A stretch of DNA of 64,000 nucleotides from Streptomyces sp. CG1 (GTDB taxonomy: Bacteria > Actinomycetota > Actinomycetes > Streptomycetales > Streptomycetaceae). The stretch lies in NCBI RefSeq assembly GCF_041080625.1, contig NZ_CP163518.1, positions 9,045,501-9,109,500 on the forward strand. The letters run 5' to 3'. The position numbers and the translations under genes were made by a program. How positions within the stretch are numbered: the stretch's first letter is position 1; every line of letters starts with the position of its first letter. Below the pieces are notes generated by a model that saw only the letters and a list, made by a program, of their open reading frames with translations, searched no databases and was not told where the DNA came from. Below, piece after piece: positions 1-64,000 of the stretch.

Positions 1-1935
1 ACTGCGCTGGAGGGTGCGGGCCCGGGTCGTCGCCTCGTCGTAGAGCCCGGCCCGTTCCAGGGCCTGTGCGATCAGTCCGCTGAGCGCGGTCAGCAGCGTG
101 CGTTCGTCATCGTCCAGCACCCGCGGTCGGCCGAAGGAGATCACCGCGGCGCCGATCCCGCGCCCGGACACAGCCAGCGGCAGAAAGGCCCACGCCTGCT
201 TGCCGCCCTCCCGGACCAGGATCTCGGTTGCCGGGTAATGCTTCAGGAACTCCTCCGGTGAGGAGATGCAGAGGGGGGTGCGGGTGCGCAGGGCGTGCCC
301 CGCCGGGTTCGTGGTCTCTCCCACCGTCCACTTGCCGTCCAGCAGTCGGGTGAAGCGTTCCGAATATCCCCGGGAGCCGACCACGGTCAGCCGGTCGCCG
401 ACCGCGCCGAGCATGATGAGTCCGGTGGCCCCTAGAGGCGTCATCACGCCGTCGGCCACCGCTGTCATCACATCCTGGGCCGTGACAGCCTCGGCCAGCT
501 CCCGGGTGATCCGCTGCACCAGGGCCGCCCGCTCCTCGGCCGCCCGCTCCGCGGATGCCCGCTCGGCCTCGCGCAGATGCCGCTCGGTGGTGTCGGTGAT
601 GTAGAGCGTGAGGCCTTCCGGCACCGGCACCAGCCGCAAGTGGTACCAGGACGTCCCGTCCGGCCCCGGTACGTCGAATCCGGCCGGCTGGCCCTCGGCC
701 GCCGTGGCCCGGCACCGTTGCTCCAGCCCCGGCACGGCACGTACCGCGGGAATGTTCCAGAGCAGGGCTCCGGCGACATCCCCTGCGGCGCCCAGGAGCC
801 GCTCGGCGGCTTGATTGAGAAATCCGATGCGCCAGTCCGCGTCCAGGGAGACGAAGCCGTCGCTCATGTGCCGCAGCGCCCGCCCCACCGACTCGGCGGC
901 GGCGTGCGTCTCGCTGCTGTCCCGGAGGGTGCCGATCACCTTCACCGGCGTCGCCTCTTCGTCCGTGACCGTCCGGGCACGGGCCTCGATCCAGAGATAT
1001 GTGCCGTCCTTGCGCCGGACTCGGTACTCGTTCTGGAAGCCGCCGCGCAGCTGGATGCCCGTGTCGAAGCCGGCTACCGCCCTCGGCAGGTCGTCCGGGT
1101 GGATCAACGCTGCCCACGCCTCGATGCCGCCGGTCATCACCTCCGGATCGATGCCGGCCAGCACTTCCTCGACGGGCCGGTCGGCGGTCAGGGCGCCGGT
1201 GCGCAGGTCCCAGGTGTACGTGACGGAGGGCGCCCCTTCGACGTCCCACGCGGGGGTGGCCTCGCGCGGTCCTGGCCCGTTCTCCAGGGCGCGCAGCAAG
1301 GCGGCGGACGGATTGAGGATCCCGGACGCCCTGAGCCTTCCGGACATCCAGGCCGCCACCTCGGTCAGAAACGCGCACTCCGCCGCGCCGGGCTCGTCGC
1401 CGGGGGCGAAGAGGACGGACAGCGCGCCGCGTCGCCGGCCACCGCCTGGAACGGGGACGGCCAGGTGACCGATCCCGGCGGGCAGTCGGGAAGGCCACAG
1501 GGCGGCGGGGTCCCGGCCGGGCACCGGGTCCGGTGGGGCCAGGTCGGGCTGCCAGGTGATGGTGTCGTTGCGGGCGGCCCTGCTGGGCGGCGCCGTGCCC
1601 CGTACCGGGATGATCAGCCAGGGCCGGGTCATCGACTCCGGCAGGCCACTGCCGGCGACCAGGTAGAGGATGCCGCTCATGCCACCGCCCGGGAGATGCA
1701 CCATGCCGCCCAGGCCCTGCACCTCGGCCACCGCCTGCTGGAGCGCGGTCAGCAGCACCTCGACATCGTGCCGGTCCTCGTCCACGGCGTCGAGCAGCAG
1801 CATCCGCATGCGGTGTCGCTCCAAGGGCTGCACGGTCTGTATGGTCCGCAGCCCTTGCGGCTGGTGCAGCGGCCGGGGAGCGCGGGGCACGGACGAGTCG
1901 ATCTCGTGCCCATCGCTGCCTCTGGAATTCACCAC
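1..1935 (-). CDS. Multi-sensor GAF/PAS protein, 3' end outside window
   Basis: Reading from the right, the frame stays open from a GTG at 1935 (or the adjacent GTG at 1932) to the window edge, so the C-terminus is missing. The visible order is: a first GAF-like region (about residues 40-185), a PAS domain with a PAC tail (about 205-320; motif YRVRRKDGTYLWIEARA), a second PAS domain (about 330-430; FVSLDADWRIGFLNQAAERLLG), and a second GAF domain (about 460-600). In Streptomyces this order is usually followed by a SpoIIE-type PP2C phosphatase domain, which would lie beyond position 1. That part is inference. The GGAGG 12 bases before the GTG is a reasonable ribosome site; an internal ATG at 1809 is an alternative start. 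Likely a soluble sensor acting on anti-sigma-factor antagonists. Confidence 0.75.
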   Translation of the reverse strand, partial: MVNSRGSDGHEIDSSVPRAPRPLHQPQGLRTIQTVQPLERHRMRMLLLDAVDEDRHDVEVLLTALQQAVAEVQGLGGMVHLPGGGMSGILYLVAGSGLPESMTRPWLIIPVRGTAPPSRAARNDTITWQPDLAPPDPVPGRDPAALWPSRLPAGIGHLAVPVPGGGRRRGALSVLFAPGDEPGAAECAFLTEVAAWMSGRLRASGILNPSAALLRALENGPGPREATPAWDVEGAPSVTYTWDLRTGALTADRPVEEVLAGIDPEVMTGGIEAWAALIHPDDLPRAVAGFDTGIQLRGGFQNEYRVRRKDGTYLWIEARARTVTDEEATPVKVIGTLRDSSETHAAAESVGRALRHMSDGFVSLDADWRIGFLNQAAERLLGAAGDVAGALLWNIPAVRAVPGLEQRCRATAAEGQPAGFDVPGPDGTSWYHLRLVPVPEGLTLYITDTTERHLREAERASAERAAEERAALVQRITRELAEAVTAQDVMTAVADGVMTPLGATGLIMLGAVGDRLTVVGSRGYSERFTRLLDGKWTVGETTNPAGHALRTRTPLCISSPEEFLKHYPATEILVREGGKQAWAFLPLAVSGRGIGAAVISFGRPRVLDDDERTLLTALSGLIAQALERAGLYDEATTRARTLQRS

Positions 1936-2457
1936 GGCCGACTGTCGCCTCCGCTCATCGCTCGGCTACTCGCTGGGCTGGATGTGATCGAATGTGATCG
2001 GATGCGGACCGCAGTGATCTACATCCGTCTGATCCATCCTAATCCGAATGAATTTAGGCGATTTAATCTTCTCCGGCCGGTTTCCGCAACGCATCCACTG
2101 TATGTGGCGTTGGCTCACTCTCTGTTGCCGTTGAGGCCCCCGCGCGCTATCGAGGATCCGGGATGGCGCACGGAATGATCCCGGTCTTGCGTAGTCCGGG
2201 CAGGCATTGGCGTATGTCATTCATACGTCGGGTGCGACGCGACGGCGCCCAAGGCAACTTCCCTTCATGAAAGGCGAGTTGGCGGCCCGCGACCAGCACG
2301 AGCACCGCTGCCCTTCCACAGGCCCTGGCCACCCGCCCCGCAAAGTCGTCATCCAGCCCGCTGACCCCGGCAGGCATTCCGTCAGCCCAGAAGCTGTATT
2401 CCGAGACGGCCTGCACGGGGTTGACAGGCAGCTGTCCTCACCACATGGCTGTCGTGA
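1936..2457. other. Intergenic region without a recognisable gene
   Basis: About 520 bases between two leftward genes. The part from 1985 to 2075 is clearly less GC-rich than its surroundings and probably holds the promoter of the leftward sensor gene. Short open frames here, for example 2147-2416 on the minus strand, show no recognisable family. I see no RNA gene or mobile element. Confidence 0.5.
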
Positions 2458-3576
2458 TCACTCTTCGTGCCCGCGATCGAGGTTCAGGCAGAGCGCCCAG
2501 ACGTCGGAGTAGGTGTTCGGCGAGGGCGATCCCCCGACGTGGATGTCCGCTGTCCAAGAGGCGGCCGTGCCGGTCCCGTCACCGACCGGGCTGCCGCCGG
2601 AGTCGCTGGGGAAGCTTCCGATGAGGTGGGTTCCGCCCGACCCTGCCTTGGTGAAGTCGGTCGTCGTCACGTTGCCGCCGCTGGCGGCGGCGCCCCCGCT
2701 GACCAACACCTGATGCTCCCTCCCGCTATTGCGTTCCCAGGCCTGGTCGGCGCAGCCGACTGTTGCCGTCTGGCTCGTGCCTGCCGTGGTCGGGCCGCTC
2801 AGCTCGCGGAAGTGGACTGTCGTGGTGATGCCTCGGACGTTGATGTCGTTGCCACTGCAGATCGCGTAGGCGTAGGTCGTGTTGTCGCTGTCGCGTCCAC
2901 CACCGATTCCCCCGACGGCGGTCCAGGAGTCGGGGTTGGTCTCCCCGTCCGCGGCGGCTTTCTGGCCGAAGTCGTGTGTGGCGTCGTTGAAAGAAGGGAA
3001 GGTGGCGATCGGCTTGAGGCTGCCGACGCTGGCGGGGGTGGTCCGGGCGCCGCCACCGAGCAGGACCGTGCCGGCCGGGCAGGTTGCCACGACGGTCTTC
3101 GCCGTCTGTCCGACGGAGGGGCCGGCGATCTTGTTCATGACCACCTGGGTGTGCTTGATCCGGTTGCTCGAAAGGCACACCGCGTACGGAGTGGTGGAGA
3201 AGTCGGGGCTGGAGTTGCTCCCACTTCCGCCGAATGCGAGCCAGTGCTTCACATCGGTGCCGACGACCCCGGTCGAGCCGGTGTATTCGGTGACCCCGTC
3301 GGGGCTGGGCGCGATACCCATCACGTGGTTGCCGTTCCCCGCTCGGTCGCTGCCGGTGTTCTGGTCGATCCCGCCACCGGAAATCAGACCTTGGGCGCAG
3401 TCCGCGTGGGCCGAGACACCGGTGAAGGGGGTTGCGGGGCCCATGGTGGGTCCGGGGGTCGTCACGGTGACGTCCGCGGTATCGGCATACGCGATCTCCG
3501 GCACCGCCATGGCGAGCACGGCACCCGGGATGAGTATCCTCGCCAGGGCGGACTTCCGGGAAATGCTCTTCTTCAT
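2458..3576 (-). CDS. Secreted protein of three Cys-bounded repeat modules (paralogue 1)
   Basis: 372 residues with a Sec signal peptide (KK at residues 2-3, hydrophobic core about 11-26, likely cleavage after AYA at 31). The start at 3576 is chosen over upstream frames because AGGA sits about 6 bases before it and the signal peptide follows at once. The mature protein consists of three similar modules of about 75-90 residues, each bounded by two cysteines: C60-C134, C166-C240 and C275-C363. Each opens with a small Gly-rich motif (ISGGG, LLGGG, LVSGG), has a P-S pair and a W-x-A in the middle, and ends in Y/W-A-x-C. I do not recognise a named family. The neighbour at 3712-4788 is a full-length paralogue with the same Cys register. 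Function unknown; probably extracellular, with one disulfide per module. Confidence 0.8.
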   Translation of the reverse strand: MKKSISRKSALARILIPGAVLAMAVPEIAYADTADVTVTTPGPTMGPATPFTGVSAHADCAQGLISGGGIDQNTGSDRAGNGNHVMGIAPSPDGVTEYTGSTGVVGTDVKHWLAFGGSGSNSSPDFSTTPYAVCLSSNRIKHTQVVMNKIAGPSVGQTAKTVVATCPAGTVLLGGGARTTPASVGSLKPIATFPSFNDATHDFGQKAAADGETNPDSWTAVGGIGGGRDSDNTTYAYAICSGNDINVRGITTTVHFRELSGPTTAGTSQTATVGCADQAWERNSGREHQVLVSGGAAASGGNVTTTDFTKAGSGGTHLIGSFPSDSGGSPVGDGTGTAASWTADIHVGGSPSPNTYSDVWALCLNLDRGHEE

Positions 3577-3657
3577 TGAATCCTGCTTTCTGGTGACAAC
3601 GCGGTGAAGGTGACGGGACAACGCCCCTTGTGGGTCACCGAGGCGGGACGGTTGCTC

Positions 3658-3692
3658 TGCGGGCGGGCTGCCGGGTACCGTGCCCGCCCGCA
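3658..3692 (-). terminator. Hairpin terminator after paralogue 2
   Basis: A perfect 11-bp stem (TGCGGGCGGGC at 3658-3668 against 3682-3692) with a 13-base loop lies about 20 bases past the stop of the leftward gene at 3712. It separates the two tandem paralogues, so they are probably transcribed independently, at least in part. Confidence 0.65.
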
Positions 3693-3711
3693 GGTCAGTG
3701 GCGCCGGTGAC

Positions 3712-4788
3712 TCAGATGCCGTCGTTGGCGCAGAGCGCCCAGACGTCGGAGTGGTTGATCGTCGACGTCATCCCGCCGGTGTGAGTGAACGCCGTCCAGG
3801 ACGCCGCCGTCGTGCTCCCGTCACTGACGGGGTTGCCGCTGGAGTCGCTGGGGAAGCTTCCGTTGAGGTGGTCGCCGGCCGAGCCCGGACCGGTGAAGTC
3901 GGTGGTGGTCACGTTGCCCCCGCTGATGGCGGCGCCCCCGCTCACCAGGTTCCCGTCCCCCGTACCACAGCTGGCGGTCGTGTTCTGGCCAGTGCTCCCG
4001 GCGTTCGGGCCGTTCGCCTCGCTGTAGCGGACCTTCACGGTGACGCCGCTCACGTTGATGCCACTACCACTGCAGATCGCGTAGGCATAAGTCTCGTTGC
4101 CGGCGTTGGCGCTGTTGTCCCAGCCGACGGCGCTCCAGGAGTCGGGGTTGGTCTCTCCGTCCGCAGCGGCCTTCTTGCCGAAGTCGTGTGCGGAGTTGTT
4201 GAACGTGGGGAAACCGGCGATCGCCTTGAAGTTGCCGGTATTGCCCGGTGTGACGAGAGCACCGCCGCCGAGCAGGGCCGTGTTGGCCGGGCAGGTGGCC
4301 GTCACGAGGCCCGGTGTCGAAGCGGTGGTGGGTGCGTTCACCTTGTTCATGACCACCTGGGTGTGGTTGATGAGGTTGCTGGTGAAGCACACCGCGTAAG
4401 GAGTGGTGGAGAAAGAGGAGTTGATCTGTCCTCCGCTTCCGCCCTTCGCGATCCAGTACGCCACATCGGTACCGACAACCCCGGTCGAACCGGTGTATTC
4501 GGCGGCACCGTCCGAGCTGGGCTCGGTGCCCAGCACGTGGTTGCCGTTCACACCCGTACCGGTGCCGGTGGCCTGGTCGATCCCGCCGCTGGAAAGGAGA
4601 CCGCTGGTGCAGTGGGCACTGGTGGAGATCGAAGAGTCGATGGTTGTGGGTCCGAGCGTGGCGCCGGGGGTTCGCACGGTGACGCTCACGGTGTTGGCAT
4701 ACGCGGCCCCTGGCGCGGCCAGGACCAACAGGGCCCCTACGATCAGCGTTTTTCCTACGGCGAAGCGCCGCAGAGATATCTCTGTCAT
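3712..4788 (-). CDS. Secreted protein of three Cys-bounded repeat modules (paralogue 2)
   Basis: 358 residues. Signal peptide with hydrophobic core about 14-28 and likely cleavage after AYA at 31. AAAGGG lies about 8 bases before the ATG. It aligns along its whole length with the product of 2458-3576: cysteines fall at 60/134, 166/239 and 274/353, and blocks such as TGSTGVVGTDV, HTQVVMNK, AAADGETNPDSW and SGGNVTTTDFT are shared. The two genes are tandem, in the same direction, with a terminator between them, which indicates a local duplication. No catalytic motif is visible. A cell-surface or secreted structural/binding role is inference only. Confidence 0.8.
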   Translation of the reverse strand: MTEISLRRFAVGKTLIVGALLVLAAPGAAYANTVSVTVRTPGATLGPTTIDSSISTSAHCTSGLLSSGGIDQATGTGTGVNGNHVLGTEPSSDGAAEYTGSTGVVGTDVAYWIAKGGSGGQINSSFSTTPYAVCFTSNLINHTQVVMNKVNAPTTASTPGLVTATCPANTALLGGGALVTPGNTGNFKAIAGFPTFNNSAHDFGKKAAADGETNPDSWSAVGWDNSANAGNETYAYAICSGSGINVSGVTVKVRYSEANGPNAGSTGQNTTASCGTGDGNLVSGGAAISGGNVTTTDFTGPGSAGDHLNGSFPSDSSGNPVSDGSTTAASWTAFTHTGGMTSTINHSDVWALCANDGI

Positions 4789-5415
4789 CGAATTTTCCCT
4801 TTCGAGGTATCCATGTGGTGGACACGGACAGGGCGGGGCTGTACGACGCGCAGCCCTCGGCCCGTGGCGCCGTCGTGTCCGTCGATATGGAAGGCCGCTT
4901 GGTGGAAAGCGGGTTGGTGGAGAGCGGCTTGGTGGAAAGGTGGATGGTGGTGGGCGGGTATCCGGCCGGTGCTGTTCGGCCGACCAACCGCACTCGCGGA
5001 AGGCCCTTACGGCGGGAGCCAGGCGGCGGCAACGCGAGGTTCAGGGATGCGGGGAGCCGTACGATCAGACCAGTTGAGGGGGCGCCGGCTTGTTGACGCA
5101 GTTCTCCGAGCGCTGACGAAACGCGTGGGTGCCGCGGCACGGGCTGCCACAGAGCCGGGCGTCGTCGCCGGACTGTCGGGGGATCACCACAACACCCGCT
5201 GCCGGACGCGGCCATGTGCGCAGATCCATGCCAGATCCTCTGTGTTCGGGGGCTCGAGGGCGGAGCTGATTGAAGCAGCGACCCGAGAGCGCGCACTACT
5301 GGTGCCAAGTACAAAAACTCGACAGCTCCTGGCTGCGTCATTGGATAGGGGCACAGGGGGATGGTGGCGGTGGTGACCATGGTGCGGGTGCGGGTGGGGG
5401 CGTTCATCGGACATG
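4789..5415. other. Intergenic region with short imperfect repeats
   Basis: About 630 bases upstream of the secreted paralogue. Between about 4895 and 4945 there are three imperfect copies of a unit close to CTTGGTGGAAAGCGG. No convincing coding frame: the long leftward frame through here is a shadow extending out of the neighbouring gene. It presumably carries the promoter of the 3712-4788 gene; no clear -10/-35 can be named. Confidence 0.45.
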
Positions 5416-5450
5416 CCCGTGCCCCAGACCGGGTGGGTCTGGGGCACGGG
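5416..5450 (-). terminator. Strong hairpin terminator of the peptidase operon
   Basis: Perfect 15-bp inverted repeat, CCCGTGCCCCAGACC at 5416-5430 against 5436-5450, with the 5-base loop gggtg. It lies about 20 bases past the stop of the leftward gene at 5472. No U-tract follows, which is usual in high-GC actinobacteria. Confidence 0.8.
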
Positions 5451-5471
5451 GAGCGGGGCCGGGGAGGTGGC

Positions 5472-6425
5472 TCAGCTGGTGCGGCGCGAGTGGCGCAGGT
5501 GGCGGATGCCGAAGCAGGCGCCGAGCAAGGCGGCGACGCCCGCGGTGACGGCTGCCGCGGCGGTCGCGGCGGTCGACGCGGGTGCGGCGGACGCGCGCGG
5601 GGGCGCGGCCGTACCGCCGTAACCGCCGCCCTTGCCCGCCCGGTCGTAGGCGGATCCCGGGAGCTTGTCGCCGTATTTCGCGTGTACGAGGCGCTGGTAG
5701 GCGGCCAGGGTCACACCGCCGTTCCCCACGGCGCGCCGCGCGTCGGGGTCGAGCGGGAGCACACGGCCGTCGCGCAGCACATACCAGGCGTCGATCTGCG
5801 GTTCCCGGAAGACGGTTCCGAGGCCGTGCGCCTGGCTGACGTAGTCGGTCTCGTCACCGCCGGTCGCGATGTTGACGACCTTCCATCCCTTCGCCGTCCG
5901 TGCGGTCCACACCGAGGCGACCTGGCCGTCCGCGGAGACAGCCTTGCTCGCGACGAACTGCGGATCGGCGACAGGGGCGCCCGGGCGTCCGGCGACGAAC
6001 CCCGGGTCGAGGAAGGAGACGGTCACCGACGGCCCGACCAGGTGCGGGCGGGCCGCGCTCTGCGCGATCGCGCCGTCGCGGGCGAAGAAGCGCGAGAGGG
6101 TGAGGAGGGTGGCCGGGGTTGACGCCGCCTCGCGCGCCTCAACGGTGTCGGCGGCGGTGAAGGACGCGGGGAAGCCGCCGGCGGCCGCCGCGTGGGCGGT
6201 GGCCGGGGCGAGTGCGCCGAGGGCCGCGGTGGCGGCGAGCACCACGACCGCCGCGCCCGTGCGGACGGACTTGCGGCCGGAGGGCGCGTGCCGGTTCGGT
6301 GCGCGGCGCGTTGGTGTGCGGCGCTTCGGTGACGTCGGGGTCGGTGACGTGCCGCTCGATGGCATCTGGGGCGGTGTGGTCTGGGGCGGCGTGGTCAGGA
6401 TCGGTGACGTGCGGATCGGGGTCAT
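5472..6425 (-). CDS. Exported Ala-rich protein with C-terminal membrane anchor
   Basis: 317 residues. The first 53 residues are Pro/Thr/Arg-rich and unusual for a signal peptide n-region. A hydrophobic stretch (about 56-78) ending in ATAHAAAAGG looks like the export signal. The middle contains a compact domain (YVSQAHGLGTVFREPQ, DAWYVLRDGRVLPLD) of no family I recognise. An Ala-rich linker leads to a C-terminal hydrophobic helix (about 286-305) followed by RHLRHSRR, so the protein is probably held in the membrane. The ATG is 4 bases past the stop of the cysteine peptidase gene, and its GGAG lies inside that gene's end, so the two are translationally coupled. It may be a substrate, inhibitor or anchor partner of the peptidase. 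Confidence 0.7.
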   Translation of the reverse strand: MTPIRTSPILTTPPQTTPPQMPSSGTSPTPTSPKRRTPTRRAPNRHAPSGRKSVRTGAAVVVLAATAALGALAPATAHAAAAGGFPASFTAADTVEAREAASTPATLLTLSRFFARDGAIAQSAARPHLVGPSVTVSFLDPGFVAGRPGAPVADPQFVASKAVSADGQVASVWTARTAKGWKVVNIATGGDETDYVSQAHGLGTVFREPQIDAWYVLRDGRVLPLDPDARRAVGNGGVTLAAYQRLVHAKYGDKLPGSAYDRAGKGGGYGGTAAPPRASAAPASTAATAAAAVTAGVAALLGACFGIRHLRHSRRTS

Positions 6426-6429
6426 GGGG

Positions 6430-7068
6430 TCACGCTCCGATCCCGTAGAGCGAGTGGGTCCACGTGAACGAGTTGTTGCTCACGTAGTAGTCGTAATCCC
6501 CCCAGTTGTAGCGGTAGTTGGAGGGCCACGGGTCACCCCAGTAGACCTGGTTGGCGGAGGTGTCGTAGCCGTACAGCACATGCATGTGCCCACCCCCGGA
6601 GCTCCACTCGATGCGTGTCTCGACCGGGCGGTCGGCGTTGATCTCGTTCTGCACGGTGCCGTAGCGCAGATAACCGCTCACGTACGTACCGGGGTTGATG
6701 CCCATCCAGTCGAGGGCGTTCTGCACGTCGTCCAACGCCGCCTGCCAGTTGCCGCAGGTGCTGCCCTGGGGCCGGTTGAAGGCGGCGTCGCAGAACTGGT
6801 TCTGGGTGTAGTTGCGCCCGAACCACGACGCGATGGTGTCGCCGCTGGCCGCCCAGCACCAGTTGCTGTTCTGCTGCGCCTGCATGGTGATGTTGAGGCG
6901 CTTGGCGGTGGGAGCGGTGGGGCGAGCGGCGGCCCGAGGTGCGGCGTGCGGAGCGGGATTCGGAGCGGCGTGAGCGGAGGCTGTTGGTACGAGGGCGGGC
7001 GTCAGTACGGCGACGGCCGTGAGGACCGCTGCCTCCAGCCGTCTACGGCCCCGGGTGGTACTGGACAT
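6430..7068 (-). CDS. Secreted papain-like (C39-type) cysteine peptidase
   Basis: 212 residues. Signal peptide with hydrophobic core about 14-26 ending in ASAHA. The motif QQNSNWCWAASGD carries the nucleophile Cys in the NWCWAAS context typical of papain-like/Peptidase_C39_2 proteins. GGGHMHVLYGYD supplies the catalytic His, and YWGDPWP the third residue (Asp in place of Asn). The start is the ATG at 7068 with GGGAGGAA upstream; an in-frame upstream start at 7167 would only add a Cys/Arg-rich stretch without export logic. First gene of a two-gene operon with 5472-6425. Similar secreted proteins act on peptides outside the cell; the substrate is unknown. Confidence 0.8.
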   Translation of the reverse strand: MSSTTRGRRRLEAAVLTAVAVLTPALVPTASAHAAPNPAPHAAPRAAARPTAPTAKRLNITMQAQQNSNWCWAASGDTIASWFGRNYTQNQFCDAAFNRPQGSTCGNWQAALDDVQNALDWMGINPGTYVSGYLRYGTVQNEINADRPVETRIEWSSGGGHMHVLYGYDTSANQVYWGDPWPSNYRYNWGDYDYYVSNNSFTWTHSLYGIGA

Positions 7069-7182
7069 GGCGTTCCTCCCAGTCAGGGTGGGGGTGGAGG
7101 AGCGCGTCCGGACGCTGCGACAGCAGCATCGATCTCTTGTTGGGTCCCGGTCAATGAAGTTATCCACAGGGCTGGCGGCGAA

Positions 7183-7279
7183 GTGAACTCCACCCGTACG
7201 GTTGTGAACGCCACGGCAGGTACCAGCAGTTGGCAGCGCAAGTGACGCCCCGTTCCAGGGCGGGGGAGTGAACGTTCAC
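7183..7279. promoter_or_regulatory. Palindrome and half-sites in a divergent promoter region
   Basis: Between the leftward peptidase operon and the rightward regulator gene lies the perfect 12-bp palindrome GTGAACGTTCAC at 7268-7279. The half-site GTGAAC also occurs at 7183 and 7204, each followed by a C-C-A-C stretch. This is a plausible operator for the adjacent regulator (7321-8304), which would then control itself and the peptidase pair. Inference from position and symmetry only. Confidence 0.4.
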
Positions 7280-7320
7280 AGGTCAACAATCGGAGGGGGT
7301 GGGGGGAGGGGAGGGGCCCA

Positions 7321-8304
7321 ATGGCAGCACACGGTACCGATCGCCGTGCCACCCCGCGCCCCGGCGCCCCAGCCCCCGGCTCGTTCCGCCGCCCCACCCC
7401 CGAGGCCGAACTCGCCGAAGCCCTGCGTACCGGCCCGTTCTCCGTCGCGCTGCGGGCCGCGCTTGCCGCACGCGGGCTGGCTCTGCATCGCGTGCAGCAC
7501 CGGCTCGCCCAGCGCGGCATACGTGTCGGCGTGACCAGCCTCAGCTACTGGCAGCGCGGTGTACGGCGGCCCGAGCGGCCCGAGTCGCTTCGTGCCGTCA
7601 CCGCACTTGAGGAGGTCCTGGACCTTCCCCCGCACGCCCTCACCCGCCTGATAGGCCCACGTGCCACCAGTGACCGTCCCCCGGCCCGCCCGTACAGCGC
7701 CCTCCTCGAACCCGCCGCCGCGCTCGAATCGCTGCTGGCGAGTCTGGCGGCACCCGCGGACGGTGGGCTGCACACCGTGATCCACTACGAGCACGTTCAC
7801 ATCGGTGCCCATCGAGAGCTCGCCGCCCGCGACTCGCAGCACGTCGTACGGGCCCACCGCGATGGCGTCGACCGCTATCTCGCCATCCATCACGGCGACC
7901 CGGGCTGCGACACGGAACGGGTACGGGTACTCGGTCTCGGCAACTGCCGGGTCGGGCGGATCCGGCGCCACGGCGCTTCGGGGGTGATCGTCGTCGAGCT
8001 GCTCTTCGACGGGCGGTTGAGAGCCGGGGAGACCGCCGTCCTGGGGTACCGCTTCGAGGACGGAACCGGCGCGCCCAGCCACGAGTACGTTCGCGGCTTC
8101 ACCTACGGCGGCGGCCAGTACGTCCTCCAGGTCGGCTTCGACCGCGCCGCCCTGCCCGTCCACTGCCGCCGCTTCGCCCGTCCCTCGGCGACCGCCCCTC
8201 GCGAGGCGGTCGCCGATCTGACGCTGAACGCCCATGGCTCGGTCCACCTCATGGAGCAGCAGATACGGCCGGGCGTGCTCGGTATCGCATGGGAGTGGGA
8301 CTAG
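7321..8304 (+). CDS. XRE-like HTH regulator with C-terminal sensor region
   Basis: 327 residues. Residues about 38-105 resemble a degenerate Cro/XRE-type helix-turn-helix (FSVALRAALAARGLALHRVQHRLAQRGIRVGVTSLSYWQRG...RPESLRAVTALEEVLDLPPHALTRLIG). The remaining 200 residues form a beta-rich region with no family I can name (VRVLGLGNCRVGRIRRH, EYVRGFTYGGGQYVLQVGFD). Cytoplasmic; no membrane segment. It is divergent from the peptidase operon with a palindromic site between them, which suggests local control. Such proteins are common as orphan regulators in Streptomyces. Confidence 0.65.
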   Translation: MAAHGTDRRATPRPGAPAPGSFRRPTPEAELAEALRTGPFSVALRAALAARGLALHRVQHRLAQRGIRVGVTSLSYWQRGVRRPERPESLRAVTALEEVLDLPPHALTRLIGPRATSDRPPARPYSALLEPAAALESLLASLAAPADGGLHTVIHYEHVHIGAHRELAARDSQHVVRAHRDGVDRYLAIHHGDPGCDTERVRVLGLGNCRVGRIRRHGASGVIVVELLFDGRLRAGETAVLGYRFEDGTGAPSHEYVRGFTYGGGQYVLQVGFDRAALPVHCRRFARPSATAPREAVADLTLNAHGSVHLMEQQIRPGVLGIAWEWD

Positions 8305-8624
8305 GACGGGTACGAACGTGCAGGTCACAGGCAGTCGTTGACGGCCGTTGGGAGGGCGTTGGCCTGGTAGCGGACCGCGAGCCTGCCGACGGCGTACCGA
8401 GCACGCCCGGTCCCAGGGACCGTTACTCGGCGGACATCCCGCCGACGGATACCCGGTGCGGACCCGGAACCATGGCTGTCGATCAGCTGTCGGCAGGCGG
8501 CCGGACTTCCTGCCCATCGACAACAGCGGCTCCAGGACCGGCCCACTGCGCGTCCGTCAGATCCCCGCCGGTGCCGTCTCCTCAACTCCCTTCGGAGAGG
8601 TCGGTGGAGCGGCTGGCGCGGCCG
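8305..8624. other. Intergenic region, no gene seen
   Basis: About 320 bases between the regulator and the FGE-like gene. Open frames on both strands are short, show no family resemblance and lack ribosome sites. The only signal is the promoter at its right end. Confidence 0.5.
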
Positions 8625-8630
8625 TAGGGT
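8625..8630 (+). promoter_or_regulatory. -10 element of a leaderless transcript
   Basis: TAGGGT ends 6 bases before the GTG start at 8637 and no ribosome binding site lies between. This is the spacing of leaderless actinobacterial transcripts, whose 5' end is the start codon. Confidence 0.5.
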
Positions 8631-8636
8631 GGTCCG

Positions 8637-9317
8637 GTGGACGCGGGGGCAGGAAACGAGATGATCGAGGTCCCGCCGGGACGGGTGACGCTGTCGGACC
8701 GGCGGACGCAGAGGCGCTGGACGGTCGAGGTCGCACCGTTCCGGATGGCAGCGGTGCCGGTCACTCAGTCGTTGTACGCACAGGTCACCGGTCGGCGGCC
8801 GAGCACCGCCCGAGGCGGCCGGCTACCGGTGGAGGGCGTTTCATGGTGGGACGCGGTCCGGTTCTGCAACGCGTTGTCCCGGCGTGAGGGGCTGGCACCT
8901 GCCTACCACCTCCATGACGGCGAGGAGGCGATCGAATGGAACTCCTCTGCCGACGGGTACCGGCTGCCGACCGAGGCCGAGTGGGAACACGCATGCCGCG
9001 CGGGTACCACCGGCCCTCGGCATGGCCGGCTTGACGAGATCAGTTGGTACCAGGGCAACTCGGACGGGCAAATCCACCCGGTGGGGATCAAGCAGCCCAA
9101 TGCCTGGGGCCTGCACGACATGCTGGGCAATGTCTGGGACTGGTGCTGGGACGTCTACGACGCCGAGGTCTATGGCACCTATCGCGTACTCCGTGGCGGT
9201 GGATGGGCCGACGAGCACTGGAGCTGCCGAGCCTCGGTGCGCCGGCGCAGTCACCCGACCTTCCGGATCGATGACGTGGGATTTCGCATCGCGCGCTCAC
9301 TGAAGTCGCAGACGTGA
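8637..9317 (+). CDS. Formylglycine-generating-enzyme-like (SUMF1 family) protein
   Basis: 226 residues, essentially one FGE-sulfatase domain: VPVTQSLYAQVTG, LPVEGVSWWDAVRFCNALSR, YRLPTEAEWEHACRAG, GLHDMLGNVWDWCWD, RVLRGGGW and VGFRIAR are the standard landmarks in the standard order. True FGEs have two C-terminal copper-binding cysteines (C-x4-C before N-R-x-R); here only one Cys (WSCRASVRRRSHP) is at that place. Sulfatase activation is therefore unlikely, and no sulfatase gene is nearby. It may be a carbohydrate- or peptide-modifying relative, or a non-catalytic binding protein. GTG start at 8637, probably leaderless. Confidence 0.75.
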   Translation: MDAGAGNEMIEVPPGRVTLSDRRTQRRWTVEVAPFRMAAVPVTQSLYAQVTGRRPSTARGGRLPVEGVSWWDAVRFCNALSRREGLAPAYHLHDGEEAIEWNSSADGYRLPTEAEWEHACRAGTTGPRHGRLDEISWYQGNSDGQIHPVGIKQPNAWGLHDMLGNVWDWCWDVYDAEVYGTYRVLRGGGWADEHWSCRASVRRRSHPTFRIDDVGFRIARSLKSQT

Positions 9318-9542
9318 CAGCTCATTTCGAAACGATCCGAAACGATCAGTCGGCCCCGGACGGAGCGGTCGCCAATTACCTCTCCCACAACAGATTCATC
9401 CCCTTCTTCGTTCACCGGGTGCTGCTGGAACCGTCATTATCGGACTGGTCACCGTTGGCGCTCTCGACCGGGACGCGGGCGCCATGGACCAGGCACGCCG
9501 ACTTCCGTCCGTAATACGTCAACACCCTCTGAGGAGCCCGCG

Positions 9543-10193
9543 TTGGAGCTCGCTGTCAATGTGCTGGATGCCCAGTCGATGATCACCGCCTCCGGGCTGG
9601 CCGGCATCCTGGCGATCGTGTTCGCCGAGACCGGGCTGCTCGTGGGCTTCTTCCTGCCCGGTGACTCCCTGCTGTTCCTGGCCGGGGTCGGCGCCTCCGG
9701 AGCGGCGGACCAGGTTTTCGACCGGCCGGGCTTCCATCTGTCCCTGCCAGGGCTGCTGGTCGGTGCCCCGCTGTGCGCGATCGCCGGGGCGCAGCTCGGG
9801 CATCTCCTGGGAGCGAGGCTCGGGCCGAAGCTGTTCGCCCGGCCGGACTCGCGGCTGTTCAAGCAGGAGTACGTCGACAAGGCGGAGGCGTACTTCACCC
9901 GGTACGGCGCGGGCAAGGCGGTGGTGCTGGCGCGGTTCGTGCCCATCGTGCGTACGTTCCTCAACCCGGTGGCCGGGGTCCTGGGCATGAGCGCGAGGGC
10001 GTTCCTGGTGTGGAACGTCGTCGGTGGCACGGCGTGGACGATCGGGGTGATCCTGCTCGGCTACCGGCTCGGCGACTCCCTCAAGGGCAGCATCGACTCC
10101 TATCTGCTGCCGGCGATCGGGCTGATCATCGCGCTGTCGCTGCTGCCCGTACTGATCGAGGTGGTCCGCTCCCGCCGCGCGACCAGCCGCTGA
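9543..10193 (+). CDS. DedA family membrane protein
   Basis: 216 residues with TTG start at 9543 preceded by GAGGAG. DedA/SNARE-associated (VTT) fold: a first hydrophobic segment with FAETGLLVGFFLPGDSLLF, the reentrant region with FTRYGAGKAVVLARFVPIVRTFLNPVAGVLGM (the conserved F-x-R-x-x-P-x-x-R core), and C-terminal helices (VIGLIIALSLLPV-type). Members are plasma-membrane proteins involved in undecaprenyl-phosphate or phospholipid flipping and envelope homeostasis. Stands alone between two non-related genes. Confidence 0.9.
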   Translation: MELAVNVLDAQSMITASGLAGILAIVFAETGLLVGFFLPGDSLLFLAGVGASGAADQVFDRPGFHLSLPGLLVGAPLCAIAGAQLGHLLGARLGPKLFARPDSRLFKQEYVDKAEAYFTRYGAGKAVVLARFVPIVRTFLNPVAGVLGMSARAFLVWNVVGGTAWTIGVILLGYRLGDSLKGSIDSYLLPAIGLIIALSLLPVLIEVVRSRRATSR

Positions 10194-10263
10194 CGACGGC
10201 TCTTTCGGGGGCCGGACGGCAGCCGCGGCGCCGTCGGCCCTCCGTCTTCCCGGCCAGCCTCCT

Positions 10264-10303
10264 GCTTGGCTCCGGTCGACTCCGCTTGGCTCCGGTCGAC
10301 TCC
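10264..10303. repeat. Tandem 20-bp duplication
   Basis: The 20-mer GCTTGGCTCCGGTCGACTCC occurs twice head to tail at 10264-10283 and 10284-10303 in the region upstream of the histidine kinase. Perfect copies indicate a recent duplication; any regulatory effect is unknown. Confidence 0.8.
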
Positions 10304-10452
10304 AGTAAGAGAACCTGCCTCCTCAAGCGGGTGTATCAGGCCCGGTGAGAGGCCAGTAAGAGCAGTCGGCGACGGCCGTCATGGCCTGCCGCCGCGGCCG
10401 TCGGCTTGGCACACTGGCGGGCGCGCCGACCGTTCAGGAGAAAGCCGCACCC

Positions 10453-11910
10453 ATGGACCACGCGCGACAACGGCTCGCCATCCTGCACCCCCGCCACAGC
10501 CTGGGCACCGTGTTCGCCCTCTCGTTCGCCTGCGTCACCGCCGCCACCACTCTCCTCGGAGGCTTTTTGAGCTACAACGCGGCGGCGCGGATGGTGCGGG
10601 TCGACCAGGACGGCGTCTTCCGCGGCGTCGTGGGCGACCTCCATCAGCAGGTCGCCCAGCGACGCCTGTCGCCTTCGGACTACTTCAGCGCCAGCCCTGA
10701 CCACGACGGCCCCCGCGATGATCTCTCGCGCCGCATCCGCACCGACGTCCAGGTCCTCGGCCCCGCGGGCCGCGTCGAGGAACACGGCTACCCGGCGCTG
10801 CCGGTCCGCGCGGCCGACCGCGCCGCGGCCTCGCACGCCGGGGCAGGCCACACCATCTACTACAAGGCCGAGATCGAGGGGGCCCGCTACCGGGTCGCCA
10901 CCGTCGCACTCGGCGGCGGGCGGGGCGCCGTACAAGTGGCCCAGCAGTACAGCGACACCGAGGTCCTGCTCAGGGAACTGCAGGAACGCACCGTCGAGCT
11001 GAGCGCCACCGTCATCGTCGTGGCCGGCCTGGCAGGCTGGTGGCTGGCGCGCAGGATCGCCGGGCGGCTGGTCCGGCTGACACGGGTCGCCGAGGACGTG
11101 GCCCGCACGGGTCGGCTGGACACGGCGGTCCCCGTCGCCGGGCCGGACGAAGTCGGCCGGCTGGGGCGGGCGTTCGACGGGATGCTGGGCCGGCTCGCCG
11201 CCTCGGAGGAGGTGCAGCGGCGGCTGGTGCAGGACGCCGGGCACGAACTGCGCACGCCGCTGACCTCGTTGCAGACCAACGTGGCCCTCCTGGACCGTAT
11301 CGACCGGCTGCCGCCGCAGGCCAAGGCGGACCTGATCGCGGACATGAAGAGCGAGACCCGTGAACTGGTCAACCTCGTCAACGAGCTGGTCGACCTCGCC
11401 GCGGGCGACCGGGACGCCGAGCAGCCCACGGATACGTCACTGGGTGCCGTGGCCGAGGAAGCGGCCGCCCTGGCCCGGCGCCGTACCGGCCGGGAGATCC
11501 TCGTCGAGGCCGACAGCATCGTCGTACGGGCCCGGCCCGCCGCGCTGCAGCGGGCGCTGACCAACCTGCTGGAGAACGCCGCCAAGTTCGACCAGGACGG
11601 AACCGAGCCGATTGAAGTCGCGATCACGGGCACGCGCGTGGAGGTGTGCGACCGCGGACCGGGCATCGCCGAGGCCGACCTGCCCCGCGTCTTCGACCGC
11701 TTCTACCGCGCCGACAGCGCCCGCAGCCTGCCCGGCTCCGGGCTGGGCCTGGCGATCGTGCACGCTGTCGCCGTCACCCACGGCGGTGTCGCCTTCGCCC
11801 GCAACCGGCCCGGCGGCGGTGCGGTCATCGGCTTCACTCTCGACCCCGCCTCCCGCGTCGAATGCGCTCCTGCGACGCCTACGGCCGACTCCGCCGCCAC
11901 GCCTCGCTGA
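10453..11910 (+). CDS. Membrane sensor histidine kinase (orphan)
   Basis: 485 residues. Topology: TM1 about 19-40, extracytoplasmic sensor about 41-184, TM2 about 185-205, HAMP about 205-255, then HisKA and HATPase_c. Phosphoacceptor His264 lies in DAGHELRTPLTSL; the N box is NLLENAAKF, G1 is DRGPGIAEADL and the G2 region GSGLGLAIVHA. The start at 10453 has GGAGAAAG about 10 bases upstream. All catalytic boxes are intact, so it should be active. No response regulator gene is next to it on either side, which is unusual for this CutS/MprB-like type; the partner must be elsewhere or was lost. Confidence 0.9.
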   Translation: MDHARQRLAILHPRHSLGTVFALSFACVTAATTLLGGFLSYNAAARMVRVDQDGVFRGVVGDLHQQVAQRRLSPSDYFSASPDHDGPRDDLSRRIRTDVQVLGPAGRVEEHGYPALPVRAADRAAASHAGAGHTIYYKAEIEGARYRVATVALGGGRGAVQVAQQYSDTEVLLRELQERTVELSATVIVVAGLAGWWLARRIAGRLVRLTRVAEDVARTGRLDTAVPVAGPDEVGRLGRAFDGMLGRLAASEEVQRRLVQDAGHELRTPLTSLQTNVALLDRIDRLPPQAKADLIADMKSETRELVNLVNELVDLAAGDRDAEQPTDTSLGAVAEEAAALARRRTGREILVEADSIVVRARPAALQRALTNLLENAAKFDQDGTEPIEVAITGTRVEVCDRGPGIAEADLPRVFDRFYRADSARSLPGSGLGLAIVHAVAVTHGGVAFARNRPGGGAVIGFTLDPASRVECAPATPTADSAATPR

Positions 11911-12306
11911 CCGTCCGCCGCCGTCGGCCCCGCCCGGCTGCGGTGACCGTCAGATCGTGCCGCGACGCACCAGCATGCTCTCCCACACCTCCCGCACCGT
12001 GTGCTCCGACACCGTGAACTGGACGGCCGGATGCCCCCACGCTCCGTGTCCGCGGCCCTGCTCAGTGACAGCCTTCACCCCCACAGGTCGTCGGGTACTT
12101 CGGACAACGCTGCACCACAGGCTGCTGTCTCGGCCCACCCGGCAACAATTGACGTGTCTTTGACTGCTTCCGCCAACTCCGCTCACCCGGCGCCGGGCTA
12201 GGCTCACGGGGCGACTCGTGTCCACTCCTGCCCCGGTGACACCGGGGCCGTCCCGCGCCAGCACAGCCAAAGTCAGGCCGTTTCCCGGGGAGTTGGGGGT
12301 ATCGCC
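11911..12306. other. Intergenic region, possible gene relic
   Basis: About 400 bases. On the minus strand an open stretch near 11950-12110 reads like the C-terminal end of a protein (WGHPAVQFTVSEHTVREVW) but has no start, ribosome site or recognisable family, so it may be a relic. A TAGGCT at about 12200 could be the -10 of the downstream gene. Confidence 0.35.
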
Positions 12307-13884
12307 ATGCGCACACGTACAAGAGCGTCTCTCGTGGCCACCGCGGCCGCGTTTCTGCTCGTCGCCGCCGTGGGCAGTTCCGCGGCCGCGGGCGACGGAC
12401 AGCCGGTCCGTCTGGTCTCGCCCGGTGATCCCTACGCCGCCTGTGACATCAGCGGCGACGGCACCGGCACCAACTATCCGTCCGCGGAGGATGAACCGTA
12501 CGTCACCGTCTCCCCGCGCGACCCGCGCGACGCCGTCGGTGTCTTCCAGCAGGACCGCTGGTCCAACGGCGGCGCCCGGGGGCTGACCGCCACGTACAGC
12601 CACGACGGGCGGCACTTCACCGAGACCCCGCTGCCGTTCTCGCACTGCGCGCCCGGCGGGCTGAACTACCAGCGTGCGTCGGACGGATGGGTGAGCACCG
12701 GCCCCGACGGCACTGTCTACGCCAGCGGGCTGGCGTTCGACGCCACCGACGCGCGCAACGGGGTGGCCGCCTCGACGTCGTACGACGGTGGACGCACCTG
12801 GACCCACACCACGCCGCTGATCGACGACACGCAGGCCCGGTTCAGCAACGACAAGAACTCCGTCACCGCCGACCCCGTCCACCCCGGCGTCGCCTACCAG
12901 GTCTGGGACCGCATCGACGAGGACGACTCCGCCAAGGTCTACGACGGACCCTCCTACATCTCCATCACCCGCGACGGCGGACGGCACTGGTCCACGGCCC
13001 GCCCGTTCGTGGACACCTCGGTCGTCCCGCACTCGCAGACCATCGGCAATGTCATCGTCGTCGACCCGCGCACCGACACCCTCTACGACGTCTTCGACTG
13101 GCAGACGTACGACATCGACTACACGACCGGCACCTTCACACCCACCGACCTGCACTTCGCCGTCGTCAAGTCGACCGATCAGGGCCGTACATGGAGCAAG
13201 CCGGTCACCATCGCCAAGGACACGGCCGCGCCCGAGGTCGACCCCAACGCCCCCGGTGACGCCACCAAGGCGCTGCGGGCGGGCGGCGACCTGCCGAACG
13301 TCGCCATCGACTCCCGCACCGGTGAGCTGTATGTCGCCTACGAGGGCTCGGACTTCAGCGGTGGTGCCTACAACTCCGTGGAACTGATCCATTCCACCGA
13401 CGGCGGCCGGACCTGGTCCGCCCCGCAGCGGGTCAACTCCGTTGCCTCCGCGCCCGCCTTCACACCCTCGATCAGCGTGGACAGACGCGGCACGGTCGCG
13501 ATCACCTACTACGACCTGCGCTACCTCACCGCCGGGAACACCACGACCCTGCCCACCGCCGCCTGGCTGCTCATCTTTCCGCGCGGCGCCGAGAAGCAGG
13601 CGACCGAGCGCCGTATCTCCCGGGTGTTCGACTGGCTCCAGGCCCCCTTCGCCGGGGGCCACTTCCTCGGTGACTACGAGGGCCTTGCCGCCGACGGCCG
13701 CTTCGCCGTACGGCCGCTGTTCGTCGAGACCAACGCCAACGCTCCGCAGGACTCGACGGACGCCTACAGCGGGTGGTTCGCCGCCGGAGGCACAGGCCAT
13801 GGACCCGGAGCCGCCGCTGCGGCCACCGTCACACCGAGCGCGACGCCCCTCAAGGCGGACCGGCCGCATCGGATCGTCCGGTGA
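12307..13884 (+). CDS. Secreted Asp-box (BNR) beta-propeller protein A
   Basis: 525 residues. Signal peptide residues 1-28 (ATAAAFLLVAAVGSSAAAG). At least four Asp boxes of the form S/T-x-D-x-G-x-T/H-W are visible: SYDGGRTWT, TRDGGRHWS, STDQGRTWS and STDGGRTWS. These mark a sialidase-type beta-propeller. The Arg triad and Tyr/Glu pair of true sialidases cannot be confirmed by eye, so glycosidase activity is uncertain. The C-terminal 30 residues are Ala/Pro-rich. The ATG at 12307 has GGGAGTTGGGGG upstream. First of three such secreted proteins within 7.5 kb. Confidence 0.8.
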   Translation: MRTRTRASLVATAAAFLLVAAVGSSAAAGDGQPVRLVSPGDPYAACDISGDGTGTNYPSAEDEPYVTVSPRDPRDAVGVFQQDRWSNGGARGLTATYSHDGRHFTETPLPFSHCAPGGLNYQRASDGWVSTGPDGTVYASGLAFDATDARNGVAASTSYDGGRTWTHTTPLIDDTQARFSNDKNSVTADPVHPGVAYQVWDRIDEDDSAKVYDGPSYISITRDGGRHWSTARPFVDTSVVPHSQTIGNVIVVDPRTDTLYDVFDWQTYDIDYTTGTFTPTDLHFAVVKSTDQGRTWSKPVTIAKDTAAPEVDPNAPGDATKALRAGGDLPNVAIDSRTGELYVAYEGSDFSGGAYNSVELIHSTDGGRTWSAPQRVNSVASAPAFTPSISVDRRGTVAITYYDLRYLTAGNTTTLPTAAWLLIFPRGAEKQATERRISRVFDWLQAPFAGGHFLGDYEGLAADGRFAVRPLFVETNANAPQDSTDAYSGWFAAGGTGHGPGAAAAATVTPSATPLKADRPHRIVR

Positions 13885-14011
13885 TCAGAGGCTGATCCTG
13901 GTAAACAACGTGCCATTTTTCCTGTGAGCCCTTTGTGTGGCTGTTGTGGTCACGCCAAGATCCCCCCTGCACCGGGACACCCCCATATGCCCGCTGCAGG
14001 GAGGAGAGGGC

Positions 14012-16687
14012 ATGCTGCCCACGAGGCATCAACGGCGGTTCATCACCTGTACCGTCATAGCGGCCGCGTTCGGACTGGTGACCACCCAGTCGTTCGCGGC
14101 ACAGACCGACGCCAGACCACGGCCCTGGCAGGCGCGTCACCAAGCCACGATGGGCCGTCAGCACATCAAGGCGGTGCACGCCGGCCACGGAATGTCCGCC
14201 CTCGTCGCGACCGAGGGTGACGACGGCGGTGCCGACGAGGCGGAGAACTCCGCCGAGTCGACAGCCCAATTCACCGAAGCACGCACCGCGCCCGGTGTGG
14301 TCGCGCCCGGCGCCTACGGGGCGGCCTGGCAGCAGCTGCAGTCGATGAAGCACACGAGCGGCGGCTGGGACCACGTCACCAAGAAGGCCTACAACGCCGA
14401 CGATCCCCGCTACCGCGACGTGAACTCCAACTCCAGCGGCGGCGCGGGCGACGTGACCGGGCGGATCACCGGGATCGCCGCCGACGACCAGGGTTATGTG
14501 TACGCGGGCGGAGCCAACGGTGGTGTCTTCCGCTCGACGACCGGCGGCGGGCACTGGAAGCCGATCTCCGACAAGCTGCCGTCCCTGTCGACGGGCACCC
14601 TCGCCCTGGACGGCCAGAAGCGGCTCTGGTACGCCACGGGCGAGTCCAACACCGGGGCGACGTCCTTCGTGGGTACGGGCGTGTACGTGCTGAAGGACCC
14701 GCGCCACGGGGAGTTCCAGCCGGGCGATCGCGTCGGTGGCGCCGAGCTGGAGTCCACCGTCATCCACGCCCTGCGCTTCGCCGGCGCCAAGGTGTGGGCC
14801 GCCACCAGCACCGGCGTGTGGTCGCACTCCACGACCACCCTGTCCGGGCCGTGGAAGCACGAGTTCGCCCCCAACCCGGACTACCTGCCGGGCGGTTCGA
14901 AGGCGGACGACCCCAGCGCGCCGTACAAGAACATCGCCAACGACATCGCCGTCGACCCCAAGGACCCGGACAAGGTCCTTCTCGCGGTCGGCTGGCGCGG
15001 CGGCGACACCTACAACGGCCTGTACGCCAAGCAGGACGACGGCAGCTGGAAGCCGGTCAGTGGTCTGGGTGACCTGCCCACCAGCAGCGGCGACGTCGGC
15101 AACATGACGTTCGCTTCGGCGGCCGACGGCTCACGCCTGTACGCCATCGACCAGTCCCCGGCGCAGATGGCCGCCAACCCGGACAGCGGGCTCAAGGGCG
15201 TGTACGTGTCGAAGAACGGCTCGCCGTTCGGGCCGTGGACGCAGATCGCGGACTACACCAAGCTGAAGGCGTCCGGATCCGCGCTGCAGAGCGCGGGCTA
15301 CATGCCCGGCATCCAGTCCTGGTACAACCAGTTCCTCCAGGTCGACCCGGCCAACGCCGACCATCTCTACCTCGGCCTGGAAGAGGTTTTCGAGACCAAG
15401 AACGGCGGCCAGAGCTGGACGACTCCGGGCCCGTACTGGAACTTCCCCTTCCCCTGCTGGAGCAACGACCCGGCCAAGCAGACCGGCGACTGCTCGCCCA
15501 CCACCCACTCCGACCAGCACGCGGTCGCGATCGGCAGCTACCAGGGCAAGACCTGGGCCTACGTCGGCAACGACGGCGGCATCTACCGCCGCCCGCTCAA
15601 CGGCGCCGTCGACTCCGGCGGCCACGCCAAGGACTGGCAGTCCCTGAGCGACGGCACCCTCGACACCCTCCAGTACTACTCGGTGGGCGTGGGTAAGGAC
15701 CTCACCTATGGTGGCGTCTCGGTGACCGGCGGCCTGCAGGACAACGGCCAGTCGATCCTGCGCGGCCGGGACAAGGTCATGGGCTCCAACTTCGGCGGTG
15801 ACGGCGGCGACACCATCACCGACCCCGCCAACGGCTGCAACATCGCCGCCGAGTACGTCTACCTCGACATGTGGGTCACCCAGAACTGCGGTGTCAACGA
15901 CGGCTCGTGGTCCACGGACCCGTCCAAGGCCACCGAGTACGAGGTCGCCCCGCCGGACAAGGACCTCGGCGGCGCGGGCGCCCGCTTCATCGCCCCGGTC
16001 ACCGCCGACGCCAAGGACGCCAACACCTGGATCGCCGGTGGCCGGCACGTGTGGGTGAACACCAAGGGCTACGCCATCCGCTCCGGCAAGGAGTGGGCGA
16101 ACGCCTACGACCTCGGCGAGGGCCACGTGGCCACGGCCGTGGCGTCCTCCGGCGGCACGGTCTACGTCGGCTGGTGCGGGCCCTGCAACAACCAGGGCTT
16201 CACCCGGGGCATCGCGGTCGGCAACGCCGACGGAACCGGCTGGCACCAGCTCAGCCTCCCGGTCGACGGGACGATCCCGAACCGCTACATCTCCGGCTTC
16301 GAGGTCGACCCGGCCAACGCCCAGCACGTCTACGTCGCGGTCAACGGCTTCTCCCGCAAGTGGACCGAGGGCCCCGGCGCAGGCGTCGGCCACGTCTTCG
16401 AGTCCAAGGACGGCGGCGCGAGCTGGACGGACATTTCCGCCAACCTGCCCGACGTCCCGGCCGACACGGTCAAGCTCCTCCCGAACGGCGGCCTCGCCCT
16501 CGGCACCGACCTGGCCACCTTCTACCGCCCCGCCGGCGCCACCAAGTGGCTGGTCCTGGGCCACAACCTGCCCACCACGGCCGTCATGCAACTGCGCCTC
16601 GGCCCCGACGGCACGCTGTATGCCGCCACGCACGGACGCGGCATCTGGTCCTTCGACGTACGGCGCCTCAAGGGCCGCAAGGACTGA
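14012..16687 (+). CDS. Secreted WD40/YVTN/BNR-type beta-propeller protein B
   Basis: 891 residues, far longer than protein A. Signal peptide about 1-31 (FITCTVIAAAFGLVTTQSFAAQ). The start at 14012 follows GGAGGAGAGG. Propeller-type repeats recur along the chain: VFRSTTGGGHWKPI, VFETKNGGQSWTT, GGIYRRPLNG, VFESKDGGASWTDI, and aromatic/Asp turns such as EVDPANAQHVYVAVNG. The pattern is that of tandem seven-bladed propellers like those of oligoxyloglucan-reducing-end cellobiohydrolases and photosystem-stability-factor-like proteins. I cannot assign catalytic acids with confidence. Probably binds or hydrolyses a polysaccharide outside the cell. Confidence 0.75.
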   Translation: MLPTRHQRRFITCTVIAAAFGLVTTQSFAAQTDARPRPWQARHQATMGRQHIKAVHAGHGMSALVATEGDDGGADEAENSAESTAQFTEARTAPGVVAPGAYGAAWQQLQSMKHTSGGWDHVTKKAYNADDPRYRDVNSNSSGGAGDVTGRITGIAADDQGYVYAGGANGGVFRSTTGGGHWKPISDKLPSLSTGTLALDGQKRLWYATGESNTGATSFVGTGVYVLKDPRHGEFQPGDRVGGAELESTVIHALRFAGAKVWAATSTGVWSHSTTTLSGPWKHEFAPNPDYLPGGSKADDPSAPYKNIANDIAVDPKDPDKVLLAVGWRGGDTYNGLYAKQDDGSWKPVSGLGDLPTSSGDVGNMTFASAADGSRLYAIDQSPAQMAANPDSGLKGVYVSKNGSPFGPWTQIADYTKLKASGSALQSAGYMPGIQSWYNQFLQVDPANADHLYLGLEEVFETKNGGQSWTTPGPYWNFPFPCWSNDPAKQTGDCSPTTHSDQHAVAIGSYQGKTWAYVGNDGGIYRRPLNGAVDSGGHAKDWQSLSDGTLDTLQYYSVGVGKDLTYGGVSVTGGLQDNGQSILRGRDKVMGSNFGGDGGDTITDPANGCNIAAEYVYLDMWVTQNCGVNDGSWSTDPSKATEYEVAPPDKDLGGAGARFIAPVTADAKDANTWIAGGRHVWVNTKGYAIRSGKEWANAYDLGEGHVATAVASSGGTVYVGWCGPCNNQGFTRGIAVGNADGTGWHQLSLPVDGTIPNRYISGFEVDPANAQHVYVAVNGFSRKWTEGPGAGVGHVFESKDGGASWTDISANLPDVPADTVKLLPNGGLALGTDLATFYRPAGATKWLVLGHNLPTTAVMQLRLGPDGTLYAATHGRGIWSFDVRRLKGRKD

Positions 16688-16711
16688 TCACGGCGGAACA
16701 TCCGCCATACG

Positions 16712-16751
16712 ACGGCCGGTGTGCTCCCTGTGCAGGGGGCACACCGGCCGT
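16712..16751. terminator. Bidirectional hairpin terminator
   Basis: Perfect 13-bp inverted repeat ACGGCCGGTGTGC (16712-16724) against 16739-16751. The 14-base loop itself contains a short palindrome. It lies between the converging ends of genes at 16687 (+) and 16765 (-), so it can serve both. Confidence 0.8.
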
Positions 16752-16764
16752 CCGTGCTTTCTGA

Positions 16765-17265
16765 TCACTGCACCGGATATGCCGCCACGCTCAGCCGGAG
16801 AGTGAAGACCGGTGCGCTGTCCGGACCCCAGGTGACGGTCACCGACCCGGTGCGTGCGGCTCGTACCGTCACGCGGGTGACGCCTGTGCCGTCGGTCGCG
16901 GTGGACGTCACGAGCGCGAGCATCGGATTGCTGGTGCGCGGCTGCGGCCAGGTGCCCCGGGGGCGGCGCGCGAGGATCACGGTCACCGTCGTACCGGATC
17001 GCACGCACAGGTCGCGGACGGAGGCGTCGCCGGAGCTGTGGCTGACGGTCGCGGCGCCGGTGACGCAGCGGGTGCCAGGTGTGCCGGAACTGCCCTCCGA
17101 GGGGCTGCGGGTGACCGGATCGGCCGACGGGGGCGGTGGTGTCGCGTCCGGGTGCGAGCCGCCGCCGCTGCCTCCGCAGGCGGTCAAGAGACAGGAGAGG
17201 GCAACCAGCGCGGCCCCGAGCCGAGGCCAGGACGTGCGCCTAGGTCTGCTTCCGTCCCTCATCAT
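16765..17265 (-). CDS. Small lipoprotein
   Basis: 166 residues plus stop. Lipoprotein signal: positively charged start (MMRDGSRPRR), hydrophobic segment and the lipobox L-T-A-C (Cys at about 30), followed by a Gly/Ser/Pro-rich tether. The folded part (about 65-166) has two cysteines and repeated beta-type T-V-T-V stretches, with no family I recognise. The start at 17265 (or 17262) is fixed by GAGGAAG 6 bases upstream. It lies between two secreted propeller genes and may be a surface partner, but that is position only. Confidence 0.75.
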   Translation of the reverse strand: MMRDGSRPRRTSWPRLGAALVALSCLLTACGGSGGGSHPDATPPPPSADPVTRSPSEGSSGTPGTRCVTGAATVSHSSGDASVRDLCVRSGTTVTVILARRPRGTWPQPRTSNPMLALVTSTATDGTGVTRVTVRAARTGSVTVTWGPDSAPVFTLRLSVAAYPVQ

Positions 17266-17513
17266 GACCACTTCCTCGTACGGCCGGACGCCCGTGCGAC
17301 GTTCTCGACCGCGGTTCGGTTCCCTTCCGGAGGAGTGCCGGTGATGGTCAGCCGGGCGCTCAGGGGCCGGTCGGGGCACGGGCTGTCCACGCGGATCACG
17401 GGGCAACCGCCGTCGACCATGGTGCGGCCATCGACCCCGGAGCCGGACGCGCCCGGTGATCCGGACCCGCGGGAGCCCGCGCATCCGGCGGCCGGTATCC
17501 CTGCTGCCCCACA

Positions 17514-17543
17514 GGTGCGTTCCGGCGGACACCGGAACGCACC
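17514..17543 (-). terminator. Hairpin terminator after propeller gene C
   Basis: Perfect 12-bp stem GGTGCGTTCCGG (17514-17525) against 17532-17543, loop cggaca. It lies just past the stop of the leftward gene at 17565. An outer pair (CCCTGCTG / CAGCAGGG) can extend the structure. Confidence 0.75.
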
Positions 17544-17564
17544 GCGGAGTGGACAGCAGGGAGA

Positions 17565-19481
17565 TCAGCGCCGGGTCGGCAGGCGTCCGGGTCCGGTGGA
17601 CCGGGAGGGCGCGGTGACGCTCGCTGCGCCATGGGTGGTCGAACGGGCGCTGCCGCCGGTGACGGCGAGGGGCCCTGCGGTGTAGAGCGCCTCGTCGAAG
17701 GCCTGCCCGTTGGCCGGCGTCTTGCCCACGGCGAATACGGAGACCGCCTTGCCGCTGACCACGGAGGTGGAGATGTAGTCGCCGACCATGCTGCCCTGGG
17801 TGGTGTCGGCGATCTGGGACAGGGACATGGGACCTGCGACGGTGGTCGGGCTGCTCCAGGTGCTGCCGCCGTTGGCGGAGGAGACGTAGCCGACCTCCAA
17901 CTGGCAGGTGGAAGCGGTGCAGTCGGCGTTCGGGTAGAAGTAGTAGTAAACGCCGATCTTCGCCGTGCTGCCCGAGGTGGTGGGGTCGATGCCGATGCCG
18001 GGAATGAAGTGGTCGACGCTGCTGGTGGTGGCGTCGATCGGGACGCGGGTCACGGCCGACCAGCTGGTGCCGTTGGTGGAGCTGGCATAGACGATGTCGT
18101 TGGCGGGGCAGCCGGAGCGGAAGCGGCAGTCCTGCCAGGCGACGTAGATCTTGCCGGAGCCGTCGATCTCGGCGGACGGCAGTCCCTCACCGTCGCGGAG
18201 ATTGCCGGCCACGGCATGGCTGCTCACGTTGGCGACCAGCGCGCTGGAGCCCCAACTCAATCCGCCGTTGGTGGAGTTGAACGCTCGGATCGAGGACCCG
18301 TTGGTGGAGTAGGGGACCACGACCGTGCCGTTCGGCTGGACGAGGGGCTGGCCGCCCAGCCCGGTCGGGTTGCCGGAGGGCGACACGGGGCTGGACCAGG
18401 TGGCGCCGCCGTCGGTGGACCGGCTCATGACCACACGGTTGCCGGACGAGGTGATGTCGACCTCGACATAGCAGGTGCCGTAGTACGTGCTGGAGGAGCT
18501 GTTGTCGCAGACGATCCATTCCTTGTCGTAGCCCTGGCCGTCGTTGCCGACCGCCATGACGGGGTTCTGCCAGCTGGTGCCGTTCGTGGAGCGGCTGACC
18601 GTCACGCCGGCGCCGTTGACGGCGGAGTCGATGACCAGTCCGGCCACCATCCAGGTGCCGTGCTTGGCGTCGTAGGCGACGGACGGGTCGGACACACGGG
18701 CCCAGCTGCCGCCGCCCTGGTACGTGGTGATGCCGGGAAGCATGCCGTGCTGCCACGTGGTGCCGCCGTCGGTGGAGGTGTTCCAGCCGATGTCGGAGGA
18801 CCCGCCGTCGGTGAACCGGCCGACCTGCGAGGAGGCGACGACCGTGTTGCCCCAGGCGAAGGTGTCGGGCTCCAGCTCGGTGGCGTGCTGGCTGGAGGTG
18901 TTGGTGAACGGGTCCGTGCTGACCTGGGTCGCACCGGGAGGCGGGGCGGCTGTGGTGAAGGCGACGTCGTCGTAGAGCGTGTAGGTGGCGTCGCCCGCGT
19001 AATTGTCGTCATGGCTGACGAGTGTGAGGGTGTAGCTGTGTCCGGCGGTGACCGCCGAGGTGGCCTGCTTCCAGCCCTGGCCGTTGGTGCAGGTCTTGGC
19101 CAGTACGGTCGTCGTGGTGCCGGCCGTGGTGTCGGCCAGGGTGGCCGTGGCCCAGTCGTACGTCACCGTGTCGGGGCAGGTGACGCTGTACCAGAAGGAC
19201 AACTGGCTGGCGCCGGTCGGCGCGGTGAAGGTCTGGGAGGCGGAGGAGTCGCCGTTGGTGGGCGAGGTGCCGCCGAGGCGGGCGGCGTACGTTCCGCTGT
19301 GGGCACCGGAGTTGACCACCGCGGTCGTACCGGCGGTCGTCCAGCCGGTCAGACTGCCGGACTCGAAGCCGCCGTTGGAGACGTCGGCCAGGGCCGGGTG
19401 CGAGGTGAGGAGGAGCCCGCCCAGGGAGAGCAGGGCGGTGCTGACGGTCGCGACGGATCTGCGGAGAGCGGTGCGCGACAT
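17565..19481 (-). CDS. Secreted BNR beta-propeller protein C with N-terminal carbohydrate-binding-like domain
   Basis: 638 residues. Signal peptide ends near ALA-D (about 33). Residues about 34-185 start with VSNGGFESGSLTGWTTAG, the signature of an NPCBM/CBM-like beta-sandwich. The rest is a propeller with Asp boxes STDGGTTWQ, STNGTSWQ, STDGGATWS, STNGGLSWG, STNGTSWS and SANGGSTWS, the clearest BNR series in the window. An Arg/Ser-rich tail ends the chain. The start at 19481 has AAGGGG upstream and is followed at once by the signal peptide. Likely an extracellular glycan-active or glycan-binding protein; exo-sialidase is possible but unproven. Confidence 0.8.
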   Translation of the reverse strand: MSRTALRRSVATVSTALLSLGGLLLTSHPALADVSNGGFESGSLTGWTTAGTTAVVNSGAHSGTYAARLGGTSPTNGDSSASQTFTAPTGASQLSFWYSVTCPDTVTYDWATATLADTTAGTTTTVLAKTCTNGQGWKQATSAVTAGHSYTLTLVSHDDNYAGDATYTLYDDVAFTTAAPPPGATQVSTDPFTNTSSQHATELEPDTFAWGNTVVASSQVGRFTDGGSSDIGWNTSTDGGTTWQHGMLPGITTYQGGGSWARVSDPSVAYDAKHGTWMVAGLVIDSAVNGAGVTVSRSTNGTSWQNPVMAVGNDGQGYDKEWIVCDNSSSSTYYGTCYVEVDITSSGNRVVMSRSTDGGATWSSPVSPSGNPTGLGGQPLVQPNGTVVVPYSTNGSSIRAFNSTNGGLSWGSSALVANVSSHAVAGNLRDGEGLPSAEIDGSGKIYVAWQDCRFRSGCPANDIVYASSTNGTSWSAVTRVPIDATTSSVDHFIPGIGIDPTTSGSTAKIGVYYYFYPNADCTASTCQLEVGYVSSANGGSTWSSPTTVAGPMSLSQIADTTQGSMVGDYISTSVVSGKAVSVFAVGKTPANGQAFDEALYTAGPLAVTGGSARSTTHGAASVTAPSRSTGPGRLPTRR

Positions 19482-19868
19482 GAGGGACCCCTTGTCGTGG
19501 ATGGGGGTTCGGTGGCGGGGGTGGGCGGCTGCCGGGCCGCCTCTGTGTGTGCGTCTGCGTCTTGACCGGGTCACGGAACATCCTTTCGGGCAGCCGGGGT
19601 TGACCCGGCGCGTCGGGGAGAGAAGGACGTTCACGCCGATGGAGCGCGTGTTCGCAATGCGGGATGGTTGCACCGGACATGTCACGTAACAAGAGAGGCG
19701 GCAGCGACATCACGCCAAGCAGCCGAGAATTTACAGAGCACAGTCAACTTACCGTAAAAACACAGGGTTTCCTCTGTGCGGACACCGGGATTACCCTGAC
19801 GGCGCCTCCTCCGTCCACGCCGGATCGACGAGGTCGACCGCAGCGCCGCCCATGTCACCTGGGTGGTG
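19482..19868. other. Promoter-bearing intergenic region
   Basis: About 390 bases. The section 19725-19800 is AT-rich by local standards and contains a TTGACT on the minus strand. It probably drives the leftward propeller gene. No gene or RNA seen. Confidence 0.45.
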
Positions 19869-21299
19869 TCATGCCCGGCCGAGCAGCCGGCTGCCCGCCG
19901 CGGTGTCGGTGCGGGCGGTGAAGTAGTCGGTGAAGGCCTGGAGGAACTCCTTCTCGCTGATGCGGCCGTCGCCGTCGGTGTCGAGTTGACGGAAGCCGTG
20001 GTTGAGTTCGGCCGGGTGGACCCGGGAGCCGCCGAAGACGGTGCGGTACTCGTCGGCGCTCAGGTAGCCGCTGCCGTCGGTGTCGGCGGCCTGGAAGAGG
20101 GCGCGGACCGCGACCTGCAGGCCCTGGTCGAGGTATCCCGGGTCGCGGTCGACGCCGGCGAGCATGGCGGTGACGAACTCGGCGCGGTCGACACGGCCGT
20201 CGTCGTCGGTGTCCATGGTGGTACGGATGTGCTCCCACCAGGTGTCGAAGGCGGCGTAGACCTCCGCCTCGCGCTCCGGGGTGAGTTCGAGCTGCCAGCA
20301 GACGTTGTGCGCCATGGCCTGCAGGTCCGCGGAGCCGACGTACCCGTCGCCGGTCTGGTCGAGGACCTGGCGGAAGAACGTCTCCAGCCGCGCCCGGCGC
20401 GTGTCGGCCCGGCGCGGACGGCGGGGCCGGGGCACGCGCGCGGGAGCGACGGGAAGGCTGTCTTCGGCGGGGGCGGGGGACGGCTCGGTGCCGGTGGGCG
20501 GGGTGCGGTAGCGCAGCCGGTCCGGCAGACGGGTCATCACCTGGCGCATGCCATGGTGCAGGGTCCAGGACAGGAGCCGGGCGCTTCGGGTCCGGGGGAG
20601 GTCGAACCGCTCCAGGAAGGCGGGCGGAAGGTCGGCGAGGGTCAGCATCCGCAGCGTGTGGGCGGCGAGTGTGCGCAGCAGCGGCCAGGCCGGCTCCAGA
20701 CGCCGCAGCCGGCTCGGGACCGGAGCCCGGTGCAGCATCTCGAACAGCAGGTGGTGCACGGCCTGGCCGTACTCCAGCGTGTCACGGATGGTGTTCTCGA
20801 CGTAGGCGGGGACATCGGCGGCCGTGGCGGGGAGGACATGGCCGGGCAGGCCGAACTCGGCGCACACCGCCCGGAATTCGCCGTAGAGCTGATCGAGTTC
20901 GGCGGGCGTGTAGGGGCTGCCGGACAGTTCACGCATCGCCGTGACGGACTCGTACAGCGTGATCAGCACCCAGGCGCGGACCTCGGGATCCTCCGCGGTG
21001 AACGGCCGTCCCTGCGCGTCGGTGCCGCGGATGCGCCGGTGGCTGCGGTCCAGGCGGGCGATCTCGCGGCGCAGGCCGTCGCGGTCGGAGAAGAACAGCC
21101 GGCTTCCGCTGTCCATGGTGTGTTCGATACGACGCCATGGGTGGGCCCGGTACGTCGAGAAGCGGGCGACGCCGGCGCCGACGGCGGGGTGTGCGTTCTG
21201 CAGCACCAGCAGCCGCCAGGCCACCAGCGCGATACGCCACTCCCCGAGGCCGCGGCGCAGCAGGGAATCGGGACCGGGAAGGGCGGCGGTACGGTTCAC
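19869..21299 (-). CDS. DUF2236 (MpaB-type) oxygenase fused to four EF-hands
   Basis: 476 residues, GTG start at 21299 with AGGAG 6 bases upstream. Residues about 1-260 match the DUF2236/ER-bound oxygenase family (haem b, related to latex-clearing proteins): LQNAHPAVGAGVARFS supplies the conserved His-Pro, followed by HRRIRGTDAQGRPFTAEDPEVRAWV. After an Ala/Pro/Arg linker come four calcium-binding EF-hand loops of calerythrin type at about 314 (DQTGDGYVGSAD), 363 (DTDDDGRVDRAE), 406 (DTDGSGYLSADE) and 440 (DTDGDGRISEKE). All have Asp at position 1 and an acidic residue at position 12 except the first (Asp). Calcium control of an oxygenase, or a simple fusion with a calcium buffer, is inference. 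No signal peptide. Confidence 0.8.
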   Translation of the reverse strand: MNRTAALPGPDSLLRRGLGEWRIALVAWRLLVLQNAHPAVGAGVARFSTYRAHPWRRIEHTMDSGSRLFFSDRDGLRREIARLDRSHRRIRGTDAQGRPFTAEDPEVRAWVLITLYESVTAMRELSGSPYTPAELDQLYGEFRAVCAEFGLPGHVLPATAADVPAYVENTIRDTLEYGQAVHHLLFEMLHRAPVPSRLRRLEPAWPLLRTLAAHTLRMLTLADLPPAFLERFDLPRTRSARLLSWTLHHGMRQVMTRLPDRLRYRTPPTGTEPSPAPAEDSLPVAPARVPRPRRPRRADTRRARLETFFRQVLDQTGDGYVGSADLQAMAHNVCWQLELTPEREAEVYAAFDTWWEHIRTTMDTDDDGRVDRAEFVTAMLAGVDRDPGYLDQGLQVAVRALFQAADTDGSGYLSADEYRTVFGGSRVHPAELNHGFRQLDTDGDGRISEKEFLQAFTDYFTARTDTAAGSRLLGRA

Positions 21300-21488
21300 G
21301 GGGTCTCCTGGGGCCCGCGGGGCGCGGGCACTGAGGTCGGGCGGACGGTTCACGGCCCTGTGAGCAGGGCGATCGGCCCCAGTAGTAGCCCGCACGGCAG
21401 CCGGCCCCAGGAAGTACCGGCTGCAAACCACTCGTCGGTGTGGTCGTCGATCATGTGCGGTTCATGGCCGGCGTGCCCGTGGGTGGTC

Positions 21489-22694
21489 TCAGGCGCGTCC
21501 GCGGAGCATCAAGTTCCAGTAGAGGAACGGCAGTCCGTAGCGCTTGACGTACCACATGTCCCGGCGCTCGTGTGTCGTGTCGATGAGCGGGAGGGTGGGG
21601 CGGTGCCGCATGGTGTAGTCGAACTCGGCCAGCAGCATGCTGTGCCGTGAGGTGGTGATCGGGCAGGAGGAGTATCCGTCGTACGAGGCGGGCGGCGGCT
21701 CGGTGCTCGCGAGGCTCGCGGTGAGGTTCCGGGCGACGACCGGTGCCTGTTTGCGGATCGCGGCTCCGGTCTTGGAGTTGGGCGACGAGCCGGCGTCGCC
21801 GAGGGCGAAGACGTCGGGGTGGCGCACATGACGCAGGGTGTGCTTGTCGATGTCCACATAGCCCGCGGGATCCGCCGGATCGGCCAGCGGAGTCTCCTTC
21901 AGCCAGTCGGGCGCAGACTGGGGCGGCACCAGGTGCATCATGTCGAAACGGAGGGAGTCCCTGGCACCTGATGTGTGATCGACGATGACCGCGTCACGGC
22001 CGTCCGGGTCCACTTCCACCAACTCGCTGTTCCTGCGCACCTCGATGCCGTAGCGGGCCACGACCCGTTCGAGTTCCTCGGCGAACACGGGCACCCCGAA
22101 CATGCCGGGCGTGGGCAGTACGAGCACCACCCGGATGTCCTTCAGGACACCCTGCTCGCGCCAGTGGTCCGCGGCGAGATAGGCGATCTTCTGGGGCGCC
22201 CCACCGCACTTGATCGGGCCTGACGGCATGGTGAACACCGCGGTGCCCGAGCGCATGGAGCGGATCAGGTCCCAGGTCTTGGGCGCCAGTTCGTAGGTGT
22301 AGTTGCTGGAGGTGTGCGGTGCGGTGACGGCCTGCGCCATGCCGGGCACCCGGTTCCAGTCGAGTTGGATGCCGGGGCAGACGACGAGCCTGTCGTAGCC
22401 GATGGTGCGTCCGTCGGCGGTGGTGACGGTGTGCTCCCCGGGATCCACGGCCTCCACCCGGTCGCGTATCCAGGAGACGCCCTTCGGCAGGACGGACCGC
22501 TGGGAACGGGCGCTCGCCGCGGCGGTGGCCCGTCCGCCGCCGACCAGTGTCCACAGCGGTTGGTAGTAGTGCGTGGCCGAGGGCTCGACGAGCCCGATGT
22601 CCTGGATGCCGTGGCGCCGCAGGCGGGCCGCGACGCTGATGCCGGCCGTTCCTCCGCCCACGATCAGGACCTTGTGGTGAGCCTCGATGGTCAT
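21489..22694 (-). CDS. sqr: Sulfide:quinone oxidoreductase (type II-like)
   Basis: 401 residues. FAD-binding GGGTAGISVAARLRRHGI (about 10-27) opens a two-dinucleotide-binding flavoprotein. The cysteines expected for SQR are present: VVCPGIQLDW, SGPIKCGGAPQKIAYLA and GYSSCPITTS. The last two contexts match the human-type (SQOR) enzyme closely. FALGDAGSSPNSKTGAAI is the C-terminal FAD contact. It oxidises sulfide at the membrane and passes electrons to quinone, giving persulfide for the neighbouring dioxygenase. The start at 22694 has GGGGAAG upstream; the frame continues further as antisense of the GntR gene and was not used. Divergent from 22773, sharing twin operators. Confidence 0.9.
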   Translation of the reverse strand: MTIEAHHKVLIVGGGTAGISVAARLRRHGIQDIGLVEPSATHYYQPLWTLVGGGRATAAASARSQRSVLPKGVSWIRDRVEAVDPGEHTVTTADGRTIGYDRLVVCPGIQLDWNRVPGMAQAVTAPHTSSNYTYELAPKTWDLIRSMRSGTAVFTMPSGPIKCGGAPQKIAYLAADHWREQGVLKDIRVVLVLPTPGMFGVPVFAEELERVVARYGIEVRRNSELVEVDPDGRDAVIVDHTSGARDSLRFDMMHLVPPQSAPDWLKETPLADPADPAGYVDIDKHTLRHVRHPDVFALGDAGSSPNSKTGAAIRKQAPVVARNLTASLASTEPPPASYDGYSSCPITTSRHSMLLAEFDYTMRHRPTLPLIDTTHERRDMWYVKRYGLPFLYWNLMLRGRA

Positions 22695-22724
22695 GTGCGG
22701 CTTCCCCTTCGCGTCCGTCCCCGT

Positions 22725-22760
22725 TAATGTACGTACATTAGCTTTCCAAATGTACGTACA
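22725..22760. promoter_or_regulatory. Twin GntR operators between sqr and its regulator
   Basis: Two copies of the palindrome TGTACGTACA lie in the 78-base divergent gap. The first is extended to the perfect 16-mer TAATGTACGTACATTA (22725-22740); the second is at 22751-22760. Their centres are 23 bp apart, about two helical turns. They very probably bind the GntR product of 22773-23612 and control both directions. Confidence 0.75.
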
Positions 22761-22772
22761 CAAGGATGGATC

Positions 22773-23612
22773 ATGAGCGAGGAACCGACCGCCGCGGCCG
22801 GCCGGGGCGCGCGTTCCCGGGCGGGCCGGGGTGGGACTCCGCTGTGGCGTCATGTGCGGGACGACCTCAGGTCCCGGCTGGCGCGGGGCGAGTTCGGCGA
22901 CTCCTTCCCCGGTGAGAACGAGCTGGCCGCGCGGTACGGGGTGAGCCGGCACACCATTCGCGAGGCGCTGCGCGAGCTGCGGGAGGAAGGGCTGGTCACC
23001 GCGGCGAAGGGCCGGCGGCCGCGACCGCTGGGCGAGGCGGTCGTGGAACAGCCCGTCGGCGCCCTCTACAGCCTGTTCGCCTCCGTGGAGGCGGCCGGAC
23101 TCGAGCAGCGCAGCATCGTCCGAACCCTCGACATCCGTGCCGACGCGCACGTGGCGGTGCGCCTCGGTATGGAGGAGTCGACGCCGCTGCTGTACCTGGA
23201 ACGCATCCGCCTGGCCGACGGGGAACCGCTGGCCCACGACAAGGTGTGGCTGCCGGCGTCGGACGCCCGGGCACTGCTCGACGTCGACTTCAGCCATACG
23301 GCGCTGTACGACGAGCTGGCCGGCCGCTGCGGTATCCGTCTCGTCGGGGGAGAGGAACGGATCAAGGCGGTCACCCCGACTGCCGCCGAACAGCGGCTGC
23401 TCGGCCTCCCCGAGGGGGTCGCGGCGTTCTCCATCGAGCGGCTCGGCCGCACGCACGGCCGTACGGTCGAGTGGCGCACCACCCTCATCCGCGGCGACCG
23501 GTTCAGCGTCGTCACGCAGTTCGACGCCCGCGCCGGGTACCGCCTCGATCCCGCCGGGACCCCCTTCACCCACTCGGTGCGCAGGGTCCGGCGACTCGAT
23601 CCCGCGCGGTGA
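22773..23612 (+). CDS. GntR family regulator of the sulfide module (HutC/UTRA type)
   Basis: 279 residues. Winged helix about 22-90 (GTPLWRHVRDDLRSRL, FPGENELAARYGVSRHTIREALRELREEGLV). UTRA effector domain about 105-270 (LLYLERIRLADGEPLAHDKVWLP, GVAAFSIERLG, RTTLIRGDRFSVVTQF). AAGGA is about 6 bases before the ATG. Divergent from sqr and followed after about 110 bases by the persulfide dioxygenase gene. In staphylococci such modules are run by a CsoR-like CstR; here a GntR protein sits in that place. The ligand is unknown: UTRA domains usually bind small metabolites, so a persulfide-derived or sulfur-metabolite signal is inference. Confidence 0.85.
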   Translation: MSEEPTAAAGRGARSRAGRGGTPLWRHVRDDLRSRLARGEFGDSFPGENELAARYGVSRHTIREALRELREEGLVTAAKGRRPRPLGEAVVEQPVGALYSLFASVEAAGLEQRSIVRTLDIRADAHVAVRLGMEESTPLLYLERIRLADGEPLAHDKVWLPASDARALLDVDFSHTALYDELAGRCGIRLVGGEERIKAVTPTAAEQRLLGLPEGVAAFSIERLGRTHGRTVEWRTTLIRGDRFSVVTQFDARAGYRLDPAGTPFTHSVRRVRRLDPAR

Positions 23613-23721
23613 GAGGGCCCGGAGCGGGCCATTTGTCCACGAGTCGGCCGAACGCCGACGCTCGCGCCCGATACCCACGGGGGCTGCAGGGCGCCGCATG
23701 GCGCTGGAGGGAATGCCTGAC

Positions 23722-25083
23722 ATGTTCTTCGTCGACACCATCGAGGTCGCGGGGCTCGGCAACCGCAGCTATCTGGCGGGCGGTGAGCGCACGGCCGTGG
23801 CCGTCGACCCGCCACGGGACGTCGACCGGGTGCTCGAAGCCGCGGCGCGCAGAGGCGTGCGGATCTCCCATGTCGTCGAGACCCATATCCACAACGACTA
23901 TGTCACCGGCGGCCTGGAACTCGCCCGTCTGACCGGCGCCGCCTATCTGATACCCGCCGGGGCCACCGTTTCGTTCGAGCGCATACCCGTGCACGACCAG
24001 GACCGCACGGTCATCGACGCGGGTCTGACCCTGCGGGCGCTGGCGACACCCGGTCACACCCCGCACCACACCGCCTATGTCCTGGAGGAGTCCGGGTCGG
24101 TGGTCGCGGTGTTCACGGGCGGCTCGCTGCTGATCGGCACGGTCGGCCGCCCGGACCTGGTCGAGCCCCGCCTGACCGAGCGTCTCGCCCGGGCCCAGCA
24201 CGCGTCCGCGCACCGGCTCGCGGCGGAACTGCCCGACACCGCCGCCGTGTTGCCCACCCACGGGTTCGGCAGCTTCTGCTCCGCCGGCCGGGCCGAGGGG
24301 AGCGAGACCACCATCGGGAAGGAGAGGGCGTCGAACGAAGCCCTCATCCAGGACGTCGACACCTTCGTCACCCGTCTGCTCGCGGGGCTGGACGACGCCC
24401 CCGCCTACTACACGCACATGGGTCCCGCCAACTCCGCCGGACCCGCGCCCGTCGACCTCACTGCGCCCGCGCGCGCCGACGCCGAGGAGATCGCGGTGCG
24501 ACTGGCCGCCGGGGAGTGGGTGGTCGACCTGCGCAACCGGATCGCGTTCGCCGAAGGGCATGTGGCCGGCACCTACAACTTCGAGGCCGACGGCCAACTC
24601 GCCACCTACCTGGCCTGGTTGGTCCCCTGGGGCAAGCCGGTGACCCTGCTCGCCGCATCGGCCGAGCAACTGGCCCACGCACAGCGTGAGTTGGTGCGCG
24701 TCGGCATCGACCGCCCGGCCGCCGCGGCCACCGGGGAACCGTCCGCCTGGACGACCGAGGGCGAACCCCTGGCCACCTTCCCCCGCGCCGACTTCGCGGA
24801 CCTGGCCGCGCGCCACCCCGCCGAGGACGTGGTCGTACTGGACGTCCGGCGTGCCACCGAGCGGGCCGCCGGGTTCATCGAGGGCTCGGTCCACATCCCG
24901 CTGCACACCCTGCACCGGCGCCTCCACGAGGTGCCGCCCGGCGAGGTGTGGGTGCACTGCGCGGCCGGCATGCGCGCCGCCATCGCCGCCTCGCTGCTGG
25001 ACGCGGCGGGCCGGGACGTCGTCGCGGTGGACGACTCCTTCACCGCCGCCGGCACGGCCGGACTCACCCTCCGTACCGACTGA
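23722..25083 (+). CDS. CstB-like persulfide dioxygenase-rhodanese fusion
   Basis: 453 residues. Residues 1-250 form a metallo-beta-lactamase persulfide dioxygenase (ETHE1 type): THIHNDY (H55, H57, D59), LATPGHTPHHTAY and VLPTHGFGSFC. Next is a rhodanese-like domain without catalytic Cys (VVDLRNRIAFAEGHVAGTYNFE, then VTLLAAS where Cys is expected). Last is an active rhodanese (VVVLDVRRATERAAGFIEGSVHIPLH, HCAAGMRA, Cys413). This order, dioxygenase, dead rhodanese, live rhodanese, is that of CstB. It converts persulfides to thiosulfate or sulfite. The ATG at 23722 is chosen for its 10-base distance from GGAGGG; ATG 23713 is too close to it. Confidence 0.88.
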   Translation: MFFVDTIEVAGLGNRSYLAGGERTAVAVDPPRDVDRVLEAAARRGVRISHVVETHIHNDYVTGGLELARLTGAAYLIPAGATVSFERIPVHDQDRTVIDAGLTLRALATPGHTPHHTAYVLEESGSVVAVFTGGSLLIGTVGRPDLVEPRLTERLARAQHASAHRLAAELPDTAAVLPTHGFGSFCSAGRAEGSETTIGKERASNEALIQDVDTFVTRLLAGLDDAPAYYTHMGPANSAGPAPVDLTAPARADAEEIAVRLAAGEWVVDLRNRIAFAEGHVAGTYNFEADGQLATYLAWLVPWGKPVTLLAASAEQLAHAQRELVRVGIDRPAAAATGEPSAWTTEGEPLATFPRADFADLAARHPAEDVVVLDVRRATERAAGFIEGSVHIPLHTLHRRLHEVPPGEVWVHCAAGMRAAIAASLLDAAGRDVVAVDDSFTAAGTAGLTLRTD

Positions 25084-25133
25084 GCCCACCGGGCCGGATC
25101 AACCCACCCCTGCGCACAAGGCGAGGACCGCCC

Positions 25134-25523
25134 ATGAAGACATCACCTTCCGGCACGAGCCGGATCACCGTAGCGGAAGCGGCCCAGCGCACCGGACACG
25201 GACGCGCGGACGAAGCCGCAGGCCGGACCGGCGCATCGGTCCTGCTGGACGTCCGGGAACCCGACGAATGGAGCGCCGGGCACGCACCCGGAGCCGTCCA
25301 CCACCCCCTCACCGAACTCATCGCGGGCGTGCCCCTGCCTCCCGAGGCCCGAGGGCGGTGCCTGGTCGTCATCTGCCGCTCGGGCAACCGGTCCCAGCGG
25401 GCCGCCGACCTGCTGACGGGCCACGGCGTCGAGGCCGTGGACGTGCTCGGCGGCATGCGCGACTGGGCCGAGGCCGGGCTGCCCGTGGTGGACGCGCGGG
25501 GCCTGCGCGGTACGGTCGCGTGA
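25134..25523 (+). CDS. Single-domain rhodanese
   Basis: 129 residues, one rhodanese domain: LLDVREPDEWSAGHAPGAVHHPL and the active loop ICRSGNRSQRAADLL with Cys81. It accepts sulfane sulfur and hands it to an acceptor. Starts 50 bases after the dioxygenase gene, with GCGAGGA upstream, and overlaps the next gene by the GTGA tetranucleotide, so it belongs to the same operon. Confidence 0.88.
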   Translation: MKTSPSGTSRITVAEAAQRTGHGRADEAAGRTGASVLLDVREPDEWSAGHAPGAVHHPLTELIAGVPLPPEARGRCLVVICRSGNRSQRAADLLTGHGVEAVDVLGGMRDWAEAGLPVVDARGLRGTVA

Positions 25524-26266
25524 GTGCCCTGATCCTCGCCCTCGCCGCCGGCGCGGTGATCGGGCTGGCCCTCGGCGCGCTCGGCGGCGGTGGCAGTGTG
25601 CTGGCCGTACCCGCCCTGATCTACCTGCTCGGCTTCACTCCCGTGGCGGCCACCACCGCCGGACTGGTGATCGTGGCCCTCACCTCGGCCACCGCGCTGA
25701 CCGCGCACGCCCGTGACGGACATGTCCGCTGGGGTGCGGGACTGCTCTTCGCCGCGGCCGGCATCGGCCCGGCGATGCTGGGCTCCGCGCTCGCCGCCCA
25801 CCTCCCCGCGGGCGCCCTGCAGGCGGCCTTCGCGACGGTCGCGGCCCTCGCCGCGGTACGCATGCTACGGCCCGGAGGGGAGGCCGAAGCCACCCGGAGC
25901 ATCAGGCCCGGGCACGCGGCGGCGGCCGGCGCGGGACTCGGCACGGTCACGGGCGTCCTCGGCGTCGGCGGCGGCTTCCTCGCCGTACCGGCTCTCGTGG
26001 GCGTACTCGGACTCCGTATGCGCGAGGCCGTGGGCACCAGCCTGCTGGTCATCACCGTTAACTCGCTCGCGGCGCTCGGACTGCGCGGCGGCACGGTGGA
26101 CCGGCTCGACTGGTCGGTCGTCGGTCCCTTCGCGGGCGCGGCGGTCCTGGGCGCGTGGGACGGCAGACGCCTGGCGTCCAAGGCGAAGGCGAAGACCCTG
26201 CAACAGGTCTTCGCCCTGGCGCTGTTGGCCGTGGCCGCGTTCATGTTCGTCGACGCCGTGGTCTGA
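25520..26266 (+). CDS. TauE/SafE family sulfite/sulfur-anion exporter
   Basis: 248 residues, GTG start overlapping the stop of the rhodanese gene (GTGA). Polytopic with about 7-8 hydrophobic segments. The two Gly-rich TauE repeats are visible: LALGALGGGGSVLAVPALIYLLG (about 12-34) and GTVTGVLGVGGGFLAVPALVGVLGL (about 138-162). As last gene of the sulfide operon it most likely exports sulfite or thiosulfate formed by the dioxygenase-rhodanese. Confidence 0.88.
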   Translation: MSALILALAAGAVIGLALGALGGGGSVLAVPALIYLLGFTPVAATTAGLVIVALTSATALTAHARDGHVRWGAGLLFAAAGIGPAMLGSALAAHLPAGALQAAFATVAALAAVRMLRPGGEAEATRSIRPGHAAAAGAGLGTVTGVLGVGGGFLAVPALVGVLGLRMREAVGTSLLVITVNSLAALGLRGGTVDRLDWSVVGPFAGAAVLGAWDGRRLASKAKAKTLQQVFALALLAVAAFMFVDAVV

Positions 26267-26407
26267 GCGTCTCCGGTACGGCCGACTCGCCGGCGTACCC
26301 GAAAATCAGGTGCCCCGGCCGGGCCCCTCTCGTACCGTCATCCCGTACCGAGCGCCGTGACGACCGTACGGCGGCGCCTGTCGTCCGATGCAGAGGGGAG
26401 CCCGGCC

Positions 26408-26524
26408 GTGCGCGCACGCACCGCTGTCGTCGCTCCCCGTTCCCGGTACGAGGTGATCCTCGTGTCCCGGTGGTGCCGGTGCCCGCTGCGCGGCCGGCAC
26501 CGGACGCCCGTGACGCCCCACTGA
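26408..26524 (+). CDS. Possible leader peptide upstream of the EF-G paralogue
   Basis: 38 codons from a GTG at 26408 to TGA at 26524, with GGGGAG about 8 bases upstream. The peptide begins MRARTAVVAPRSRYEV and is rich in Arg, with Trp and two Cys near the middle (SRWCRCPLR). A hairpin (26472-26501) overlaps its 3' part, about 100 bases ahead of a ribosome-associated GTPase gene. This arrangement fits translation-sensing attenuation. It is too short to prove as coding; confidence is moderate at best. Confidence 0.4.
   Translation: MRARTAVVAPRSRYEVILVSRWCRCPLRGRHRTPVTPH
26472..26501 (+). promoter_or_regulatory. Hairpin in the leader of the EF-G paralogue
   Basis: Perfect 8-bp stem GGTGCCGG (26472-26479) against CCGGCACC (26494-26501) with a 14-base loop, overlapping the end of the putative leader ORF. 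Could be an attenuator or simply a stable mRNA fold. Confidence 0.4.
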
Positions 26525-26603
26525 CGCACGGGTAATCGCGCTGCCCTCTTCCCTGGTCGTCAGACCTGGTCTGCAGACCTGATCCTGAGAAAGGCCCTGG
26601 GCC

Positions 26604-28661
26604 GTGCGCACGAACACCACAGCCATCGCCGCCGTCCGCAACCTCGGCATCCTCGCCCACGTCGACGCGGGCAAGACCACCGTCACCGAGCGGATCCTGT
26701 ATGCGACGGGCACCACCCACAAGCGGGGCGAGGTGCACGACGGCACCACCGTCACCGACTTCGACCCGCAGGAACGCGATCGCGGCATCACCATCTTCGC
26801 CGCCGCCGTCAGCTGCTCCTGGGACGGCCGGCGCATCAACCTCATCGACACCCCCGGCCACATCGACTTCGCCGACGAGGTCGAGCGCTCGCTGCGCGTC
26901 CTCGACGGGGCCGTCGCCGTGTTCGACGCCGTCGCCGGGGTCGAGCCGCAGAGCGAGTCGGTGTGGCGGCAGGCCGACCGGCACGGCGTACCGCGCATCG
27001 CGTTCGTCAACAAGATGGACCGCGCGGGCGCCGGCCTCGACCTGGCCGTCGACTCCATCCGGCGGCGGCTGCACCCGGCGCCGCTCGTCGTCCAGCTGCC
27101 GATCGGCGCCGAGGAGGCGTTCACCGGTGTGGTCGACCTGGTGCGGATGCGTGCGCTGGTCTGGGCCGACGGTGCGGGTACGGCCGCGGAGGGGCCGGTT
27201 CCCGAGGAGTTGAGGCAGGAAGCGGTACGGCGGCGCCGGGCGCTGGAGGAGACGGTGGCCGAGCTGCACCCGACCGCCCTGGAGGAGTTCTGCGACCGGG
27301 AGACGCTAGGCGCCGACACCCTCGTGGGAGCGCTGCGCGACCTGACCCGCACCGGGGACGGCGTGGTCGTCCTGTGCGGCTCCGCCTACCGCAACCGCGG
27401 CATCGAACCGCTGCTGGACGCGGTCGTGGCCTATCTGCCCTCGCCGCTGGACGTCCCCGCCGTGCGCGGTGTCCACGACGGCACCGAGCAGGAGAGGGCC
27501 GCCGATCCCGAAGGGCCGTTCGCGGGGCTGGTGTTCAAGGTGAACGCCGGCGCCACCGGGCGGCTGGCCCACGTGCGCGTCTACGCGGGCACCATAGAGA
27601 AAGGAGACACCCTGTGGGACCCGGGCACCGGACGCACCGAGCGCGTCGCGCGCATCCTGAGGGTCATGGCGGACCGGCACGTCCAGCTCGACCGGGCCGT
27701 CGCCGGTGACATCGTCGCGCTCGCCGGGGTGAAGTCGGCGCGGGCCGGCTCCACGCTGTGCGACCCCGGCGCCCCGCTGCTCCTGGAACCGCCGCAGGCT
27801 GCCGAGCCCGTGGTGTCCGTGGCCGTCGAGGCCCGGCGTGCCACGGACACCGGCCGGCTGGCCACGGCGCTGGCGCGGCTGGCCGAGGAGGACCCCTCGC
27901 TGGTGGTGCGCACCGACCCCGAGACCGGGCAGACCGTGCTGTCCGGGATGGGGGAACTCCACCTGGAGGTCGCGGTGGAGAAGATCCGCCGCGACGGTGG
28001 ACCGGAGGTCGGTGTGGGCCGGCCGCGGGTCACCTACCGGGAGACGGTCGTCGAAGGCGTCACCGGGTTCGTGTTCCGGCATGTCAAACAGGACGGCGGG
28101 GCGGGGCAGTTCGCCCATGTCGTGCTCGACGTGGAACCACTCGGCCCCGAAGCCGGCGTCACCGGCTTCGAGTTCCGCTCCGCCGTGGTCGGCGGCCGGG
28201 TGCCGCAGGAGTACGTGCGCGCGGTCGAGGCCGGATGCCGGGACGCGCTCGCCGAGGGCCCGCTGGCCGGACACCCGGTGACCGGGCTCCGGGTCACGCT
28301 CACCGACGGCTCCACCCACGTGAAGGACTCCTCCGACACGGCCTTCCGCACCGCCGGCCGGCTCGGGCTCCGTGAGGCCTTGCGCGCCTGCGCGACAGCC
28401 CTGCTGGAGCCGGTCGCCGAGGTCACGGTCACCGTGCCGGAGGACGCCGTCGGCTCGGTCCTCGGCGATCTGGCCGCACGGCGCGGCCGGGTCGGCGGCT
28501 CCGCGTCCCGGGGCGGCGCGGCCGTACTGACCGCGACCGTGCCGCTGGCCGAACTGTTCGGTTACGCCACCCGGTTGCGCAGCCGCACCCAGGGCCGGGG
28601 CACCTTCACGACCCGGCCCGCCGGCTACGCCCCGGCATCGCGACCGGTGCCGGTCCGGTAA
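26604..28661 (+). CDS. EF-G paralogue / ribosomal-protection-like GTPase
   Basis: 685 residues. G1 [10 protein letters not shown]2 region RGITI, G3 DTPGH, G4 NKMD, followed by EF-G domains II-V: domain IV around [14 protein letters not shown], domain V around [19 protein letters not shown] and [15 protein letters not shown]. The length is close to housekeeping EF-G (about 700), but the sequence is diverged and has a short G-prime insert. The usual str-operon neighbours (rpsL, rpsG, tuf) are absent, so this is a second copy. It could be a ribosome-recycling or stress EF-G (the EF-G2 type), or a TetM/OtrA-like ribosomal protection protein. The C-terminus favours EF-G. GTG start at 26604 with GAAAGG upstream. 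Confidence 0.85.
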
Positions 28662-28687
28662 CGGTGGCCTGCCGGCGGGAGCCGGCA

Positions 28688-28728
28688 GGGCCCGCGCACT
28701 GCACCGACTCGGTGCATGGCGCGGGCCC
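28688..28728. terminator. Terminator after the EF-G paralogue
   Basis: GGGCCCGCGC at 28688 pairs with its complement ending at 28728, and an inner arm TGCACCGA/TCGGTGCA extends it. A smaller hairpin (CTGCCGGC/GCCGGCAG) just before it may contribute. It lies 27 bases after the stop at 28661, and the ROK relic converges from the other side. Confidence 0.7.
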
Positions 28729-28740
28729 ACGCACTGCTTG

Positions 28741-29777
28741 GCTCATGAAGGGCCGGCCAATATTGCAATGGAAGAGGTTGATGAGGTCGGACAGGCCGGC
28801 GCCGAGGTACCCCGCGGTCTCGGCGAGTACAGCCGCGGCCACCGGGTCCACTTCCCGGCCGTCGAAGGGGCGGGCCACGGCCGGCAGCTCGGTCGGCGCC
28901 AGCTCCTCACCGGCACCGGCACCGGCACCGGCACCGGCACCGGACGACGGCCGCCCGCCCGCCTCCTGCGGCTGTGCGGGTGCAGCGACTGCAACTCCCC
29001 AGGGGCGCGCGGCTGCCGCCGGACTGCAACGCGCCCCGAGTCATAAGACGTTCGGCTGAGCACCACCCCGCGCCGACGCCCGAGCCGAGGAGCACCACCA
29101 CGCCGTTGTGGGCCCCACGCCCCGCCGAACCACATCTCCGCCTTCCCCGGCGCCTTCGCGTCAAATGTCGATGAAGTGCGGTCGTGCGAAAGGAGTTGAC
29201 CCGAGCTCGAGGTGCAGAGCAGCCGCTCCGGCGGTACCGCGTCCCAGCCGACCGTCTGGCCGTGCACGACCGCGTCCTGCTGCCTGGAGTCCTCCACGAT
29301 GCCGGGTATGCCGACACCGACGCCGAGCAGGTCCGAGCCGAGGAGCCCGGCCGTCGTCCGGAGCATGTCCGCGATCCCGTCGGCTGCCTCGTCCACGACA
29401 GCCTCGACGTCGTGTCCGGGCGTCCCCAACGGACGTTCCGGCACACCGCACAGGCGAGTTCGGCAAGGTCCAGGTCGAACAGCTCCACCCGTACGCCGGT
29501 CTCGCCGACGTCCACCCCGATCAGCCGCCCGCTGTCCGGTCGTACCCGCAGCACCCCGGCATGGTCGGCCCGCCTCCGCGCCGATCACGCCCGCCTCCTC
29601 CACCAAGCCGTCGGCGAGCGGTCCGGTCACCACGTTGCTGGCCGACCCCGGACTCGGCCCGGTCGCCGGGCCCAGCGCGTGGCGGCTCATCGGCCCGTCG
29701 ACATACAACCGTTGCAGAACGGCGCCCCGGCTCTCCCGTCGCAGGTCACGCGCCGTGCGGCCGCTCGGCGCTGCCAC
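28741..29777 (-). pseudogene. Decayed ROK family transcriptional regulator
   Basis: A ROK repressor can be read only by changing frame several times. The N-terminal HTH (RDLRRESRGAVLQRLYVDGP, VVTGPLADGLVEEAGVIGAEAG) runs from 29777. It shifts near 29575 to RLIGVDVGETGVRVELFDLDLAELA, then back to DLLGVGVGIPGIVED...VHGQTVGWDAVPPERLL. It shifts again near 29120 to GRGAHNGVVVLLGSGVGAGW, and ends in a third frame (VAAAVLAETAGYLGAGLSDLINLF) near 28780. At least four frameshifts make it non-functional. Intact relatives sit divergently beside sugar ABC operons, as this one does, so the operon at 29980 has probably lost its local repressor. Confidence 0.8.
28908..28943. repeat. CACCGG hexanucleotide array
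   Basis: Six perfect tandem copies of CACCGG inside the decayed ROK gene, a region no longer under coding constraint. Read on the minus strand they give alternating Pro-Val. Typical slippage product. Confidence 0.9.
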
Positions 29778-29838
29778 CCGGCCCCCCGGTTCTCCGCGGA
29801 TTTCCCGCCTGTTCGACCGTTCACCGCTGCCGGATCCC

Positions 29839-29879
29839 TTGACGGGCGTTTCTCCCGAGGTTTAACTCACGTCGTAAAT
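29839..29879 (+). promoter_or_regulatory. Promoter and candidate operator of the sugar ABC operon
   Basis: TTGACG at 29839-29844 as -35 and TTAACT at 29862-29867 as -10 (17-base spacer). The -10 overlaps an AT-rich imperfect palindrome, TTTAAC-N7-GTAAAT, at 29861-29879. A repressor site is plausible here, and the missing regulator would be the decayed ROK gene next door. Confidence 0.45.
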
Positions 29880-29979
29880 TAAGCCATGAGGGGCTTCGGG
29901 AGCCGAACGGGTCCGCACGGGTGCGGGCTTCCGCGAGCCGCCTCGGGTTCTCGACTCCCGGAAAGGGACACCAGGAGCC

Positions 29980-31293
29980 ATGCGCAGCATCCGAGCCGCG
30001 GCCACAGGCGCCGTCACCCTCTCTCTCGTCCTCGCGGCCACGGCCTGCGGAGGCGGCTCCACCGGTGGCGGGTCCGACGACTCGCCGAAGACGCTGACGT
30101 ACTGGGCCTCCAACCAGGGCGCCAGCATCGCCGTCGACAAGCAGGTCCTCCAGCCCGAACTCGACAAGTTCCAGAAGCAGACCGGGATCAAGGTGAAGCT
30201 GGAGGTCGTGCCCTGGTCGGATCTGCTCAACCGGATTCTCACCGCGACCACCTCGGGTCAGGGCCCGGACGTACTGAACATCGGCAACACCTGGAGCGCC
30301 TCGCTGCAGGCGACCGGCGCCCTGCTGCCGTGGGACGCGAAGAACTTCGCCAAGATCGGTGGCAAGGACCGGTTCGCCGGCACCGCACTCGGCTCGACCG
30401 GCGCGGCGGACAAGGACCCGGCCGCGGTCCCGCTGTATTCGTTCGCGTACGCGCTCTACTACAACAAGAAGATCTTCGCCGACGCCGGTATCGCCAAGCC
30501 CCCGGCCACCTGGGACGAACTGGTCGCCGACGGCAGGAAGATCCAGGCCAGGGGCAGGTCCGCGCTCGGCGCCGAGGGCTCGAACCCGTCGGAGAACATC
30601 CACCACGTCTTCGTCTTCGCCAAGCAGCACGGCGCCGACTTCTTCTCCGCCGACGGCAAGCCGAACTTCACCGACCCCAAGGTGGTGGATGCGGTGAAGA
30701 GTTACGTCGACCTGATGGCCAAGGACAAGGTCATCCCGGCCGGCGATGCCGAGTACGCACAGAACCAGTCCGTCAGCGACTTCGCCAAGGGCAGGCAGGC
30801 GATGCTGCTGTGGCAGTCCGCCGCCGCCAACCTCAAGTCCCAGGGCATGAGCGAGGACGCCTACGGCATCGCACCGGTCCCGGTGATCTCCGGCACGCCC
30901 GGCTCCGGCACCCAGGTCGACTCCGCGGTCATGGGCATCAACCTGGCCGTCTTCAAGAACACCCACAACCTCGACGGCGCCACGCAGTTCGTGAAGTTCA
31001 TGACCTCCGACGCGGAGCAGAAGATCCTCAACACGGCCTACAGCTCCATCCCGCCGGTCAAGTCCACGCAGGCGGACGCCGCGTTCACCGCGCCTGCCAC
31101 CGCGGTGCTGAAGAACACGCTCGCCACCAGCGCGGCCGCCCTGCCGCAGGTCGCGTCCGAGTCGCAGTTCGAGACGGCGGTCGGTACGGCCGTCAAGGAC
31201 CTGTTCGCCGACGCCGCCGCCGGGCGCGCGGTGACCACCGACTCGGTCAAGGCCGCGCTGCAGAAGGCCCAGCAGCAGATGCCGGCGGCGTGA
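29980..31293 (+). CDS. Sugar ABC transporter substrate-binding lipoprotein
   Basis: 437 residues. Lipoprotein signal with Cys at about 23 (LVLAATACGGGS). Family-1 extracellular solute-binding protein: LTYWASNQGASIAVDKQV, KLEVVPWSDLLNRILTATTSGQGPDVLNIGNTWSAS, LYSFAYALYYNKKIFADAGI, and a C-terminal part with PVKSTQADAAFTAPATAVLKNTLATS. It captures an oligosaccharide outside the membrane. First gene of a four-gene operon (binding protein, two permeases, GH1 enzyme). CAGGAG is 5 bases before the ATG. The ATPase is missing, as is usual for Streptomyces sugar importers that share MsiK. Confidence 0.9.
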   Translation: MRSIRAAATGAVTLSLVLAATACGGGSTGGGSDDSPKTLTYWASNQGASIAVDKQVLQPELDKFQKQTGIKVKLEVVPWSDLLNRILTATTSGQGPDVLNIGNTWSASLQATGALLPWDAKNFAKIGGKDRFAGTALGSTGAADKDPAAVPLYSFAYALYYNKKIFADAGIAKPPATWDELVADGRKIQARGRSALGAEGSNPSENIHHVFVFAKQHGADFFSADGKPNFTDPKVVDAVKSYVDLMAKDKVIPAGDAEYAQNQSVSDFAKGRQAMLLWQSAAANLKSQGMSEDAYGIAPVPVISGTPGSGTQVDSAVMGINLAVFKNTHNLDGATQFVKFMTSDAEQKILNTAYSSIPPVKSTQADAAFTAPATAVLKNTLATSAAALPQVASESQFETAVGTAVKDLFADAAAGRAVTTDSVKAALQKAQQQMPAA

Positions 31294-31301
31294 GAGCGAA
31301 G

Positions 31302-32294
31302 ATGACGACCACCGCGTTCAAGGAGCCGGTGCGACAGGAGACCCCCGGTGCGGCGGCGCGCGAACCCCGCCGCCGCCCCGGGCGGCTGCGTCGCGTGTCG
31401 CTGCCGTATCTGCTGCTCCTGCCCGCCCTGCTGCTCGAACTCCTCGTCCATCTGGTGCCGATGGCCATCGGCATGGTGATGAGCTTCAAGGAACTCACCC
31501 AGTTCTACATCCGCGACTGGAGCACCGCCCCCTGGTCCGGCCTCGGCAACTACAAGGTGTCGGTGGACTTCGACGCGCCCGTCGGGAACGCGCTGCTGCA
31601 CTCGTTCCTCGTCACCGTCGCCTTCACCCTGCTGTCGGTCGGCCTGTGCTGGCTCATCGGCACCGCCGCCGCGATCTTCATGCAGGACACCTTCCGCGGC
31701 CGCGGCCTGCTCAGGGCCCTGTTCCTGGTGCCGTACGCGCTGCCCGTCTACGCGGCCGTCATCACCTGGGTGTTCATGTTCCAGCACGACAACGGCCTGG
31801 TGAACCACGTGCTGCACGACCAGTTGCACCTCACCGGCAAGCCGTCGTTCTGGCTCATCGGCGACAACAGCTTCTACGCCCTGCTGACCGTGTCGGTCTG
31901 GAAGGGCTGGCCGTTCGCCTTCCTCATCGTGATGGCCGGACTGCAGAACATCCCCAAGGAGCTGTACGAGGCTGCCGCGCTGGACGGCGCCGGGATGTGG
32001 CAGCAGATCCGCCGGATCACCCTGCCCTCCCTGCGCCCCGTCAACCAGGTGCTCGTCCTGGTGCTGTTCCTGTGGACGTTCAACGACTTCAACACGCCGT
32101 ACGTGCTGTTCGGCAAGTCCGCCCCCGAGGCCGCCGACCTCATATCGGTCCACATCTACCAGGCGTCCTTCGTCACCTGGAACTTCGGCACCGGCTCCGC
32201 CATGTCGGTTCTTCTGCTGCTCTTCCTGCTCGTCGTCACGGGCCTGTATCTGCTGGTCACCTCACGCGGACGGAGGGCTTCCACCGATGTCTAG
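31302..32294 (+). CDS. Sugar ABC transporter permease (MalF type)
   Basis: 330 residues with six hydrophobic segments. The EAA loop is ELYEAAALDGAGMWQQIRRITLPSLRP (about 220-246), the coupling site for the ATPase. ATG at 31302; an in-frame GTG at 31290 overlaps the upstream stop (GTGA) and would add VRAK. Without a clear ribosome site, either could be used. Overlaps the next gene by 8 bases, so the operon is tightly coupled. Inner membrane. Confidence 0.88.
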   Translation: MTTTAFKEPVRQETPGAAAREPRRRPGRLRRVSLPYLLLLPALLLELLVHLVPMAIGMVMSFKELTQFYIRDWSTAPWSGLGNYKVSVDFDAPVGNALLHSFLVTVAFTLLSVGLCWLIGTAAAIFMQDTFRGRGLLRALFLVPYALPVYAAVITWVFMFQHDNGLVNHVLHDQLHLTGKPSFWLIGDNSFYALLTVSVWKGWPFAFLIVMAGLQNIPKELYEAAALDGAGMWQQIRRITLPSLRPVNQVLVLVLFLWTFNDFNTPYVLFGKSAPEAADLISVHIYQASFVTWNFGTGSAMSVLLLLFLLVVTGLYLLVTSRGRRASTDV

Positions 32295-33168
32295 CCCGCC
32301 CCTCGCCCCTTCGGCGCGCAACTCGCCCATGGCGCCGCCGCGCTCGTTCCTCTGGTCCCGGCGGATCTTCCTCACCCTCCTCACCGGGTTCGTGCTGATC
32401 CCGGTGTACGTGATGGTCTCCAGCTCGCTGAAGCCGCTCGCGGACGTCACCGGCAAGTTCCGCTGGCTGCCGAGCGGTCTGACCATCCGGCCGTACATCG
32501 ACATCTGGTCGACGGTCCCGCTCGCGACGTACTTCATGAACTCGCTGATCGTGGCGGGCTCGGCGACGATCTGCTCGGTGGTGATCGCGGTGTTCGCCGC
32601 GTACGCCGTCAGCCGCTACAGCTTCCGCGGCAGGCGCGTCTTCACGGTGACCGTGCTGTCGACACAGATGTTCCCGGGCATCCTCTTCCTGCTTCCGCTG
32701 TTCCTGATCTACGTCAACATCGGCAACGCCACCGGCATCGCCCTGTTCGGCTCCCGCGGCGGCCTGATCCTGACGTATCTGACCTTCTCGCTCCCCTTCT
32801 CCATCTGGATGCTGATCGGGTACTTCGACTCGGTCCCGCGCGACCTGGACGAGGCGGCGCTGGTGGACGGCTGCGGCCCGCTCGGCGCGCTGCTCCGGAT
32901 CGTCGTACCGGCCGCCATCCCCGGCATCGTCGCGGTCGCCGTCTACGCCTTCATGACCGCGTGGGGCGAGGTGCTCTTCGCGTCCGTCATGACCAACGAC
33001 ACCACCCGCACCCTGGCCGTCGGCCTCCAGGGCTACTCCACCCTCAACGACGTCTACTGGAACCAGATCATGGCCGCCTCGCTGGTCGTCAGCGTGCCCG
33101 TGGTCGCCGGCTTCCTGCTGCTGCAGCGCTATCTCGTCGCCGGTCTGACGGCAGGTGCCGTCAAGTGA
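32287..33168 (+). CDS. Sugar ABC transporter permease (MalG type)
   Basis: 293 residues, about six membrane segments. EAA loop [30 protein letters not shown] (about 185-214). The conserved N-terminal S-S-L-K-P and the C-terminal end with [15 protein letters not shown] are standard for carbohydrate-uptake family 1. Overlaps the upstream permease by 8 bases, and its stop overlaps the first possible start of the beta-glucosidase. Confidence 0.88.
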
Positions 33169-33197
33169 CCCACACCGCGCATTCCGAAGGGACTTCC

Positions 33198-34562
33198 GTG
33201 TCCGAACGCATCGACCTCGCCGCTCTCCCGCACGACTTCCTGTGGGGAACGGCCACCGCGGCGTACCAGATCGAGGGGGCCGTCGCCGAGGACGGCCGTA
33301 CGCCCTCGATCTGGGACACCTTCTCGCACACCCCGGGGAAGACCGCGAACGGCGACACCGGCGACGTCGCATGCGACCACTACCACCGCTGGCGCGAGGA
33401 CATCGGCCTGATGCGGCAACTCGGCGTCAACGCCTACCGGCTGTCGGTCGCGTGGCCCCGGGTGCTGCCCGGCGGCACGGGCCCGGTCAACGCCGACGGC
33501 CTGGCCTTCTACGACGAGTTGGTGGACGCCCTGCTGGAAGCAGGCATCACCCCGTCCGTCACCCTCTACCACTGGGACCTGCCGCAGGTGCTCCAGGACC
33601 GCGGCGGCTGGCCCGAGCGGGACACCGCCTTCGCGCTCGCCGAGTACGCCTCGGCCGTCGCCGGCCGCCTCGGCGACCGCGTCAAGCTCTGGGCCACCCT
33701 CAACGAGCCCAGCTGCTCGGCCTGGATCGGCCACCTCGAGGGCAAGATGGCACCCGGCTGGACGGACCTCACCGCCGCTGTGCGTGCCTCCTGCCATCTG
33801 CTGCTCGGCCACGGCCTCGCCACCCAGGCGATCCGCGCCGCCGCCCCCGACGCCCAGGTCGGCATCGTCAACAACCTCTCCACCGTGCACGCGGCCACCG
33901 ACCGCCCCGAGGACGTCGCGGCCGCCCACCGGCACGACGGCCATGTCAACCGCTGGTGGCTCGACCCGGTGCACGGCCGCGGCTTCCCTGCCGACATGAT
34001 CGACACCTACGGTGTCGAACTCCCGCTCCGGACAGGTGACTTGGCGGCGATCGCGACACCGCTGGACTGGCTCGGCCTGAACTACTACTTCCCCGCCCAT
34101 GTCGCCGACGCCCCCGACGGCCCGGCGCCGTACGTCCATGCGGTGCGCCGCGAGGGTGTGCCGCGCTCCGGGATGGACTGGGAGATCGACGCGAGCGGCA
34201 TCGAGAGCCTGCTGCTGCGGCTCACCGAGGAGTACGGCGCCCGGAAGCTCTACGTCACCGAGAACGGCTCCGCCTTCCCCGACGTGGTCCGCCCCGACGG
34301 CAGCATCGACGACCCCGAGCGCCAGGACTACCTGGAGACCCATCTCGCCGCCTGCGCCTCGGCCGCCCGCAGGGGAGCCCCGCTGGCCGGCTACTTCGCC
34401 TGGTCCCTGCTGGACAACTTCGAGTGGGCGTACGGCTACGACAAGCGCTTCGGCCTCGTCCACGTCGACTACCGCACCCAGGTGCGCACGATCAAGGGCA
34501 GCGGACACCGGTACGCGGACCTCGTCCGCGGCCACCGCGGCCAGGCACGCCGGGCCGCCTGA
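33198..34562 (+). CDS. GH1 family beta-glucosidase
   Basis: 454 residues, the usual length of bacterial GH1 enzymes. [15 protein letters not shown] at the N-terminus, acid/base Glu in [13 protein letters not shown], nucleophile Glu in [10 protein letters not shown], and the aglycone-side [26 protein letters not shown] near the end. No signal peptide, so it hydrolyses the imported disaccharide or oligosaccharide (cellobiose-like) in the cytoplasm. GAAGGGA lies 6 bases before the GTG at 33198, which is preferred over the GTG at 33165 that overlaps the permease stop. Confidence 0.92.
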
Positions 34563-34624
34563 GCCGGGCCCGGCCGGCCGGTGGGCGGGGGCTGAGGCAC
34601 CGGGCTGAGCGCCCCTCTCCACTT

Positions 34625-34642
34625 AATGCATATGATGTGCAA
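34625..34642 (+). promoter_or_regulatory. Nur-box-like operator overlapping the -10 of a leaderless operon
   Basis: The sequence ATGCAT-ATGAT-GTGCAA (34626-34642) matches the Streptomyces Nur box (tTGCaa-N5-ttGCAA) with the GC dinucleotides 11 bases apart. Its centre contains the -10-like TATGAT (34631-34636), and the first possible starts (GTG 34637, GTG 34643) follow at leaderless spacing. Nickel-dependent repression of the operon is inferred. Confidence 0.5.
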
Positions 34643-35176
34643 GTGCGTAAGTACTGCATCAAGCCGGCAACCCTCACCGATCTGGACGGCGCCCGGGCCG
34701 TCATGCTCGATACCGTCTACCGGGATTTCGGGACCGGGTATGTGCCCCGGTGGCACGGGGACATCGTGGATCCGGCCGGGGCGTATCTCGGGTCCGGGCG
34801 GCATACGCTGCTCGTCGCGGTCGACGGGGACGGACAGGTCGTCGGGACCGGGGCGCTCGATTCGCGGGGGCCCGAGTGTCCGCCCCATCCGCGCCGGCTG
34901 GCCGAGCGGTATCCGTCGGGGGAGACCGCGCAACTGCGCCGGGTGTATGTGCGGCCCGGGCACCGGCGGCGCGGGATCGCGCGGGAACTGGTCGAGCGGC
35001 TCGTGGAGTTCGCCGCCGCCGATGGCGGTTACCGGGCCGTCTATCTGCACACCGATCCGGCCGTGCCCGGCGCCGAGGCGTTCTGGCGGTCGCTCGGGAC
35101 CGTCGTGCACGACGAGCGGACGGACGCCGAACACCCGCAGAGCCTCGTCCACTTCGAGCTTCCGGTGGGGCGATAG
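34643..35176 (+). CDS. GNAT family N-acetyltransferase
   Basis: 177 residues. GNAT fold with the acetyl-CoA loop RRVYVRPGHRRRGIARELVERLVEFA (the V-x-P-x-x-R-x-x-G-I/R motif) and a C-terminal LHTDPAVPGAEAFWRSLG. GTG start at 34643 (or 34637), leaderless because TATGAT lies only 6 bases upstream. The stop is 2 bases before the next start, so it leads the ABC operon. It may acylate a metal chelator or detoxify a ligand; the substrate cannot be told from sequence. Confidence 0.8.
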   Translation: MRKYCIKPATLTDLDGARAVMLDTVYRDFGTGYVPRWHGDIVDPAGAYLGSGRHTLLVAVDGDGQVVGTGALDSRGPECPPHPRRLAERYPSGETAQLRRVYVRPGHRRRGIARELVERLVEFAAADGGYRAVYLHTDPAVPGAEAFWRSLGTVVHDERTDAEHPQSLVHFELPVGR

Positions 35177-35178
35177 GG

Positions 35179-36684
35179 ATGCGTGCCTCGGCTGTTTCTC
35201 GTGGTCTTCGCCGTTCCCGTGTGCTCGCCGCGCTCGCGGTCGCGCCGTTGCTGGCCGGCTGTTTCGGCTCCGGTGGTGACGCGCGGAGCGGTGGCGGGTC
35301 CCGGCTGCGGGTCGCGCTCGCCTTTCCGCCCGCCGAGCGGCTCTCCCCGTACGGCGCCGACGGCACCATCCTCAGCCGGCTCGGGATCACGGAGTCGCTG
35401 ACGGCGCTCGACGGCAACGGCGTCGCCGCACCCGCCCTCGCCTCCTCCTGGCGGCAGGAGGGCGCCCGCAGCTGGCTGTTCACGCTGCGCGAGGCCACCT
35501 TCCACGACGGGACCGACGTCACCGCGCAGGCCGTCGCCGCCTCGCTCGCACAGGCCACCCGGGCCAGGCCCGCCCCGGCCGCCGTCTCCGGCAGCACGCT
35601 CACCGCCCGGGCCGTCGACCGGCACCGGGTCCGTATCACCACCGGGCGGCCCGACCCCATCCTGCCGCTGAGGCTGTCCAGCCCCGGCCTCGCCGTGCTG
35701 TCCGCCAAGGCGTACGCCCACCGGGGGGCCGTCGACCCGGCCGGCAGCGGCACCGGACCCTTCGTGCTGAAGAAGGTGAACGGCACCTCGTCCGCGACCC
35801 TCCAGCGGTACGACCGCTACTGGGGCGGCCGCGCCCGTGCCGCCGGCATCGACGTCCGCTTCATCGCCGACGGCACCGCCCGCACCAATGCCCTGCGCAG
35901 CGGTGACACGGACATGGCCGAGGCCGTGCCCGTGGCCCAGGCCGCCACGCTCGATGAGGGCACGCGCCGGGAGACCGCCACCGCGCGGACGACCAGTCTG
36001 CTGCTCAACTCCCGCTCCGGGCCGTTCCGAGACGCCGGGCTGAGGGCCGCCGCCCGTGCCGCCACCGACACCTCCGGCCTCGCCCGGGGCGTGTACGAGG
36101 GGCACGCGGATCGCGGAGCCGGGATCTACGGGCCCGCCGTCACCTGGGCCCAGGGCAGGCATCCGAAGCCGCAGGGCAGGGCAGCCGCCAAGCCGGCCGA
36201 CGGGACCGCCGTCACCCTCGCCACCTACGACAACCGGCCCGAACTCCCCGAAGTCGCCCAGGTGCTGAAGCAGCAGCTGGAGAGGGCCGGCTTCCGGGTG
36301 AAGCTCGTCGTACGCGAGTACTCCCGGCTGGAGAGCGACGCGCTCGCCGGGAAGTTCGACGCCTTCGTGCTCGCCCGCAACAGCCTCGTCGACACCGGCG
36401 ACCCGGTCGCCGTCCTCGCCAGCGACTACACCTGCGACGGCGGCTACAACCTCGCCCAGCTGTGCGACCGTGGCGTCGACCGGGCCGTGGCCGCCGCCGA
36501 GCGCACCGCCGACCCCGCCGGACGGCGGACCGCGGCGCTGCGTGCCGAGGCGGTGATCCTCGGCACCGACACCGTCGTACCGCTGGTCCACCAGCGCGTC
36601 ATCACCGGCGTCGGCAGCGCGGTCAAGGGGGTGCTCCTCGACCCGTACGAGCGCGCCCTCGTCGGCACCGGCACCCGGCGCTGA
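35179..36684 (+). CDS. Nickel/peptide-type ABC substrate-binding lipoprotein (SBP family 5)
   Basis: 501 residues. Lipobox LLAGC with Cys at about 28. Family-5 solute-binding features: LRVALAFPPAERLSPYG, LAPALASSWRQEG...WLFTLREATFHDGTDVTAQAV and a YDRYWGG-type loop. The protein is shorter than DppA/OppA and close to NikA-like proteins. Overlap of 2 bases with neighbours shows an operon with the GNAT and the fused permease. The Nur-like site points to nickel, perhaps as a chelate; peptide uptake is the alternative. Confidence 0.8.
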   Translation: MRASAVSRGLRRSRVLAALAVAPLLAGCFGSGGDARSGGGSRLRVALAFPPAERLSPYGADGTILSRLGITESLTALDGNGVAAPALASSWRQEGARSWLFTLREATFHDGTDVTAQAVAASLAQATRARPAPAAVSGSTLTARAVDRHRVRITTGRPDPILPLRLSSPGLAVLSAKAYAHRGAVDPAGSGTGPFVLKKVNGTSSATLQRYDRYWGGRARAAGIDVRFIADGTARTNALRSGDTDMAEAVPVAQAATLDEGTRRETATARTTSLLLNSRSGPFRDAGLRAAARAATDTSGLARGVYEGHADRGAGIYGPAVTWAQGRHPKPQGRAAAKPADGTAVTLATYDNRPELPEVAQVLKQQLERAGFRVKLVVREYSRLESDALAGKFDAFVLARNSLVDTGDPVAVLASDYTCDGGYNLAQLCDRGVDRAVAAAERTADPAGRRTAALRAEAVILGTDTVVPLVHQRVITGVGSAVKGVLLDPYERALVGTGTRR

Positions 36685-36687
36685 GCG

Positions 36688-38397
36688 ATGCGCACCCTGC
36701 TGTGGCGAGGCTCGCTCGCCGGTGCCCTGGTGTGCGGGATCGGGCTGCTGCCCCGGCTCGCGCACACCGATCCCGCGCTCACCGTCCTCAAGGCCCGCGT
36801 CCAGGACCGGGACCCCGACCCCGAGGTGCTCGCCGCCGTCCGCAGCCAACTCCGGCTGGACGATGGGTCGTTGGCGCTGCTCGGGCGCTGGCTCGGCGGA
36901 CTGCCGCGCGGTGACGCCGGACGGTCCTGGATCTCCGGCGCCGAGGTCGGGCCGACCGTGCTCCAGGCGCTCGGCGCCTCCCTGCTGCTCATGGCGGTCG
37001 CGTCTCTTGTCGCGGGCTGCACGGCCGCCGTGGTGTGCGCCCCGACCCTGTACCGGGGCGGGCGCACCCGGCCCGGCGGCACCGGCTCCGCCGCGCTCGC
37101 CGCACTGCCGGAGTTCCTCACCGCGTCCGTGCTGGCCACCGTCGTCGGCGTGCAGCTCGGCTGGCTGCCGGCCCTCGGCTGGTACGGGCCGCGGTACACC
37201 CTGCTGCCCGCCCTCGCCCTCGGTCTGCCCGCCGGTGCCGTCCTCGGCCGGCTCCTCGACGACCAGCTGCCCGGCGCCCTCGCCGAACCCTGGGTGCGGG
37301 CCGCCGCGGCGCGCGGACTGTCCGCGCGGGCCATCGCCTGGCAGGCGGTACGGCGCTGTCTGCCCGGACTGCTGCCCAACACCGCGCTGTTCGTCGTCGG
37401 CATGACCGGCGGGGCCGTCGCCGTCGAGCAGATCTTCGACATCCCCGGCCTCGGCCGCACGACCCTGCAGGCCGCGCTCGCCCAGGACCTGCCCGTCCTC
37501 CAGGCCGGCACCCTCGCCCTGGTGCTCCTCGCGGCCCTCGCCGCGGGCGCCGCCCGGCTCGGCGTACGCCTGCTCATCGGCCCCGCGCTGAGGGACGGCG
37601 CCGTCCCCGCTCTGCCCAGGCCCGCCCGGCCCGCCCGGCGTACGACGCCGCTCGCGCTCGCCGTCGCCCTGCTGACCGTCCTCGCCGCCGGACTGCCCCG
37701 CGACCCGCTCGCCGTGGACACCCGGGCCCGCCTCCAACCCCCGTCCCGGGAGCACCCGTTCGGCACCGACGCGCTCGGCCGCGACCTGCTCGCCCGCATC
37801 GCCCACGGCGCCCTCGACACGCTCTCGCTCGCCCTCGCCATCAGCGCGGGCACACTGCTGGCCGGGCTGCTGCTCGGGCTGCTGCCCCGGCTGTCCGGGC
37901 CGCTCGTCGACACCGTCAACGCCGTGCCGCCGGTGCTCGCCGCGCTCCTCGTGACCGCCGTCGCGGGCGGCGGCCCGGCCACACCCGCGCTGGCGGTCGC
38001 GGCGGTGGCCTGGGCCCCGCTGGCCGCCCACACGTCCGCCCTGCTGCGGCAGGAGCGCGCCGCTGAACACCTCACCGCCACCCGTGCGCTCGGGGCCGGT
38101 CGCTGGTATCTGCTGCGCAACGAACTCCTGCCCGCCGTCGTACCGGCCGTCACCCGGCACGCGCTGCTCCGGCTGCCCGGCACCGCCCTGGCTCTCGCCT
38201 CCCTCGGCTTCCTCGGCCTCGGCGCCCAGCCGCCGGCGCCCGAATGGGGCCACCTCCTGGCCGAGAACCAGCCGTACGCGGAGCGGGCGCCGTGGACGGT
38301 CCTCGCGCCGGCCGCGGTCCTCGCCGTTCTGGGTGCGCTCGCGGTGACGGCGGCGGGAGGGGTGGGGCGCTCGCGGCGCGGCACAGGTGCTGCCTGA
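36688..38397 (+). CDS. Fused nickel/peptide-type ABC permease (NikB-NikC-like)
   Basis: 569 residues, about twice a single permease. The N-terminal half has the B-type pattern with coupling loop AAARGLSARAIAWQAVRRCLPGLLPN (about 205-230) and VEQIFDIPGLGR. The C-terminal half has the C-type start HPFGTDALGRDLLARIAHGA (about 350-369) and coupling loop ATRALGAGRWYLLRNELLPAVVPAV (about 465-490), ending with SLGFLGLGAQPPAPEWGHLL. The two permeases are usually separate genes; here they form one chain. The expected one or two ATPase genes do not follow: the next gene is unrelated. Confidence 0.85.
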   Translation: MRTLLWRGSLAGALVCGIGLLPRLAHTDPALTVLKARVQDRDPDPEVLAAVRSQLRLDDGSLALLGRWLGGLPRGDAGRSWISGAEVGPTVLQALGASLLLMAVASLVAGCTAAVVCAPTLYRGGRTRPGGTGSAALAALPEFLTASVLATVVGVQLGWLPALGWYGPRYTLLPALALGLPAGAVLGRLLDDQLPGALAEPWVRAAAARGLSARAIAWQAVRRCLPGLLPNTALFVVGMTGGAVAVEQIFDIPGLGRTTLQAALAQDLPVLQAGTLALVLLAALAAGAARLGVRLLIGPALRDGAVPALPRPARPARRTTPLALAVALLTVLAAGLPRDPLAVDTRARLQPPSREHPFGTDALGRDLLARIAHGALDTLSLALAISAGTLLAGLLLGLLPRLSGPLVDTVNAVPPVLAALLVTAVAGGGPATPALAVAAVAWAPLAAHTSALLRQERAAEHLTATRALGAGRWYLLRNELLPAVVPAVTRHALLRLPGTALALASLGFLGLGAQPPAPEWGHLLAENQPYAERAPWTVLAPAAVLAVLGALAVTAAGGVGRSRRGTGAA

Positions 38398-38599
38398 CGT
38401 GCGGTGGGCAGGGCGGGGGCTTGCGCTTGCCCGCGCCAGTGGGGTGCCACTGAAGCCGACGGCACTGCGGCCGGAACTGCGCGACCAGCCACGACGGAGC
38501 CGCACCCGGCAAGGGCGGAGCGGCCCCACCTCCTGCCCCGGCGGCTGAACACCGTATCCCCGCCGTACGTATCCCCCGGACGTGGCAGCATCTCTCACC

Positions 38600-39175
38600 A
38601 TGAGTGCGTGCCCGGCGGTGAGAGGTCTGCGGGCCGCGGTGTTCGCCGCGGTGTGCGTGCTGCTCGCCGCTGCCGGGCACGGGCTCGCCCTGGGTGACAT
38701 GCCGCCGCTGTGGGCCGACGCGGCCGGGTTCCTGGGCGTGTTCGCGCTCGGCTGGAGTCTCGGCAGGCGGGAGCGGTCGCTCGCCGGTATCGGCGCCGTC
38801 ATGCTGCTCACCCAGGCCGTGCTGCACGCCGGTTTCGACGCCGCCCACCACACCACACGCACGGCGGCCATGCCGGGCCACTCCATGGCCGCCATGCACG
38901 CCCCCGCCACGGCCCACGCCACCGCCGCCCACCTCCTGGCCGCGCTGGTCGCGTCCTGGTGGCTGCGGCGGGGTGAAGCCGCGCTGTGGTCGTTGCTGCG
39001 CCGTACCGTCACATTTGTTCCCGGCCTCGCCGCCTGGTGGCGGGACGCCCCGCTGCCCGCCCCCGCCCCGCACGCCCCGCGTGTCCCGGCCGACCCCGGA
39101 CCGCCCCGCCGGACCCCGCTGCGGCACGCGGTCAGCCGGCGCGGACCCCCGGTCCCGGTCCCGTACTCGCTCTGA
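38600..39175 (+). CDS. His/Met-rich integral membrane protein
   Basis: 191 residues with about four hydrophobic segments (about 8-30, 38-55, 60-80, 108-128). Between the third and fourth is a short loop with many potential metal ligands: HAGFDAAHHTTR then MPGHSMAAMHAPATAH. The C-terminus is Pro-rich. Start at ATG 38600; no clear ribosome site, and a GTG at 38582 is an alternative. Directly upstream of a YcnI-like gene. The pairing with YcnI and the Met/His loop suggest copper handling at the membrane; I do not recognise the family. Confidence 0.65.
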   Translation: MSACPAVRGLRAAVFAAVCVLLAAAGHGLALGDMPPLWADAAGFLGVFALGWSLGRRERSLAGIGAVMLLTQAVLHAGFDAAHHTTRTAAMPGHSMAAMHAPATAHATAAHLLAALVASWWLRRGEAALWSLLRRTVTFVPGLAAWWRDAPLPAPAPHAPRVPADPGPPRRTPLRHAVSRRGPPVPVPYSL

Positions 39176-39218
39176 CCTCCATCCCTCGCACGTCACTCGT
39201 ACGGAGACCGACTCACCC

Positions 39219-39932
39219 ATGTCCGCACCACGCACGACCCTGCGCCGCGCCGCGACCGTCACTCTCAGCGCCGGCGCCGCCGTCCTTCTCGCCGCCGGTG
39301 CCGCCTCCGCGCATGTCACCGTCCACCCCGACAGCTACGCGAAGGGAGCCACCGACGGCGTGCTGACCTTCCGCGTCCCCAACGAGGAGGACAGCGCCTC
39401 CACCACCAAGGTGCAGGTCTTCCTGCCCACCGACCACCCCGTCCTCGGGGTGCTCGTCCACCCGCAGGACGGCTGGACCGCCAAGGTCACCACCACCAAG
39501 CTCAGGACGCCGGTCAAGACCGACGACGGCACCATCACCGAGGCGGCCTCCGAGATCACCTTCAGCGGAGGGACGATCGGCGCCGGTCAGTACGAGGACT
39601 TCAACGTCGCCTTCGGTCAACTTCCGCATGACACTGGCCAGTTGGTCTTCAAGACGCTGCAGACCTACTCCGACGGCAAGGTCGCGCGCTGGATCGAGGA
39701 GCCGACCGGCGGCGCCGAGCCGGAGAACCCGGCCCCCGTGCTGAAACTGACGGCCGGTGCGGCCGGTGACGACGGTGCCGCGCCCGCCCAGACCGCCTCC
39801 GCCACCGCCAAGACGGCCGACGCCGGCGACTCCACCGCCCGTGGGCTCGGCATCGCCGGCCTGGTCGTCGGCGTCCTCGGCCTCGCGGCCGCCGCGTTCG
39901 CGATCGTACGGAGCCGGACCGAACGGCCGTAA
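39219..39932 (+). CDS. YcnI/DUF1775 family exported copper-associated protein
   Basis: 237 residues. Signal peptide ending ASA-H, so the mature N-terminus begins HVTVHPDSYAKGA with the His used for copper in YcnI. The DUF1775 beta-sandwich follows: VLTFRVPNEEDSASTTKVQVFLP, WTAKVTTTKL and ITFSGGTIGAGQYEDFNVAFGQLP. An Ala/Thr linker, a C-terminal membrane helix (about 208-228) and RSRTERP anchor it on the outside of the membrane. ATG at 39219 with CGGAGA upstream, 43 bases after the His/Met-rich protein. Confidence 0.85.
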   Translation: MSAPRTTLRRAATVTLSAGAAVLLAAGAASAHVTVHPDSYAKGATDGVLTFRVPNEEDSASTTKVQVFLPTDHPVLGVLVHPQDGWTAKVTTTKLRTPVKTDDGTITEAASEITFSGGTIGAGQYEDFNVAFGQLPHDTGQLVFKTLQTYSDGKVARWIEEPTGGAEPENPAPVLKLTAGAAGDDGAAPAQTASATAKTADAGDSTARGLGIAGLVVGVLGLAAAAFAIVRSRTERP

Positions 39933-39942
39933 CCGCCGAAGC

Positions 39943-39976
39943 AAGGGCCCGGACCGGCAACCCGGTCCGGGCCCTT
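39943..39976. terminator. Bidirectional hairpin terminator
   Basis: Perfect 15-bp stem AAGGGCCCGGACCGG (39943-39957) against 39962-39976 with a 4-base loop, between converging stops at 39932 (+) and 40002 (-). It ends in TT on each side. Confidence 0.85.
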
Positions 39977-40001
39977 CGCCCTGCTCCCGCAAGGCCTCGG
40001 C

Positions 40002-40763
40002 TCAGCGCGCCGCCAGCTCCAGTATCTGAGGCTCGGCCGGCACCCGCACCGCCGTGCGGGACGTCCGCCACAGCCACAGCACATCCCGGCCGAAGGACCA
40101 CAACAGCGAACCCAGGGCCACCAGCACGATCGCCAGGCTGGCCAGGTGGGGGAGCAGCTCGGCGCCCGCCAGGAGCAGGGCGATGCCCTGGACCGCGGCG
40201 ACGGTCTTGCGGGCGAAGGACGGCGGCAGCGGGGCGTTCAGCCACGGGGCCAGGCGGGCCGCGGCGACGAAGGCGTACCGCATCCCGCCGATCAGCAGCA
40301 CCCACGGGCCGAGCTGCATGGCCACGTACACGCTCAGCACGAGGATCAGAAACGCGTCGACCTCCATGTCGAAACGGGCGCCGAGCGCGGTCGACGTACC
40401 GGTGCGCCGGGCCACCTTGCCGTCGACGCCGTCCAGGAGCAGGGCCGTCGCGGTCAATCCGACCAGCAGGGTCACCGGCGGCGCGCTCTCGAAGGAGTCC
40501 GCGACCAGTGCGGTCACCCCGCCCACCAGGGTCGCCCGGCCGAGCGTGACCCGGTTCGCGGGACCGAAGGAGCGCAGGCAGGAGCGGTGCAGGGCGCGGG
40601 CCAGCACCGCCCAGGTGGCGAACGCGAACGCCAGGCCCGTCAGCCAGCCGGCCGGGCCCATGCCTATCGCCGTGCCGAGCAACGCGAGCAGCAGGAGCTG
40701 AACTCCCGCTCCCACAGCGGTCTCCTGCTGAGGCCTCGCGTCATATGTGTTGTTCAGGGCCAC
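40002..40763 (-). CDS. CDP-alcohol phosphatidyltransferase family protein
   Basis: 253 residues, about six hydrophobic segments. The family signature D-x2-D-G-x2-A-R-x8-G-x3-D-x3-D is complete in DGVDGKVARRTGTSTALG followed by ARFDMEVD, so it should be catalytically competent. These membrane enzymes move a phospho-alcohol from CDP-diacylglycerol or a CDP-linked donor to an alcohol. GTG start at 40763 with GGAGGG 6 bases upstream. Divergent from, and probably co-regulated with, the 40870 gene cluster; it could attach a head group in that pathway, but the alcohol is unknown. Confidence 0.85.
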   Translation of the reverse strand: MALNNTYDARPQQETAVGAGVQLLLLALLGTAIGMGPAGWLTGLAFAFATWAVLARALHRSCLRSFGPANRVTLGRATLVGGVTALVADSFESAPPVTLLVGLTATALLLDGVDGKVARRTGTSTALGARFDMEVDAFLILVLSVYVAMQLGPWVLLIGGMRYAFVAAARLAPWLNAPLPPSFARKTVAAVQGIALLLAGAELLPHLASLAIVLVALGSLLWSFGRDVLWLWRTSRTAVRVPAEPQILELAAR

Positions 40764-40869
40764 CGCACACCCTCCGGCCGAGTGACAGAGTCGATCACGC
40801 CGCGTACTCTGCGCGGCCTGTGCACTTCTCGGTACGTGAACAACTTGCCTACTGTTCAGGAGGATGCCG

Positions 40870-41859
40870 ATGAACCGCTCGGCCCGCGCGTTCTGGCTGC
40901 GCTCACCCGGCCACGGCGAGCTGCGCGACATCACTCTCGCGGAGCCCGCCGAGGACGAGGTCCTGGTGCGCGCCCTGTACTCCGGCGTGAGCCGCGGCAC
41001 GGAGACGCTCGTCTTCCGCGGCGGGGTCCCGGAGAGCCAACACGCCGTGATGCGGGCGCCGTTCCAGGAGGGCGACTTCCCGGGCCCGGTGAAGTACGGC
41101 TATCTCAGCGTCGGCACGGTGGAGGAGGGTCCGGCTGAGCTGATCGGGCGTACGGTCTTCTGCCTGTATCCCCACCAGAGCCGTTACGTCGTTCCGGTGA
41201 CCGCCGTGACCGTCGTGCCCGAGCGGGTGCCCGCCGCGCGGGCCGTGCTCGCCGGCACCGTGGAGACCGCCGTGAACGCCCTGTGGGACGCGGCGCCGCT
41301 GATCGGCGACCGGATCGCGGTGGTCGGCGGCGGCATGGTCGGCTGCTCGGTGGCGGCGCTGCTCGCCCGCTTCCCCGGCGTACGGCTGCAGCTCGTCGAC
41401 GCCGACCCGGCCCGCGCGAAGACCGCCGAGGCGCTCGGCGTGGAGTTCGCGACGCCCGACGGCGCCCTCGGCGACTGCGACCTGGTCGTGCACGCCAGCG
41501 CCACCGAGGCCGGCCTCACCGGCGCCCTGCGGCTCCTCGCGCCCGAGGGCACCGTCGTGGAACTGAGCTGGTACGGCGACCGGCGCATCGCCCTGCCGCT
41601 CGGCGAGGCCTTCCACTCCCGCCGCCTCACCCTGCGCAGCAGCCAGGTCGGCACCGTCTCCCCGGCCGCCCGCGCCGGCCGCGACTACGCCGACCGGATG
41701 GCGCTCGCCCTCGACCTGCTCGCCGACCCCGCACTCGACGCCCTCATCACCGGCGAGAGCGTTTTCGAGCAACTCCCGGACGTCATGCCGAAGCTCGCCT
41801 CCGGTGAGATTCCCGCCCTGTGCCACCGGATCCGGTACGCCGGGACGGGCCTGACCTGA
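40870..41859 (+). CDS. MDR-type zinc-binding-dehydrogenase-like oxidoreductase
   Basis: 329 residues. Medium-chain dehydrogenase fold: VLVRALYSGVSRGTETLVFRGG at the N-terminus, Rossmann motif IAVVGGGMVGCSVAALLARFPGV (about 145-167), LVVHASATEAGLTGALRLLAPEGTVVELSWYG. The usual structural-zinc cysteine lobe is absent. Start at ATG 40870, 6 bases after AGGAGG; the ATG at 40864 abuts it. First gene of the rightward cluster with the PTPS-like, glycosyltransferase, methyltransferase and flippase-like genes. Substrate unknown. Confidence 0.8.
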   Translation: MNRSARAFWLRSPGHGELRDITLAEPAEDEVLVRALYSGVSRGTETLVFRGGVPESQHAVMRAPFQEGDFPGPVKYGYLSVGTVEEGPAELIGRTVFCLYPHQSRYVVPVTAVTVVPERVPAARAVLAGTVETAVNALWDAAPLIGDRIAVVGGGMVGCSVAALLARFPGVRLQLVDADPARAKTAEALGVEFATPDGALGDCDLVVHASATEAGLTGALRLLAPEGTVVELSWYGDRRIALPLGEAFHSRRLTLRSSQVGTVSPAARAGRDYADRMALALDLLADPALDALITGESVFEQLPDVMPKLASGEIPALCHRIRYAGTGLT

Positions 41860-41984
41860 GAAAAGAGTGAGAGAGACCTGAACGCGGGAAAGCGAAGAGC
41901 CGTACTACACGACATCCCCCGCCGGGTAAGGACAGCCGGGTAAGGACAAGGGGACCAGACGCGTCGTACCTGGAGGGTCGTCCG

Positions 41985-42383
41985 TTGTTCAGCATCACCG
42001 TCCGCGATCACATCATGATCGCCCACAGCTTCCGCGGCGAGGTGTTCGGGCCCGCGCAGCGACTGCACGGCGCCACGTTCCTGGTGGACGCCACCTTCCG
42101 CCGCGAGCAGCTGGACGAGGACAACATCGTGGTCGACATCGGCCTGGCCACGCAGGAACTGCGCCTCATCACCGCCGAGCTGAACTACCGCAACCTCGAC
42201 GACGAACCCGAGTTCGCCGGCATCAACACCTCCACCGAGTTCCTCGCCAAGGTGATCGCCGACCGGCTCGCCGAACGCATCCACAAGGGCGCCCTCGGCG
42301 AGGGCGCCAAGGGCCTCACGGGCCTCACGGTCACCCTGCACGAGTCGCACATCGCCTGGGCGAGTTACGAGCGTGGCCTGTGA
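41985..42383 (+). CDS. 6-pyruvoyltetrahydropterin synthase / QueD-like protein
   Basis: 132 residues, the size of a single T-fold subunit. TTG start at 41985 with GGAGGG about 8 bases upstream. The first zinc His is kept (IMIAHSF, H14) and so is the second (H28), but the usual H-G-H reads HGA, so the third ligand is Ala30, and no Cys is present at the catalytic position. C-terminal [13 protein letters not shown] keeps a Glu/His pair. The fold is clear, but the chemistry is likely changed from that of PTPS or QueD. Overlaps the glycosyltransferase frame by GTGA. Confidence 0.85.
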
Positions 42384-42481
42384 CCGGGGCGACCACGCGG
42401 CGGACACGTCTGTCGTACGTGCCGGCGCAGCCCATCGCCGTGGACAAGGCCACCTCCGACGAGAAGGCCGGAATCATCCCC

Positions 42482-43579
42482 ATGTCCCTGCGCACCGTGC
42501 ACTTCGTCCTGCCGGGCGGCGTCGACGACCCGGCCGCGCCCAGCGGCGGCAACGCCTACGACCGCCGGGTCTGCCTGGACCTGCCCGGCTTCGGCTGGCA
42601 GGTCACCCGGCACACCGCGCCCGGCAGTTGGCCGCGCCCCGACCGGGCCGCCCGCGACCAGCTCGCCCGCACCCTGCGGGACCTGCCGGACGACGCGGTC
42701 GTCCTGCTGGACGGGATCGTGGCCTGCGGAATCCCGGAGACCATCGCCCCGGAGGCCGACCGGCTGCGCCTCGCGGTACTGGTCCATCTGCCGCTCGGCG
42801 ACGAGACCGGCCTCGACCCGGCCGTCGCCGCCGACCTGGACGCCCGCGAACGCGCCGTGCTGCGTACCGTGCCCGCCGTCGTCGCGACCAGCGACTGGGC
42901 GGTGCGCCGGCTCGTCTCGCATCACGGACTGGCCCCCGAACGGGCGCATGTCGCCGCGCCCGGCGCCGACATCGCGCCGCTCGCACCCGGCACCGACGGC
43001 GTCTCCCGGCTGGTGTGCGTGGCCGCCGTCACCCCGCGCAAGGGCCAGCACCGGCTCGTGGAGGCGCTCGCGGCGGTCCGGGAACTGCCGTGGACCTGCG
43101 AGCTGGTCGGCGGACTCGGCCATGACCCCGGCTACGTCGGCCGGCTGCGCACCCTCATCGACCGGCACGGCCTCGCCGACCGGCTGCACCTGACCGGCCC
43201 GCGCTCCGGGGCGGACCTCGACGCCACGTACGCCGCCGCCGACCTGATGGTCCTCACCTCCTACGCCGAGACCTACGGCATGGCGGTCACCGAGGCCCTG
43301 GCCCGCGGCATCCCGGTCCTCGCCACCGATGTGGGCGGAGTGCCGGAGGCGGTGGGACGCGCTCCCGACGGCGGGGTGCCCGGCATCCTCGTCCCGCCGG
43401 AGGACCCGGCCGCGCTCGCCGCCGAACTGCGCGGCTGGTTCGGCGAACCCGACGTACGCCGCCGGCTCAAGGCCGCGGCCCGCGGCCGCCGCGCCGCGCT
43501 CGACGGCTGGGCCGCCACCGCCCGCAGCCTGGCCGCGGTCCTCGCCCGACTCCCCGAAGCCCCGAGGAGGGCGGCATGA
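42482..43579 (+). CDS. Family 4-type glycosyltransferase
   Basis: 365 residues (GT-B fold). FVLPGGVDDPAAPSGGNAYDRRV binds at the N-terminal domain. In the C-terminal domain VCVAAVTPRKGQHRLVEALA and DLMVLTSYAETYGMAVTEALARGIPVLATDVGGVPEAV carry the E-x7-E nucleotide-sugar site of GT4. Start: MSLRTVHF at 42482 is where homologous sequence begins. The frame is open back to GTG 42380, which overlaps the PTPS stop, and translation could begin there. Likely adds a sugar to the cluster's product. Stop overlaps the methyltransferase start (ATGA). Confidence 0.85.
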   Translation: MSLRTVHFVLPGGVDDPAAPSGGNAYDRRVCLDLPGFGWQVTRHTAPGSWPRPDRAARDQLARTLRDLPDDAVVLLDGIVACGIPETIAPEADRLRLAVLVHLPLGDETGLDPAVAADLDARERAVLRTVPAVVATSDWAVRRLVSHHGLAPERAHVAAPGADIAPLAPGTDGVSRLVCVAAVTPRKGQHRLVEALAAVRELPWTCELVGGLGHDPGYVGRLRTLIDRHGLADRLHLTGPRSGADLDATYAAADLMVLTSYAETYGMAVTEALARGIPVLATDVGGVPEAVGRAPDGGVPGILVPPEDPAALAAELRGWFGEPDVRRRLKAAARGRRAALDGWAATARSLAAVLARLPEAPRRAA

Positions 43580-44742
43580 CCAGGCCGGAGACCAGGACGA
43601 ACGGCGCGGCGAACGGCATGGCGCCGGGCGGGCAGAGGCAGGTGGAGCCGGTGCGTGACGTCGGTCGTGGCGAGGCTCGAACGCCGGTCGCTCCGGCGCG
43701 TGCGGAGGCGTCCGGGAGCGGCCCCGTGAGACCTGCGGCGGCGGACGGATCCGTGAGCGGTCGCGTGAGCCCTGCGGAGGCGGGCGGTGCCGTCGGCGCC
43801 GATGATGGCGGAGTGCGTGGTGTGGACTCCTCGGTCGTCGCCGGGGCCGGGCCCGTCGGGTGTCCCGGTGAGCGGGCCACCGTACGGCTGCGCGACAGCG
43901 AGCCCGAGGAACCGCCCCGGTACGCGCCCGAATGGCTGCGGTTGCGGGAAATTGCCGACGCGGACGCCCGCGCGCTGGACCTGCTGGACCCGTTGCGGAT
44001 CCGGCTGGCGAACCTGCCGGGCGGCACCGGCGCACTGGCCGTGCACGACCTGGGCTGCGGCACCGGCTCGATGGGCCGCTGGCTCGCGCCCCGCCTGGAC
44101 GGACCCCAGCACTGGGTCCTGCACGACCGCGACCCCTATCTGCTGCACTTCGCCGCCGCGGCCTCCCCGCACGCCGCCGCCGACGGCAGCGGCGTCACCG
44201 TCGAGACACGGCGCGGCGACGTGGCCCGGCTGACCCCGGACGCGCTGGCCGGCGCCTCGCTGGTCACCGCCTCCGCGCTGCTCGACGTCCTCACCTGTGA
44301 GGAGGTCGCCACCCTCGCCGACGCCTGCGCCGGGGCCGGCTGTCCCGCGCTGCTCACGCTGTCCGTCGTCGGACGCGTCGAACTCACCCCGGCCGACCCG
44401 CTGGACGCGGAGATCACCGAGGCGTTCAACGCCCATCAGCGGCGCGGCGGGCTGCTCGGCCCGGACGCGGTCACCGTGGCCGCCGAGGCGTTCGCCGCGA
44501 GGGGGGCCACCGTGCGAGTGCACCAGAGCCCGTGGCGGCTCGGGTCCGCGGAGGCGACGCTGACCGAGCAGTGGCTGCGCGGCTGGGTGGGCGCGGCCGT
44601 GGAGGAGTGGCCCGAGCTGGGCGACCGGGCGGAGCGCTATCTGCGGGACCGGCTCGCCGCCTGCGCCGCCGGTGAACTGCGGGTCGTGGTCCACCACAGC
44701 GACCTGCTGGCCCTGCCCCGGCCGACGGGCGGGGCGTCATGA
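43576..44742 (+). CDS. SAM-dependent methyltransferase
   Basis: 388 residues. Residues 1-110 are low-complexity Arg/Gly/Ala-rich and not conserved in type. The Rossmann methyltransferase begins near 115, with motif I VHDLGCGTGSMGRWLAPRL, motif II WVLHDRDPYLL, and LVTASALLDVLTCEEVATLA as motif IV/V. GAGGAGG precedes the ATG. ATGA overlaps on both sides couple it to the glycosyltransferase and the membrane protein. A sugar or heterocycle O/N-methyltransferase is likely; the acceptor is unknown. Confidence 0.82.
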   Translation: MTRPETRTNGAANGMAPGGQRQVEPVRDVGRGEARTPVAPARAEASGSGPVRPAAADGSVSGRVSPAEAGGAVGADDGGVRGVDSSVVAGAGPVGCPGERATVRLRDSEPEEPPRYAPEWLRLREIADADARALDLLDPLRIRLANLPGGTGALAVHDLGCGTGSMGRWLAPRLDGPQHWVLHDRDPYLLHFAAAASPHAAADGSGVTVETRRGDVARLTPDALAGASLVTASALLDVLTCEEVATLADACAGAGCPALLTLSVVGRVELTPADPLDAEITEAFNAHQRRGGLLGPDAVTVAAEAFAARGATVRVHQSPWRLGSAEATLTEQWLRGWVGAAVEEWPELGDRAERYLRDRLAACAAGELRVVVHHSDLLALPRPTGGAS

Positions 44743-46100
44743 CCACACGGTCGGCCGCGACGCAGGCCGAGCACCGGGTCACCCGAACGGGCCCCCACGC
44801 GCGCGTGCCCGACTCCGGGCCGGCCGGCGCGTGCGTGTACGGCACCGGAACGGTCCACGCGCGCGTGCACACCGCGGCGGGCACGGGGCACGCAACGTAC
44901 GAGTCCGGCACCGGGCCCCAGGAACCGCCGCCCGCGCGTCCCGCGACCGCACCCGAGGCCGTACAGCCATCGCCCCCTGCCCCCCGCCGTCCCGGCCTTC
45001 GCGCGCTGCGTACGCACTTGGGCAGTGTCGTCGGTGCGGTCATCCTCGGTGTTCTGCTGTGGCGGCTCGGCACCGGTGTGCTGCTCGACGGGCTGCGGCG
45101 GATCGACGCCGTGACGGTACTGGCCGCGCTGGGCATCGGCGTGGTCACCACCGTGCTCAGCGCCTGGCGTTGGCAGCTGGTGGCCCGCGGCCTGCGCATC
45201 CGGCTGCCGCTCGGGTCCGCCGTTGCGGACTACTACCGGGCACTGTTCCTGAACGCGGCGCTGCCCGGCGGGATCCTGGGCGACGTGCATCGTGCGGTCC
45301 GGCACGGACAGAGCGCCGGTGACCTGCGGCGCGGGGTCAAGGCGGTCGTCCTGGAGCGCGTCGCCGGGCAGATCGCGCTGGCCGTGTTCGCCGCGGCGGT
45401 GCTGCCGACCCTGCCGTCCCCGGTCCGGGCCGAGGCCCGCGACCTCGCCGCGCCGGTGGCGTTCGCCGTGGCCGGCGCGTTCGCCATAGGCCTCGCCGTC
45501 CGGATGAACCGTGCGCCCTCGCGCCGCGCCGGGAGCCTCGGCACCGCCCTCGGCGAGGCCCGCCGCGGCCTGCTGTCCCGCCGGGGCGGACCGGGCATCG
45601 CCCTGTCCTCCGCCGTCGTCCTGGCCGGGCACCTGGCGATGTTCGTGCTGGCCGCCAGGGTCGCCGGCTCCGCCGCCCCGGTCGTGGTGCTGGTCCCGCT
45701 CGCCGTCCTCGCCCTGGTCGCCATGGGGCTGCCGCTGAACGTCGGCGGCTTCGGCCCCCGCGAGGGCGTGGCCGCCTGGGCGTTCGGCGCGGCGGGGCTC
45801 GACGCGGGCACCGGGGTCGCCGTCGCCGTCGTGTACGGCGTGCTCAGCTTCGTGGCGAGCCTGCCCGGCGCCGTCGTCCTCGCCGTGCGCTGGTACGGCG
45901 GTCTGCGCGGCGCGACCGGCACGGCGGACCCCGCCGCAGCCGCCGTGACCGGTGGCCCCGCAGCCGACTACCCGCGTTCCCGCGCGGAGGTGAGCAGCCC
46001 GAAATACGACGCGAAGGATTCCGCCAGGGCCGCCAGCAGTTCCTTCCCCTTTTCCGCCGACCCCAGGGAAGGACGGCCGATGACGCCCGATTCGGTATAG
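44739..46100 (+). CDS. Flippase-like (UPF0104/LPG synthase TM-domain) membrane protein
   Basis: 453 residues. A 90-residue polar N-terminus with repeated A-R-V-x-motifs, then about eight membrane segments (from LGSVVGAVILGVLLW to VLAVRWYGGL) with LNAALPGGILGDVHRAVRHG and LPLNVGGFGPREGVAAWAFG, as in the lysylphosphatidylglycerol-synthase-like flippase family. The last 65 residues are read over the end of the opposite gene (45968-46756) and look like read-through rather than a folded domain. It could move a lipid-linked or glycosylated product across the membrane. Confidence 0.78.
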   Translation: MTTRSAATQAEHRVTRTGPHARVPDSGPAGACVYGTGTVHARVHTAAGTGHATYESGTGPQEPPPARPATAPEAVQPSPPAPRRPGLRALRTHLGSVVGAVILGVLLWRLGTGVLLDGLRRIDAVTVLAALGIGVVTTVLSAWRWQLVARGLRIRLPLGSAVADYYRALFLNAALPGGILGDVHRAVRHGQSAGDLRRGVKAVVLERVAGQIALAVFAAAVLPTLPSPVRAEARDLAAPVAFAVAGAFAIGLAVRMNRAPSRRAGSLGTALGEARRGLLSRRGGPGIALSSAVVLAGHLAMFVLAARVAGSAAPVVVLVPLAVLALVAMGLPLNVGGFGPREGVAAWAFGAAGLDAGTGVAVAVVYGVLSFVASLPGAVVLAVRWYGGLRGATGTADPAAAAVTGGPAADYPRSRAEVSSPKYDAKDSARAASSSFPFSADPREGRPMTPDSV

Positions 46101-46756
46101 GCGGACATTCCCACGGTGAGCAGATGACGACGGTCGTCAGCGGTGAAATCGGCGGACTCGTAACCAGGGCGGACGAATTCGGGATGAGCGTGCAGCAGAA
46201 TCGAGGTCTCGATTTCCCCCGCGTGCATGTCGGTGAGCAGCGAGGTGCGCACCCCCGCCCGCTCCCGCGCCGCCTCCCAGTCCTCGGCGGCCGGGAACAA
46301 CGCCATCCGCTCACCGCGCGCGGACGCCTCCTGGACGACGTTGCCCAGGACGTAGTTGCCGCCGTGCCCGTTGACCACGACGAGCGCGTCGACGCCCGAA
46401 CGGCGCAGCGACGCCGCGATGTCCGAGACCACCGCATGGAGGGTCACGGCGGAGATGCTGACGGTCCCCGGCCATTGCGCATGCTCGTGCGAGCAGGAGA
46501 CCGTCACCGGAGGAAGGAGGTGCACCGGGTACGCGGCGGCGATCTCCCGCGCCACGGCACAGGCGACGAGCGTGTCGGTCGCCAGCGGAAGGAACGGACC
46601 GTGCTGTTCGAAACTGCCGACGGGAAGGACCGCGACCTGTGCTGAAACGCCCGCCCCCCGCGCCGTCACGTCGTCCGTGGTGTCCGTCGGCACCACCCCG
46701 TACGCCACGCCGTTCGTCCCCCCACCTGCCGCGGTACGCGCGCCCGAACCACTCAT
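45968..46756 (-). CDS. Creatininase-family amidohydrolase (FAPy deformylase-like)
   Basis: 262 residues. Metal-site motifs of the family: LPVGSFEQHGPFLPLATD (E50, H52, D61), VVNGHGGN (H131) and MHAGEIETS (E181). Relatives include creatininase, MftE and ArfB, which removes formate from the FAPy nucleotide made by archaeal-type GTP cyclohydrolases. The gene is divergent from a GTP cyclohydrolase II variant with only 38 bases between the starts, which supports the ArfB-like role. AAAGG lies upstream of the ATG. Its 3' end overlaps the opposite membrane-protein gene by 133 bases. Confidence 0.85.
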   Translation of the reverse strand: MSGSGARTAAGGGTNGVAYGVVPTDTTDDVTARGAGVSAQVAVLPVGSFEQHGPFLPLATDTLVACAVAREIAAAYPVHLLPPVTVSCSHEHAQWPGTVSISAVTLHAVVSDIAASLRRSGVDALVVVNGHGGNYVLGNVVQEASARGERMALFPAAEDWEAARERAGVRTSLLTDMHAGEIETSILLHAHPEFVRPGYESADFTADDRRHLLTVGMSAYTESGVIGRPSLGSAEKGKELLAALAESFASYFGLLTSARERG

Positions 46757-46794
46757 CTTTTCACGGCCTTTCGTCTCTGTTTAGGAATCAGATC

Positions 46795-47466
46795 ATGACA
46801 GAAAACACCGGCGTCAACCTCGGCGTACTCGGCACGAAGTCCCCGCGGCGTTCGGGTGCGGAACGCGTGGTGAATGCACCGCTGCCCACCGTGTACGGGA
46901 AATTCCAGGCGATCGGCTACCTGGACCACGACCGCGGTGACGAGCAAGTGGCCCTGGTGTACGGCGAGATCGGCACCGAGAACGTGCTGACCCGGCTGCA
47001 CTCGGAGTGCCTGACCGGGGACGCGTTCGGCTCCCGGCACTGCGAGTGCGGCGACCAGCTGGCCTCGGCGCTGCGTGCCGTCGTCGCCGAAGGCAGCGGC
47101 ATCGTCGTCTACTTGAGGGGCCACGAAGGCCGTGGCATCGGACTGCTCGCCAAGCTGCGCGCGATGGCCCTGCAGGCGGAGGGTCTGGACACGGTCGAGG
47201 CGAACCTCGCGCTCGGCCTGCCCGTCGACGCCCGCGACTACCGCGTCGCGGCCGAGATCCTGCGCGACCTCGGGGTGCGCTCGGTGCGGCTGATGTCCAA
47301 CAACCCGCGCAAGCGGGAGGCGCTGGTCCGGCACGGCATCCAGGTCACCGAGCGGGTGCCGCTGCTGATCGAGCCGTGCGAGAGCAACATCACCTATCTG
47401 CGCACCAAGCGGGAGCGGCTGGACCACATCCTGCCCCATCTGGACGCTGTCGCCCACGGCTCCTGA
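46795..47466 (+). CDS. ribA: GTP cyclohydrolase II variant (Met in place of active-site Tyr)
   Basis: 223 residues. Zinc cysteines in SECLTGDAFGSRHCECGDQL, the Arg/Glu segment LRGHEGRGIGLLAKLRAMALQ, and MSNNPRKREAL are complete for GCH II. Where E. coli RibA has KIRAYALQ, this protein has KLRAMALQ: Met124 replaces the active-site Tyr. From memory, a S. coelicolor paralogue with this change makes the formylated FAPy product instead of the deformylated pyrimidine. No ribB/ribD/ribH genes are near, so this copy is probably not for riboflavin. ATG at 46795 with AGGAA upstream. Likely feeds the cluster at 40870-46100. Confidence 0.9.
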   Translation: MTENTGVNLGVLGTKSPRRSGAERVVNAPLPTVYGKFQAIGYLDHDRGDEQVALVYGEIGTENVLTRLHSECLTGDAFGSRHCECGDQLASALRAVVAEGSGIVVYLRGHEGRGIGLLAKLRAMALQAEGLDTVEANLALGLPVDARDYRVAAEILRDLGVRSVRLMSNNPRKREALVRHGIQVTERVPLLIEPCESNITYLRTKRERLDHILPHLDAVAHGS

Positions 47467-47479
47467 AGGCCGGACGGGC

Positions 47480-47525
47480 GGCCGGGGCGCCCGCCGCCCC
47501 CCCAACGGGCGGCGGGTGCCCGGCC
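47480..47525. terminator. Bidirectional terminator
   Basis: GC-rich hairpin between converging stops at 47466 (+) and 47528 (-). Arm 47480-47499 pairs with 47507-47525 with one bulge and one mismatch, and a 7-base C-rich loop. Confidence 0.75.
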
Positions 47526-47527
47526 GG

Positions 47528-48751
47528 TCAGTCCGTCAGCGCCTCGTGCACCAGCCGCCGAAGCTCCGGGAAGATCTTCAGCGTCCTGGGGCGTACCTGC
47601 GTCATGAACTGCACGGTCAGTTCGTGCGCCGGATCGATCCAGAACGCGGTCGTGGCCGCGCCCGTCCAGCCGTACGTGCCGAGGCCGGAGGGAGCCAGGG
47701 TGCGGGACGGGTCGGTCACCACCGACACGTTGAAGCCGAAGCCGAGCCCGTCGTTGCCGGGCTCCTGGTGGACCGGGGCGCCGAAGGTGCGCAGGACGGC
47801 GTCGCCGGGCAGCTGGTTGCGGGTCATCAGCGCCACCGAGTCCGTGGACAGCAGCCGGACGCCGTCGAGTTCGCCGCCGCGGCGCAGCATCTCCATGAAC
47901 CGGTGGAAGTCATACGCCGAGGAGACCAGGCCGCCGCTGCCGGACAGGAACCGCGGCCGGCCGCGCACCGGCAGCCCCGGCACCGGCGCGATCCCGCCCT
48001 CGTCCGTCTCGCCGTACAACTCGGCCAGTCTGTCCGCCTGTTCGGGCTCGATGTGGAAGCCGGTGTCGGTCATGCCGAGCGGACGCAGGATCCGCTCGGC
48101 GAAGAACGTGTCCAGCGGTTGCCCGGACACCACTTCGATGACGCGGCCCAGCACGTTCGAGGCGACCGAGTAGTTCCACTGCGTGCCCGGTTCGAACTGC
48201 AACGGCATCCGTGCGTACACCTCGACCGTCTCGGCCAGGTCGGCGCCCGGCGGGACCGAGTACTCCAGGCCGGACGCGCGGTACAGCGCGTCGACCGGGT
48301 GCCGGTGGTAGAAACCGAACGTCAGGCCCGCGGTGTGGGTGAGCAGATGCCGGATCAGGATCGGGCCGGCGGCCGGGCGGGTACGCATGCCCGTGCCCGA
48401 ACCGCCCTCGTACACAACGGGTTCAGCGAACGCCGGCAGGTAGCGGTCGAGCGGGTCGTCCAGCGACAGCCTGCCCTCCTCCACCAGCAGCAGCACGGCG
48501 ACCGCGGTGACCGGCTTCGTCATCGAGTAGATCCGCCACAGGGTGTCCGTCCCGACCGGCAGCCCGGCCGCCACATCACGCCGGCCGTACGTGGTGAGAT
48601 GGGCGACCCGGCCGCCGCGGGACACGGCCACGAGAAAGCCGGGCAGCCGATCCCGGTCGACTTGGTCGGCGACCTCCCCGTCCAGCCGGTCCAGCGCCTT
48701 GCGGTCCAGCCCCGCCTCGTCCGGGTCGACTTCCTGCCGCAGCTCTGCCAT
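47528..48751 (-). CDS. Serine beta-lactamase-family hydrolase
   Basis: 407 residues, no signal peptide. Class C/DD-peptidase-like fold: S-x-x-K in YSMTKPVTAVAV, Y-S-x in NYSVASNVLG, LLTHTAGLTFG and GWTGAATTAFWIDP. Proteins of this sort are usually esterases or peptidases, not true beta-lactamases. The start at 48751 follows GGAGGAG; upstream frame residues lack sense. It stands alone, between a terminator and the MFS gene. Confidence 0.85.
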   Translation of the reverse strand: MAELRQEVDPDEAGLDRKALDRLDGEVADQVDRDRLPGFLVAVSRGGRVAHLTTYGRRDVAAGLPVGTDTLWRIYSMTKPVTAVAVLLLVEEGRLSLDDPLDRYLPAFAEPVVYEGGSGTGMRTRPAAGPILIRHLLTHTAGLTFGFYHRHPVDALYRASGLEYSVPPGADLAETVEVYARMPLQFEPGTQWNYSVASNVLGRVIEVVSGQPLDTFFAERILRPLGMTDTGFHIEPEQADRLAELYGETDEGGIAPVPGLPVRGRPRFLSGSGGLVSSAYDFHRFMEMLRRGGELDGVRLLSTDSVALMTRNQLPGDAVLRTFGAPVHQEPGNDGLGFGFNVSVVTDPSRTLAPSGLGTYGWTGAATTAFWIDPAHELTVQFMTQVRPRTLKIFPELRRLVHEALTD

Positions 48752-48815
48752 CGCTCTCCTCCGGTCGCCTGCTCCACGCTGCCTCCCCGACTCCCGCCGG
48801 GAACGCACCCGTTGC

Positions 48816-50195
48816 TCATCGTCCCGCAGGAGCACCACCACGGACCCGCTCATCAGCGGCGGGTGTGATCGACGCGACGCCATCGGGCGCGGACGTGGCA
48901 CGCTCGCCGCCGGTTCCGGGCAGCGCACGCGCCAGGGGCACGCCGAGCGCCGCGACCCCCGCGAGCGCGAGCAGTGCGGGCCCGGTTCCGGTGCCCATCA
49001 GCGTGCTCGCCGTCGCCACCCCCACCGCCGGGCCGACGTTCAGCGCCATCTGCTGCAGCCCGCCCGCCACTCCGGCCTCCGTCACCTCCGCCCGTCGTAC
49101 GACCACCTGGGTGGCCGCCACCATCACCGTCCCGAACCCGGCGCCGAGCAGCGCGAACGCGCAGCCGAACGCCGGTGCCGACGCGGCCCCGGACAGCACG
49201 AGGACACCCAGCGCGAGCAGCGCCGTCGCGGCTGTCGTCGTACCGCGTACCCCGAGGCGGCGCAGCAGTACGGGGCACAGCGCGGCGGACGCCACCATCA
49301 GCACCGCCAGCGGCAGACTGCGCAGCGCGCTGGACAACGGGTCGAGTCCGAGGCGGCCTTGCAGGACGTAGGTGGCCACGAAGAGGGCGCCGAACAGGGC
49401 CGCGGAGACGACGACCAGGACGCCGAGGGCCGCCCCGATCGCCCGCGAGCCGATGACCGCGGGCGACAGCAGCGGGCCGGCCGTACGCCGCTCGTGCCGG
49501 ACGAGGACGGCGGCGGCGACCGCGGCGACGGCGAGTTCCGCCCCGGAGACCGGCCGCAGGGTCAGCGCGTGCACCAGGCAGCACAGGGTCACCGCGAGCA
49601 GCACGGCACCCGGCGCGTCGAGCGGCGCGCGGGGGCCCGCAAGGGTGTTGCGCTGCGGCCGCAACAGGGCCGGCAGGCCGAAGACGAGCGCCGGCACTAC
49701 GTTGACGAAGAACACCGCCCGCCAGCCCAGAGCCGTCACCAGCGCCCCGCCCACCAGCGGGCCCGCGGCCGCCGCCAGCCCGATCGCGGCGGTCCGCACG
49801 GCGAGCGGCGTGGCCAGCCGCTCCGGCGCGAACGCGGCCCGCAGCATGCCCAGCGTGGCCGGCTGCAACAGTGCCCCGAACACCCCCTGGAGCGCCCGCA
49901 GTCCGATCACCCAGCCGACACCGGGCGCGACCCCGATCCCCGCCGAAGCCGCCCCGAACCCCAGCATGCCGAGTGCGAACACCCGCCGCTGCCCGTACCG
50001 GTCACCGAGCCGACCCGCGAACACCAGCAGGCTCGCCACCGCGACGAGATACGCCGTACTGGTCCACTGCACCTCGGCGAGCGATGCGCCCAACTCCCTT
50101 TGCAGCCGCGGCTGCGCGACCGTGAGGACCGTACCGTCCAGCGCGACGACCACCGCACCCGCCACGCTGCTCGCCAGCGTCCACCGCCGGTTCAC
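48816..50195 (-). CDS. MFS multidrug transporter (DHA2/EmrB-QacA type)
   Basis: 459 residues with about 14 hydrophobic segments. Motif A is GRLGDRYGQRRVFALGM; motif C region is GLAAAAGPLVGGALVTALGWRAVFFVNV. D-G-T-V-L-T in the first helix (VVALDGTVLTVAQPRL) is typical of drug:H+ antiporters of this group. GTG start at 50195 overlapping the TetR stop by GTGA. Controlled by the TetR and the twin operators at 50773-50809. Confidence 0.88.
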   Translation of the reverse strand: MNRRWTLASSVAGAVVVALDGTVLTVAQPRLQRELGASLAEVQWTSTAYLVAVASLLVFAGRLGDRYGQRRVFALGMLGFGAASAGIGVAPGVGWVIGLRALQGVFGALLQPATLGMLRAAFAPERLATPLAVRTAAIGLAAAAGPLVGGALVTALGWRAVFFVNVVPALVFGLPALLRPQRNTLAGPRAPLDAPGAVLLAVTLCCLVHALTLRPVSGAELAVAAVAAAVLVRHERRTAGPLLSPAVIGSRAIGAALGVLVVVSAALFGALFVATYVLQGRLGLDPLSSALRSLPLAVLMVASAALCPVLLRRLGVRGTTTAATALLALGVLVLSGAASAPAFGCAFALLGAGFGTVMVAATQVVVRRAEVTEAGVAGGLQQMALNVGPAVGVATASTLMGTGTGPALLALAGVAALGVPLARALPGTGGERATSAPDGVASITPAADERVRGGAPAGR

Positions 50196-50773
50196 CGGCC
50201 GCCCTCCGCACCCAGGTGCGCCACCAGTACCGCATCCAGCAGTGCCGCCAAGTCATCATCTCCAACGGCGAGTTGGAGGCTGCGCCAGCGCCACAGCTGG
50301 GCGAGCCCGTGCAGGTTCGCCCACAACGCCCCCGCCACCCGGCGCGCGTCGGCCTCGGGCCGCGCCTCGCCGACCAACTCCGCGAGCACTCCGAACAAGG
50401 GAAGACTCGTCTCCCGCAGCCCCAGATGCCCGCTCTCCAGCAGGTCGTGACGGAACATGAGCTCGTACATGCCGGGGTCGTCCAGCGCGAACTCCAGATA
50501 CGTCCGCGCCAGCGCCGCCACCCGAGCCCGGGGCTCGGCCGGCGCGTGCGCGAGTGCCGTCCGCGCCCGCTCGGCCAGGTCGGCGAAGCCGCGCCGCGCG
50601 ATCGCCGACAGCAGTTCCAGATGCGTGGGGAAGTAGCGGCGCGGGGCCCCGTGCGAGACGCCGGCGCGCCGGGCGATCTCCCGCAGGGTCAGCGCCCGCA
50701 GCCCCTCGGCGGCCAGCAGCTCCACACCCACGTCGACCAGACGCTCCCGCAACCCGATGTCGGACTCAGTCAT
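50192..50773 (-). CDS. TetR family repressor
   Basis: 193 residues. HTH about 25-50 (LTLREIARRAGVSHGAPRRYFPTHLELLSAI). The C-terminal domain has the TetR_C-type end LWANLHGLAQLWRWRSLQLA. First gene of a two-gene operon with the MFS pump. ATG at 50773, where the first operator begins, so it is autoregulated and the transcript may start very close to the gene. Confidence 0.88.
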   Translation of the reverse strand: MTESDIGLRERLVDVGVELLAAEGLRALTLREIARRAGVSHGAPRRYFPTHLELLSAIARRGFADLAERARTALAHAPAEPRARVAALARTYLEFALDDPGMYELMFRHDLLESGHLGLRETSLPLFGVLAELVGEARPEADARRVAGALWANLHGLAQLWRWRSLQLAVGDDDLAALLDAVLVAHLGAEGGR

Positions 50774-50809
50774 AGACAGTGTCTACCAGGTGACAGTAGA
50801 CACTGTCTA
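50773..50809. promoter_or_regulatory. Twin TetR operators
   Basis: Two 13-bp palindromes of the form TAGACA-N-TGTCTA: 50773-50785 and 50797-50809, centres 24 bp apart. They lie between the TetR-MFS operon and the rightward PPOX gene and can control both directions. Confidence 0.75.
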
Positions 50810-50885
50810 CTCCTCCACTGGCGCGCGGGAACCACGTGCCTGGCATGGGGGAATGCGGTGCCCGCTCCGGCGAGTTGACGGTGTT

Positions 50886-51323
50886 ATGACTCACGACACC
50901 ACGCAGGACGCACTGCTCGAACTGCTCTCGGCGGGCCACGGCGGCGTCCTGGTCACGCTCAAGCGCGACGGCCGCCCCCAGCTGTCCAACGTCAGCCACG
51001 CCTACGACCCCGACGAGCGGATCATCCGGATCTCCGTCACGGACGACCGCGCCAAGACCCGCAACCTGCGCCGCGACCCCCGCGCCTCGTACCACGTCAC
51101 CAGCGCCGACCGCTGGGCTTACACCGTCGCCGAGGGCACGGCCGAACTGTCCCCGGTCGCCGCGGACCCGCACGACGACACCGTCGAGGAACTGATCCGC
51201 CTCTACCGCGACGTGCTCGGCGAACACCCGGACTGGGACGACTACCGGGCCGCGATGGTCCGCGACCGGCGTCTCGTGGTGCGCCTGCACGTGGACCGGG
51301 TCTACGGCGCCCCGAAGCGCTGA
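50886..51323 (+). CDS. PPOX class (F420/FMN-dependent) oxidoreductase
   Basis: 145 residues, the usual length of single-domain split-barrel proteins. LLSAGHGGVLVTLKRDGRPQLSNVSHAYDPDERIIRISVTDDRAKTRNLRRDPRASYHVTS is the conserved barrel; it ends with VVRLHVDRVYG. In actinobacteria these use F420 or FMN to reduce small organic molecules. Divergent from the TetR gene, sharing its operators, so it may modify the compound the pump exports. No convincing ribosome site; starts at ATG 50886. Confidence 0.82.
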   Translation: MTHDTTQDALLELLSAGHGGVLVTLKRDGRPQLSNVSHAYDPDERIIRISVTDDRAKTRNLRRDPRASYHVTSADRWAYTVAEGTAELSPVAADPHDDTVEELIRLYRDVLGEHPDWDDYRAAMVRDRRLVVRLHVDRVYGAPKR

Positions 51324-51337
51324 CCCGCGGCGACCGG

Positions 51338-52216
51338 CTACGACGCCCCGGCGGTCCGCGCCTCGATCGCGCGCAGCACGGCGACCATGTCCTCGCCGCC
51401 GTGCCCCTGCGCCACCGTCTCCTCGAACAGGGAGTGGCACACGTCGAGGAGCGGTGAGGCCAGCCGCGCCTTGCGGGCCGCCTCGGCGATGAGCCGGTTG
51501 TTCTTCAGTACGTCCAGCGCGGCCGCCTGCACCGCGAAGTCCCGCTCGCGCAGCTTCGGCGCCTTCATCCGGGAGATACCGCTGGCCATGGGGCCCGCGT
51601 CCAGGACGTCCAGGAACAACCGCCGGTCCAGGCCCTGCCGCTCGGCGAAGTGGAACGCCTCGGTCAGTCCGGTCACCAGGGTGATCAGGAAGAGGTTCAC
51701 GGCCAGCTTCATCAGCAGCGCGCCGGGCGCCGGCCCGCACACGAACACCTCCCGGCACAACGGCGCGAGCAGCGGTCGTACGGCGGCCACGACGTCCCGT
51801 TCGCCGGCGAGCATCGCCACCAGCTGTCCCTCCTCCGCCGGAACCCGTGATCCGGAGACGGGCGCCTCGACGTACCGGCCGCCGGCGGCGCGGATGTCGT
51901 TCTCCAGCGCGTGGGAGTACTCGGGGGAGGTGGTGCCCATGTGGACGACGGTGCGTCCCGCGACGCGGGCGGCGAGGGCGGGGGTGCCACGGCCGAGCAC
52001 GGCGTCGACCGCGGCCTCGTCGGCGAGCATCAGCAGCACCACGTCCGTCCGCACGAACACCTCGTCGGCGTCCGCGGCGACCGTGGCCCCGGCCGCGCGC
52101 AGGGCGCCGGCTCGCTCGGGGGTCCGGTTCCAGACCACCAGGGGAGTGCCGGCGGACAGCAGGCGCTGCGCCATGGACCGGCCCATCACTCCGAGACCGA
52201 TGAAACCGACGTTCAC
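51338..52216 (-). CDS. NAD(P)-dependent beta-hydroxyacid dehydrogenase-type reductase
   Basis: 292 residues. Rossmann [21 protein letters not shown] at the N-terminus, [23 protein letters not shown] (the conserved substrate-binding segment) and [23 protein letters not shown] with the catalytic Lys. This is the 3-hydroxyisobutyrate dehydrogenase/GLYR family. GTG start at 52216. Divergent from a TetR gene with twin operators between, which very likely control it. Confidence 0.85.
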
Positions 52217-52245
52217 GAGGACCGCCCTTCGCTCCGGCAGCCGAC

Positions 52246-52288
52246 TATGACCGCTGTCATAGTAGCCACCATTATGACGCCGGTCATA
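52246..52288. promoter_or_regulatory. Twin TetR operators
   Basis: Two near-identical 16-bp palindromes, TATGAC-N4-GTCATA, at 52246-52261 and 52273-52288, start-to-start 27 bp, in the divergent gap between the reductase and the TetR gene. Confidence 0.75.
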
Positions 52289-52321
52289 GAGTGGGACCGC
52301 GGCGAGGAACGGAGGTCGGCG

Positions 52322-52909
52322 ATGGGCGAGGAGGGACGGGGGCCACGGGAGCGAATGGTCTTCAGCGCGGCCCAGCTCATCCGGCGTGACGGCGTCGCCG
52401 CGACCGGTATGCGCGAGGTCGCCGCGCACGCCGGCGCACCGCGGGGCTCGCTCCAGCACTACTTCCCGGGCGGGAAGGAACAGCTGGTCAACGAGGCGGT
52501 CGGGTGGGCCGGACGGTATGCGGGCAAACGGGTCGCCCGCTTCCTCGAGGGACTCGACGAGCCGACACCGAGCGGGCTGTTCGCGGCGATGGTCGCGCAG
52601 TGGACCGACGAGTACACCGCGGACGGCTTCACGACGGGCTGCCCGGTCGCCGCCGCCACCGTCGACTGTGCCTCTGCGGGCGGCTCGACCAGGGAGGCCG
52701 TCGCCGCCGCGTTCACGACCTGGCGGACCCCGCTCGCCGAAGCCCTGACCGACCTGGGCGTCCCCACCGGCCGGGCCGACTCCCTGGCCACATTGATGAT
52801 CAGCACCCTGGAGGGCGCGATCCTGATGTCCCGCGCCGAACAGGACGTACGGCCGCTGACCACGGCGGTACGGGAGCTCGGCCCCCTGCTCGACGCGGCG
52901 GTGGCCTGA
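52322..52909 (+). CDS. TetR family repressor (LmrA/YxaF-like)
   Basis: 195 residues. HTH about 30-60 ([33 protein letters not shown]). The C-terminal domain contains [15 protein letters not shown], typical of the LmrA/YxaF subgroup that senses small aromatic or lipophilic compounds. Start at 52322 with GGAGG 7 bases upstream. Controls itself and the divergent reductase gene through the sites at 52246-52288. Confidence 0.85.
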
Positions 52910-53259
52910 CGCTCAGCTCGTTCGGTCCGGTGCGGGTCGGGGAGCCCCGTATCCCGTGGAACACCCACTCGGCCCACGGGACATGCCCTGGCTGGTCCTC
53001 GTCCCGCAGTCTCCACCCGACACGGGTGCGGTGGAGGTACGCCCAGAAGGTTCCGCACCCGTATGGCGAACTGCGTCCCAGTGTGTTCCCGCACGATCAT
53101 GCGCAACAGGGGCCGGTGGTGCCCGGGAAGGGCTGAACAGCCCTGCTGAGCCGGGATCACGGAACAGGACGTCGCAGACCCCTCCGCACCCGGGCCTGTC
53201 CGGCGGATCAGTCCGCGCGTCTGCGACAGGATCCGCCGGACAGGCCCTAGTCTCCGCGC
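52910..53259. other. Intergenic region ending in an inverted repeat and promoter
   Basis: About 350 bases. The left 280 bases show no gene. The right end holds the 18-bp inverted repeat (53192-53247) and a -10 element, TAGTCT at 53248-53253, placed 6 bases before the GTG of the VOC gene. Confidence 0.5.
53192..53247. repeat. 18-bp perfect inverted repeat, Streptomyces REP-like
   Basis: GGGCCTGTCCGGCGGATC (53192-53209) and its exact complement (53230-53247) with a 20-base loop. The same motif is, from memory, frequent between genes in Streptomyces genomes, so this is likely a dispersed palindromic repeat. It lies directly upstream of the -10 of the VOC gene. Confidence 0.65.
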
Positions 53260-53601
53260 GTGATCAACGGTGCACATGTGGTGCTCTACAGCCGGGACCC
53301 GGAGGCCGACCGGGCCTTTCTGCGCGGCACCCTCTGCTGGAACTACGTCGACGCGGGCCGCGGATGGCTCATCTTCAAGGCGCCGCCCGCCGAAGTGGCC
53401 TGTCACCCCACCGAGGACGAGCCCTCGCACGAGCTGATGCTGATGTGCGACGACCTCGACGCGACCCGGAGTCAACTCGCCGAGCGCGGAGTGGAGTTCA
53501 CCCGCCCGGTGGAGGAGGCGCGCTGGGGCCGGGTCACCGCCCTCCGCCTGCCGGGCGGCGGCGAACTCGCCCTGTACGAACCACGTCACCCGCGCCCGTA
53601 G
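53260..53601 (+). CDS. VOC/glyoxalase family protein
   Basis: 113 residues, one vicinal-oxygen-chelate domain: HVVLYSRDPEADRAFLRGTL at the start, HELMLMCDDLDATRSQLAERGVEF in the middle and LPGGGELALYEPRHP at the end (Glu ligand). Probably leaderless: TAGTCT is 6 bases before the GTG. Members act in resistance or detoxification; substrate unknown. Confidence 0.8.
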   Translation: MINGAHVVLYSRDPEADRAFLRGTLCWNYVDAGRGWLIFKAPPAEVACHPTEDEPSHELMLMCDDLDATRSQLAERGVEFTRPVEEARWGRVTALRLPGGGELALYEPRHPRP

Positions 53602-53674
53602 CGAACCCCGGCTCCCCCGTAGCGGGCCCCGGCTTCGGAGCGGACATCGGCCCCCGGCCCCGGAGCGGCTCGCC

Positions 53675-55033
53675 TCAGGCCGTGACCCGTTCCGCCGGTT
53701 CCGCCTGCCGCCCGGCCCGCTCCCCGAGCAGTTCCGTCGGGACCGTGTGCGTCTCGCGGGCGGTGAGGGCGGCCAGGGCCGGCGGGAGGCACAGGGCGGC
53801 CGTGAACAGGGCGACCGCCGACCAGTCGTCGCCGCCCGGACCGGCGATCCCGGCGGCGAAGGTGACCGCGAACCCGGCCACCGCGAAGCCGGTCTGCGTG
53901 CCGATGGCCACGCCCGACAGCCGGACCCGGGTCGCGAACATCTCGCCGTAGAAGGCGGGCCACACCCCGTTCGCGGCGCTGTAGACGAGCCCGAAGGCGA
54001 CGATCCCGAGGACCAGGGTCAGCGGGCGGGAACCGGTGGAGATCGCCCACAGATACCCGGCCATCGCGACCGCGCTGCCCACCGCGCCGATCAGGAACAC
54101 CGGCCGGCGCCCGATCCGGTCCGACAGCGTGGCCCACAGCGGGATCGCGCCCAGCGCGGCGAGGTTGGCCAGCGCACCCACCCACAGCATGAAGGTACGC
54201 GACATGCCAACCGCGTCGCTGGTGGCGTACGACAGCGCCCACACCGTGAAGACCGTGCTGACCGAGGCGATGAGAGCGCCCGCGACCACCCGCAGTACGT
54301 CCGCCCAGTACTCCCGCACGAGCACCACCAGCGGCAGCCGGACCACGCCCTCCGTCGCCGCCTGCCGGGCGAAGGCCGGGGTCTCCCGGAGCCGGCGCCG
54401 GATGACGTAACCGGCGACAGCGACCGCGACACTCAGCCAGAACGGGACCCGCCAGCCCCAGGACAGCAGCTGGTGCTCGGGGAGTCCGGCCACCGGGATG
54501 AAGACGAGGGTGGCGATGAGCTGGCCGCCCTGGGTGCCGCTGAGCGTGAAGCTGGTGAAGAAGCCGCGCCGGTCCGGCGGCGCATGCTCCAGGCTCATCG
54601 CACTCGCGCTCGCCTGCTCGCCCGCCGCCGATATGCCCTGCAGCACGCGGCAGAGCACCAGCAGCACCGGGGCGAGCGATCCGGCCTGGGCGCGAGTGGG
54701 CAGACAGCCGATCAGGAAGGTCGACAGACCCATCAGGATCAGTGTGAACACCATGATCTTCTTGCGGCCGAGCCGGTCGCCGATGTGCCCGAGGACCAGC
54801 GCCCCGAGCGGCCGGGCGGCATAGGCGACGCCGAAGGTGGCGAGCGACAGCAGGGTCGCGGTGGCCGGGTCGGAGGAGTCGAAGAACACCTTCGGGAAGA
54901 TCAGCGCGGCGGCACTGCCGTAGACGAAGAAGTCGTAGTACTCCAGCGCGCTGCCGATCCAGGCGGCCGTCACCGCTTTCCAGGGCTGGCCGGGAGGGGC
55001 GTCGGAGGCGGGCGCGGGGGCGGGGACGGACAC
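53675..55033 (-). CDS. MFS metabolite:H+ symporter (shikimate/aromatic acid type)
   Basis: 452 residues, 12 hydrophobic segments. MHS-family marks: WIGSALEYYDFFVYGSAAALIFPKVFF, AARPLGALVLGHIGDRLGRKK, GISAAGEQASASAMSLEHAPPDRRGFFTSF and RETPAF. It is ShiA/PcaK-like. GTG start at 55033 with GGAG upstream. Groups with the TetR, shikimate dehydrogenase and dehydroshikimate dehydratase genes, so it probably imports quinate, shikimate or dehydroshikimate. A 24-bp CTAA...TTAG palindrome lies 90 bases upstream. Confidence 0.85.
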   Translation of the reverse strand: MSVPAPAPASDAPPGQPWKAVTAAWIGSALEYYDFFVYGSAAALIFPKVFFDSSDPATATLLSLATFGVAYAARPLGALVLGHIGDRLGRKKIMVFTLILMGLSTFLIGCLPTRAQAGSLAPVLLVLCRVLQGISAAGEQASASAMSLEHAPPDRRGFFTSFTLSGTQGGQLIATLVFIPVAGLPEHQLLSWGWRVPFWLSVAVAVAGYVIRRRLRETPAFARQAATEGVVRLPLVVLVREYWADVLRVVAGALIASVSTVFTVWALSYATSDAVGMSRTFMLWVGALANLAALGAIPLWATLSDRIGRRPVFLIGAVGSAVAMAGYLWAISTGSRPLTLVLGIVAFGLVYSAANGVWPAFYGEMFATRVRLSGVAIGTQTGFAVAGFAVTFAAGIAGPGGDDWSAVALFTAALCLPPALAALTARETHTVPTELLGERAGRQAEPAERVTA

Positions 55034-55121
55034 GGCGGCTCCTTCGGGGAAACTCCACCCTACGGAGAGGGGCGGAGTGAGCGACGACGGGAGGGAGCGG
55101 GCGAAGGCCGGATCTCGGCAG

Positions 55122-55145
55122 CTAATTAACCCACTGGATAGTTAG
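55122..55145. promoter_or_regulatory. Candidate TetR operator 1 (CTAA...TTAG)
   Basis: A 24-bp imperfect palindrome from CTAATTAACC to GGATAGTTAG upstream of the MFS gene. Its length and ends match the site at 56017-56040, so both are probably bound by the TetR product of 55230-55895. Confidence 0.55.
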
Positions 55146-55229
55146 TCGGGGTGGGTGGGATGTTGCGCCCGCGTTTCTCCGGTGTCAAGAGTCCGAGCGG
55201 AACTCCGCGGTACTCCGCGTGAGCGGACG

Positions 55230-55895
55230 TCAGCCGGCCGTCCGGTCCGCCGTCAGATAGGCGATCACCATGTCGCCGAGCATGGTCCGGTAGTGCTCCC
55301 GCTGGGCGGGGTCCACCAGGTCCCGCCCGAACAGGGCGCCGAAGGTGTGCCGGTTGGCGACCCGGAAGAAGCAGAACGAGCTGATCATCGCGTGCAGGTC
55401 GACGGCGTCCACGTCGGCCGTGAACAGCCCCGACTCCTGCCCTGCGGCGAGGATCCGGCGGATCACCTCCAGGGCTGGTGAGCCGATCCTGCCGAGCTTC
55501 TCGGAGGCCGCGATGTGCTCGGCGTCGTGGATGTTCTCGATGCTGACGAGGCGAATGAAGTCCGGGTGCTGCTCATGGTGGTCGAAGGTCAGCTCGGCCA
55601 GCCGCCGGATCGCCGCGACGGGGTCCAGATGCTCGACGTCCAGTCGCTGCTCGGCCTCGCGGATCACCCCGTACGCCCGCTCCAGCACTGCCGTGAACAG
55701 CTGCTCCTTGCCGCCGAAGTAGTAGTAGATCATCCGCTTGGTGGTGCGGGTGCGGGCCGCTATCTCGTCCACCCGGGCGCCGTCGTAGCCGGCCCGGGCG
55801 AACTCCTGCGTGGCCACGTCGAGGATCTCGGCCTTGGTGCGGGCGGCGTCGCGCACCCGTCCCCCGGGTCGTACCGGTTCTTCGACGCTGGTCAT
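55230..55895 (-). CDS. TetR family regulator of the shikimate/quinate module
   Basis: 221 residues. HTH about 37-60 (ARVDEIAARTRTTKRMIYYYFGGKEQLFTAVLE). The C-terminal domain has FIRLVSIENIHDAEHIAASEKLGRIGSPALEVIRRIL, the TetR_C_17/NicS type often linked to aromatic catabolism. Start at 55895 with GGAAAG upstream; the frame beyond lacks a ribosome site. Divergent from the shikimate dehydrogenase with an operator-like palindrome between. Confidence 0.85.
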   Translation of the reverse strand: MTSVEEPVRPGGRVRDAARTKAEILDVATQEFARAGYDGARVDEIAARTRTTKRMIYYYFGGKEQLFTAVLERAYGVIREAEQRLDVEHLDPVAAIRRLAELTFDHHEQHPDFIRLVSIENIHDAEHIAASEKLGRIGSPALEVIRRILAAGQESGLFTADVDAVDLHAMISSFCFFRVANRHTFGALFGRDLVDPAQREHYRTMLGDMVIAYLTADRTAG

Positions 55896-56016
55896 CGCTT
55901 TCCTTCGGGCCGGGGGACGCCTGGTCGGCGCGCGCTCGTGCGCGTGCCGGTGATTGTAGAAGCAGGGTGCCCGGAGGGTGCCGGGATCTTCCACGCGGCC
56001 CGCGCGGCTGATATAG

Positions 56017-56040
56017 CTAACGTACTGGTTCGTACATTAG
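56017..56040. promoter_or_regulatory. Candidate TetR operator 2 (CTAA...TTAG)
   Basis: A 24-bp palindrome with one central-arm mismatch: CTAACGTAC then TGGTTC then GTACATTAG. Between the TetR gene and the rightward catabolic operon, 20 bases before its GTG. Confidence 0.6.
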
Positions 56041-56059
56041 CGCCATCTCGGGAGGGCAC

Positions 56060-56953
56060 GTGGTCAAGGACTCGTATCTCGTCGGGTTGATCGGGGCCGG
56101 CATCGGCTCCTCGCTCAGCCCCGCCCTGCACCAGCGGGAGGCGGACCGGCAGGGCCTGCGCTACCTGTACCGGCTCCTCGACCTCGACGTCCTCGGACGG
56201 GCGCCGGAAGCGGTCGGCGACCTCGTCCGTGCCGCCCGAGACCTCGGCTACGACGGGCTGAACATCACGCACCCCTGCAAGCAGCTGGTGATCGACCACC
56301 TCGACGCGCTCTCCCCGCAGGCCGAAGCGCTCGGTGCCGTCAACACCGTGGTGTTCGAGGGCGGACGGGCTGTCGGACACAACACCGACGTGACCGGGTT
56401 CGCCGCGTCCTTCGCCCGCGGTCTGCCGGACGCCCCGCTGGAGCAGGTCGTCCAGCTCGGTGCGGGGGGAGCGGGGGCGGCGGTCGCACATGCCGTCCTC
56501 ACTCTGGGCGCGGGGCGGGTGACTGTCGTCGATGCGGTGCCCACGCGGGGCGCTGACCTTGCCGACTCCCTCGTACGGCAGTTCGGCCACGGCCGGGCGG
56601 AGGCAGCCACGCTCGATCAGCTGCCGGCGCTGCTTGCCCGGGCCGACGGCAAGGGCGGGCTCGTCCATGCCACGCCCACCGGCATGGCCGCGCATCCCGG
56701 ACTGCCCCTCTCTGCCGAGCTGCTGCATCCCGGTCTGTGGGTCGCGGAAGTCGTTTACCGGCCGCTGGAGACGGAACTGCTGCAGGCCGCCGCCGTGCGT
56801 GGCTGCGCCGTTCTGGGCGGGGGCGGGATGGCTGTGTTTCAGGCTGCTGATGCGTTCCGGCTGTTCACGGGGTGGGAGCCGGACAGCGGGAAGATGCTGG
56901 CCGACTTCGAGGAGCTGGTGGGCGTCGAGCGGTGGGGGACTTCTGTTCGATGA
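56060..56953 (+). CDS. Shikimate/quinate dehydrogenase (AroE family)
   Basis: 297 residues. LIGAGIGSSLSPALHQREA binds the substrate carboxylate, DGLNITHPCKQLVIDHLD has the catalytic Lys, GAVNTVVFEGGRAVGHNTDVTGF the Asn/Asp pair, and VVQLGAGGAGAAVAHAVL the NAD(P) loop. In this context (regulator, importer, dehydratase) it is catabolic, oxidising quinate or shikimate to dehydro forms, rather than biosynthetic. GTG start at 56060 with GGGAGGG upstream. Followed after about 150 bases by the dehydratase gene. Confidence 0.88.
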   Translation: MVKDSYLVGLIGAGIGSSLSPALHQREADRQGLRYLYRLLDLDVLGRAPEAVGDLVRAARDLGYDGLNITHPCKQLVIDHLDALSPQAEALGAVNTVVFEGGRAVGHNTDVTGFAASFARGLPDAPLEQVVQLGAGGAGAAVAHAVLTLGAGRVTVVDAVPTRGADLADSLVRQFGHGRAEAATLDQLPALLARADGKGGLVHATPTGMAAHPGLPLSAELLHPGLWVAEVVYRPLETELLQAAAVRGCAVLGGGGMAVFQAADAFRLFTGWEPDSGKMLADFEELVGVERWGTSVR

Positions 56954-57100
56954 CGGCTGCGGATGCGTTGTGGCTGGTCGCTCCCTCGGGTTCTCGGCTT
57001 CGCTCCAAGCCGAGGGGACCCCCCATCGCGGTGGAGCCGCATATCGACTCGGCCCCGCGTCCCCGGGGGTTGCAGCACAGGATCTTTGAGGAGCACAGGT

Positions 57101-58975
57101 ATGCACACATCCATCGCCACTGTCTCCCTCAGTGGTTCCCTCACCGAGAAGCTCGCCGCCGCCGCTCGTGCCGGGTTCGGCGGGGTGGAGATCTTCGAGA
57201 ACGACCTTCTCGCCAGCCCCCTCGCTCCCGAGGAGGTCCGGGCCCGGTGCGCCGACCTCGGGCTCAGCATCGACCTCTACCAGCCGCTGCGCGACATCGA
57301 GGCCGTCCCGGACGACGTCTTCGCCCGCAATCTGCGGCGCGCCCGGCACAAGTTCGCGCTGATGGAGCGGCTCGGCGCCGACACCGTCCTCGTGTGCTCC
57401 AGCGTCTCGCCCGACGCCGTGGACGACGACTCCCTGGCGGCGCGACAGCTCGTCCAACTGGCCAACGAGGCACATGAGTTCGGGATTCGGGTGGCGTACG
57501 AGGCGCTCGCCTGGGGACGGCACGTCAGCACCTATGACCATGCCTGGCGGATCGTCGAGGCCGCCGGCCACCCTGCGCTCGGCGTCTGTCTGGACAGCTT
57601 CCATATCCTCTCCCGCTGCTCCGGCCCCAAGGACCTCGCAGGAATTGCCGACATACCCGGCGACAAGATCTTCTTCCTGCAGCTCGCGGACGCTCCGCTG
57701 CTCGTCATGGACGTCCTGCAGTGGAGCCGTCACCACCGCTGCTTCCCCGGTCAGGGCGGGTTCGACCTCGCCGGGCTGCTCCGGCACGTCCTCGCCGCCG
57801 GCTATCGCGGCCCGCTGTCCCTGGAGGTGTTCAACGACGTCTTCCGGCAGTCCGACGCCGGATCCACCGCCGTCGACGCCCACCGCTCGCTGCTGCTCCT
57901 GCGGGAGGCCGCCGGTGCCGGTGCGCTGCCGCCGGCCGTCGTCCCCACCGGGGTCGCCTTCGCCGAACTCCTCACTCCCGACGCCGAACCCGTCACCGCG
58001 CTGCTGACCGCCCTCGGTTTCACCCGCGCCGCCCGGCACCGCGGCAAGCCCGTCGACCTGTGGCAGCGGGGTGCGGCCCGGATCCTGGTCAACACCGCCG
58101 CCACTGCCCGCCGCGACGGCACCCGGCTCGCCGCGATCGGCCTCGAGTCCCCGGATCCGGCCGGTGCCGCCCGTCGCGCGGAGGCGCTGCTCGCCCCCGT
58201 GCTGCCTCGCCGACGCGGCCCCGAGGACGCCCCGCTCGACGCCGTCGCGGCCCCCGACGGCACGGAACTGTTCTTCTGCGCCACAGCCACAGCCACAGCC
58301 ACAGCCACAGCCACAGCCACAGCCGCATTCGCAGCCACAGCCTCCACCAGCGCCACCGCCTCCGCTGCGGTCGCCGACCCCGAACTCCCCGACTGGCGGG
58401 CCGACTTCGCCGGCCTGCCCGACACTCCGGCGCCCTCGGACACCCGCATCGATCACCTCGCCCTCACCCAGCCCTGGCACCACTTCGACGAGGCCACGCT
58501 CTTCCACCGCAGCGTCCTCGGTCTGACCGCGCAGGACAGCGTCGACCTCGCCGACCCCTACGGCCTGCTGCGCAGCCGCGCGGTCGCCGACGCCGACGGG
58601 AACGTCCGGATCGCGCTGTCCGTGGGCGCGGCGCCGAGTGACGACACGGTGCACGCCCAGCACATCGCCCTGGCCACGGACGATGTGGTGGCGGCCGCCC
58701 GTCGCTTCCGGGAGGCGGGCGGCCGCCTGCTGCCGGTGCCTGCGAATTACCACGACGACCTCGCCGCCCGGTACGAGTTCGCCGACGGTGAGCTGGAGAC
58801 GTACCGCGAACTCGGCATCCTCTACGACCGCGACGCCCACGGCGCGTTCCGGCACTGCTACACCGAGACCGTCGGCCGGGTCTTCTTCGAACTCGTCCAG
58901 CGCGATCCCGGCTACCAGGGTTACGGCGCGGTGAACGCACCGGTACGACTTGCGGCCCAGCACGGGCGGCGGTGA
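57101..58975 (+). CDS. 3-dehydroshikimate dehydratase fused to an HPPD-like VOC domain
   Basis: 624 residues. Residues 1-265 form a xylose-isomerase-like TIM barrel, with metal ligands suggested in VAYEALAWGRHVS, LDSFH, FFLQLADAP and LSLEVFND. It should dehydrate 3-dehydroshikimate to protocatechuate. Residues about 300-620 form a 4-hydroxyphenylpyruvate-dioxygenase-like VOC region with IDHLALTQPWHHFDEATLFHRSVLGL, HIALATDDVVAAARRF and VGRVFFELVQRD, as in QuiC-type fusions. Between the two VOC halves the chain carries a (Ala-Thr)7 run coded by a perfect hexamer array. ATG at 57101 with GAGGAG upstream. Confidence 0.88.
   Translation: MHTSIATVSLSGSLTEKLAAAARAGFGGVEIFENDLLASPLAPEEVRARCADLGLSIDLYQPLRDIEAVPDDVFARNLRRARHKFALMERLGADTVLVCSSVSPDAVDDDSLAARQLVQLANEAHEFGIRVAYEALAWGRHVSTYDHAWRIVEAAGHPALGVCLDSFHILSRCSGPKDLAGIADIPGDKIFFLQLADAPLLVMDVLQWSRHHRCFPGQGGFDLAGLLRHVLAAGYRGPLSLEVFNDVFRQSDAGSTAVDAHRSLLLLREAAGAGALPPAVVPTGVAFAELLTPDAEPVTALLTALGFTRAARHRGKPVDLWQRGAARILVNTAATARRDGTRLAAIGLESPDPAGAARRAEALLAPVLPRRRGPEDAPLDAVAAPDGTELFFCATATATATATATATAAFAATASTSATASAAVADPELPDWRADFAGLPDTPAPSDTRIDHLALTQPWHHFDEATLFHRSVLGLTAQDSVDLADPYGLLRSRAVADADGNVRIALSVGAAPSDDTVHAQHIALATDDVVAAARRFREAGGRLLPVPANYHDDLAARYEFADGELETYRELGILYDRDAHGAFRHCYTETVGRVFFELVQRDPGYQGYGAVNAPVRLAAQHGRR
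58280..58321 (+). repeat. GCCACA hexanucleotide microsatellite inside a gene
   Basis: Seven perfect tandem copies of GCCACA in frame inside the dehydroshikimate dehydratase gene, giving (Ala-Thr)7. Copy-number change keeps the frame, so only the length of a probable linker varies. Confidence 0.95.
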
Positions 58976-59140
58976 GGAGCTCGGAAGGAAGTGGTGAGTC
59001 CGCGGTGAGACCTCGGTGAGACGGGGCTCCGTCACGCGTAACCCCATGGCACAGCGGCCGATACTCGCACGGTCCGGGACATGCACGTCGCCCCGGACCC
59101 GAGGGTCCCGGTCCGGACCCGTGCGCCTGGAAGGCCGTTC

Positions 59141-61015
59141 ATGCCCAGCCCCGTCGCCCAGCAGCCGCTGAGCCACGCCCCGCCGCCGACCGCACCCGCC
59201 TCGCCGATACCGGACCGCGCCGACCGCTACGAGCGGCCGGTGCTCGCCGCCATCGCCGTGATCGCCGCCGTGCTGTGCCTGTGGGGCCTCGGCGACAGCA
59301 CCTACCACGCGTTCTACGCGAGCGCGGTGCGCAGCATGACCGACAGCCCGTCCGACTTCTTCTACGGCGCCTTCGACCCGGCGGGCTCCATCACCCTGGA
59401 CAAGCTGCCCGGCTTCCTGTGGCCGCAGGCCGTCTCGGCGCTGGTGTTCGGCTTCCACCCGTGGGCGCTGGTGCTGCCCCAGGCCATGGAGATGGTGGGC
59501 TGTGTCCTGCTGCTCCATCTGCTGGTGCGCCGGTGGGCCGGGGTGCCCGCCGGGCTGCTCGCCGCCGCGTTCTTCACGCTCACCCCGGTGACGGTGGGCC
59601 TCGGCCGCTCGGTCACCGAGGACGCCCCGTTCGTGCTGCTTCTGCTGCTGGCCGCCGAGGCCACCTGGCGGGCCACCGAGCGGGGCCGCCCGCGCATCCT
59701 GCTGCTCGCGGGTGTCTGGGTGGGCCTCGCCTTCCAGTGCAAGATGCTGGAGGCGTGGGCAGTGGTGCCCGCGCTGGCCGCGGCCTACCTCGTCGCCGCC
59801 CCCGTCCCACGCCGCCGCCGGATCGGCCATGTGGCCCTGGCCGGCGCGGTGACCGTGGCGGTGTCGCTGTCCTGGATGCTGGTGGCCGCCCTCACTCCGA
59901 CCGGTGCCCGCCCGTACCTCGACGGGACCACTGACGACTCGCCGTTCGCGCTGGTCGTCGGCTACAACTTCCTGACCCGTTTCCACGCCGTCGGCATAGA
60001 CGCGGCCGGCAGCGGCAGCATCGTGGCGAGCCGGGCGGTCCGCGCGGGTCAGCACCTGGGACCGGGGATGGGCGACGGCTTGGGGAAGATGTTCAGCCCG
60101 GGGCTGGCCACCCAGACCGGCTGGCTGTATCCGCTGGCCGCGCTCGGTCTCGTCGGCGGGCTGCTGGCGCTCAGGCGGAGCCGTGTCCCGCGCACCGACC
60201 GGCTGTTCGCCGGGTATGTGCTCTGGGGTGTGTGGTGCCTGACGTTCTTCGCCGTGTTCAGTTTCGGCAGCGTCACCGGCCACACGTACTACATGGGGGT
60301 CGTCGCGGTGGCCGTGGCCGCGCTCGCCGCGGTGGGGGTCGTCCGGTTCCGCCGCTCCCGTGTGCTCGCCGTCTTCCTCGCCGTGGACGTCGTATGGTGT
60401 GCGGCCCTGTCGTTGCGGTACCCGCACTTCCAGCCCTGGTCGGCGCCGTTCGCGGTCGCCCTCGGGCTGATCGCCCTGCTGCTCGATGGTCTGCGCCGGC
60501 CGGGCGCGCTGGCCACCGCCCTCGCCGCCGTCCTGCTGGTCCCGGCCGTGTGGACGGCCTCCGCGCTGTCCCTGCGCTACAACCAGCCCGGCGCCTTCGG
60601 CCGGGTCGGCCCCACCAGCACCCGCGCCGGCACCGCACCGGCCCCCCTCGGGCCCCAGCACCGGCGGCTGCTCGCCTACCTGACCGCGCACCGCGACGGC
60701 GCCCGCTACCTGGCCGCCGTTCCCGGCTGGCAGAGCGCCGCGCCGTACATCCTTTCCGCCGACGCACCCGTGCTGCCGATGGGCGGCTTCACCGGCGAGG
60801 TCCCGTACCCGGCGCCCGCCGCCTTCCGTCACCTCATGGACACCGGACAGCTGCGCTACGTCGTCCTGACGGCCGATACCTTCCGGGCACGCACCCCGGC
60901 CGGGGGCCTGGCCCGCTGGACCGCCGCCCACTGCGCGCGCGTTCCGTCGGCCGCCTTCGACCCCCGTGACCAGACCCGGCTGCTGTATCACTGCGGCCCG
61001 GTCCACCAGGGGTGA
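59141..61015 (+). CDS. ArnT/YkcA-like membrane glycosyltransferase (GT39/83 type)
   Basis: 624 residues. About 11-12 membrane segments followed by a soluble C-terminal domain (about 520-624). The first outer loop holds FFYGAFDPAGSITLDKLPGFLWPQAVSALVFG, typical of the YkcA/B (PMT_2) family, with the acidic residues near SVTEDAPFVLLLLL. These enzymes use polyprenyl-phosphate sugars to modify surface molecules outside the membrane. Start at 59141 with GGAAGG about 6 bases upstream. Converges with the phosphatase gene (22-base gap), not in an operon. Confidence 0.85.
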   Translation: MPSPVAQQPLSHAPPPTAPASPIPDRADRYERPVLAAIAVIAAVLCLWGLGDSTYHAFYASAVRSMTDSPSDFFYGAFDPAGSITLDKLPGFLWPQAVSALVFGFHPWALVLPQAMEMVGCVLLLHLLVRRWAGVPAGLLAAAFFTLTPVTVGLGRSVTEDAPFVLLLLLAAEATWRATERGRPRILLLAGVWVGLAFQCKMLEAWAVVPALAAAYLVAAPVPRRRRIGHVALAGAVTVAVSLSWMLVAALTPTGARPYLDGTTDDSPFALVVGYNFLTRFHAVGIDAAGSGSIVASRAVRAGQHLGPGMGDGLGKMFSPGLATQTGWLYPLAALGLVGGLLALRRSRVPRTDRLFAGYVLWGVWCLTFFAVFSFGSVTGHTYYMGVVAVAVAALAAVGVVRFRRSRVLAVFLAVDVVWCAALSLRYPHFQPWSAPFAVALGLIALLLDGLRRPGALATALAAVLLVPAVWTASALSLRYNQPGAFGRVGPTSTRAGTAPAPLGPQHRRLLAYLTAHRDGARYLAAVPGWQSAAPYILSADAPVLPMGGFTGEVPYPAPAAFRHLMDTGQLRYVVLTADTFRARTPAGGLARWTAAHCARVPSAAFDPRDQTRLLYHCGPVHQG

Positions 61016-61037
61016 ACCGGGCCGTGTGAAGGGGCTG

Positions 61038-61625
61038 TTACGGCTGTCTGTTCCACTCCGCGATCACGGGTCGCCCGTGTTCGGTGGACAGCCGGCTGAC
61101 CGTGCCCGTGGCCAGCTGGAACAGCCGGCCCTCGGCGGGCGGCAGGCCCAGCCGGCGGGCGGTGAGCACGCGCAGGACATGGGCGTGGGCGACGAGGATC
61201 ACGTCCCCGTCGGCCAGGGCCGGGGCCAGGCGGGCCAGCACCCGGTCGGCGCGGGCGCCGATCTGCTCGGGTGACTCGCCGGGACGGCCCTCGGGGCCGG
61301 GCGGTACGCCGTCTGTCCACAGGTCCCAGCCGGGGCGGGCCCGGTGGATGTCGGCGGTGGTGATGCCCTCGTAGCCGCCGTAGTCCCACTCGTGCAGGTC
61401 GGGGTCGGGCACGACCCCGGTCAGGCCAGCCAGTTCGGCGGTGCGTATCGCGCGGCCCAGTGGGCTGGCCAGCGCGAGAGCGTAGGTCCGGTCGGTGAGC
61501 AGCGGGGCGAGGGACTTGGCCTGTTCCTCGCCGTGCCCGGTCAGGGGCAGGTCGGTCCAGCTGGTGTGCCGGCCCGACCTGCTCCACTCCGTCTCACCGT
61601 GGCGGACCAGCAGGAGGTCCCCCAC
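61038..61625 (-). CDS. Histidine phosphatase (phosphoglycerate-mutase-like)
   Basis: 195 residues. LLLVRHGETEWSRSGRHTSWTDLPLTGHGEEQAKSL carries the RHG nucleophile, SPLGRAIRTAEL the second Arg, HEWDYGGYEG the acidic pair and LVAHAHVLRVL the second His. It is of the GpmB/CobC type, dephosphorylating sugar phosphates or related compounds. Four bases after the gnd stop on the same strand, so it is probably the third gene of the pgi-gnd operon; a role in sugar phosphate control fits. Confidence 0.88.
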   Translation of the reverse strand: MGDLLLVRHGETEWSRSGRHTSWTDLPLTGHGEEQAKSLAPLLTDRTYALALASPLGRAIRTAELAGLTGVVPDPDLHEWDYGGYEGITTADIHRARPGWDLWTDGVPPGPEGRPGESPEQIGARADRVLARLAPALADGDVILVAHAHVLRVLTARRLGLPPAEGRLFQLATGTVSRLSTEHGRPVIAEWNRQP

Positions 61626-61629
61626 GGTT

Positions 61630-62508
61630 TCAGCCCTTCGTCTCGACCGCGTGGCCGCCGAACTGGTTGCGCAGCGCCGCGATCATCTTCATCTGCGGGG
61701 AGTCGTCCTGCCGGGAGGCGAACCGGGCGAACAGGGACGCCGTGATCGCCGGGAGCGGTACGGCGTTGTCGATGGCGGCCTCGACCGTCCAGCGGCCCTC
61801 ACCGGAGTCCTCCGCGTAGCCGCGCAGCTTCTCCAGGTGCTCGTCCTCGTCCAGGGCGTTGACCGCGAGGTCGAGGAGCCAGGAGCGAATGACCGTCCCC
61901 TCCTGCCAGGAGCGGAAGACCTCGCGGACGTTCTCCACCGAGTGCACCTTCTCCAGCAGCTCCCAGCCCTCGGCGTAGGCCTGCATCATGGCGTACTCGA
62001 TGCCGTTGTGGACCATCTTGGAGAAGTGCCCGGCACCGACCCGGCCCGCGTGCACGTAGCCGTACGGGCCCTCCGGCTTGAGCGCCTCGAAGATCGGGTG
62101 CAGCCGCTCCACGTGCTCCTTGTCGCCGCCGACCATGAGCGCGTAGCCGTTCTGCAGGCCCCACACACCGCCGGAGACACCGGCGTCGACGAAGCCGATG
62201 CCCTTGATGGCCAGCGCGGCGGCGTGCTTCTCGTCGTCCGTCCAGCGGGAGTTGCCGCCGTCGATCACCGTGTCACCGGGCTGCAGCAGATCGCCCAGCT
62301 CGTCGACGACGGTCTGCGTGGCGGTGCCGGCCGGGACCATCACCCACACGTTGCGCGGCGCGTCCAGCTTCTCGACCAGTTCGGCGAGGCTCTTGACGTC
62401 GGAGACCTCGGGGTTGCGGTCGTAGCCGATGACGGTGTGGCCGGCGCGGCGGATCCGCTCGCGCATGTTGCCGCCCATCTTGCCGAGACCGATGAGACCG
62501 AGTTGCAT
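61630..62508 (-). CDS. gnd: 6-phosphogluconate dehydrogenase, decarboxylating (short form)
   Basis: 292 residues, the short bacterial form. LGLIGLGKMGGNMRERIRRAGH binds NAD(P). VIDGGNSRWTDDEKHAAAL, GFVDAGVSGGVWGLQNGYALMVGG and HFSKMVHNGIEYAMMQAYAEGW (catalytic Lys, substrate Asn/Glu) are complete. It forms ribulose 5-phosphate and CO2. Its start lies 2 bases beyond the pgi stop, with GGAGAA inside the end of pgi, so the two are coupled. Confidence 0.93.
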   Translation of the reverse strand: MQLGLIGLGKMGGNMRERIRRAGHTVIGYDRNPEVSDVKSLAELVEKLDAPRNVWVMVPAGTATQTVVDELGDLLQPGDTVIDGGNSRWTDDEKHAAALAIKGIGFVDAGVSGGVWGLQNGYALMVGGDKEHVERLHPIFEALKPEGPYGYVHAGRVGAGHFSKMVHNGIEYAMMQAYAEGWELLEKVHSVENVREVFRSWQEGTVIRSWLLDLAVNALDEDEHLEKLRGYAEDSGEGRWTVEAAIDNAVPLPAITASLFARFASRQDDSPQMKMIAALRNQFGGHAVETKG

Positions 62509-62510
62509 GA

Positions 62511-64000
62511 TCAGTTCTCCTGAGCGTTCTTGAGGGTGCGGTAGGCGGCGACGAGAGCCGTGGTGGACGGGTCGAGACCGGGTACGTCGGCGCCCTGGGT
62601 CAGGGCGGGCTCGACCCGCTTGGCGAGGACCTTGCCCAGCTCCACGCCCCACTGGTCGAAGGAGTCGATGTTCCACACCGCGCCCTGCACGAACACCTTG
62701 TGCTCGTAGAGGGCGATCAGCTGGCCGAGCACGGACGGGGTCAGCTCGCCGGCGAGGATGGTGGTGGTGGGGTGGTCGCCGCGGAAGGTGCGGTGTGTCA
62801 CCTGCTCCTCGGGGATGCCCTCCGCGCGGACCTCCTCGGCGGACTTGCCGAAGGCCAGGGCCTGGGTCTGGGCGAAGAAGTTGGCCATCAACAGATCGTG
62901 CTGGGCCTTGAGTTCGCCGCTCAGCTCGCCGACGGGCCGGGCGAAGCCGATGAAGTCGGCCGGGATCAGCTTGGTGCCCTGGTGGATCAACTGGTAGTAG
63001 GCGTGCTGCCCGTTGGTGCCCGGCGTGCCCCAGACGACCGGCCCGGTCTGCCACTCCACCGGCTCGCCGCCGCGCTGCACCGACTTGCCGTTGGACTCCA
63101 TGTCCAGCTGCTGCAGGTAGGCGGTGAACTTCGACAGGTAGTGGCTGTACGGCAGCACCGCGTGCGACTGGGCGTCGTGGAAGTTGCCGTACCAGATGCC
63201 CAGCAGGCCGAGCAGCAGCGGGGCGTTGGCCTCGGCGGGCGCGGTGCGGAAGTGGTCGTCCATCAGCCGGAAGCCGTCGAGCATCTCGCGGAAACGACCG
63301 GGGCCGATCGCGATCATCAGGGACAGGCCGATCGCCGAGTCGTACGAGTAGCGGCCGCCGACCCAGTCCCAGAACTCGAACATGTTGTCCGGGTCGATGC
63401 CGAACTCGGTGACCTTCTCGCCGTTCGTCGACAGGGCGACAAAGTGCTTGGCCACCGCCTTTTCGTCGCCGTCGAAGGCCTTCAGCAGCCAGGAGCGCGC
63501 CGAGGTGGCGTTGGTGATCGTCTCGATCGTGGTGAACGTCTTGGACGCGACGATGAACAGGGTCTCCGCCGGATCCAGGTCCCGGGTCGCCTCGTGCAGG
63601 TCGGCGCCGTCCACGTTCGACACGAACCGGAACGTCAACTCCCGTGCGGTGTACGGGCGCAGCACCTCGTACGCCATCGCCGGGCCGAGGTCGGAGCCGC
63701 CGATGCCGATGTTGACGACGTTCCTGATGCGCTTGCCGGTGTGGCCGAGCCACTCGCCGGAGCGGATCCGGTCGGCGAAGCCGGCCATCTTGTCCAGCAC
63801 CGCGTGCACCTTCGGGACGACGTTCTCGCCGTCGACCTCGACCACCGCGTCCCGCGGGGCACGCAGTGCGGTGTGCAGGACGGCGCGCCGCTCGGTGACG
63901 TTGATCTTCTCGCCGCGGAACATGGCGTCCCGCAGCGCGAACACGCCGGTGGCGGTGGCGAGTTCCTGGAGCAGGGCCAGGGTCTCGTCGGTGATCAGAT
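62511..64000 (-). CDS. pgi: Glucose-6-phosphate isomerase, 5' end outside window
   Basis: Open from the right edge to the stop at 62511; the N-terminal about 50 residues are missing. Signature segments: [60 protein letters not shown] (PGI signature), [12 protein letters not shown] and [23 protein letters not shown] with the catalytic His/Glu, [20 protein letters not shown] (second signature). Interconverts glucose 6-phosphate and fructose 6-phosphate in the cytoplasm. First visible gene of a leftward operon with gnd. Confidence 0.95.

Follow-up and report, generated by a model that had tools for sequence, protein, structure and literature searches.

In the archaeal ArfA-ArfB-ArfC route, a GTP cyclohydrolase IIa is followed by a creatininase-family deformylase of the formylated nucleotide FAPy and by a reductase, and reduction precedes deamination. 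In phosphatidylinositol mannoside and mycothiol-type chemistry, a CDP-alcohol transferase and a GT4 glycosyltransferase act on polyol phosphates. SCO6655 of Streptomyces coelicolor, the enzyme that Spoonamore et al. 2006 treats in itself, is reportedly a FAPy-forming GTP cyclohydrolase II with a Tyr-to-Met change. This study concerns a set of eight genes at positions 40002-47466 of a 64,000-nucleotide stretch of Streptomyces sp. CG1, hereafter the window. Judging by the gene numbers, it appears to be the same locus as that of SCO6655, because the PTPS-like protein of the set corresponds to SCO6650 (PDB 3d7j) and SCO6655 is the GTP cyclohydrolase II, of which the window enzyme would be the orthologue. 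The PTPS-like protein also shares the FGPAQ motif with PTPS-IV, a subfamily of COG0720 (PMC5445326, PMC5041015). The passages of PMC5445326 on this subfamily define FGPAQ as its signature and reported in 2017 a neighbourhood with PF00925 and PF01872 (GTP cyclohydrolase II and RibD), the only two neighbours that they name. The reported FAPy formation by SCO6655 and these two neighbours of PTPS-IV are already known. Compared with the published SCO6655 work, our analysis adds the partner deformylase, the reductase and the remaining locus; compared with what those passages say of PTPS-IV, the exchange involving the creatininase-family protein, the dehydrogenase, glycosyltransferase, methyltransferase, phosphatidyltransferase and flippase-like genes and the archaeal GTP cyclohydrolase IIa loci are new. 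Among the first 20 of 122 titles matched in the neighbourhood literature, none concerns this locus, and a separate search for SCO6649-SCO6654 yielded a single table entry. The locus gives a probable pathway both for SCO6655 and for the PTPS-IV subfamily.

An earlier note on the window had claimed that a GTP cyclohydrolase II (GCH2) reading KLRAMALQ, a creatininase-family hydrolase (CRN) at a distance of 38 bases and six other genes form one neighbourhood, and all eight genes are indeed present. On the reverse strand lies the CDP-alcohol phosphatidyltransferase CDPAP (40002..40763, likely GTG start at 40763), followed by a divergent intergenic region (40764..40863) with AGGAGG immediately 5' of the start of an MDR-type dehydrogenase distant from BchC (40864..41859, forward strand; ATG at 40864, alternative ATG at 40870). 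The forward strand then carries the PTPS-IV gene (41985..42383, TTG start), a GT4 glycosyltransferase with a Glycos_transf_1 match (42380..43579), a class I SAM methyltransferase, MT (43576..44742), and a flippase-like membrane protein, FLIP (44739..46100). The coupling read earlier is borne out by coordinates and start codons, as GTGA between PTPS and GT4 and as ATGA between GT4 and MT and between MT and FLIP. The 3' end of FLIP overlaps by 133 bases with the convergent CRN gene (45968..46756, reverse strand), whose start at 46756 is separated by a divergent 38-base spacer (46757..46794) from that of GCH2 at 46795 (46795..47466, forward strand). Seven of the eight products of the window pass a curated Pfam cut-off, including FLIP (LPG_synthase_TM, PF03706, 109.9 bits), CDPAP (a CDP-alcohol phosphotransferase by PF01066, 50.9 against 22 bits) and MT, whose match to Methyltransf_25 is weak (28.9 against 27 bits); PF13649 is found in 20 of 21 members of the MT family at E 0.01. 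The exception is MDR, whose Pfam matches are all below cut-off and whose nearest NCBIfam model is BchC (49.8 against 291 bits). The CDPAP motif D102-x2-DG-x2-AR-x8-G-x3-D-x3-D is invariant in 22 aligned rows, one of them haloarchaeal.

GCH2 is a GTP cyclohydrolase II by both PF00925 (222.1 against 23.3 bits) and TIGR00505 (227.9 against 205.85 bits), and its best solved match is RibBA 4i14. Translation and alignment place Met124 (codon 47164..47166, forward strand) opposite Tyr105 of PDB 2bz0, which we take to be E. coli RibA; the window enzyme has lost the Tyr105-equivalent residue, the loss that marks FAPy-forming GTP cyclohydrolases II of the SCO6655 type. CRN belongs to the creatininase superfamily (PF02633, 215.7 against 31.3 bits). 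Its EQH, D, GHGGN and HAGEIET motifs, presumably the metal-site residues, align as the claim of intact metal motifs would have it, except that GHGGN replaces the GHYEN of creatininase 1q3k. CRN falls under every NCBIfam equivalog cut-off listed, among them those of the ArfB FAPy deformylase (NF033501, 39 against 180 bits), MftE (135.1 against 172 bits) and creatininase (97.1 against 235 bits). Though not filed as ArfB, it may work like ArfB.

Comparison of loci argues for a joint function of the two proteins. Where CRN is present, GCH2 is without the Tyr in 111/111 loci (Met in 99, Leu in 7, His in 4 and Gln in 1; the window itself is not counted), most of them close Streptomyces relatives. 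Where CRN is absent, GCH2 has the Tyr in 18/19 loci, a count that leaves out seven weak PTPS matches (L221-L227), two of which have a Tyr GCH2. The one exception, L208, has a Leu in GCH2 and no CRN in the fetched stretch, but a genome search located CRN at a distance of some 13 kb from the PTPS; such a search also found CRN in L250, and the GCH2 of L094 carries Met. Tyr loss and CRN occur together in every genome examined for both, which supports the proposal of FAPy formation plus a deformylase. Met itself was dropped as a required residue because GCH2 proteins accompanied by CRN can carry Leu, His or Gln instead; of the Tyr-to-Met claim, the loss of Tyr stands as the common factor and the special role of Met does not. 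At 64% identity or above, CRN is found in 75/77 PTPS-positive and 0/70 PTPS-negative genomes, a cut-off that was set after viewing the match list and below which CRN-like proteins of 59-62% identity appear in four of the PTPS-negative genomes. A tree gives two changes, with a single change in 42% of 200 bootstrap trees; its bootstrap had not settled, and L094, L004 and L233 stand in it as bad long branches. A single event or a pair of events may underlie the association in bacteria. We propose that the Tyr-less GCH2 would stop at FAPy (step 1) and that CRN would then remove the formyl group (step 2), the pair replacing the one Tyr-type GCH2 that other loci use, in parallel with the archaeal GTP cyclohydrolase IIa route. 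The comparisons fit such a two-enzyme substitute for the ordinary enzyme, and suggest that a one-enzyme step may be exchanged for a two-enzyme step in a way that is visible from a single residue. This exchange at the entry to the pathway is the strongest evidence that we have.

As in the Arf route, deformylation of FAPy would be followed by reduction, with a RibD-type reductase turning the ribosyl into a ribityl chain (step 3). The eight genes listed earlier are all real, but that list missed this reductase, which on comparative grounds is the ninth pathway member, lying within the locus or, as in this genome, unlinked to it. RibD_C stands inside the locus in 13/13 f60 and 6/7 proteobacterial loci, and in L192 and L197 it shares one stop-free frame with GCH2. 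The corresponding share of 15/27 Streptomyces loci is not a frequency, because six of these loci were fetched for being without an unlinked RibD. Unlinked RibD occurs in 60/77 PTPS-positive and 3/70 PTPS-negative genomes at E <1e-160 (the next value is 4.9e-90, and the cut-off was set after viewing the list), with weaker homologues in 26 genomes, 24 of them PTPS-negative; among the 17 PTPS-positive genomes without it, 15 have RibD_C within the locus. Its best model is TIGR01508, the archaeal-type diaminopyrimidine reductase, below cut-off at 134.8 against 186.45 bits. However, the unlinked RibD may serve other chemistry, since it combines the reductase with a deaminase domain and has a Tyr-type GCH2 at a distance of about 0.8 kb, beyond an intervening gene. 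GCH2, a deformylase and a RibD reductase are riboflavin-type steps with family names that point to riboflavin. On such a reading, the genes would provide riboflavin precursors, or a flavin analogue, by an alternative or regulated route. We consider this improbable, because translations read by eye show a separate RibBA next to a RibH in this genome, and because neither the scan of nine window proteins nor the product names in 17 annotated stretches yielded RibB, RibH or RibE. To our knowledge, MDR, PTPS-IV and GT4 have no role in riboflavin synthesis. A second riboflavin pathway was rejected on the separate RibBA and RibH and on the content of the loci. The locus differs from the Arf route in these genes without a riboflavin role, in its GCH2 of the bacterial family and in the distance of CRN from ArfB.

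The PTPS protein, described earlier as altered, is altered in the manner of an already-known subfamily. It has the PTPS-IV signature FGPAQ at residues 21-25 and GCH2 in its locus, the RibD_C neighbour being found in other loci and not here. It reads GPAQRLHGA in place of the CxxxHGH of QueD (PTPS-I) and scores 38.2 bits, below the 89.25 of TIGR03367; among 62 diverse rows, Ala stands in place of the catalytic Cys in 58 and Tyr in place of the dyad His in 55. PTPS-IV retains the anchoring Glu and not the catalytic Cys/Asp/His. The crystal structure 3d7j is labelled uncharacterized. Automatic names in public records would make the protein an ordinary QueD or biopterin-type enzyme in a coincidental neighbourhood, but these replaced residues and the conserved linkage leave that reading with hardly any probability. 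QueD and deazapurine chemistry was rejected on the changed catalytic positions and because the genome contains no second gene of the PTPS family. The earlier suggestion of a deazapurine product also finds no support in gene content: QueE, QueC and QueF were not found when nine window proteins were scanned, nor in the product names given for the 17 annotated stretches. F420 synthesis employs a ribitylaminopyrimidine. An unpublished remark cited in PMC5041015, in its passage on the subfamily, links PTPS-IV and its neighbours to coenzyme F420. That they serve F420 is very unlikely, however, because CofH is over its cut-off in 147/147 genomes of the order and PTPS is present in 77/147, which means that F420 synthesis in the order can do without the locus; nor do the 17 annotated stretches contain an F420 gene name. 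F420 biosynthesis was rejected since the locus does not track CofH/FbiC.

The earlier note held that the eight genes form one set, to be abandoned if they did not co-occur in other genomes. All eight are together in 75/80 named Streptomyces loci (of 572 confirmed, those with the highest similarity) and in 24/27 fetched ones, more often than chance would explain; the remaining five named loci comprise four cut off at a contig end and one PTPS standing alone. A core of the set is also found in further Actinobacteria and in Proteobacteria and Haloarchaea. Since the set passed its own refutation test, and as comparison supports, the eight genes would be parts of one GTP-starting pathway that is broadly conserved from Actinobacteria to Haloarchaea. 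Neighbourhoods were fetched for the window and, among the 77 genomes of the order with PTPS, for 26, as well as for 38 other Actinomycete loci (every non-genus match of the class draws), 13 of 24 f60 genomes, 7 of 12 proteobacterial and 8 of 12 haloarchaeal plasmid records. MDR is the immediate upstream neighbour of PTPS, in the same orientation, in 79/80 named and 25/27 fetched Streptomyces loci, 35/38 other Actinomycete, 13/13 f60, 0/1 f62, 1/1 Microbacterium, 7/7 proteobacterial, 7/8 haloarchaeal and 0/7 weak-hit loci; L221-L227, the weak matches of the phylum search, have no MDR, and in L081, L148, L240 and L246 a PTPS copy stands in its stretch without other genes of the set. Counts made with the nine family models lean towards presence, because the models were built from loci later counted with them, and the genome searches for PTPS, RibD and CRN are independent of these models; the Fisher tests on genome presence counts ignore the kinship of genomes. 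Because PTPS is present in 77 of 132 sampled Streptomyces genomes and in the laboratory organism S. coelicolor, direct testing of the pathway is possible.

In three Haloarcula loci, a non-homologous GTP cyclohydrolase IIa takes the place of GCH2. This gene adjoins MDR in 4 of the 8 haloarchaeal stretches read, 3 of which have PTPS, and the two proteins scanned both pass the NCBIfam cut-off. Formylaminopyrimidine nucleotides are the reported products of this enzyme class. The three loci with GTP cyclohydrolase IIa and PTPS are close kin, chosen partly because of the annotated enzyme name, and their stretches show no CRN.

We consider it rather probable that one pathway proceeds through steps 1-3, for which the comparative evidence argues, to a lipid-linked or membrane-handled product whose exact structure we leave unspecified. 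The later steps are speculative and are suggested by family assignments and conserved linkage. The MDR dehydrogenase could oxidise the ribityl chain and PTPS-IV could help to close the ring, giving a pterin-like core that bears a glycerol-phosphate-like tail (step 4); GT4 could then add a sugar, MT a methyl and CDPAP a phosphatidyl group, and FLIP could carry the lipid across the membrane (step 5). Reduction of the side chain followed by its re-oxidation is roundabout and counts against this mechanism. The product is possibly a phospholipid-linked pteridine or aminopyrimidine glycoconjugate. CDPAP and GT4 recall phosphatidylinositol mannoside and mycothiol, and D-inositol 3-phosphate glycosyltransferase 7qsg is among the solved relatives of GT4, a broad family with 54 matched sequences; unlike in those systems, however, the candidate acceptor would be GTP-derived, and the likeness is one of analogy only. 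CDPAP is found in 30/38 other Actinomycete, 6/8 haloarchaeal and 3/7 proteobacterial loci and FLIP in 31/38 other Actinomycete loci. The same entry pathway might instead lead to a water-soluble, secreted, glycosylated and methylated pterin or aminopyrimidine, with CDPAP and FLIP accessory or serving export. This fits the 11/13 f60 loci that hold exactly RibD_C, MDR, PTPS and GT4 of the nine models and the 4/7 proteobacterial stretches in which CDPAP was not found, but the frequency of CDPAP and FLIP in Actinomycetes and of CDPAP in Haloarchaea speaks against it, and we regard it as possible but doubtful. The lipid arm is not universal, because the MT, FLIP and CDPAP models match 0/13 f60 loci, where a methyltransferase of another type follows GT4. 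Only tentatively do we suggest, in its full form, the lipid product: a new membrane lipid class of Bacteria and Archaea with a GTP-derived pterin or ribitylaminopyrimidine head group, glycosylated, methylated and flipped to the outer leaflet, in which PTPS-IV would close the ring and no GTP cyclohydrolase I would be needed. If this were true, a new kind of GTP-derived membrane lipid would exist in two domains of life. Cytochrome b genes lie in 3/7 proteobacterial stretches, the Agrobacterium one being b561-type by Pfam, and such neighbours would fit a redox-active lipid.

All eight genes that the earlier note had read from the DNA are present at 40002-47466, and gene coordinates and family-model scans place them in the expected families: a CDP-alcohol phosphatidyltransferase (CDPAP), an MDR-type dehydrogenase (MDR), a PTPS-IV subfamily protein (PTPS), a glycosyltransferase (GT4), a SAM methyltransferase (MT), a flippase-like membrane protein (FLIP), a creatininase-family hydrolase (CRN) and a GTP cyclohydrolase II (GCH2). 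The claimed Tyr-to-Met change in GCH2 also holds, as Met124 aligns to Tyr105 of 2bz0, which we take to be E. coli RibA. As described, CRN and GCH2 are divergent with 38 bases between them, and the proposed coupling is seen in PTPS, GT4, MT and FLIP, which run head-to-tail with a 4-base overlap at each junction. The convergent FLIP and CRN genes overlap by 133 bases (45968-46100); elsewhere in Streptomyces, for example at L086, a gene with a RibD-type reductase domain (RibD_C) sits between them. The surrounding genome is 11.1 Mb, and Streptomyces are its closest relatives among the matches listed. PTPS matches SCO6650 of S. coelicolor (PDB 3d7j, 'Uncharacterized protein SCO6650') over its full length, with 117 of 132 residues identical (~89%, counted from the alignment), and SCO6655 is given as a GTP cyclohydrolase II in a passage of PMC2853524. 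The locus therefore corresponds to the SCO6648-SCO6655 region, the intermediate SCO numbers being inferred from gene order. One hint about expression comes from a table of S. coelicolor mycelium transcriptomes (columns unlabelled in the part of PMC3610822 used here), which lists SCO6652, MT by that order, with the values 0.8, 4.3 and 4.1.

Comparison across genomes shows that the genes of this locus belong together. A genome search found PTPS in 77 of the 147 genomes from the order, every one of them among the 132 of the window's genus. At class level it occurs in 57 of 394 genomes, spread over 25 of 137 genera (29 of 197 genomes in an earlier class draw), and at phylum level in 45 of 396, many of these last matches being weak. 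Among named Streptomyces, taken as the best 80 of 572 confirmed stretches by similarity, 75 of 80 loci have all eight genes; four others run to a contig end and one (L148) has PTPS alone. All eight were also found in 24 of 27 fetched Streptomyces loci, with RibD_C additionally in 15 of those 24, while two of the other three have PTPS alone and one has RibD_C, MDR and PTPS. The 38 loci of other Actinomycetes have GT4 (38), MDR (37), FLIP (31), CDPAP (30), MT (29), GCH2 (26), RibD_C (17) and CRN (12). The 13 loci of group f60 have RibD_C (13), MDR (13), GT4 (12) and GCH2 (1), and the MT, FLIP, CDPAP and CRN models match none of them; the single f62 locus, on a contig of only 3.8 kb, has RibD_C, GT4, FLIP and GCH2. 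RibD_C and GCH2 were found in two and MDR in none of seven weak phylum matches. Seven proteobacterial plasmids carry MDR (7), MT (7), RibD_C (6), GT4 (6), CDPAP (3), GCH2 (3) and FLIP (2), eight haloarchaeal plasmids carry MDR (8), PTPS (7), GT4 (7), MT (7), CDPAP (6) and CRN (2), and one Microbacterium plasmid matches every model except CRN and GCH2. MDR lies immediately upstream of PTPS in 79/80 named and 25/27 fetched Streptomyces, 35/38 other Actinomycetes, 13/13 f60, 0/1 f62, 0/7 weak phylum, 7/7 proteobacterial, 7/8 haloarchaeal and 1/1 Microbacterium loci. The reduced Streptomyces locus (L101, genome G124), with only RibD_C, MDR and PTPS, is similar to the f60 core. PTPS-IV copies without other set genes in the stretch are seen in L081, L148, L246 and L240, a plasmid of S. 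anthocyanicus; cupin and MEKHLA-domain genes adjoin the L240 copy, which has perhaps been reused in a different cluster.

The GCH2 residue was tallied in every locus having GCH2, excluding the window itself and leaving out L221 and L222, where Tyr GCH2 genes stand beside weak PTPS matches without MDR. With CRN in the locus (n = 111) the residue is Met in 99, Leu in 7, His in 4, Gln in 1 and Tyr in 0; without it (n = 19) it is Tyr in 18 and Leu in 1. For this sole Leu (L208), a genome search located CRN at G493:C1:3221878-3222540, about 13 kb from PTPS and beyond the fetched stretch. The comparison shows that Tyr loss and CRN go together. Within the order, CRN at an identity of at least 64% is found in 75 of 77 PTPS-positive versus 0 of 70 PTPS-negative genomes (n = 147), and homologues at 59-62% occur in four PTPS-negative genomes. 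In a GCH2 tree of 65 rows, a supported group (100/99) unites the own-genome copy L003 with 12 of 17 Tyr-type locus rows and excludes the non-Tyr rows, a pattern that fits, without proving, displacement of one gene by another. Because CRN as a label on this tree needs two changes, possibly one, independent Tyr/CRN events are few. A 2006 study reportedly showed that SCO6655 makes FAPy, the formylated pyrimidine nucleotide from GTP, owing to the Tyr-to-Met change. Changed GCHII activities are mentioned in a part of PMC3509567, which cites the 2006 SCO6655 paper by title. In haloarchaea, GTP cyclohydrolase IIa is a non-homologous parallel to the GCH2 entry: a gene of that name adjoins MDR in 4 of 8 stretches, whose selection was partly guided by that name (shown in 5 of 12 haloarchaeal records listed), and both of the two scanned pass the NCBIfam cut-off of 306 bits (320 and 344.1). 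Three of these four stretches, all Haloarcula, also have PTPS, and CRN was found in none of the four; in two further Haloarcula stretches without GTP cyclohydrolase IIa, a creatininase gene lies some 5 kb away from MDR. A divergent, fourth GCH2-like gene (L004, G000:C1:8541453-8541935) has the sequence KVNGMVEM at the corresponding site, where Tyr is again missing; upstream of it is a protein that looks ferritin-like by eye, and CRN is absent from the 3.5 kb fetched.

The comparison also shows that a RibD reductase belongs to the set, RibD_C being its ninth member. RibD_C was not found in the window's locus; an unlinked reductase-deaminase RibD is encoded at 5065584-5066714 of the same genome; some 0.8 kb separates it from a Tyr-type GCH2, and a regulator-like gene lies in this interval. 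Among the 147 genomes, a close full-length homologue of this RibD is present in 60 of the 77 that have PTPS and in 3 of the 70 that do not, a profile that hinges on the cut chosen because weaker homologues occur in 26 more genomes, 24 of them PTPS-negative. Fifteen of the 17 PTPS-positive genomes without the unlinked RibD have RibD_C in the locus, and the last two are those of L101, with RibD_C, MDR and PTPS only, and L246, with PTPS alone. In L192 (13263-15326) and L197 (11394-12914) the GCH2 and RibD_C matches share a single stop-free frame, apparently two pathway steps fused in one gene.

Across 62 diverse PTPS rows, His14 and His28 are conserved in 60 and gapped in the other 2. The third zinc ligand is replaced by Ala in 44 rows and kept as His in 15, Ala stands in for the catalytic Cys in 58, Tyr takes the place of the dyad His (Asp-His) in 55, and Glu120 is Glu in all 62; these roles, with Glu120 as the expected pterin anchor, are taken from PTPS/QueD work. 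A second PTPS-family gene was not found in the window's genome. Participation of PTPS-IV in F420 synthesis is mentioned, as unpublished work, in a passage of PMC5041015. However, CofH is present in 147/147 genomes of the order versus PTPS in 77/147, which argues against F420 needing the locus in this order, and such a requirement is disfavoured.

FAPy formation by SCO6655 is reportedly already known, and so is the 3d7j structure. The FGPAQ signature of PTPS-IV, with GCH2 and RibD_C as two of its neighbours, was already recorded in 2017 (in the part of PMC5445326 used here). We found no description in the open-licence PMC literature of the whole locus, of CRN partnering a Tyr-less GCH2, or of the product. 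We propose that GCH2 without Tyr would yield FAPy, that FAPy would be converted to the deformylated nucleotide, the step proposed for CRN, and that reduction would then give a ribityl chain. More speculatively, MDR oxidation followed by ring closure on PTPS-IV might give a 7,8-dihydroneopterin-phosphate-like compound, and phosphatidyl transfer, glycosylation, methylation and flipping might come later. A lipid product is the bold case, which we set apart from the supported part; the families of GT4, CDPAP and FLIP point to it as a candidate. GT4 matches 54 sequences of solved structures, including D-inositol 3-phosphate glycosyltransferase and phosphatidylinositol mannoside enzymes together with many others of this broad family, and FLIP belongs to the LPG_synthase_TM family. 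The CDPAP motif is kept throughout 22 rows that span Actinobacteria, Proteobacteria and a single haloarchaeon, and the nearest model for the Agrobacterium relative is PgsA, with a score (43.4 bits) under the cut-off (109.1). Against a lipid, the MT, FLIP and CDPAP models match none of the f60 loci, though 9 of 12 of these have a gene after GT4 in common, and the one copy scanned encodes a methyltransferase. Each proteobacterial stretch from Thiodictyon, Agrobacterium and Peteryoungia (L231, L233, L258) has a cytochrome b gene; the first two have a sulfatase-like protein in common (its Pfam match is absent or under the cut-off), and one gene of the Peteryoungia stretch is annotated as sulfatase. 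The Haloarcula loci L236, L254 and L255 have an extra Gfo/Idh/MocA oxidoreductase gene and, slightly farther, a PAP2-family phosphatase.
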